NCBI GenBank assembly: GCA_006226985.1
Contig: SBGC01000140.1
Location: 1 to 30,611, forward strand
Origin: Bacillota bacterium
Lineage (GTDB): Bacteria; Bacillota_I; Bacilli_A; Acholeplasmatales; Acholeplasmataceae
DNA: 30,611 bases
Direction of reading: 5' to 3'
The notes beneath the pieces are model-generated. The model was not told the DNA's origin, searched no databases, and saw only the letters and a program-made list of their open reading frames with translations. The translations under genes and the position numbers were made by a program. Shown in pieces: positions 1 through 30,611 of the stretch. Position 1 is the stretch's first letter. Every line of letters starts with the position of its first letter.

Positions 1-240
1 AAAGAAGCAGCACTACATAAAGGAGTTACAGATCCAATGGCAGGAGATGTTGATTTTCTTCTTATGCCCCAAATCGAATCTGGAAATGTTTTTTACAAAA
101 GTATGATGTTTTTAGCTAATGCAAAAAGCGCAAGTGTTATTGCAGGTGCTAAACGACCCATCGTCTTAACATCGCGTGCAGATTCTAAAGAAAGTAAATT
201 TTATTCAATAGCATTATCACAACTGATTGCAAACACATAA
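1..240 (+). CDS. ptb: Phosphate butyryltransferase, C-terminal fragment (gene cut by window edge)
   Basis: The reading frame is open from base 1 and stops at 238-240, giving the last 79 residues of a protein that starts outside the window. The fragment has the C-terminal signature of the phosphate acetyl/butyryltransferase family: a GD-x-D-x-L-x-x-P segment, an ESGNVFYKS block, and PIVLTSRADSKESK near the end. The family transfers an acyl group from CoA to phosphate in the cytoplasm. The spacing of these blocks fits phosphotransbutyrylase better than phosphotransacetylase, but this is judged by eye. Butyryl phosphate would feed a butyrate kinase for ATP, which suits the butyrate-forming lysine pathway further on. 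hutH starts 13 bases downstream, so the two are probably cotranscribed. Confidence 0.75.
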   Translation, partial: KEAALHKGVTDPMAGDVDFLLMPQIESGNVFYKSMMFLANAKSASVIAGAKRPIVLTSRADSKESKFYSIALSQLIANT

Positions 241-253
241 AGGATGTGACACT

Positions 254-1774
254 ATGATTGTACTTAATGGGAATTCATTAACACTTCATGATTTAAAGAA
301 AATTGCAAGAGATTATGAAAAAGTTGACATAGACACGCTTAGTAAAGAGCTCGTTTTAAATGCGAGCCTTTTTGTTCAAGATGTTGTAGAAAAAGGTGAT
401 CCAGTCTATGGTATTAATACAGGGTTTGGTCATCTTGCACATGTAACCATTGATAAAAAGGAAGTCAACAAATTACAAGAAAACCTCTTAGTATCACATG
501 CGTGTGGTGTGGGAGAACCACTACCCATTGAAACAGTAAGAGCGATGATGGCTTTAAGAATTAATGCACTGATTAAAGGTTATAGTGGCATTCGTCTTGA
601 AACAATCATGAAGATGATTGAATTACTTAATTTAAATATTATTCCTGTTGTTTTTGAAAAGGGTTCACTTGGTGCAAGTGGAGACTTAGCGCTTTTATCC
701 CATATGAGCTTACCCCTCATCGGTTTAGGAGAAGTTTATTTTCAGGATGTTCGTATGGATACAAAACATGCATTTGAAAAAGCAAACATTAAACCACTTC
801 CTCATCTACATGCTAAAGAAGGTTTATCACTCATTAATGGTACACAAGCAATGAGTGCGATTGGTGGTTTAGTCCTATATGATACAATTCATTTACTAAA
901 ATTAGCCAACTTATCTGTTTCTTTAACGATGGAAGGACTTCATGGTTTAACGAAAGCATTTGATCCACGCATTCAAGTAATTAGAAATCAAAAAGGACAA
1001 ATGAAAGTAGCGGAAGAAATTCTTTTAAACTTAAACAACAGTACGTATGTTAAAGATCAAGATGGTAAAAGAGTTCAAGATGCATACTCCATTCGTTGCA
1101 CACCACAAGTACATGGAGCTTCACTCGATGCTATACATCATGTGCTTGATATCTTAGAAAATGAAATGAATGCTGTAACAGATAATCCAATCATCTTTAC
1201 AGATAGCAAAGAAGCGATTAGTGCAGGTAACTTTCATGGACAACCTTTAGCATTAGCTTTTGACTATTTAGGAATTGCAATCAGCGAACTTGCGAATATT
1301 AGTGAAAGAAGATTGGAAAGACTTGTTAATCCTCATCTAAACCAAGGCCTACCTCCGTTTTTAGCGAAATGTTCCGGTTTAAACTCAGGATTTATGATTG
1401 TTCAATATACAGCAGCATCACTAGTGAGTGAAAATAAAGTTTTATCTCATCCAGCATCTGTGGATTCTATTCCATCATCAGCTAATCAAGAAGATCATGT
1501 ATCCATGGGATCGATATCTGTTCGAAAGGCAAAATCAATCTTAGATAATGCAAGAAAAGTGATTGCTATGGAAATGTTTACTGCATGTCAAGCAATTGAC
1601 TTAAGAGAAAAGGCTCAACTAGGCGACATAACAGGTAAGGCATATGCATATATTAGAAAACATATTCCATTTATAGAGCATGATGAGATGATGTACCCTC
1701 ACCTACATATGATTGAAAACATCGTGAAAAGCGAGGAATTTTACAATGCTGTTTTTGGAGGCGAAATAAGATGA
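254..1774 (+). CDS. hutH: Histidine ammonia-lyase
   Basis: Deaminates L-histidine to trans-urocanate and ammonia, the first step of histidine degradation. The 506-residue product has the normal family length. The Ala-Ser-Gly triad that cyclises to the MIO electrophile is at residues 141-143 within GSLGASGDLALLSH. The YGINTGFG block with the catalytic Tyr lies near residue 52, and the family motifs around TDNP and FHGQP are present. I start at ATG 254, preceded by AAAGGATG, because it gives the family's usual N-terminus (MIVLNGNSLTL); an in-frame ATG at 227 lies inside the upstream gene and has no good ribosome site. It is the first gene of hutH-hutU-ftcd-hutI-fchA. Its TGA stop overlaps the hutU start as ATGA. 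No promoter is visible between ptb and hutH. Confidence 0.97.
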   Translation: MIVLNGNSLTLHDLKKIARDYEKVDIDTLSKELVLNASLFVQDVVEKGDPVYGINTGFGHLAHVTIDKKEVNKLQENLLVSHACGVGEPLPIETVRAMMALRINALIKGYSGIRLETIMKMIELLNLNIIPVVFEKGSLGASGDLALLSHMSLPLIGLGEVYFQDVRMDTKHAFEKANIKPLPHLHAKEGLSLINGTQAMSAIGGLVLYDTIHLLKLANLSVSLTMEGLHGLTKAFDPRIQVIRNQKGQMKVAEEILLNLNNSTYVKDQDGKRVQDAYSIRCTPQVHGASLDAIHHVLDILENEMNAVTDNPIIFTDSKEAISAGNFHGQPLALAFDYLGIAISELANISERRLERLVNPHLNQGLPPFLAKCSGLNSGFMIVQYTAASLVSENKVLSHPASVDSIPSSANQEDHVSMGSISVRKAKSILDNARKVIAMEMFTACQAIDLREKAQLGDITGKAYAYIRKHIPFIEHDEMMYPHLHMIENIVKSEEFYNAVFGGEIR

Positions 1775-3786
1775 ATCATCCGTTTGTGATTAATATCGAA
1801 ACGATTTTTTCAACACTTCCTGAACAAAAAAATAGATTTTTAAATCATGTGAGACGTGCGCCAAAAAGAGAATCAAAACTATCAGAAAAAGACTTAGAAA
1901 TGGCTTTACTCAATGCTTTAAGATATGTTCCAAAAAACTGGCATGACGAACTTATCCCAGAATTTTATGATGAATTATTAACCAGAGGACGTATTTATGG
2001 TTATCGTTTTATACCTGACCAAAAAATTGTTGGAAAACCAATCGATTCATATCTAGGACAGACCATAGAAGGGAAAGCTATTCAAGTGATGATTGATAAC
2101 AATCTTGACATAGATGTCGCGCTTTACCCTTACGAACTTGTGACATACGGTGAAACCGGTCAAGTCTTTCAAAACTGGATGCAATACCATTTAACAAAAA
2201 AGTATTTAGAAATCATGACAGATGAGCAGACACTCGTTTTAATGTCTGGCCATCCTCTTGGACTATTTAAATCAAGCAAACAATCACCACGTGTGATGAT
2301 CACCAATGGACTCATGGTAGGTCTTTATGATAACCAAGATTCGTTTAATCGTGCACAAGCATTAGGTGTTGCTAACTATGGTCAAATGACTGCAGGAGGT
2401 TTTATGTACATCGGACCTCAAGGTATCGTTCATGGTACTTATAATACGTTACTTAATGCAGGTCGATTAAAACTAAACTTAAAAGATAAAGAAAATTTAG
2501 CCGGTAAATTATTTGTATCATCAGGTCTTGGTGGTATGAGTGGTGCACAAGGTAAAGCCATTGAAATTGCAGGTGGAGTTGGGATAATTGCTGAAGTTGA
2601 TGCTTCACGCATTGAAACAAGATATTCACAAGGTTGGGTTAGCCTCATTGCTAAAACACCTGAAGAAGCATTTAAATTTGCTAAAGAGTTTTTATCACAT
2701 AAAGAACCTAAAGCTATCGCATTTCATGGAAATATCGTCGATTTATTAACGTACGCAAATAAAGAACACATTCATATTGATTTACTATCTGATCAAACAT
2801 CGTGTCATGCAGTCTATGATGGAGGATACTGTCCTCAAGGTTTATCATTTGAAGAACGAACAGAATTATTAAGACATAATAAAACCATCTTTATTGAAAA
2901 AGTCAATGAGACATTGAAAAATCACTATAACCAAATTGAACAACTTGTTAAACAAGGTACATATTTTTTTGACTATGGAAATAGTTTTTTAAAAGCTGTA
3001 TACGATACAGGAATTAAATCGATATGTAAGAATCATGAAAATGATCTTGACGGGTTTGTATATCCATCATATGTAGAAGACATTATGGGACCCCTACTTT
3101 TCGATTATGGGTATGGACCCTTTAGATGGGTATGCTTATCAGGTGATCCAAAAGATTTAGACAAGACAGATCAGATGGCGATGGAAATGATTGATCCACA
3201 TCGCAGATTTCAAGATTATGACAATTATGAATGGATTAAAAATGCAAAGAAAAATAAATTAGTTGTAGGAACACAAGCAAGAATCCTATATCAAGATGCA
3301 TATGGTAGACTCAATATTGCATTAAAATTCAATGAAATGGTAAGAAACAAAGAAGTAGGACCGATTATGCTCGGTAGAGACCATCATGATACAGGTGGCA
3401 CAGATTCACCCTTTAGAGAAACTGCAAATATTAAAGACGGCTCGAATATCATGGCTGAAATGGCAACGCATGTTGCTTTAGGGAATGCATCACGTGGCAT
3501 GAGCTTAGTTGCACTTCACAACGGCGGTGGTGTAGGCATAGGAAAAGCTATCAATGGTGGTTATGGTATGGTTTTAGATGGATCATTTGAAAAGGATGAC
3601 ATATTAAAATCAGCAATGTTATACGATGTGATGGCAGGTGTTTCAAGAAGAGCGTGGGCGAGAAACGAACACGCCATTGAAACCGTGAAAGCCTATCATG
3701 AAATCAACAGGGAATCAGCAGTGACGATACCTTATGAAGCAGATATCCAAAAGATTAAAGACGTTATGTTGAAACATAAAAAATAA
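1771..3786 (+). CDS. hutU: Urocanate hydratase, long form
   Basis: Hydrates urocanate to 4-imidazolone-5-propanoate using tightly bound NAD+ as an electrophile. Family blocks are clear: the stretch around QMTAGGFMYIGPQGIVHGT at roughly residues 205-223, the NAD-binding GLGGMSGAQGKA from residue 252, and GRDHHDTGGTDSP near the C-terminus. The protein has 671 residues against about 555 for the commonly studied Pseudomonas and Bacillus enzymes. From memory, a long subfamily occurs in anaerobic Firmicutes, so I read this as a subfamily trait rather than a fusion. The start overlaps the hutH stop by four bases (ATGA), implying translational coupling. The ftcd gene follows after 12 bases. Confidence 0.96.
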   Translation: MNHPFVINIETIFSTLPEQKNRFLNHVRRAPKRESKLSEKDLEMALLNALRYVPKNWHDELIPEFYDELLTRGRIYGYRFIPDQKIVGKPIDSYLGQTIEGKAIQVMIDNNLDIDVALYPYELVTYGETGQVFQNWMQYHLTKKYLEIMTDEQTLVLMSGHPLGLFKSSKQSPRVMITNGLMVGLYDNQDSFNRAQALGVANYGQMTAGGFMYIGPQGIVHGTYNTLLNAGRLKLNLKDKENLAGKLFVSSGLGGMSGAQGKAIEIAGGVGIIAEVDASRIETRYSQGWVSLIAKTPEEAFKFAKEFLSHKEPKAIAFHGNIVDLLTYANKEHIHIDLLSDQTSCHAVYDGGYCPQGLSFEERTELLRHNKTIFIEKVNETLKNHYNQIEQLVKQGTYFFDYGNSFLKAVYDTGIKSICKNHENDLDGFVYPSYVEDIMGPLLFDYGYGPFRWVCLSGDPKDLDKTDQMAMEMIDPHRRFQDYDNYEWIKNAKKNKLVVGTQARILYQDAYGRLNIALKFNEMVRNKEVGPIMLGRDHHDTGGTDSPFRETANIKDGSNIMAEMATHVALGNASRGMSLVALHNGGGVGIGKAINGGYGMVLDGSFEKDDILKSAMLYDVMAGVSRRAWARNEHAIETVKAYHEINRESAVTIPYEADIQKIKDVMLKHKK

Positions 3787-3798
3787 AGGAGTGATGTT

Positions 3799-4761
3799 AT
3801 GTCCAGAATTGTCCAATGTGTACCAAATATTTCAGAAGGTAAAGATCTAGATAAAATCAATTACATCATCGAACCGCTCAAAAATCAACAGGGTTTTAAA
3901 TTCATATCCGCAGAACCTGATCAAAATTATCATCGTACAGTCATTACATTAATTGGTGATCCAGAAGAAATGATTGAACCATTGATGACATTTATTAACC
4001 GCGCTAGAGAAACCATCGATTTAAATCATCATCAAGGTGAGCATCCACGTATGGGTGCGGTAGATGTGTTACCTTTTATTCCGATTTCTGGTATTCAGAT
4101 TGAAGAATGCATACACTATGCAACATTGATTGGTGAAAAAATAGCTGCTCAATATGATATCCCAGTCTTCTTATATGCTAAAGCAGCAAAACAACCTAAC
4201 CGTATTAATTTACCTGATATCCGCAAAGGTGAATTTGAAGGTATGAAAGAAAAAATAAAAGAAGAACAATGGAAACCAGACTTTGGTCCACAAGCAATTC
4301 ATCCAACATTTGGATGTATTGCAGTAGGTGCAAGAATTCCACTCATTGCATATAACATTGATTTAGATACACAAGATGAAAAAATAGCAAATTCAATCGC
4401 AAAAGCGATTAGACAATCATCTGGCGGATTCCAATATATTCAAGCAGGACCCGCATATTTAGAAGATAAAGGATTTGTTCAAGTCACGATGAATATCTTA
4501 GATTTTAAAAAGAATCCGATGTATCGCATTTTAGAAACTGTCAAAATGGAAGCAAAAAGATATCATGTAAACGTTATGAGTTCTGAAATTGTTGGGTTAT
4601 TACCTAAGGATACCTTAACGGATAGTATTAAGTATTATGAACAAGTTCTAGGCATCGCATATAACAAAGATATGACATTTCAAGAAATCACGAATAAAGC
4701 CATCACATATATGGGTTTAAGGGATTTCGATATATATAAAATTATTGAAGCAAACCTATAA
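3799..4761 (+). CDS. ftcd: Glutamate formimidoyltransferase
   Basis: Transfers the formimino group of N-formimino-L-glutamate to tetrahydrofolate, releasing glutamate. It corresponds to the N-terminal formiminotransferase domain of the animal bifunctional FTCD, here as a separate 320-residue protein. The N-terminal VQCVPNISEG block is typical, and the catalytic histidine falls at residue 82 in GEHPRMGAVDV, the same number as in the animal enzyme. The ribosome site AAAGGAGTG precedes ATG 3799. The partner cyclodeaminase is fchA, two genes on. Using this route instead of HutG or HutF/HutG means the organism recovers a one-carbon unit on folate and a second ammonia. In clostridia and fusobacteria this step can yield ATP through formyl-THF synthetase. 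Confidence 0.96.
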   Translation: MSRIVQCVPNISEGKDLDKINYIIEPLKNQQGFKFISAEPDQNYHRTVITLIGDPEEMIEPLMTFINRARETIDLNHHQGEHPRMGAVDVLPFIPISGIQIEECIHYATLIGEKIAAQYDIPVFLYAKAAKQPNRINLPDIRKGEFEGMKEKIKEEQWKPDFGPQAIHPTFGCIAVGARIPLIAYNIDLDTQDEKIANSIAKAIRQSSGGFQYIQAGPAYLEDKGFVQVTMNILDFKKNPMYRILETVKMEAKRYHVNVMSSEIVGLLPKDTLTDSIKYYEQVLGIAYNKDMTFQEITNKAITYMGLRDFDIYKIIEANL

Positions 4762-4770
4762 GGAGGTCAC

Positions 4771-6030
4771 ATGAAAGCAACCCTTCTCATTCAAAACATT
4801 AAAACGATTTATACGCCTGTAGCAACCCCACCGGTTCATGGAAAGCACATGAATAAAATAAAAGAAATTCATCAAGGTTTTATTGCTATTAAGGATTCGA
4901 CTATACTCGATTTTGGAGTTGGTGATGGAGACAAATATATTGATAACCACACCATTATTCATAATGCAAATCAAACGATTGTTGTTCCTGGATTTATTGA
5001 CTCTCATTCACACTTGGTTCATGCAGGTTCGAGAGAAGATGAGTATGAAAAACTTAATGAAGGTGTTCCATATCTTGATATTTTAAAAGACGGTGGCGGT
5101 ATTTTAGGAACTGTTGAAAAAACTCGGAAAGCGTCATTTGAAGCCCTTTATCAACAAGCTATGAAGTCACTCGATCACATGTTAAGTTATGGTGTAACAG
5201 TTTTAGAAGCGAAGTCAGGTTATGGCTTAAATTTCGAAAACGAAGTTAAGCAACTTGAGGTCGCTAAACAACTTGAACTAGCTCATCCTATTTCTATTCA
5301 ACATACATATATGGGGGCACATGCTATTCCAAGTGAGTTCAAAGATGATCGTGAAGGATACATCTCAACACTCTTAGAAGACATGAAAAAAATCAAAGAA
5401 TTAAGACTTGCAGGAGCAGTTGATGTCTTTTGTGAAACAGGTGTTTTTTCATTGATGGAAGCACGTAGAATTTTATCAAAAGCTAAAGACTTAGGATTCA
5501 TTATTAAGATGCATGCAGATGAAATCCATCCACTAGGTGGAGCTGGTTTAGGTGTTGATCTTCATTGCTCATCAGTTGATCACTTAATGGCGATTAGAGA
5601 TGAAGACATTGAAAAATTAGCATATTCCAACACCATTGCAAATTTACTCCCAGGTACATCTTTCTACTTGAAAAAAGGATATGCACAAGCACGAAAAATG
5701 ATTGATGAAGGTGTAGCAGTAAGTATTTCTGGTGATTATAATCCTGGTTCGTGTCCAACGGAAAACTTCCAGTTCATCATGCAACTTGCTTCAAGAGAAC
5801 TCAAGATGACACCATATGAAATACTCAATGCTGTAACCATTAATCCTGCATATCATCTCGGACTCAGTGCAACGCATGGCTCAATTGAAATTGGTAAATA
5901 TGCAAATCTTGTATGTCTTGATGCACCTAATCTACCTTATATTTTCTATCACTATGGTATCAATCATACAAAAGATGTTTATATTGAAGGCAAACGTGTT
6001 GTGTATCAAAAACAGATTGTGAGGTCATAA
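4771..6030 (+). CDS. hutI: Imidazolonepropionase
   Basis: Opens the ring of 4-imidazolone-5-propanoate to N-formimino-L-glutamate. The 419-residue length is normal for this amidohydrolase-superfamily enzyme. The metal-binding HxH pair is at residues 79 and 81 in GFIDSHSHLVHAG. Further metal or substrate motifs are HADEIHPLGGAGL and SGDYNPGSCPT, where the Asp is the usual final ligand. The YGLNFENEVKQL region is also characteristic. ATG 4771 follows an AGGAGG ribosome site and comes 9 bases after the ftcd stop. In pathway order it acts before ftcd. The gene ends 2 bases before fchA. Confidence 0.96.
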   Translation: MKATLLIQNIKTIYTPVATPPVHGKHMNKIKEIHQGFIAIKDSTILDFGVGDGDKYIDNHTIIHNANQTIVVPGFIDSHSHLVHAGSREDEYEKLNEGVPYLDILKDGGGILGTVEKTRKASFEALYQQAMKSLDHMLSYGVTVLEAKSGYGLNFENEVKQLEVAKQLELAHPISIQHTYMGAHAIPSEFKDDREGYISTLLEDMKKIKELRLAGAVDVFCETGVFSLMEARRILSKAKDLGFIIKMHADEIHPLGGAGLGVDLHCSSVDHLMAIRDEDIEKLAYSNTIANLLPGTSFYLKKGYAQARKMIDEGVAVSISGDYNPGSCPTENFQFIMQLASRELKMTPYEILNAVTINPAYHLGLSATHGSIEIGKYANLVCLDAPNLPYIFYHYGINHTKDVYIEGKRVVYQKQIVRS

Positions 6031-6032
6031 CT

Positions 6033-6680
6033 ATGAAACTTATAGATAATAAAGTTATTGAATTTATCGAACAAGTTGACTCTAAATCACCAGCTCCAGG
6101 TGGTGGTTCGGTATCAGCATTATGTGGTGCGATTGGTGCTTCACTTATTCGCATGGTTGGTCATTTAACAGTCGATAAAAAGAAATTTAATGCACTTGAT
6201 TCAAAAATCCAACTTGAGTTTAAAAGTACACTTTCAGAACTATTAATGATAAAAGAACAACTTATTTTATTGGTCGATAAAGATACGGATGCATTTAACA
6301 TGATTTTAAAAGCATACGCACTACCTAAAACAACAGATTCAGAAATAAACATCAGAAAAGAAGAAATTCAAGTTGCAACACTTGAAGCAATCATGGTACC
6401 ACTTAAAGTTGCAACGCTTTCCATGAGTGCACTTAATCATTTAGATACGATTTTACAAAATGGTAATAAATCAGCCATTTCAGATTTAGGTGTAGCTATA
6501 CTTACACTTATAACAGGTGTTGAAGGAGCTGCCTTAAACGTTTTAATTAACTTATCCGGATTAGAAGATCGTATTGCTGCACAGCAATTTAAAAATCAGG
6601 TTGATGAACTTCTAAAAAAAGCCCACCTTAAAAAAGATGAGCTTCTACCTAAGATTTATCAACAATTACTTAATTCATAG
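6033..6680 (+). CDS. fchA: Formiminotetrahydrofolate cyclodeaminase
   Basis: Converts 5-formimino-THF to 5,10-methenyl-THF and ammonia, completing the folate-linked end of histidine degradation. The 215-residue protein is a stand-alone cyclodeaminase equal to the C-terminal domain of FTCD. The N-terminal SPAPGGGSVSALCGAIGASL block is the family hallmark, and the rest is mainly helical as expected. It starts two bases after the hutI stop, so it is surely in the same operon. A strong hairpin terminator follows directly, marking the operon end. Confidence 0.93.
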   Translation: MKLIDNKVIEFIEQVDSKSPAPGGGSVSALCGAIGASLIRMVGHLTVDKKKFNALDSKIQLEFKSTLSELLMIKEQLILLVDKDTDAFNMILKAYALPKTTDSEINIRKEEIQVATLEAIMVPLKVATLSMSALNHLDTILQNGNKSAISDLGVAILTLITGVEGAALNVLINLSGLEDRIAAQQFKNQVDELLKKAHLKKDELLPKIYQQLLNS

Positions 6681-6683
6681 ACA

Positions 6684-6713
6684 TAAAAAAAGGAATCCGC
6701 GATTCTTTTTTTG
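6684..6713. terminator. Bidirectional terminator between fchA and the minus-strand gene
   Basis: A run of A residues, the inverted repeat GGAATC/GATTC around a CGC loop, and a run of T residues form a symmetrical intrinsic terminator. The T tract serves the hut operon on the plus strand. The A tract, read on the other strand, serves the convergent small membrane protein gene whose stop lies two bases away. Confidence 0.85.
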
Positions 6714-6714
6714 T

Positions 6715-6951
6715 TTAAGCAAAGAATTTCACACGACCATAGAGAATTACAGATACGATATCAATAATCCAGAGAATCGCAAATCCTAATACAATCCAAA
6801 GGATACCAACAACAAGCATGGTATTATCTTTTCTGTCAATACCTTTAGCAATACGATAAATACCATAAGCAATGCCATCTATCGCAGGTAAAGCAAGAAT
6901 CAGTTTAATTAAAAAAGGTAAATCATCATAAGCTTTTACTAAATCTCTCAT
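6715..6951 (-). CDS. Small membrane protein, function unknown
   Basis: A 78-residue protein starting MRDLVKAYDD, with two hydrophobic segments at about residues 12-34 and 44-71 separated by a short charged stretch (DRKDN). I choose the start at 6951 because AAAGGAGG lies at the right distance upstream on the minus strand; the frame is open to 7017, but the earlier ATGs have no such site. It resembles the generic two-helix membrane proteins common in low-GC Gram-positive genomes, and I cannot give it a function. It is the only minus-strand gene in the window, lies between two catabolic operons, has its own promoter, and shares a terminator with hut. Confidence 0.7.
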   Translation of the reverse strand: MRDLVKAYDDLPFLIKLILALPAIDGIAYGIYRIAKGIDRKDNTMLVVGILWIVLGFAILWIIDIVSVILYGRVKFFA

Positions 6952-6980
6952 TGAACAACCTCCTTTGTCTTTATACCTTA

Positions 6981-7008
6981 AGTATACACTCATTAAATTT
7001 AATTTCAA
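6981..7008 (-). promoter_or_regulatory. Promoter for the small membrane protein gene
   Basis: On the minus strand TTGAAA (7008-7003) and TATACT (6986-6981) are separated by 16 bases, each matching the sigma-A consensus at five of six positions. They lie about 30 bases upstream of the chosen start at 6951. Confidence 0.6.
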
Positions 7009-7085
7009 GTATTGCAAATTTTAATCAAAGATTACTATCAAAAAAGACTTGATTATATTTCAATATACTTTCGTTCTAAAAGATG

Positions 7086-7115
7086 TTGACAGCGCTTTCA
7101 TTATTCGTTTATAAT
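7086..7115 (+). promoter_or_regulatory. Sigma-A-type promoter of the lysine fermentation operon
   Basis: A perfect TTGACA at 7086-7091 and a perfect TATAAT at 7110-7115 are separated by 18 bases. The transcript would start near 7122, a few bases before the lysine riboswitch aptamer. No other promoter of this quality was noticed in the window, which suggests high intrinsic strength held in check by the riboswitch and by the overlapping cre-like box. Confidence 0.85.
7087..7100. promoter_or_regulatory. Probable cre box (CcpA site) overlapping the -35 of the lysine operon
   Basis: The 14-mer TGACAGCGCTTTCA matches the catabolite-responsive element consensus TGWAANCGNTNWCA at 13 of 14 positions, differing only at position 4. 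It covers five of the six bases of the -35 box, so a bound CcpA would block RNA polymerase. This implies that lysine fermentation is switched off when preferred sugars are present. No ccpA gene lies in the window, so the regulator is inferred. Confidence 0.7.
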
Positions 7116-7130
7116 GGATATGTAGATTCG

Positions 7131-7298
7131 ATACAGAGGTGCGATTTATTGTGTACTTTTATCACGAAAAGAATGGACGTTCATGTGATTAAAGGAAGGA
7201 ATACGTCGCCGAAAGCTTAATTTTGTCCAACCTTAAGCTTGGTGAATGAGGATACACTTCATTCATTGCCATTTTGTGTGAAAAATGGAGAGCTGTTT
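7131..7298 (+). promoter_or_regulatory. Lysine riboswitch (L box) aptamer
   Basis: The conserved L-box core is present: AGAGGTGCG at 7135-7143, AAAGGAAGGAAT in the middle, and CGTCGCCGAAAGC around 7204-7216. Helices can be drawn: P2 with ATCAC/GTGAT, P3 with AAGCTTAA/TTAAGCTT (7214-7221 and 7233-7240), P4 with TGAATGA/TCATTCA, and P5 with CATTTT/AAAATG (7270-7275 and 7282-7287). P5 is followed by the joining segment GAGAG and the P1 3' strand CTGT (7293-7296), which pairs with ACAG (7133-7136). The RNA lies between a perfect promoter and the lysine fermentation genes, so ligand and target agree. The 3' end overlaps an intrinsic terminator, with an arrangement that favours activation by lysine. 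Confidence 0.92.
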
Positions 7299-7324
7299 TT
7301 TATAACAGTTCTCCTTATTTTTTT
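7287..7324 (+). terminator. Riboswitch-controlled intrinsic terminator
   Basis: An 11-base-pair stem (GGAGAGCTGTT with AACAGTTCTCC, one G-U pair, loop 7298-7303) is followed by TTATTTTTTT. Its 5' arm, 7287-7297, is made of the last base of P5, the J5/1 joining segment and the P1 3' strand of the lysine aptamer. Terminator and folded aptamer therefore cannot coexist. Confidence 0.9.
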
Positions 7325-7342
7325 GAAAGAAGAGGAAAAATC

Positions 7343-7762
7343 ATGATTAGAAAAATGAACATTGGTGACGTAAGATCTTATACAAGAATCATTACACAAG
7401 AAGACGTTTTAAAATTTGGTGAGTTAACAGGTGATATGAATGATACCCATTTCAATGAAGCCTATGCTGCAACCACAATTTTTAAAAAACCGATTGTACA
7501 CGGTATGCTAATTGGATCACTATTCAGTAAAATATTTGGGTTAGATTATCCAGGCGAAGGAACGATTTATTGTTCCCAATCACTCATTTTTAAGAAACCG
7601 GTATATCCCAACCAAACTTTAATTGTTAAAGTAACGGTTAAAGATATTGTTCTAGAAAAAAATCGCGTGATTTTTACAACAGAAATACTTAATGAGCAAC
7701 AAGAAGTTATGCTCACAGGTGAAGCGATGCTTATGCCAAGAAAAGAGGTTCATCATGAATAA
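7343..7762 (+). CDS. MaoC-like hot-dog dehydratase / enoyl-CoA hydratase
   Basis: A 139-residue single hot-dog-fold protein of the MaoC/PhaJ family. The hydratase-2 motif is clear in TGDMNDTHFNEAYA, with Asp31 and His36 at the catalytic positions known from (R)-specific enoyl-CoA hydratases. The start is ATG 7343, after a GAGG site; the frame extends back into the riboswitch terminator, which cannot be coding. It is the first gene of the lysine operon and overlaps atoD by eight bases. The likely reaction is reversible hydration of crotonyl-CoA to 3-hydroxybutyryl-CoA, giving a route from the crotonyl-CoA made by Kal. A gene for an (R)-specific dehydrogenase is not seen here, so the exact role is open. 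It is not part of the lysine pathway as usually drawn. Confidence 0.85.
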   Translation: MIRKMNIGDVRSYTRIITQEDVLKFGELTGDMNDTHFNEAYAATTIFKKPIVHGMLIGSLFSKIFGLDYPGEGTIYCSQSLIFKKPVYPNQTLIVKVTVKDIVLEKNRVIFTTEILNEQQEVMLTGEAMLMPRKEVHHE

Positions 7763-8399
7763 ATGGATTGATAAAGAAACTTTTATAAAACTCTTAAAAG
7801 ATGGTCAATCGATTATGTTTGGTGGGTTCCTTGCATGCGGAACACCAGAATTACTCATTGATTGGATTATGGAATCACATGTTAAAGATCTAACCATGAT
7901 TGGTAATGATGCTGGATGGCCAACAAAAGGTATTGGGAAATTGATTGCGAATAATCAAGTAAAAAGAATTATTGTCTCACATATAGGTACAAATCCAGAA
8001 GCAGGAAAAAGAATGCATGATGGAAACCTTATCGTTACTCTTGTCCCACAAGGATCTCTTATTGAAAAAATTAGAGCATTTGGTGCGGGGTTAGGTGGTA
8101 TCTTAACTCCTACGGGTTTTAAAACAATCGCAGAAGAAAATAAACGAATTATTGATGTTCAAGGTGTTTCCTATTTATTAGAAGAACCTCTCGGTGCAGA
8201 TATTGCCATTATTGAAGCAAGACAAGCAGATGATAAAGGTAATTTAGTATATGACAAAACAGCTAGAAATTTCAATCCTGTGATCGCTACTGCTGCAAAA
8301 ACAGTCATAGCATGTACAAAAGAAAGAGTGTCACATATCGATCCTGAGTGTGTCATTACACCACATATATTTATCGATTTCTTAGTGAAGGAGGATTAA
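7755..8399 (+). CDS. atoD: Butyryl-CoA:acetoacetate CoA-transferase, alpha subunit
   Basis: The 214-residue product is the alpha subunit of a class I CoA-transferase, recognisable from the N-terminal MFGGFLACGTPELLIDWI and the central VPQGSLIEKIRAFGAGLGG block. With the beta subunit it moves CoA from butyryl-CoA to acetoacetate, releasing butyrate and forming acetoacetyl-CoA. In lysine fermentation this reuses the acetoacetate released by Kce and ends the butyrate branch. Substrate preference is inferred from the operon, since sequence alone does not separate it from other short-chain CoA-transferases. ATG 7755 overlaps the maoC stop as ATGAATAA. The beta subunit begins two bases after the stop. 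Confidence 0.92.
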   Translation: MNKWIDKETFIKLLKDGQSIMFGGFLACGTPELLIDWIMESHVKDLTMIGNDAGWPTKGIGKLIANNQVKRIIVSHIGTNPEAGKRMHDGNLIVTLVPQGSLIEKIRAFGAGLGGILTPTGFKTIAEENKRIIDVQGVSYLLEEPLGADIAIIEARQADDKGNLVYDKTARNFNPVIATAAKTVIACTKERVSHIDPECVITPHIFIDFLVKED

Positions 8400-8401
8400 T
8401 C

Positions 8402-9049
8402 ATGGAAGCTAAAGATATTATTGCTAAACGCATAGCGATGGAACTAAAGGATGGCGACCTCGTTAATCTTGGTATTGGTCTTCCACTAGGTGTTGCTAAT
8501 TATATTCCCGAAGGTATCGAAATCTTTTTACAAAGTGAAAATGGAATTATTGGATTAGGACCTTTAGCAGAAGGTGATGATATCGATCATCATTTAACAA
8601 ATGCTGGAGCGCAGCCTTCAACCATATTACCTTATGGAATGTATTTTGATACAGCAACTTCGTTTGGCATTATCCGTGGTGGCCATGTGGATGCAACCAT
8701 TTTAGGCGCACTTGAAGTGGATCAAGAAGGATCACTTGCATCATGGATTATTCCAGGAAAACTTGTTCCTGGTATGGGTGGTGCGATGGATTTAGTTGTT
8801 GGTGCAAAGAAAGTGATTATAGCAACTACACATACAAACAAAGGTGTTTCAAAGATTAAGAAGAAGTGCAGTTTACCTTTAACAGCATATGGTCAGGTCA
8901 ACTTGATTGTTACTGAACTAGCTGTGATGGAAGTTAGAAAAGATGGATTGCACTTAATTGAAAGACATCCTGATGTCTCTATTGAAGAAATTATAAACAA
9001 TACTGAAGCTGACCTCATTATAAACGACGTCAAGCTCATGAATATATAG
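8402..9049 (+). CDS. atoA: Butyryl-CoA:acetoacetate CoA-transferase, beta subunit
   Basis: The 215-residue beta subunit carries the catalytic glutamate of class I CoA-transferases, Glu46 in the SENG motif (FLQSENGIIGLGP), which forms the glutamyl-CoA thioester intermediate. Also typical are GIGLPLGVANYIPEG before it and the GGHVDATILGALEVD and GKLVPGMGGAMDLV segments after it. It starts at ATG 8402 behind AAGGAGG; an in-frame ATG at 8348 is inside atoD and gives an unnatural N-terminal tail. It works as a heteromer with the preceding gene product. The kal gene follows after 9 bases. Confidence 0.94.
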   Translation: MEAKDIIAKRIAMELKDGDLVNLGIGLPLGVANYIPEGIEIFLQSENGIIGLGPLAEGDDIDHHLTNAGAQPSTILPYGMYFDTATSFGIIRGGHVDATILGALEVDQEGSLASWIIPGKLVPGMGGAMDLVVGAKKVIIATTHTNKGVSKIKKKCSLPLTAYGQVNLIVTELAVMEVRKDGLHLIERHPDVSIEEIINNTEADLIINDVKLMNI

Positions 9050-9058
9050 GAGAAACAT

Positions 9059-9448
9059 ATGAAAGTTGTTCATAAATTACGTTTATCGTTAGCAGATGCA
9101 CACTACGGTGGAAACCTTGTTGATGGGGCTAAAGTATTAGCATTATTTGGTGATGTAGCAACCGAACTTCTCATTATGACAGATGGAGATGAAGGTTTGT
9201 TTAGAGCATATGAAAAAGTTGATTTTTTAAAACCTCTTTATGCAGGAGATTTTATTGAAATTCATGGTGAAATTATTCATTATGGAAACACATCCAGAAA
9301 GATGCATTTTTCATGTTTCAAAGTGATTGCATCTCGACCAGATATTAGTCCTTCAGCAGCTGATGTTTTAAAAGAAAAAGAGTTAACAACAGAAGCATGG
9401 GGAACATGTATTGTACCACAAGAAAAAAAGAGAGTTCATCATGAATAA
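9059..9448 (+). CDS. kal: 3-Aminobutyryl-CoA ammonia-lyase
   Basis: Removes ammonia from L-3-aminobutyryl-CoA to give crotonyl-CoA, the last lysine-specific step. The 129-residue hot-dog protein has the characteristic [20 protein letters not shown] block at residues 13-32, then [22 protein letters not shown] and GNTSRKMHF. It is distantly related in fold to the MaoC-like product at the start of the operon but keeps its own motifs. ATG 9059 follows an AGGAGAA site. Its stop overlaps kce as ATGAATAA, and its last bases (GTTCATCATGAATAA) are identical to the end of the maoC gene, as described in the findings. Confidence 0.93.
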
Positions 9449-10283
9449 GCTTATTATTACGTGTGCTATATCGGGTGCTGAAGTTACAAAGAAAGAGCAT
9501 CCTGCTATTCCATACACCATTGAAGAAACCGTTGAACAAGCATATCTTGCATATAAAGCAGGTGCATCAATCATCCATCTTCACGTGAGAAAAGATGATG
9601 GCACACCTACACAAAGTAAAATCAGATATGAAAAAACGATGAAGGCTATTCGAAAGAAGTGTCCTGATGTCATTATTCAACCATCGACTGGTGGTGCTGT
9701 TGGTATGTCTCGTAAAACACGACTTAAGCCAACAGAACTTCCAATTGAGATGGCAACACTTGATTGTGGAACACTTAATTTCGGTGGCGATGACATTTTT
9801 GTAAATACAGAAAATGATATTAAATTCTTTGCGAAAACGATGAAAGAAAAAAATATTTTTCCTGAACTCGAATGTTTTGAAAAAGGACATATTGATACTG
9901 TTCTACGTCTATACAAAAAAGGGTTTATGTTTGATCCTCTGCATTTCAGTTTTGTACTGGGTGTCAATGGTGGAATGACTGGAGAAGAAAGAGATTTTCA
10001 TTTTATGAGAGAATCGATTCCTGAGCATGTAACCTATAGTGTAGCTGGCATTGGACGTTATGAATTTAGTCTTGCTGAGTTATCGATAAAACATGGTGGT
10101 CATGTACGAGTTGGTCTTGAAGATAACATCTATATTGAAAAAGGTGTACGTGCTAAAGATAACAAAGAACTTGTTGAAAAAGTTGTTGAAATTGCAAAGA
10201 GATATCACCGAGAAATCGCATCACCAAAGGAAGCTCGACAAATCCTTGGTATAAAGGAGTTTAACCATGAAAGCATACTCTAG
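9441..10283 (+). CDS. kce: 3-Keto-5-aminohexanoate cleavage enzyme
   Basis: Condenses (5S)-5-amino-3-oxohexanoate with acetyl-CoA to give L-3-aminobutyryl-CoA and acetoacetate, a BKACE-family TIM-barrel reaction needing zinc. The metal ligands His46 and His48 are in IIHLHVR, and Glu227 in VGLEDN is the third ligand by comparison with the characterised enzyme. Substrate-binding segments such as [15 protein letters not shown] are conserved. The 280-residue length is normal. The start at 9441 overlaps the kal stop by eight bases; the same frame extends to an ATG at 9411 inside kal, which I reject. It overlaps kdd by 17 bases. Confidence 0.96.
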
Positions 10284-11307
10284 ATATGGTACACATCGTG
10301 TAATCGAACCACAAGGTGTATTGCCACAAGCAGCTTTAAAAATAGATGCAACACCTGTGTGTTATCCTCCAGAATGCTTAATCGATGTCGATATATTAAA
10401 TATTGATTCTGCATCATTTCATCAAATCAAGCAGGCATGTCAACACGATGAGAACAAAATGAAAGAAATGATTTTAAATATTGTAAAGAATCAAGGAAAG
10501 ATGCAAAATCCTGTAACAAAAAGCGGTGGGATGCTTATTGGAAAAGTCATTGAAAAGGGAAACGATTTTCATCACCCAGATTTAAATGTGGGTGATAAAA
10601 TTGCAACATTAGTATCCTTATCATTAACACCTCTTATGATTGATGAAATCATATCGATTAATTTAGATAATGAGCAAGTTAACATAAAAGGAAAGGCTAT
10701 TTTATTTGATTCTGGCATTTACGCCAAGATACCAAATGATTTAAATGAAAAGTTAGTATTAGCTGCCCTTGATGTATGTGGTGCACCTGCACAAGTGAAA
10801 AAATTAGCAAAGAAAAATCAAACCGTATTTATTATCGGTGCTGCAGGAAAATCGGGTTTACTATGTTCATATATGGCTAAAAAACACGTTGGACCTCATG
10901 GAAAAGTGATTGGCCTCGTTAACGAAATAGCACAAAAAGAATTACTAGAAAAACTTGGTTATGTTGATCATATCATTTTGGAAAGTGCACTTGATAGTGT
11001 AAAAGTATATGAACACGTTAATAAACTTACACAAGGAGAACTTGCTGATTTAACCATTAATGTTGTGAATGTCGAAAACACTGAAATGACATCGATATTA
11101 TCAACAAAAGATGAGGGTATCGTGTATTTCTTTTCAATGGCTACATCATTCACAAAAGCAGCTTTAGGTGCTGAAGGTGTATCGAAAGATGTCACGATGA
11201 TTATTGGAAACGGATATACAAAGAATCATGCAAACATTACCCTTGATTTACTTAGAGAAAATAAAGAACTTCATGACTTATTTGTGAAAAGATATGTGGG
11301 AGAGTAA
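10267..11307 (+). CDS. kdd: L-erythro-3,5-diaminohexanoate dehydrogenase
   Basis: Oxidatively deaminates (3S,5S)-3,5-diaminohexanoate to 5-amino-3-oxohexanoate with a pyridine nucleotide, releasing ammonia. The 346-residue sequence has the distinctive N-terminus YGTHRVIEPQGVLPQAA and the GKMQNPVTKSGGMLIGKV block I associate with Kdd. A Rossmann region follows (VFIIGAAGKSGLLCSYMAKK), giving a medium-chain-dehydrogenase-like layout. ATG 10267 has an AAGGAG site inside the end of kce, and the two genes overlap by 17 bases. kamA starts three bases after the stop. The operon order reads the pathway roughly backwards, with late enzymes first. Confidence 0.95.
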   Translation: MKAYSRYGTHRVIEPQGVLPQAALKIDATPVCYPPECLIDVDILNIDSASFHQIKQACQHDENKMKEMILNIVKNQGKMQNPVTKSGGMLIGKVIEKGNDFHHPDLNVGDKIATLVSLSLTPLMIDEIISINLDNEQVNIKGKAILFDSGIYAKIPNDLNEKLVLAALDVCGAPAQVKKLAKKNQTVFIIGAAGKSGLLCSYMAKKHVGPHGKVIGLVNEIAQKELLEKLGYVDHIILESALDSVKVYEHVNKLTQGELADLTINVVNVENTEMTSILSTKDEGIVYFFSMATSFTKAALGAEGVSKDVTMIIGNGYTKNHANITLDLLRENKELHDLFVKRYVGE

Positions 11308-11310
11308 AAA

Positions 11311-12585
11311 ATGAAAAATATATTGAATGAACGACATATTGAAAGAAGATATCAATATTTTCCTCATGTAACTGATGAAGAATGGAATGATTGGAAATGG
11401 CAGACCAAGCATCGCATTAAAAACGCAGTTGAATTAAAGAAATACATAAACTTAACTGAAAGTGAAGAAAAAACAATTGAAGGTGTATTAGGTAAACTTC
11501 GCATGGCCATTACCCCCTATTATCTTTCACTTATCGATCCCATGAATCCTCATTGTCCAATTAGACAACAAGCAATACCACTAGGTAATGAGCTTTTTGT
11601 TGGAAAAAATGATTTATACGATCCACTTGCTGAAGACCATGATTCACCCGTTCCAGGACTTACACATCGTTATCCAGATCGCGTCCTCTTTTTGATCACA
11701 GATATGTGTGCGATGTATTGTAGACATTGTACACGCCGTCGTTTTGCTGGTCAAAAGGATGGAGAACAACACATCGATAACATTGATAAAGCAATTGAAT
11801 ATATTAGAAATCATGAAGAAATTAATGATGTATTACTATCTGGCGGAGATGCCTTCATGGCAAGTAACGAAAGAATTGAATATATCTTAAAAAAGCTTCG
11901 AGAAATTGATCATGTTCAAGTAATACGTTTTGGAACAAGAACACCTGTTGTTGTTCCACAAAGAATAACCGATGAGCTTGTAAATATGCTCAAAAAATAT
12001 CATCCAATTTGGGTAAACACACATTTTAATCATCCAGATGAAATCACGCCAGAAAGTAAAAAAGCTATCGATAAAATGGTTGATGCTGGAATTAATGTGG
12101 GTAATCAATCTGTATTACTGAGAGGCATTAATGATTGTGTTTTTGTCATGAGACGCTTAGTCAAGAGTTTGGTTGCGATTAGAGTAAGACCTTATTATAT
12201 CTATCAATGTGATTTATCTGTGGGTATTGAACATTTTAGAACAACCGTTTCAAAAGGTATTGAAATTATTGAAGGTCTAAGAGGACATGTTACTGGATTT
12301 GCAGTTCCAACCTTTGTCGTTGATGCACCTGGTGGTGGCGGAAAAATCCCAGTGATGCCAAATTACGTGATTTCACATGCTCCAGGAAAAATAGTTTTGA
12401 GAAACTTTGAAGGTGTTATTACAACATACAGTGAACCAGAACATTATGAATCTCATTGTGACTGTGAAGATTGTAAAACAAAGAAATTAGATGGTGTTTC
12501 AGGATTATTACATGGCGATAAACTCTCTCTTGAGCCTGAACATTTAGAGAGAAGAAAGAGAACATTAAGTGCGAAAAATCATTGA
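11311..12585 (+). CDS. kamA: Lysine 2,3-aminomutase (radical SAM)
   Basis: Converts L-lysine to L-beta-lysine, the entry step of the pathway, using a [4Fe-4S] cluster, S-adenosylmethionine and PLP. The cluster cysteines are Cys133, Cys137 and Cys140 in CAMYCRHC. The PLP lysine is Lys345 in PGGGGKIPVMPN. Both lie eight residues downstream of their counterparts in the Clostridium subterminale enzyme (Cys125/129/132 and Lys337), so the core is collinear. The C-terminal CDCEDCKTKK segment resembles the clostridial zinc-binding tail. The length of 424 residues is normal. It starts three bases after kdd and overlaps the next gene by 17 bases. Confidence 0.97.
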   Translation: MKNILNERHIERRYQYFPHVTDEEWNDWKWQTKHRIKNAVELKKYINLTESEEKTIEGVLGKLRMAITPYYLSLIDPMNPHCPIRQQAIPLGNELFVGKNDLYDPLAEDHDSPVPGLTHRYPDRVLFLITDMCAMYCRHCTRRRFAGQKDGEQHIDNIDKAIEYIRNHEEINDVLLSGGDAFMASNERIEYILKKLREIDHVQVIRFGTRTPVVVPQRITDELVNMLKKYHPIWVNTHFNHPDEITPESKKAIDKMVDAGINVGNQSVLLRGINDCVFVMRRLVKSLVAIRVRPYYIYQCDLSVGIEHFRTTVSKGIEIIEGLRGHVTGFAVPTFVVDAPGGGGKIPVMPNYVISHAPGKIVLRNFEGVITTYSEPEHYESHCDCEDCKTKKLDGVSGLLHGDKLSLEPEHLERRKRTLSAKNH

Positions 12586-13558
12586 TAATTATAAAACAAT
12601 CGGTGTCTTTGGTTTAGCTAAAAATACAGGTAAGACAACCACACTCAACTACATGATGAGTCTTTATCAACATGCTAAAATTGGTTTAACATCAATCGGT
12701 CTAGATGGGGAAGACCTTGATCAAATTAATTACTTACCTAAACCAAAAATTCATGTAAAAAAGGGTATGATTGTTGCTACAACACAAGCTTGTCTTGAAG
12801 ATACCAAAATCACATATCAACTACTAAAAAAAGTAGATCTTTTTACCGCGCTCGGTCCTGTTCGTATGATTGAAGTGCTCTCAGATGGTTTTTTAGTTGT
12901 TGCAGGTCCAACAACTAATAAAGAATTGAGATTGCTTTTAGATGTTATGAAACCTTATGTAGATAAGCTTTTTATTGATGGGGCATTTAATCGGATGACT
13001 TTTGCAAGTTTAAATCAAATTGATGCGATGGTGCTAGCAACCGGTGCTGCCGTTCATCCTTCAATGGATAAAACCATTCAACGAACAAAAGCAATTGTTG
13101 AGTCCTTCCAACTACCTATTTCACAGACATATCTATATATACCTAACACCAAAATGATTATTCATGAAAAGATCAGTGTGCATTTATTTAAACAAAAAAG
13201 CTATTCCAATTTTATAGATGCGATCAACCAATATAAAGATGTTATGGAAATGATGTACATTCAAGGAGCAATTACGCCAAGAATGGTTGATGTTTTATTA
13301 GAAAAAAGGGTTAGAAATATCGAACTTGTTATTGATGATCCGACGAAATTACTTATCTCTGATGTTTATTATGAATACTTAAAAAAATTACGCATTAATA
13401 TATCAGTGATTTATCAAACAAAACTACTTTGTGTCACTATAAATCCTTTTAGACCCTCAGGGGATCATTATGATGAAAATGAGTTTCTTGACAAGATGAG
13501 AAAATCAGTGAATATACCTGTATTTAATGTATGTCAGATGGAGGTTGAACATGTCTAA
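12569..13558 (+). CDS. kamB: P-loop NTPase of the lysine aminomutase operon, KamB-like (putative 5,6-aminomutase reactivation factor)
   Basis: A 329-residue protein with a nucleotide-binding loop at residues 15-24 (GLAKNTGKTT). Its Lys18-Asn-Thr-Gly-Lys-Thr core resembles the deviant Walker A of SIMIBI-class NTPases. Lysine fermentation clusters carry a gene at this position called kamB, annotated as part of a reactivating system for lysine 5,6-aminomutase; I assign it from position and P-loop, with no sequence comparison possible here. The start is GTG at 12569 inside kamA; no ATG lies between it and the P-loop. It overlaps kamA by 17 bases and kamD by eight. The usual neighbouring MutS-like gene, kamC, is absent. 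Its likely job is to eject damaged cobalamin or open the mutase, by analogy with other B12 chaperones. Confidence 0.7.
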   Translation: MRKIIDNYKTIGVFGLAKNTGKTTTLNYMMSLYQHAKIGLTSIGLDGEDLDQINYLPKPKIHVKKGMIVATTQACLEDTKITYQLLKKVDLFTALGPVRMIEVLSDGFLVVAGPTTNKELRLLLDVMKPYVDKLFIDGAFNRMTFASLNQIDAMVLATGAAVHPSMDKTIQRTKAIVESFQLPISQTYLYIPNTKMIIHEKISVHLFKQKSYSNFIDAINQYKDVMEMMYIQGAITPRMVDVLLEKRVRNIELVIDDPTKLLISDVYYEYLKKLRINISVIYQTKLLCVTINPFRPSGDHYDENEFLDKMRKSVNIPVFNVCQMEVEHV

Positions 13559-15119
13559 ATTAAATCTAAACCAAAAAGAGATTCAAGAATGTCGTATCTA
13601 TGCAAAACTCGTAGCTGATGATGTTCAATCATTTATCCAAAAACATACGACTGTTGCTGTGGAAAGAACAATTCTTAGATTATTAATGATTGATGGTGTT
13701 AATGATTTTGGTGCTCCTTTAGTCAATACAATGATTGATCACATTCAAAAAGATGCTGATTTATCAAAAGGAATTTGTCATTATTTGTCTTATGCAATTC
13801 ATGATACTAAAAAAACACCACAAGAAATTGCTATCCTTGTTTCAAAAGGAAATTTTAACTTATCGATATATAAAGATAAAGAAAAAAGTCCATATCTTCA
13901 TGAGTTAAATCCTTTCTTTAATCAATCTCTTTTCCAAATTGGAAAGATGAAAGAGATCAGAAAAGAATGGATTAATCAAAGTCCAGTTAAGCAAACACCT
14001 GCTAAATATGTCATTGTTGCTACAGGTAATATTTATGAAGATATCAAACAAGCTGTATCTGCAGCAAAAAAAGGTGCAGATATTATCGCTGTTATTCGTA
14101 GTACAGGTCAATCATTACTTGACTACGTCCCATTTGGTGCAACCACTGAAGGTTTTGGTGGTACATATGCGACACAAGAAAATTTCAGATTGATGAGAAA
14201 AGCTTTAGATGACGTTTCTAAAGAGGAAAAGAGATATATCAAACTTGTAAATTATGCATCAGGTTTATGCATGCCTGAAATTGTTGCGATGGGTGCACTC
14301 GAGCGACTCGATATGATGCTCAACGACTCACTTTACGGTATCATTTTTAGAGATATTAATATGAAAAGAACACTTGTTGATCAATACTTTTCACGCGTGT
14401 TAAGTGCATATGCTGATATTATTATAAATACCGGTGAAGATAATTATTTAACAACATCAGATGCTTATGATCATGCGCATACTGTTTTAGCATCACAGTT
14501 TATCAATGAACAATTTGCAAAAAACGCTTTAATGCCTGAATCACTCATGGGTCTAGGGCATGCTTATGAAATTGACCCTAATCTAGAGAATAGTTTTTTG
14601 TATGAACTTGCTCAAGCTGAAATGGCCAGAGAAATATTTCCAAATGCTCCTCTAAAGTATATGCCACCAACGAAACATATGACCGGAGATATTTTTAAGG
14701 GAACTGTTCAAAATGCATTATTCAATATTACAGCTGTAACGACCAAACAATCCATTCACTTATTAGGTATGATGACAGAAGCTATTCATACCCCTTTTGT
14801 CAGTGATCGTGCTTTAGCTCTTGATAATGCAGCATACATTGAAAAAGCTTTTAAAAATTTTGGTGATGAAATCCAATTTAAACCAGATGGCATGATTGTA
14901 AAACGTGCATCAGAAGTTTTAGAAAAAGCACATACTTTGTTAAAAGAAATCAAAGATGATGGTTTATTCAAAACACTTGAAAAAGGTGTCTTTGCTGGTA
15001 TATCTCGACATGAAGATCAAGGCAAAGGATTAAAAGGTGTCTATGTTAAACATAAAGACTATGAAAATCCTATTTTAGATGTGTTACTCAAAGATTTAAA
15101 GGGGGTATATCATGGATAA
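13551..15119 (+). CDS. kamD: Beta-lysine 5,6-aminomutase, alpha (large) subunit
   Basis: The 522-residue large subunit of the adenosylcobalamin- and PLP-dependent mutase that shifts the terminal amino group of L-beta-lysine to give 3,5-diaminohexanoate. It forms the TIM-barrel part; recognisable blocks are AAKKGADIIAVIRSTGQSLL, PFGATTEGFGGTYATQENFR and YASGLCMPEIVAMGALERLD. The same barrel makes up the first 500 residues of OraE further on, with a parallel motif (MVIRTAGQSHMDGLLEGTPQG). I start at ATG 13551, which overlaps the kamB stop as ATGTCTAA; the earlier in-frame ATG at 13527 is within kamB. It overlaps kamE by eight bases (ATGGATAA), as expected for subunits made in equal amounts. Confidence 0.95.
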   Translation: MSKLNLNQKEIQECRIYAKLVADDVQSFIQKHTTVAVERTILRLLMIDGVNDFGAPLVNTMIDHIQKDADLSKGICHYLSYAIHDTKKTPQEIAILVSKGNFNLSIYKDKEKSPYLHELNPFFNQSLFQIGKMKEIRKEWINQSPVKQTPAKYVIVATGNIYEDIKQAVSAAKKGADIIAVIRSTGQSLLDYVPFGATTEGFGGTYATQENFRLMRKALDDVSKEEKRYIKLVNYASGLCMPEIVAMGALERLDMMLNDSLYGIIFRDINMKRTLVDQYFSRVLSAYADIIINTGEDNYLTTSDAYDHAHTVLASQFINEQFAKNALMPESLMGLGHAYEIDPNLENSFLYELAQAEMAREIFPNAPLKYMPPTKHMTGDIFKGTVQNALFNITAVTTKQSIHLLGMMTEAIHTPFVSDRALALDNAAYIEKAFKNFGDEIQFKPDGMIVKRASEVLEKAHTLLKEIKDDGLFKTLEKGVFAGISRHEDQGKGLKGVYVKHKDYENPILDVLLKDLKGVYHG

Positions 15120-15861
15120 AAAATTGATTAGACCTTATGGTGATACACTTAATGATGGAAAAGTACAATTAAGTTTCTCATTACCTATTCCATGTAATGC
15201 ACTTGGCGAAGAAGCAGCAAAAACATTTGCAAAACACATGAATCTTTTTGATCCTCACGTTGTTCATAGTGCACCGCTTGGCGATTCCTTTAGTTTTTAC
15301 ATCGTTTATGGAACAACCAATCATCATGTTGATTTAAACAATGTTGAAGTAGTTGAAGTTGATTCAACATCGAGATCAAAAGAAGAAATCGAAGTCTTTA
15401 TTGAAGAAAACTTTAGTGAACCACTTGTTTTCATTGGTGCATCGACAGGTACAGATGCACACACTGTTGGCATTGATGCGATTATGAACATGAAAGGCTA
15501 CAATGGAAACTATGGCCTTGAACGTTATAAGGGCATTAAAGCGATTAATTTAGGTGGACAAGTTGAAAACGAACAACTACTAGAAGAGGCATTAAAACAT
15601 CAAGCAGATGTCATCTTAATTAGCCAAACAGTCACACAAAAAGATATACATATTCAAAACTTAACGTCATTTATTGAGCTACTAGAAGCTGAAAATGTAA
15701 GAGATCAATTCATCGTCATCATTGGTGGACCACGAATTAGTCATTCATTAGCGAAAGAGCTTGGGTATGATGCAGGTTTTGGTCCAAAAAAATATGCCTT
15801 TGATGTGGCAAGTTTTGCAGTCGATGCATTAAAAAATAAACGAATTAAACTTAAAAAATAA
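15112..15861 (+). CDS. kamE: Beta-lysine 5,6-aminomutase, beta (B12/PLP-binding) subunit
   Basis: The 249-residue cobalamin-binding subunit. Asp115-x-His117-x-x-Gly120 (GTDAHTVGID) is the base-off/His-on cobalamin motif, with His117 as lower cobalt ligand. Lys128 (NMKGYNG) lies 11 residues on, the same interval as between the cobalt His133 and PLP Lys144 of the Clostridium sticklandii enzyme, so Lys128 is the probable PLP Schiff-base lysine. The rest is a Rossmann-like B12 domain (AINLGGQVENEQL, VILISQTVTQKD, IVIIGGPRISH). It starts behind a strong AAAGGGGG site inside kamD. No terminator is visible after its stop, and the cobalamin riboswitch promoter follows within 15 bases, so some read-through into the B12 operon is likely. 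Confidence 0.96.
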   Translation: MDKKLIRPYGDTLNDGKVQLSFSLPIPCNALGEEAAKTFAKHMNLFDPHVVHSAPLGDSFSFYIVYGTTNHHVDLNNVEVVEVDSTSRSKEEIEVFIEENFSEPLVFIGASTGTDAHTVGIDAIMNMKGYNGNYGLERYKGIKAINLGGQVENEQLLEEALKHQADVILISQTVTQKDIHIQNLTSFIELLEAENVRDQFIVIIGGPRISHSLAKELGYDAGFGPKKYAFDVASFAVDALKNKRIKLKK

Positions 15862-15879
15862 CAAGCGATATGCTATAAT
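15851..15879 (+). promoter_or_regulatory. Promoter of the cobalamin riboswitch operon
   Basis: A perfect TATAAT at 15874-15879 lies 17 bases after TTAAAA at 15851-15856, a weak -35 that overlaps the end of kamE. Transcription would begin near 15886, just before the first paired strand of the cobalamin aptamer. Position relative to the aptamer is the main support. Confidence 0.6.
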
Positions 15880-15892
15880 CAAAGTAATCACA

Positions 15893-16037
15893 TGTATGGT
15901 GTTTAATTAAACATAACAGGGAATCAAGATAAGCTTGAGCTGTCCCAGCAACCGTGAGACGGACGAAATGCAATAACCACTGAGCAATTGGGAAGGTGCA
16001 TAGTAGATTGATGTCGAGCCGGGAGACCTACCACACA
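15893..16037 (+). promoter_or_regulatory. Cobalamin riboswitch aptamer
   Basis: The B12 box is present as GAGCCGGGAGACCTACC (16016-16032), close to the consensus AGYCAGGAGACCTGCC. The upstream core GCTGTCCCAGCAACCGTGAGACGGACG corresponds to the conserved GCTGTCCCGCAACTGT region. P1 can be drawn as TGTATGGT (15893-15900) with ACCACACA (16030-16037), with one A-C mismatch. The leader continues to the first gene at 16136 without a U-tract terminator. TCTCCT (16056-16061) is a perfect complement of the first gene's ribosome site AGGAGA (16123-16128), which suggests translational control. The downstream genes for uptake and adenosylation of B12 fit the usual feedback role. Confidence 0.93.
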
Positions 16038-16135
16038 TTGATAAATAAACAAAAGTCTCCTGGGTCAGAGATGGGCGCATTTTTCATTTTTTGCTGCTCA
16101 CCACCTAGGTACAAGACAGAAAAGGAGAAGCAAAA

Positions 16136-16519
16136 ATGAAAAAGGCATTATTTATTTTGGCATTAGGATTTCTATTTTTAGGCTTTCTTGGAGCATGTAC
16201 TCCTAAAGCTGAAAGTGATGGAACCATCACGATTACCGTTCTGGATATTAACGGTGAACAGCTCGGTTCAAAGGAAGTAGATTTTTACAAAGGTGACACA
16301 TTTGTTCAGGTTTTAGAGAGAAGCGATATGGACTTTGTTTTCTCAGCACCTGGCGAATATGGTGTCAGTGTATTAGAAATACTCAATACAACACTTGGTG
16401 ATACAGAGTATTGGAGTCATAGTATTAATGGCGACTATTCAATGACAGGTGTTAGCAGTCAAGAGTTTGCTGATGGCGATGTATTTACATTCCAAGTCAT
16501 TGACTGGACCGTTTCATGA
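16136..16519 (+). CDS. Surface lipoprotein with DUF4430-like domain (putative cobalamin binder)
   Basis: The 127-residue precursor has a lipoprotein signal peptide: basic MKK, a hydrophobic stretch, and the lipobox LGAC with the lipidated cysteine at residue 21. The mature part has the layout of the DUF4430/transcobalamin C-terminal-like domain: a beta-rich start (TITITVLDINGEQ), the FYKGDTFVQVLER segment, and YWSHSINGDYSMTGVSSQEFADGDVFTFQVI. That fold caps cobalamin in animal transport proteins. Being first behind a cobalamin riboswitch and next to an ECF S component, it probably captures cobalamin or a precursor outside the membrane. Its ribosome site AGGAGA lies eight bases before ATG 16136. 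It overlaps the next gene as ATGA. Confidence 0.8.
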   Translation: MKKALFILALGFLFLGFLGACTPKAESDGTITITVLDINGEQLGSKEVDFYKGDTFVQVLERSDMDFVFSAPGEYGVSVLEILNTTLGDTEYWSHSINGDYSMTGVSSQEFADGDVFTFQVIDWTVS

Positions 16520-17007
16520 GAAAAGAGCTAGATAAGCTCATTCAGATATCGATGATGACATCCATTGTTGTCGTCTTAGAAAAAGCATTAGAAGGCATTC
16601 CAAATGTGCAACTTACTGTTGTTTTGTTAATGGCTTTTATTTACTTTCTAACACTACCTGAAGCGCTTCTTTTAGCAACTGCATACACATTATTAGACAT
16701 CCTTTTAGGAGGAATTTCCCTATATGCAATTCCCATGATTATCGCATGGAACTTTTTTGCGCTTATTGTATACTTAGCCAAAGGTAAGTTAAAAACATTA
16801 CTTATCATTGGCTTCATTTATCCCATATTCTATTCAATCCTTTTAGGCTTACCATACATTTACTCACTGAATCTTGATATCAGAGCATATTTTATTGCAG
16901 ATATACCATTTACACTCGTATTTATGATAGCTAATGTTCTAACGATTATATGGCTATATCCGATTATTACAAAGACACTTTCTAATTACATAGGAGTTAA
17001 CAAATGA
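16516..17007 (+). CDS. ECF transporter S (substrate-binding membrane) component, probably for cobalamin
   Basis: A 163-residue integral membrane protein with about five or six hydrophobic helices, the size and topology of energy-coupling-factor S components. The helix with ALLLATAYTLLDILLGG and small residues near the middle is reminiscent of the family. It sits between a DUF4430-like lipoprotein and a cobalamin adenosyltransferase under a cobalamin riboswitch, so cobalamin or cobinamide is the likely substrate. No ATPase or T component genes are in the window; a shared EcfAA'T module elsewhere would be needed. It has ATGA overlaps with both neighbours. Substrate assignment is by context only. 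Confidence 0.75.
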   Translation: MRKELDKLIQISMMTSIVVVLEKALEGIPNVQLTVVLLMAFIYFLTLPEALLLATAYTLLDILLGGISLYAIPMIIAWNFFALIVYLAKGKLKTLLIIGFIYPIFYSILLGLPYIYSLNLDIRAYFIADIPFTLVFMIANVLTIIWLYPIITKTLSNYIGVNK

Positions 17008-17513
17008 AAATTTACACAAAACGTGGCGATCAAGGTCAAACTGATTTGCTTACGAAAAGAGTAAAAAAAACAGATCAACATATCGCAGTTAATGGTGCAA
17101 TCGATGAAACGATGGCTTTTATTCTCATGTCTAAACATGATATATCAGAACAAAATGTCATTGTAGATCTCGATATCATTCACGAAGATTTGTTTCAAAT
17201 GGCTTATGAAATAGCTTTAAATAATGAGAACAAATATATCATTACGAAAGAACGTGTTGAGTGGATTGAATCGCGTATTGATTTTTATGACGACATGTTA
17301 AAGCCACTTTCAAAATTTATAAAGCTAGATCAAACAAAAGCTGCATCATGGCTAAACATCATCCGTGTAACATCGAGAAGAGCTGAAAGAGAGATTGTAA
17401 AATTATTAGAAGAACAACCGTTAAATGATTACTCGCTTAAATACATGAATAGACTATCCGATTATATGTTTACACTTGGAAGATATTTCGATGAAGTGAA
17501 AAAAGGAGTATAA
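17004..17513 (+). CDS. pduO: Cob(I)alamin adenosyltransferase, PduO type
   Basis: Transfers the adenosyl group of ATP to cob(I)alamin, making the adenosylcobalamin needed by KamDE and OraSE. The 169-residue sequence has the family's N-terminal ATP-binding motif IYTKRGDQGQTDLL, a VNGAIDE block in place of the usual yGtvDE, and the RVTSRRAERE and NRLSDYMFTLGR motifs of the C-terminal helices. It starts at ATG 17004, overlapping the S component stop. ord begins two bases after its stop. Its place between two adenosylcobalamin-dependent pathways matches need with supply. Confidence 0.92.
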   Translation: MKIYTKRGDQGQTDLLTKRVKKTDQHIAVNGAIDETMAFILMSKHDISEQNVIVDLDIIHEDLFQMAYEIALNNENKYIITKERVEWIESRIDFYDDMLKPLSKFIKLDQTKAASWLNIIRVTSRRAEREIVKLLEEQPLNDYSLKYMNRLSDYMFTLGRYFDEVKKGV

Positions 17514-17515
17514 GT

Positions 17516-18562
17516 ATGAACAAGATAAAAGTGATTATATGGGGTTTTGGTGCAATGGGACGAGGAATGGCAGAAATGCTACTCCAAAAAAAAGGTGTTG
17601 AAATCGTTGGTGTATGTGATATTAATCCCAATTATATTGACAGAGACATTAAAGACATATTAAGGGTAAATTCAAGTCATCCTGTTGTAAAAGTTACAAG
17701 TAATATTGATCAATTGTTAAACACTAAAAAAGCTGATGTTGTTTTGCTCGCAACAGACAGTTTTGTTCAAGGTGCATATGATAAGATTGTGAAAATTATT
17801 ACAGCAAAAATTAATTGTATTAGTACAGCAGAAGAAATGTCTTATCCTAAAGCAAGTCAACCAGAATTAGCAAATCAACTGGACATTATTGCAAAAGCAA
17901 ACGGTGTAACTGTTCTAGGGACAGGCATTAACCCAGGTTTTATCATGGATTTATTGGTGGTTGCCTTAACAGGAACCATGGCAGATGTGAAGCATATTGA
18001 AGCGAAACGTGTCAACTCATTATCACCCTTTGGTCCTGTCGTTATGCATGAACAAGGTGTAGGTATTACCTTAGATGAGTATAACTTTAGAATCGCAGAA
18101 AATAATTTGGCTGGTCATGTTGGTTTTAAAGAGTCAGTTAACATGATTAGTGACGCACTTGGTGTGAAAATTGATGTATTTAAACAACAAATGGAACCGA
18201 TTATAACCAATGTAGATCGCAAATCGACATATGGTGAAGCTAAAGCAGGCACACTTGCAGGTATTAACATGACAGGACAAGGTTTAGTTGGTGGAAATGT
18301 CTTTATTGATATGATCCATCCGCAACAAATAGAACCTGAAGTTGAAGGTACTCAAACAGGTGACTACATCAATTTAACGGGAACACCCAATATTCATATG
18401 GCGATTAACCCTGAAGTTGATGGAGGCATTGGTACGATTGCTATGTGTGTCAATATGATTCCACATGTCATTAATGCCAGACCAGGTTTAAAGACAATGA
18501 TCGATTTACCAGTTCCAAGAGCAATCCTTGGAGATATGCGTGATTTAATCGAAAAAGACTGA
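17516..18562 (+). CDS. ord: 2,4-Diaminopentanoate dehydrogenase
   Basis: Oxidatively deaminates 2,4-diaminopentanoate to 2-amino-4-oxopentanoate with NAD(P)+, releasing ammonia; this is the step between OraSE and OrtAB. The 348-residue protein has an N-terminal Rossmann motif (IWGFGAMGRGMAE) and VLGTGINPGFIMDLL, as in dihydrodipicolinate-reductase-like dehydrogenases of this family. AAGGAG lies seven bases before ATG 17516. Although it belongs to ornithine degradation, it is the last gene of the cobalamin-riboswitch operon, two bases after pduO, and a strong terminator separates it from ortA. Its expression may therefore follow B12 status as well as ornithine supply. Confidence 0.94.
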   Translation: MNKIKVIIWGFGAMGRGMAEMLLQKKGVEIVGVCDINPNYIDRDIKDILRVNSSHPVVKVTSNIDQLLNTKKADVVLLATDSFVQGAYDKIVKIITAKINCISTAEEMSYPKASQPELANQLDIIAKANGVTVLGTGINPGFIMDLLVVALTGTMADVKHIEAKRVNSLSPFGPVVMHEQGVGITLDEYNFRIAENNLAGHVGFKESVNMISDALGVKIDVFKQQMEPIITNVDRKSTYGEAKAGTLAGINMTGQGLVGGNVFIDMIHPQQIEPEVEGTQTGDYINLTGTPNIHMAINPEVDGGIGTIAMCVNMIPHVINARPGLKTMIDLPVPRAILGDMRDLIEKD

Positions 18563-18592
18563 TAGGAAATCTTCGGATTTCCTATTTTTTTT
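18563..18592 (+). terminator. UUCG-loop terminator after ord
   Basis: A nine-base-pair perfect stem, TAGGAAATC/GATTTCCTA, is capped by the very stable TTCG tetraloop and followed by eight T residues. It begins directly after the ord stop and separates the B12/ord operon from ortA. Confidence 0.93.
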
Positions 18593-18613
18593 AAAAATAC
18601 GCACATATACGCC

Positions 18614-18642
18614 TATACACACGCATGAAAAAATGGTAAACT
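18614..18642 (+). promoter_or_regulatory. Weak candidate promoter of the ornithine/arginine operon
   Basis: TATACA (18614-18619) and TAAACT (18637-18642), 17 bases apart, each match the sigma-A consensus at four of six positions. This is the best pair I can find between the ord terminator and ortA, and it places the cre-like box just after the expected transcript start. A promoter must exist here, but the exact boxes are uncertain. Confidence 0.4.
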
Positions 18643-18650
18643 AGATATGT

Positions 18651-18664
18651 AGTAAGCGCTTCCA
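18651..18664. promoter_or_regulatory. Probable cre box upstream of ortA
   Basis: AGTAAGCGCTTCCA matches the cre consensus TGWAANCGNTNWCA at 12 of 14 positions and contains the palindromic core AAGCGCTT. It lies about 40 bases before the ortA start and downstream of the candidate -10, a position where CcpA usually represses as a roadblock. A better match overlaps the promoter of the lysine operon. Confidence 0.55.
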
Positions 18665-18702
18665 TAAAAACGTCTTTTTTTCTATGAAATGAGGAGATCT
18701 TC

Positions 18703-18999
18703 ATGATTAAAAAAAATAGTTTTGTTCAAATTTATCAAGTTGTCTTGTCAAGCCTTGAAAGAGCAGGTCATTTGCCTGCTGATACGAAAGAGGTTCCTTT
18801 TGAAGTTCGCATGAAAGGTAGACTCCTTCAAGATGCAGAGTTAGGACAAAGAGTATCCATTGAGACACCAACAAAACGCATCGAATCGGGTATTCTCATT
18901 GCAGTCGAACCACACTATGATCATCATTTTGGTCACTATGTTGAAATACTTAGAAACGTTCGAGATATTATTCAAAAAGAAACGGAGGATTTATCATGA
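18703..18999 (+). CDS. ortA: 2-Amino-4-oxopentanoate thiolase, small subunit OrtA
   Basis: The 98-residue small partner of the PLP-dependent thiolase that splits 2-amino-4-oxopentanoate with CoA into acetyl-CoA and alanine. It is recognised by its size, its FVQIYQVVLSSLERAGHLPADT start, the VPFEVRMKGRLLQDAELGQRVSI centre, and its position directly before ortB. OrtA proteins are beta-rich and have no catalytic motif of their own that I can point to. A GAGGAG site at 18691-18696 precedes the ATG. It overlaps ortB as ATGA. It is the first gene of the ornithine/arginine operon. Confidence 0.92.
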   Translation: MIKKNSFVQIYQVVLSSLERAGHLPADTKEVPFEVRMKGRLLQDAELGQRVSIETPTKRIESGILIAVEPHYDHHFGHYVEILRNVRDIIQKETEDLS

Positions 19000-20399
19000 G
19001 TTCTTCGTATAATGATTTATTAAACAAAAAAAATGAAATTATGAAAAATGCTCTGAAACTAGACTATGAAAAGTTTGAGTATGAGGGCATTGGTTTTGAT
19101 TACTGCAAAATGATGGCAGATGCAAATTACACGTTAGAAGATGTGAGACAAATCCAACTCGATAACAACATCGGAAATACACCACTTATCGAATTAAAAA
19201 GACTGTCTGCCTATGCTAGAAAGTTTGCAAAACCTGGATATGGCGCAAGAATCTTTTTGAAAGACGAATCAACCAATTTATCAGGCTCTTTTAAAGCTAG
19301 ACGAGCAGCTATGGCGATTCATCAAGCAAAGAAGTTAGGTTTTAAAGGTGTGATTGCTGCTACATCAGGCAACTACGGTGCTGCTGTTGCTGCACTTGCT
19401 GCAAGAGCAGGACTAAAATGTATTATTGTTCAAGAATGCTTTGATTCAAAAGGTGTAGGACAACCTGAAATTATTGAAAAAGCAAGAGCTTGTGAAGCAT
19501 ATGGTGCTGAAGTTATTCAATGTTCTGTGGGTCCTGAACTCTTTTATCAATTTTTAAAACTACTTGAAGAAACTAAATATTTTAACGCATCTCTTTATTC
19601 CCCATATGGCATTATGGGTATTGAAACATTGGGGTTTGAGATTGCTGAACAAATCTATCAAAAAGAACATAAATATCCTGAGGTTGTTATTTGTACAAAT
19701 GCTGGTGGAGGGAATTTAACAGGAACTGCACGAGGACTCAAAAAAGCAGGAGCAGATCAGACAAAAATAGTTGCTGCTAGTGTTGATTTAACAGGTCTTC
19801 ATATGGCATCTGATAAAGATTTTAATCAAAAATCATTTACAACAGGTCATACAGGATTTGGTATTCCATTTACAACTTCTCCTGATCGTAGTGATGTGCC
19901 ACGCAGTGCAGCAAGACCGTTGAGATATATGGATCAATATGTCTTAGTTAATCAAGGAGCAGTCTTTTTCATTACAGAAGCTTTAGCTATCTTAGAAGGT
20001 ATGGAAAGAGGTCCAGCAGGAAACGTTAGTTTAGCTGCAGCTTTTCATCTTGCACAATCATTACCGAGTGATCACATCGTTGTTGTTCAAGAAACAGAAT
20101 ATACAGGTGCTGGTAAACATATGAATGCGCAAGTCTCATTTGCAAGTGATCGAGGTATTGATCTTACCCTTGGTAATCCTCTTGAGGAAAAACCAGGTAA
20201 AAATATGATTTTCCCCTCATCAGGAAGCATGATTAAAACAAAAGAAATTCCTATGGATGATTTAAGAAAAAGTTACTTAAAGAAATTCAAAGATGTACTA
20301 CTTTTTGATCAAGATTACTACTATTTAAAAGAAGAACTCAATTGTGAAATCGAACATATCAAACACTTAATGGAGGAAGTTTATGAAGCAAAGAAATGA
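18996..20399 (+). CDS. ortB: 2-Amino-4-oxopentanoate thiolase, PLP subunit OrtB
   Basis: The 467-residue catalytic subunit belongs to the tryptophan-synthase-beta/threonine-synthase fold (type II) of PLP enzymes. The Schiff-base lysine is Lys100 in NLSGSFKARRA, followed by a substrate-binding ATSGNYGAAVAALAARAG segment. The glycine-rich phosphate loop is probably CTNAGGGNLTG. Its use of a type II PLP fold for a thiolase-type cleavage is unusual but established for this family. The start at 18996 overlaps ortA as ATGA. It overlaps oraS by 17 bases. With the substrate in the D configuration at the alpha carbon, the expected product is D-alanine. Confidence 0.94.
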   Translation: MSSSYNDLLNKKNEIMKNALKLDYEKFEYEGIGFDYCKMMADANYTLEDVRQIQLDNNIGNTPLIELKRLSAYARKFAKPGYGARIFLKDESTNLSGSFKARRAAMAIHQAKKLGFKGVIAATSGNYGAAVAALAARAGLKCIIVQECFDSKGVGQPEIIEKARACEAYGAEVIQCSVGPELFYQFLKLLEETKYFNASLYSPYGIMGIETLGFEIAEQIYQKEHKYPEVVICTNAGGGNLTGTARGLKKAGADQTKIVAASVDLTGLHMASDKDFNQKSFTTGHTGFGIPFTTSPDRSDVPRSAARPLRYMDQYVLVNQGAVFFITEALAILEGMERGPAGNVSLAAAFHLAQSLPSDHIVVVQETEYTGAGKHMNAQVSFASDRGIDLTLGNPLEEKPGKNMIFPSSGSMIKTKEIPMDDLRKSYLKKFKDVLLFDQDYYYLKEELNCEIEHIKHLMEEVYEAKK

Positions 20400-20739
20400 T
20401 GATTTTTTAGAAAGAAGAAAGCATTTAGAAAACATGTCTGATCAACAATTGAAAGACTACTTTTATGAATTAACAGATAAAATTGTTGACCCTTTATTAA
20501 CATTAGCATATGACTATACAACACCAGCGATTGAACGCAGTGTTTTAATGCGCATGGGATTTTCAAGTTTAGAGTCTAAAACAATCGTTGATCGTCTATT
20601 TGAACAAGAATTACTTTCATATGGTGCTGGGCATATCGTTTATATATATGCAAACATACATCATCTATCGATCAGAGAAGCTGGTCTAAAAATACTTGAT
20701 GAACACGATTTTAAAAACATCAAGGAGCGACTTCTATGA
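20383..20739 (+). CDS. oraS: D-ornithine 4,5-aminomutase, S subunit
   Basis: The 118-residue small subunit of the adenosylcobalamin/PLP mutase that turns D-ornithine into 2,4-diaminopentanoate. Features are the charged helical start (NDDFLERRKHLENMSDQQLKDYF), the TTPAIERSVLMRMGFSS segment and a helical C-terminus, matching OraS in size and order. A related segment, TTVAVERTILRLLMIDG, lies near the N-terminus of KamD, so OraS plus the OraE barrel corresponds to KamD. The start at 20383 has GGAGG upstream inside ortB. It overlaps oraE as ATGA. Confidence 0.93.
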   Translation: MKQRNDDFLERRKHLENMSDQQLKDYFYELTDKIVDPLLTLAYDYTTPAIERSVLMRMGFSSLESKTIVDRLFEQELLSYGAGHIVYIYANIHHLSIREAGLKILDEHDFKNIKERLL

Positions 20740-22934
20740 AACCAAATGAAAAATTAGATATTAGAAATATCTTAAAAGATTTAGAATCTTATCGTCCGCG
20801 AAGAAGAGGATGGATTTGGAGAGAAAAACAAGAAATGGATATTCATCCTTTTCATTATGTACAAGCAAGCCCATCACTTAAAAATTATATTGCTCTCCCC
20901 TCAGCAAGACATTTAAATCATATTGATCCACAACCGGATGCGACAATTACGACAGAAATAGCATCAGGAAGATTCGAAGATGATATTAGAAGAATGCGTA
21001 TGGCTGCATGGCATGGAGCTGACCATATCATGGTTATCAGAACTGCAGGTCAATCCCATATGGATGGACTGCTCGAAGGTACACCACAAGGTGTAGGTGG
21101 AGTCCCTATCACACGAAAACAAGTCAGAGCACAACGAAAAGCACTAGACTTTATTGAAGATGAAGTGGGTAGACCCATCAATTACCATTCATACGTATCA
21201 GGTGTTGCTGGTCCAGAAATAGCAGTCATGTTTACAGAAGAAGGCGTAAATGGCGCACACCAAGACCCCCAATATAATGTTTTATATCGCAATATCAACA
21301 TGGTAAGAAGCTTTGTTGATGCTGCTGAAAGTAAAAAAATCATGGCATATGGTGGTTTAGCTCAAATTGATGGTGCACACAATGCCAACGCAACCGCTAG
21401 AGATGCATGGAAAGTCATGCCAGAGCTATTAGTGCAACACGCCATCAATAGTCGCATGAGTGAAAAGATAGGCATTAAGCCCGACCTTATTTGTTTATCG
21501 ACGGTTCCGCCTGCAGCACCTCCATCACCAGACCTTAAACTTAATTTACCGTATGCACTTGCACTTCGCGAATTTTTTGATAAATACAAAATGCGCGCGC
21601 AAATGAATACAAAATATATGGATTCTTCCACTCGTGAAGCAACCGTTACACATGTTTTAAACCTACTTATTTCACGATTAACAAGCGCTGATATTCAATC
21701 AACCATTACACCTGATGAAGGTCGAAATGTACCTTGGCATGTTTATAATATTGAAGCACTCGATACAGCAAAACAAGCCATGATGGGTATGGATGATCTT
21801 TTAGGTATGCTCGATTACAGAAAAGATGGCTATCTCATGAAAACAAAACGTGAAATTCAAGAACGTGCTGTCTTAATGATGGAAGAAATGATTCAAATGG
21901 GTGGTTATTTTAAAGCTGTTGAAGAAGGTATGTTTGTCGATAGTGGTCTATATCCTGAACGTCAAGGAGATGGTATCGTCAGAAAAATAGATGGTGGTAT
22001 AGGTAATAACACCATCATTAAAAGACATCCCAAATACATGGCACCTGTCACAGCACATTATGGATTTAATAACATGGAACAATACGGGAAACAATATGCA
22101 TCAGATCCATCATCACTTATTCATGGATCAACATTTGAAAATCCGGAATTGATTCAATATATTGATGAACTTGATGAAGAAGATAATGTTAACAACCGTT
22201 TAGACGATAATGAGAAATATCGTTTAACACATTTGTTAAAACCAGAAGTTCAATGGTTAGGTGATGGAATTATCACAGTTGATTTATTTTTCCCAACAGA
22301 TGAACTTACCGCAGAAGCTGCAGCAATAGAAGCAGGGAAAAAACTTAACTTATCGAATATCGAAGTCATTCATAAAGAAGTTTTACACCCAGCTGAAGGA
22401 ACCAGAATTCAATTTAAAGGTACTGTCAATTTTGATATAGATACAACAAAACTCATACTACCTAAAAAAGAAGAGTTACTTCCTGAAGATGAGATATTGG
22501 CATATGTTAAAAAGCATGGTATAAAAGTTGTTGCTGGTACAGGTGGAAGTGACGAACACAGTGTAGGTATGCGTGAAATTTTAGATATTAAACATGGTGG
22601 TGTTGAAAAATATGGTATCAACTACACCTATTTAGGTACAAGTGTTCCTATTGAAAAATTTGTGGATGCAGCCATCGAAACTAATAGTTCAGTCATTATG
22701 ATTTCACTCATCATTTCACATGATGATATTCATTATAAAAATATGCAAAAACTTAATGATTATGCCATAGAAAAAGGTGTGAGAGATAAACTTATTCTAA
22801 TTGCAGGTGGCACACAAGTCACTCCAGAAATAGCACTTGCACATGGTATGGATCAAGGATTTAGCAGGGGAACGAAAGGAAAAGATGTCGCTTCATTTAT
22901 TGTGAAAAAGCATCGAAAAATCTATGAGAATTGA
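20736..22934 (+). CDS. oraE: D-ornithine 4,5-aminomutase, E subunit
   Basis: The 732-residue large subunit joins a KamD-like TIM barrel (about residues 50-490) and a KamE-like PLP/B12 Rossmann domain (about 500-730). The cobalamin motif is Asp606-x-His608-x-x-Gly611 in GSDEHSVGM. Lys619 in ILDIKHGG, 11 residues after the His, is the probable PLP Schiff-base lysine, matching His618 and Lys629 of the Clostridium sticklandii enzyme with a constant offset of ten. Barrel motifs include VIRTAGQSHMDGLLEGTPQG and YVSGVAGPEIAVMFTEEG. It overlaps the downstream mutL-like gene by 11 bases, tying synthesis of the mutase to that of its likely reactivator. Confidence 0.96.
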   Translation: MKPNEKLDIRNILKDLESYRPRRRGWIWREKQEMDIHPFHYVQASPSLKNYIALPSARHLNHIDPQPDATITTEIASGRFEDDIRRMRMAAWHGADHIMVIRTAGQSHMDGLLEGTPQGVGGVPITRKQVRAQRKALDFIEDEVGRPINYHSYVSGVAGPEIAVMFTEEGVNGAHQDPQYNVLYRNINMVRSFVDAAESKKIMAYGGLAQIDGAHNANATARDAWKVMPELLVQHAINSRMSEKIGIKPDLICLSTVPPAAPPSPDLKLNLPYALALREFFDKYKMRAQMNTKYMDSSTREATVTHVLNLLISRLTSADIQSTITPDEGRNVPWHVYNIEALDTAKQAMMGMDDLLGMLDYRKDGYLMKTKREIQERAVLMMEEMIQMGGYFKAVEEGMFVDSGLYPERQGDGIVRKIDGGIGNNTIIKRHPKYMAPVTAHYGFNNMEQYGKQYASDPSSLIHGSTFENPELIQYIDELDEEDNVNNRLDDNEKYRLTHLLKPEVQWLGDGIITVDLFFPTDELTAEAAAIEAGKKLNLSNIEVIHKEVLHPAEGTRIQFKGTVNFDIDTTKLILPKKEELLPEDEILAYVKKHGIKVVAGTGGSDEHSVGMREILDIKHGGVEKYGINYTYLGTSVPIEKFVDAAIETNSSVIMISLIISHDDIHYKNMQKLNDYAIEKGVRDKLILIAGGTQVTPEIALAHGMDQGFSRGTKGKDVASFIVKKHRKIYEN

Positions 22935-24282
22935 TTGTTTAGTCGCTGAGATTGGAAGTACAACAACGGTTGTTAATGCGTTTATGATTCATGGTGATGA
23001 CGTGAAATTTTTAGGTCGCGGCATGCATCAAACAACTGTTGATGACGACGTCAATATCGGATTAAATAATGCTATTCTAAATTTAAAAAAAGAGTTAAAA
23101 GTAGATGAACTAGTCTATGATGAACTCTTAGCCTCATCATCAGCTGCTGGTGGATTGAAAATTACAGTTCACGGTTTAGTTTATGAAATGACAGCAAAAG
23201 CTGCTAAAGAGGCTGCACTTAATGCAGGTGCTAATATTCATTTAATTACAGCAAATCGTATTGAAAAAAGTCATATTGAACAAATTAAGCAAATTAAACC
23301 AAATATGATCATTATTGCTGGTGGCACAAACTATGGAGAAAAAGAAATAGCCTTTAATAATCTCTTAGATGTCATGGATTTAGGTATACCAATTATCTAT
23401 ACTGGTAATATTGCCAATCATGAACGCATTCAGTCACTTCATAAATCACATATAAAAATTGTTGATAATGTATATCCACGTGTTGATGATTTTAACATTA
23501 TACCGCTTAGAGAAGCGATATATGAGACATTTGAAAAAAATATCATTCATGCAAAAGGTATGAAACATATCTTTGATATGGTCAGTGATACAATCATTCC
23601 AACACCTGGCGCAGTCATGGATGCAACACTCATCCTAGATGAACTTTTTAACGGTGTCATGACGATTGATGTTGGAGGAGCAACCACAGATGTTCATTCT
23701 GTCTGTGATCCAAAAGGTGAGTTCATGAAGTATCACGATGGTGAACCTAGATTCAAACGAACTGTTGAAGGTGATCTCGGAGTTTATATAAATAGAATCC
23801 ATGTCATCAATACATTTAAACCTAATGAACTTGAAAGATTGATGGGCATGTCAAAAGATGAGCTTATCATGCTTGCTAAGCAGGAACCATTTATTCCAAA
23901 AACTCAAGCAGGCATAAAGCTCTTTGAAATACTCACTAAGCAATGTGTCCATCAAGCACTTGATCGACACATAGGAGATCTAAAAAGAGTGTTCACAACC
24001 AATGGCATGAAAGTTATTCCAGATGGTAAAGATGCAACACAAGTCAAAGCGATTTTCTACACGGGTGGAGCACTTTTAAACACAACTCACAAAGATGAAA
24101 TTATCACATCATACCTTGAAAAAAGCACGACGAAATTAATACCTGATCAACATGTCAAAATATATTATGATCATGATTATATCTTTGCATCGTTAGGTGT
24201 ACTGGCAAGAAAGTATAGAGAACAAGCAAAAAAATTACTCTTAAAGAGCATTCGGTTTAAAGGAGATATCCATGAAACCTAA
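22924..24282 (+). CDS. GlmL/MutL-family ASKHA protein, putative reactivator of ornithine aminomutase
   Basis: A 452-residue member of the glutamate-mutase-L family, an actin/Hsp70-like ATPase fold. The phosphate-1 loop is VAEIGSTTTVVNAF at the N-terminus, and a second loop is TIDVGGATTDVHSV about 250 residues in. ASSSAAGGLKITVHGL and TPGAVMDATLI are typical family stretches, and FYTGGALLNT lies near the end. This family is known beside glutamate mutase (mutL/glmL), where it probably helps exchange inactive cobalamin. Here it is encoded directly after oraE with an 11-base overlap, which points to OraSE as client. It is not the DNA repair protein also called MutL. It overlaps orr by 11 bases. 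Confidence 0.87.
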   Translation: MRIDCLVAEIGSTTTVVNAFMIHGDDVKFLGRGMHQTTVDDDVNIGLNNAILNLKKELKVDELVYDELLASSSAAGGLKITVHGLVYEMTAKAAKEAALNAGANIHLITANRIEKSHIEQIKQIKPNMIIIAGGTNYGEKEIAFNNLLDVMDLGIPIIYTGNIANHERIQSLHKSHIKIVDNVYPRVDDFNIIPLREAIYETFEKNIIHAKGMKHIFDMVSDTIIPTPGAVMDATLILDELFNGVMTIDVGGATTDVHSVCDPKGEFMKYHDGEPRFKRTVEGDLGVYINRIHVINTFKPNELERLMGMSKDELIMLAKQEPFIPKTQAGIKLFEILTKQCVHQALDRHIGDLKRVFTTNGMKVIPDGKDATQVKAIFYTGGALLNTTHKDEIITSYLEKSTTKLIPDQHVKIYYDHDYIFASLGVLARKYREQAKKLLLKSIRFKGDIHET

Positions 24283-25324
24283 ATTACATGTTTACTTAAA
24301 AAAGTATAAAGAGAATATTGAATATCTCACACACCTTACGAAAATGTATGGATTATCTGTGATGCTTGTCTCAAAAGTATTTTGTGCTGATGAAAGGTTA
24401 ATTGAAGTCGTCAACAAAACAGATGTTGATATGATTGCTGATTCAAAGATTTCAAATCTTGAAAAAATTCAAACATCTAAGCCAAAAGTTCTCCTACGAA
24501 TTCCCCAAAAAACAGAAGCTTTAGATGTTGTTAAATATGCCGAAATTTCACTCAATTCTGAAATTGAAGTCATCAAAGAACTCAATGAAAAGGCACGATG
24601 TTTGTTTAAAAAACATAAAATTATTCTGATGTTTGATTTGGGTGATTTAAGAGAAGGTATTTATTATACCTTTGACTATATTCCTATCGTTAAAGATATC
24701 CTTGCACTTGAACATATTGAACTTTATGGTATAGGAACAAACTTAACATGCTATGGTGGTGTCATTCCAAGTACAGAGACTTTGCATAAACTCAAAGACA
24801 TCAAAGATAAGATTGAACAAACATTTTCAATCAAACTTGAATTGATTTCAGGAGGGAATTCATCAGCCTTACCGATGCTATTTAAAGAAGAATTACCTAA
24901 TTTTATCAATAATTTAAGAATTGGTGAAGCGTTTGTTTTAGGTCGTGAAACAGCTTACGGAACAGCTATCCCCAATATGCACGAAGATGCGTTTGTTTTA
25001 GAAGCGGAAATTATTGAGTTAAAAGATAAACCCTCATATCCTGAGGGTGAGCTAGGCATGGATGCATTTGGTCAAAAGGTATCTTTTATCGATCAAGGGA
25101 TGATCACAAGAGCTATCTTAGGTATCGGTAGACAAGAAGTTGATTGTAAACACTTAATACCTCCAAGTGATTGTGAGATTTTAGGATGTAGTAGTGATCA
25201 CTTAATTTTATCTGTTCCAAAAGATAAGTATCACATAGGCGATTCCATCATGTTTAAATTAACGTATGGTGGTCTACTCAGCTTAATGACATCTCCTTAT
25301 ATGCGGAGGGAATATCATGAGTAA
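24272..25324 (+). CDS. orr: Ornithine racemase
   Basis: Interconverts L- and D-ornithine to supply the D-isomer used by OraSE. The 350-residue protein has an alanine-racemase-type N-terminal barrel with the probable PLP lysine at residue 35 in VSKVFCAD. The sequence around FDLGDLREGIYY, GIGTNLTCYGG and ISGGNSSALPML is as I remember from ornithine racemase and its YhfX-like relatives, and differs from true alanine racemase, which is encoded next. A GGAGAT site precedes ATG 24272. It overlaps alr by eight bases as ATGAGTAA. Confidence 0.9.
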   Translation: MKPKLHVYLKKYKENIEYLTHLTKMYGLSVMLVSKVFCADERLIEVVNKTDVDMIADSKISNLEKIQTSKPKVLLRIPQKTEALDVVKYAEISLNSEIEVIKELNEKARCLFKKHKIILMFDLGDLREGIYYTFDYIPIVKDILALEHIELYGIGTNLTCYGGVIPSTETLHKLKDIKDKIEQTFSIKLELISGGNSSALPMLFKEELPNFINNLRIGEAFVLGRETAYGTAIPNMHEDAFVLEAEIIELKDKPSYPEGELGMDAFGQKVSFIDQGMITRAILGIGRQEVDCKHLIPPSDCEILGCSSDHLILSVPKDKYHIGDSIMFKLTYGGLLSLMTSPYMRREYHE

Positions 25325-26405
25325 CTACCGTCCAACATGGGCTGAAATTAATTTAGATTATATGTGGCATAATGTTTTAGTCGTAAAATCTAAATTAAAA
25401 CAACAAAACATTATTCCAGTCATTAAAGCGAATGCATATGGTCATGGTGCAAAGGAAGTCTTTCAATTCTTAATTAGAAAAGGCATTGATACATTTGCAG
25501 TTTCACTTTTAGAAGAAGCTTTAGAACTTAGAATCATAAATCAAGATGTCAAAATCATCATGATGGGAGCAATCCTAAACGATCAATTAGAGATTGCATC
25601 AAAACATAACATTGACATCACCTTATATAGTTCACACATCATACGTGATATCTTAGCTTCAACCCATCCTCTAAACATTCATTTAAAAATTGATACAGGA
25701 ATGCATCGTTATGGCTTAACGGATGAACATGAAATTCTAAATGTCATCCATGTGCTTAACAATCATCCTAAACATAAACTTATTGGTTTATATACACATT
25801 TTGCTACTGCAAATGAAAATGAAACATATTACTTACTTCAATTAGATCGATTTAAAAACATATTAACTCAGATCAAACAACAACCAAAGATGATACATAT
25901 TTCTAACTCATCTTCAGCACTTAAGTATGAAAAAAACTATGCGTTTACAACACACATCCGATATGGAATTTCTTTATATGGATTAACACTTGATGAAAAA
26001 GTCGATGATTTAAAACCTGTCATGTCACTTAAATCAAAGGTTGTTCAAATCAAACAGTTAAAAAAAGATGAATATTTAGGATATGGCGCATCTTATCAAG
26101 CAAAAAAGGATGAAAGAATTGCTATATTACCTATAGGATATGCTGATGGATTTATTCGAAAGAATAAAAAAGGGTATGTAGAGATAAACAAAAAATTATA
26201 CAAAATCGTAGGTATCATTTGTATGGATGCATGCTTTATCAAGGTTGATGAAACCATTCATGAAGGAGATACAGCGATTTTATTTGGTGGTTTGATCAGT
26301 ACCGATGATGTTGCAAAACGTCTTAATACAATCAATTACGAAGTCACATGCCAAATCTCATCACGTGTCCCTAGAATTTATATAGAAGGAGGATTTTATG
26401 ATTAA
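25317..26405 (+). CDS. alr: Alanine racemase
   Basis: The 362-residue protein is a standard alanine racemase. Lys37 in IKANAYGHG binds PLP and acts as one base. Tyr256 in LGYGASY corresponds to the catalytic tyrosine of the other subunit (Tyr265 in Geobacillus). KIDTGMHRYG, IRYGISLYG and ICMDACFIKV are further family motifs. A peptidoglycan role is possible, but its place between orr and arcA, with eight-base overlaps on both sides, ties it to ornithine and arginine use. A likely task is converting the D-alanine made by OrtAB into L-alanine for transamination. Ornithine or arginine racemase activity cannot be excluded from sequence. Confidence 0.9.
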   Translation: MSNYRPTWAEINLDYMWHNVLVVKSKLKQQNIIPVIKANAYGHGAKEVFQFLIRKGIDTFAVSLLEEALELRIINQDVKIIMMGAILNDQLEIASKHNIDITLYSSHIIRDILASTHPLNIHLKIDTGMHRYGLTDEHEILNVIHVLNNHPKHKLIGLYTHFATANENETYYLLQLDRFKNILTQIKQQPKMIHISNSSSALKYEKNYAFTTHIRYGISLYGLTLDEKVDDLKPVMSLKSKVVQIKQLKKDEYLGYGASYQAKKDERIAILPIGYADGFIRKNKKGYVEINKKLYKIVGIICMDACFIKVDETIHEGDTAILFGGLISTDDVAKRLNTINYEVTCQISSRVPRIYIEGGFYD

Positions 26406-27612
26406 CGTTAAATCTGAAATCGGGAAGCTAAAATCGGTCATTTTACATCGACCTGGAAAAGAATTAGAAAACTTAACACCAGATTTATTAGAGAAACTTC
26501 TTTTTGATGATATTCCTTATTTAAAAGTTGCTCAGGAAGAACACGATATTTTCGCAGAAACACTGAGAAAAGAAGGTATTGAAGTTTTATATCTAACAGA
26601 TATGATTCGAGAAGCTTTAGAAGCCCATCCCGAAGTAAAAGGTAACTTCATCAATCAATTTATTGAAGAATCAAAAATTAAATCACAAACCATCAAGGCT
26701 GCACTCTTTAAGTTTTTTAACGATTTACCACTTATGGATATGATACACAAAATGATTGAAGGGGTAAGAACACACGAAGTTAAATTACATAATCGAAGTT
26801 CTATTATGGATATGCTAGAAGATGAATATCCATTTGTAACCGACCCGATTCCAAATATCTTATTTCAAAGAGATCCATTTGCCAGTGTGGGACATGGTGT
26901 AGCTATTGGTAAAATGTTAACACAAGCACGACAGAGAGAAACCATTTTTTCAGAGTACATTTTGACATTTCATCCACGATTCCACCATCAAAAACCACCG
27001 TTTTATTATCATCGATTAAATCGTTACCCTCTTGAAGGTGGAGATATCTTAGTCTTAACGAAAAAAATCGTAGCTATTGGTATATCCAATCGAACAGATC
27101 CTCGTGCGATTGAATATTTTGCAGAAAAACTTTTTGAAGCAAACACTGAATTTGATACTGTACTCGCATTTAATATTCCAAAAAGTAGAGCATTCATGCA
27201 TTTAGATACCGTCTTTACGCAAGTAGACAAAGGAATCTTTACTATCCATCCAGGAATTGAGTCTAAGTTAACGGTATTTGAAATCATTAAGAATGAAACA
27301 CGATTTACCGTTTCAAAAGTTGTTGAGTCACTCGAAGCAGTATTAGAAAAACACTTAAAAACACCGATTACACTCATTCGTTGTGGTGGTGAAGACATTA
27401 TTACTTCGATTCGTGAACAATGGAATGATGGAGCAAATACATTAGCTGTTGCTCCGGGTAAGGTAATCGTCTATGATCGAAATCATGTAACAAATCAAAT
27501 GCTTAGAAATGCAGGAGTCACTGTTTTAGAAATTGAATCAAGTGAATTATCACGTGGTAGAGGGGGCCCTCGTTGTATGAGTATGCCACTTGAACGCGAA
27601 GACATCGAATAA
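26398..27612 (+). CDS. arcA: Arginine deiminase
   Basis: Hydrolyses L-arginine to L-citrulline and ammonia, the first step of the ADI pathway. At 404 residues it has normal length. Catalytic residues are visible: Cys393 in [10 protein letters not shown], His268 and Asp270 in FMHLDTVFT, Glu213 in LEGGD, and Asp159 in FQRDPF. All are in the order seen in the Pseudomonas enzyme. The start at 26398 has GGAGG inside alr and overlaps its stop as ATGATTAA. arcB follows after 17 bases. Linking it to orr/ora/ort means ornithine formed from arginine can be fermented further instead of being exported. Confidence 0.97.
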
Positions 27613-27629
27613 CAATAGGAGAAAAATAT

Positions 27630-28649
27630 ATGAATTTAAAAGGTAGACACTTATTAACATTACTTGATTATACACAAGAAGAAATCCAGTATCTCATTGA
27701 TTTAGCAGCAAGACTCAAAAAAGAAAAAAAAGAAGGTATACCACATAAAGTACTTACGAATAAAAATGTCGTTTTACTTTTTCAAAAAGACTCAACACGC
27801 ACACGTTGTGCCTTTGAGGCAGGTGCGCTTGATTTAGGAATGGGAGTTACCTATTTAGGACCAACAGGCTCACAAATGGGTAAAAAAGAATCTGTTAAGG
27901 ATACTGCTAGAGTTCTTGGTGGTATGTATGATGGTATTGAATTTAGAGGATATAAACAATCGGATGTCGAGTTACTCGCTGAATACTCTGGAGTCCCTGT
28001 GTGGAATGGTTTAACTGATTTATATCATCCAACACAAATACTTGCCGATTTTTTAACCATACAAGAGCACTTTAAAACATTAAAAGGGATTAAATTCACC
28101 TATTTTGGTGATGCAAGAAATAACATGGGTAATTCACTCATGATAGGTGCTGCAAAAATGGGTATGCATTTTACAGCATGTGCACCTAAATCTTTATGGC
28201 CAACAAAAGATTTAATTGACAGATGCCAAGTGATTGCCAAAACTTCAGGTGCAACACTCTCATTTACTGAAGATCCGATGATAGGATCTAAAGATGTTGA
28301 TGTTTTATATACAGATGTTTGGGTATCCATGGGCGAACCACAAGAGGTATGGGATGCACGAATTAAACAACTTCATCCATATCAAGTGAACGCTAAACTT
28401 ATGAAAAATGCAAAACCAACAGCCATTTTCATGCACTGTTTACCAGCGTTCCACGGTTTAGATACAGAAGTTGGTTCAGAAATTGCGAAAAACTTTGGTC
28501 ATATCTATCCAGCAGTTAAGCAAGGTGAATTAGAAGTCACCGATGAAGTGATTGAATCGAAACAAAGTGTTGTATTCCAAGAAGCTGAAAACCGGATGCA
28601 TACGATAAAAGCTGCTATGCTTGCATCACTCGTGGAAAAATATGAGTAG
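27630..28649 (+). CDS. arcB: Ornithine carbamoyltransferase, catabolic
   Basis: Phosphorolyses citrulline to ornithine and carbamoyl phosphate in the ADI pathway. The 339-residue protein has the carbamoyl-phosphate motif STRTR at 55-59, HPTQ at 133-136, the SMG loop in WVSMGEP, and the ornithine-site HCLPA at 269-273. I call it arcB, not argF, because arcA and arcC flank it and no arginine biosynthesis gene is present. An AGGAG site precedes ATG 27630. Its stop overlaps arcC as ATGAGTAG. Confidence 0.95.
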
Positions 28650-29559
28650 ATATGTTATATCATTAGGGGGTAATGCATTAGGTAATGATGCAAAAGAACA
28701 AAAAAAATTACTTGAGCATGTAGCTAAAGCCATTTTTCCACTTATTAAACAAAATCATGATATTGTTATTGTTCACGGTAATGGACCACAAGTCGGGATG
28801 ATTAACTTAGCATTTAGTGAATCAAAGTCAACACCCATAATGCCATTTGCTGAATGTGGTGCCATGAGCCAAGGATACATTGGATTTCATATTCAAAACG
28901 CGATATATAATGAAATGATAAGCAAGAAACACTATCGTCCAATTACAACACTTGTATCACAAGTCTTAGTTGATGAAAAAGATCCAGCATTTATGCATCC
29001 TTCAAAACCCATTGGTTCATTTTACACAAAAGAACAAGCAGACGAACTAACGATAAAACAAGGTTACACGATGGTTGAAGATGCTGGAAGAGGATATCGT
29101 AGGGTTGTTGCATCACCTAAACCCATTGATATTATTGAAAAATCAGCTATTTTATCACTTCTTGAACAAAAACAGATTGTCATAGCTGCTGGTGGTGGCG
29201 GTATACCTGTCATTAAAAAAGATAGCAAGTTAATAGGTGTTGATGCCGTGATTGATAAAGATCATGCAAGTGCAAAGATGGCAGAAATCATCGGTGCTGA
29301 TGCATTAGTTATTTTAACTGCAGTTGATTATGTCTTTATTAACTTTAACACTCCAGAACAGAAGAAATTAGTCGATGTAACGGTTGCAGAAGTTGAAAGT
29401 TATCTAAAAGATAATCATTTCAAAAAGGGATCTATGCTTCCAAAAATCGAAGCATGTTTAAACTTTGTTAAAAAAACGAATCAAAAGGCTGTGATTGCCA
29501 ATCTTGAACATGCAGCTCTGGCATTTGAACAAAAATCAGGAACAATCATTCATCCTTAA
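28642..29559 (+). CDS. arcC: Carbamate kinase
   Basis: Uses carbamoyl phosphate to make ATP from ADP, leaving CO2 and ammonia; this is the energy-yielding end of the ADI pathway. The 305-residue protein has the amino-acid-kinase N-terminus [10 protein letters not shown], then [11 protein letters not shown], the AGGGGIPVI loop, and the C-terminal [15 protein letters not shown] block, all typical. I start at ATG 28642, which gives the family N-terminus; a start at 28621 would add residues encoded inside arcB. It overlaps arcB by eight bases. The next gene starts 16 bases after its stop. No arginine/ornithine antiporter (ArcD) gene is in the window. Confidence 0.96.
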
Positions 29560-29575
29560 TAGTTAAGGAGATACA

Positions 29576-30562
29576 ATGAAAAAAGAAGAATTAAAAATTT
29601 GGTATGAAAAAAACAAGCTAAATCCTGATGATTTAGCATATGCGGTAGACACATTGACTGATTTTGAGAAGTTTTTAGTTATGCACAAGTCCACGACACT
29701 AGATGATCTATCGATTGATGATTTAGACGCACTTATTCAATATCTCGTTCATTCAAATCAAAACAATGTAAAAAATTTTATTGTTTTAATGCGCTATTTT
29801 AAGATGATTCATCTTCATGATCATTTTATACAGTTAACGAAGTATACAGGAGCGATTGGTGTTGTTGAATCTATCTTAAGCAAACTCGCTCGCATAGCTA
29901 ATCCACTCACCACAAAAGAGATTATGGATCAGATTAAACCACCTGTACTTGGTACGGATCTTCATGAGATTACACACTTTACCGTGTCTTTTATAACATT
30001 GCTCGAAGAAAAACTTTCAGAAAGAGAACTCAGATTAGTACTTGCTGATAATCATCACCAAATACCTAAAGAAGCATTCATCGAAGAAAAAGTGTATTAT
30101 GAATCAGCACCTACTCTCGAAGCGTATTTAAAAGATTTGCATCAAAGAAAAGTTACTGAATTAACTGATTTTTATAACGCTAAAAAAGTATGGTATGAGC
30201 AAGAAATCACTGAAGATGTCATTAATTACGTCAAAAGTAATCAAGAAATCATGTCTGCAGTGCTTAAAGATGATGCACTCTACATTACAAAAATACCATA
30301 TGATACGAAAAAGTATTTAAACGCAGATACCATCGATGAACAAGCTTATTACTTGTGTCATTGTCCATTTGCCAGGGAAGCACTTAAACACAAGGAAATC
30401 ATATCAAAGAATTGGTGTTACTGCAGTGGAGGATTTACGAAGTTTCCTTTTGATATTATATTTAATCAATCTTTGGAGATTGAACTCTTAGAATCTGCAC
30501 TACACCTAGATGGTGCATGTCGATTTAAAATTGATTTAAAAAACGTTGATTACAAGAGATAA
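29576..30562 (+). CDS. Unrecognised protein with CxC motifs at the end of the arginine operon
   Basis: I do not recognise a named function. The 328-residue soluble protein has a helical N-terminal part (about residues 15-110) whose pattern, with TTLDDLSIDDLDALIQYL, loosely recalls the SAM-like core-binding domain of tyrosine recombinases, but there is no recombinase catalytic domain. The C-terminal 80 residues carry CHCPFARE (Cys261, Cys263), NWCYCSGGF (Cys281, Cys283) and a closing GACRFKI (Cys315). Four cysteines in two CxC pairs suggest a zinc or iron-sulphur site, or a redox sensor. The ending recalls V4R-type sensor domains, but only faintly. It is 16 bases after arcC with an AAGGAG site and ends the operon, so it may regulate or assist arginine use. 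Confidence 0.6.
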   Translation: MKKEELKIWYEKNKLNPDDLAYAVDTLTDFEKFLVMHKSTTLDDLSIDDLDALIQYLVHSNQNNVKNFIVLMRYFKMIHLHDHFIQLTKYTGAIGVVESILSKLARIANPLTTKEIMDQIKPPVLGTDLHEITHFTVSFITLLEEKLSERELRLVLADNHHQIPKEAFIEEKVYYESAPTLEAYLKDLHQRKVTELTDFYNAKKVWYEQEITEDVINYVKSNQEIMSAVLKDDALYITKIPYDTKKYLNADTIDEQAYYLCHCPFAREALKHKEIISKNWCYCSGGFTKFPFDIIFNQSLEIELLESALHLDGACRFKIDLKNVDYKR

Positions 30563-30586
30563 CACACCAAGCGGTGTGTTTTTTTT
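30561..30586 (+). terminator. Terminator of the ornithine/arginine operon
   Basis: The perfect inverted repeat AACACACC/GGTGTGTT (30561-30568 and 30573-30580) with loop AAGC is followed by a T tract to 30586. The stem begins within the stop codon of the last gene. Confidence 0.9.
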
Positions 30587-30611
30587 GTAAAGAATTTGTA
30601 ATATGTCTTAT

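Follow-up and report, generated by a model that had tools for sequence, protein, structure and literature searches.

The window analysed here, a stretch of 30,611 nucleotides from a Bacillota genome, carries a lysine riboswitch aptamer in front of a lysine-fermentation operon, and the 3' strand of the aptamer's P1 helix shares bases with an intrinsic terminator, in whose 5' arm it lies. From this arrangement we predict a transcriptional ON switch whose decision is likely made kinetically, a reading to which we give a probability of about 0.88. Lysine riboswitches have been studied as OFF switches.

Aptamer, terminator and operon

The RF00168 covariance model matches positions 7126–7303 with 80.5 bits (E 9.4e-20; gathering score 30) and is complete over model positions 1–182; coordinates of the aptamer, its promoter-like site, the terminator and the operon all refer to the forward strand. 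This agrees with an earlier sequence-only reading, which had placed a lysine riboswitch at 7131–7324. The conserved junction letters J1/2 AGAGG and J2/3 GCCGAA are both present, and at the upper-case positions of the Rfam consensus the aptamer matches 38 of 49 and differs at 11. In the model alignment the P1 5' strand AUACAG (7131–7136) faces the 3' strand CUGUUU (7293–7298). The paired core consists of ACAG (7133–7136) and CUGU (7293–7296), the same pairs as had been proposed from the letters alone, with a U7132–U7297 mismatch beside it. Upstream lies a promoter-like site (7086–7115; TTGACA, 18-base spacer, TATAAT) that agrees with the consensus at 12 of 12 positions; it is a consensus match only, one of 8 promoter-like sites in the region 6650–7500 against 4.9 expected, and the sole full match among them.

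A terminator scan independent of the covariance model found a terminator-like hairpin at 7287–7314 with 11 pairs, a 6-base loop, a stability of -16.1 kcal/mol and the U-rich tail UUAUUUUUUU (7315–7324). Its 5' arm GGAGAGCUGUU (7287–7297) contains the P5 bases 7287–7288, the whole of J5/1 (AGAG, 7289–7292) and five of the six P1 3' positions (7293–7297), while AACAGUUCUCC (7304–7314) forms the 3' arm. Since the P1 3' strand and the terminator 5' arm share bases, P1 and terminator are mutually exclusive. The sequence-only reading had recognized this overlap, composed of the last P5 base, a J5/1 of GAGAG and CTGTT of P1. The overlap stands, but the covariance model shifts the borders, with P5 ending at 7288 (two P5 bases) and J5/1 reduced to AGAG; the P1 3' strand stays within 7288–7298, the interval on which that reading depended. 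In the region 6650–7500 two terminator-like sites were found, compared to 0.2 expected in shuffles. The second (7240–7268) lies in the P4 region of the aptamer, and the sole terminator-like hairpin outside the aptamer helices is the one that overlaps P1 itself.

The gene row starts 39 bases past the aptamer with a MaoC-like hotdog protein (7343–7762; PF01575, 64.9 bits), whose ATG has AAGAGG (7330–7335, by eye) ahead of it. Two CoA-transferase subunits follow at 7755–9049 (7755–8399 and 8402–9049; over the cut-offs of TIGR02429 and TIGR02428). The next seven proteins, all over their NCBIfam cut-offs, identify a lysine-fermentation operon, in line with the lysine catabolic operon of the sequence-only reading: kal, 3-aminobutyryl-CoA ammonia lyase (9059–9448, NF052388); kce, 3-keto-5-aminohexanoate cleavage enzyme (9441–10283, NF052387); kdd, 3,5-diaminohexanoate dehydrogenase (10267–11307, NF052381); kamA, lysine 2,3-aminomutase (11311–12585, TIGR03820); and the reactivase, alpha and beta subunits of lysine 5,6-aminomutase, kamB (12569–13558, NF052386), kamD (13551–15119, NF052384) and kamE (15112–15861, NF052385).

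Between kamE and a three-gene row ending with a PduO-type cobalamin adenosyltransferase lies a cobalamin riboswitch (15879–16049, 82.4 bits), which has an extended -10 promoter-like site of its own (15851–15879); the genes for the B12-dependent aminomutases are thus flanked in one locus by switches for lysine and for B12. At another leader (L156, genome G004) a cobalamin riboswitch (1125–1294) is located ∼2.8 kb upstream of the lysine aptamer on the same strand, an order unlike that of the window. Positions 227–29559 of the window form one contiguous amino-acid fermentation block of putative histidine-degradation-like genes, assigned by sequence, and genes for lysine, B12, ornithine (Ord, OrtA, OrtB, OraE and Or-4-like) and arginine deiminase. 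A second lysine aptamer of the same genome (63.8 bits) has a separate terminator and precedes a three-gene amino-acid ABC transporter, whose substrate protein is nearest to the lysine/arginine/ornithine-binding subfamily, under its cut-off.

Overlap of P1 and terminator in lysine leaders

Catabolic leaders were drawn from a family sample, from the genomes with kce in a phylum sample and from named GTDB genomes located via kce. They were compared to lysine aptamers at other loci of these genomes or of their relatives. Overlap was scored when the 5' arm of the best terminator and P1 shared at least 3 nt. Under a first terminator rule 47 of 52 catabolic leaders overlapped, as did 9 of the 69 others. 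Because this rule admitted long antiterminator-like hairpins, a compact-hairpin rule was adopted, chosen after the counts of the first rule had been seen, which gave 48/52 and 4/69. Among additional leaders, all three catabolic ones overlapped and none of 16 others reached 3 nt, the 16 class-sample leaders being non-catabolic on the grounds that the kce of their genome lies elsewhere, not gene by gene. In total, the terminator overlaps P1 in 51 of 55 catabolic but in only 4 of 85 other lysine leaders, which exceeds chance. With near-copies removed (75% identity, first 121 leaders) the counts are 36/40 and 1/26. Of 63 non-catabolic leaders, 37 have a terminator 5' arm whose pairing with the J5/1–P1 segment beats 95% of shuffles, which is the OFF layout, and 26 do not pass this test.

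The four catabolic leaders lacking overlap (L218, L222, L224 and L237) all belong to Clostridia. By eye, the P1 alignment of L237 seems to be off, and in L224 a long hairpin overlaps P1 and its U tail is weak; both are still counted as misses. In L218 and L222 the terminator is located further downstream, and a hairpin relay from the P1 3' strand, seen by eye, might give ON logic there. Left out of the counts were L097, for a masked run in the leader, and L180, L185 and L235, whose aptamer coordinates belong to other contigs; L259 is in no count. Leader L247 (G496:C61) was assigned to neither group: it has an ON-type overlapping terminator and no catabolic gene beside it, with no kam gene downstream by tblastn and no adjacent long same-strand gene. 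L156 is included in the terminator count and absent from the trees. In the family sample, several leaders are followed by less than 2.5 kb of contig, L094 by 125 bases.

These counts also bear on an ordinary OFF riboswitch, in which, as for the lysC L box, lysine would favour termination through P1 formation outcompeting an antiterminator. Lysine riboswitches usually follow this logic, and P1 and terminator do not overlap in 81 of the 85 non-catabolic leaders. For the window we nevertheless regard it as improbable. P1 and terminator share 7293–7297 there and cannot coexist, and repression of catabolism by its own substrate would make little sense. In the lysC type, an antiterminator that includes the P1 3' strand holds the 5' arm of a separate terminator; no such terminator was found between 7315 and the start codon in the scan of 6650–7500, and OFF logic through a separate terminator was rejected.

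In a quick tree of 121 rows built without P1, a branch with an SH-aLRT of 86 separates the 52 catabolic aptamers from the rest. When clostridial controls were added (140 rows, again without P1), 50 of 54 catabolic aptamers grouped with L247 at 95/100, and in this more careful tree the catabolic L123, L125, L126 and L181 fell among the others. A tree holding all catabolic rows and L247 together scores 13.8 log-likelihood units higher (p-AU 0.712), which disfavours two origins of the ON layout; several branches of these trees are long. One origin of the catabolic aptamers appears to be the better reading, neither rejected nor proved by the trees.

The grouping apart after P1 removal would also be expected if the catabolic aptamers sensed a relative of lysine in the pathway, such as beta-lysine, in place of L-lysine, leaving the ON mechanics unchanged. 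This seems a little less probable again, because J1/2 AGAGG and J2/3 GCCGAA each occur in 51 of the 52 catabolic aptamers and the aptamer of the window lies 50 bits above the Rfam cut-off.

Base changes in the three strands are consistent with the ON layout. Among 37 distinct overlapping leaders, pairing is found in 98.6% of the cells of the four P1 core pairs; with shuffled 5' strands the mean is 91.0% and none of 2000 shuffles reaches the observed value, a test inflated by related rows among the 37. The three strands change in step at the third pair (C-G-C in 24, C-G-U in 3 and U-A-U in 7) and at the fourth (A-U-A in 25, A-U-G in 5 and G-C-G in 3). The P1 3' bases thus covary with both partners, from C-G-C to U-A-U and from A-U-A to G-C-G, the P1 side being the only independent covariation test as the terminator partners were taken from predicted hairpins.

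A probable kinetic decision

In ViennaRNA ensembles of the window leader the terminator state (-63.4 kcal/mol) is better than the P1 state (-48.6 kcal/mol) by about 15 kcal/mol, and P1 itself contributes only ∼1.6 kcal/mol. The fold of the free leader always has the terminator, while the P1 5' strand pairs with the J4/5–P5 segment instead. Usual micromolar affinities make the ligand worth an estimated value of under ∼10 kcal/mol, so lysine cannot reverse the choice at equilibrium, and equilibrium switching was ruled out on these energies. It had been suggested that a lysine-stabilised aptamer would free transcription and that the 11-bp terminator would win otherwise. The ON logic of this proposal is supported by the overlap, the operon and the leader comparison, to the extent that sequence can speak for it; the part that needs revision is that the bound aptamer cannot win at equilibrium.

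That the free leader always folds into the terminator, and that hut-type genes end upstream at 6680, could also fit a hairpin that stops read-through from a hut operon, or stops transcription regardless of lysine, next to a translational or degenerate riboswitch, yet this is the least probable of the three alternatives, as the overlap persists in other lineages even though the sequences of P1 and of both terminator arms change there in step, the promoter-like site at 7086–7115 intervenes and the likely ribosome site at 7330–7335 lies outside the fold.

Under the kinetic ON reading, P1 (ACAG/CUGU) would close as RNA polymerase leaves the aptamer, ahead of the existence of the terminator 3' arm. 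Lysine at the junction would then hold P1 and J5/1 until the polymerase has cleared the U-rich tail, and kal, kce, kdd and kamABDE would be made. In the case that lysine is missing, the 3' arm likely invades P1 and J5/1, and transcription would stop at 7315–7324. With a terminator so much stabler than P1, the choice is likely kinetic, and lysine has to act in the span of roughly ten bases that separates a complete P1 from a complete terminator.

Such a decision would probably proceed as in the pbuE adenine riboswitch of Bacillus subtilis, for which the available text of PMC7707468 describes that the ligand delays strand exchange through P1 until the polymerase is past the U tract. Both pbuE and the model for the window are kinetic ON switches in which the terminator forms by strand exchange through P1, and in the window the terminator 5' arm (7287–7297) likewise contains P1 3' strand bases (7293–7297). 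The aptamer and the ligand are different, and according to the same text pbuE nucleates the exchange from a hairpin, P4, that is present in both states, whereas the terminator of the window has one pair beyond the P1 core. A fixed toehold hairpin beyond P1 that is compatible with the bound aptamer, as in pbuE, is absent from the window. The window switch therefore differs in build, and likely works like pbuE. Across the 48 overlapping leaders the number of terminator pairs beyond the P1 core has a median of 5 (range 0–14). For the window the single pair suggests that little time is left for the decision, so that the lysine threshold would be high.

Spread and relation to known systems

Of the 392 genomes in the phylum sample, 23 carry a kce that passes the cut-off, and in 22 of these 23 a lysine aptamer is present upstream of kce on the same strand within ∼4.2 kb. 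The remaining genome is G080, whose maoC-first kce operon (L157) gave no lysine aptamer within 8.5 kb even with E values of up to 1 admitted; this genome has one elsewhere. Absences from the sample-wide aptamer search are soft, as it missed the aptamer of G004, which was recovered by a direct scan. Among the best 80 of 341 named kce loci, those examined, 42 have titles of Bacillota, Mollicutes-like or undetermined organisms. The aptamer is linked in 25 of the 42, sits together with maoC on a different contig of that genome in 3 (L050, L255 and L256), and in 14 has neither the link nor a maoC-contig partner. The remaining 38 of these 80 loci (Bacteroidota, Asgard archaea, Cetobacterium, Brevinema and Desulfobacterales) have no linked aptamer, and any RF00168 match at all was found only in two Cetobacterium genomes among them.

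ON lysine riboswitches before fermentation genes were previously predicted, as the sequence-only reading had suspected. Lysine riboswitches before kal/kce are described as regulating positively in Clostridium sticklandii, Fusobacterium nucleatum and Thermoanaerobacter (PMC5584792). They have the aptamer class, the pathway genes and the proposed positive regulation in common with the window, which differs in belonging to an Acholeplasmataceae-like group and in an operon that opens with a maoC-like gene. That paper gives genes and direction only; the word 'terminator' is absent from it and the base-sharing layout is not described there. The available text of PMC2258182 (Barrick and Breaker 2007, citing Rodionov 2003) mentions lysine riboswitches of ON logic in which pieces of the terminator stem are buried; as in the window, ligand binding would place part of the stem in an alternative pairing. 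Unlike the present analysis, this mention comes with no comparative count or geometry in the text available. The lysine-ON riboswitches in use are engineered ones, selected in the laboratory from OFF switches, according to the available parts of PMC5651080 and PMC10974012. Lysine-activated expression, predicted for the window, is common to both, while the switch of the window is natural and probably transcriptional. A literature search, with subscription papers mostly outside its reach, found no experiment on a natural lysine-ON riboswitch. The fresh parts are the breadth and the short-toehold geometry; the present analysis adds the leader comparison, the covariation across three strands, the need for kinetic control and the gradient in toehold length.

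We tentatively propose, at somewhat less than even odds, that the leaders before the fermentation operon represent a single ON-only lineage that travels with the pathway through Mollicutes-like Bacilli and Clostridia. In this lineage the lysine threshold would be set by the shortness of the toehold beyond P1 and not by affinity, and the group of the window would lie near the zero-toehold end. As a natural set in which a single aptamer class serves both logics, often within the same genome, these leaders would offer a clean test of expression-platform reversal, and the members with short toeholds would probe whether a nucleating hairpin is required for a kinetic ON switch.
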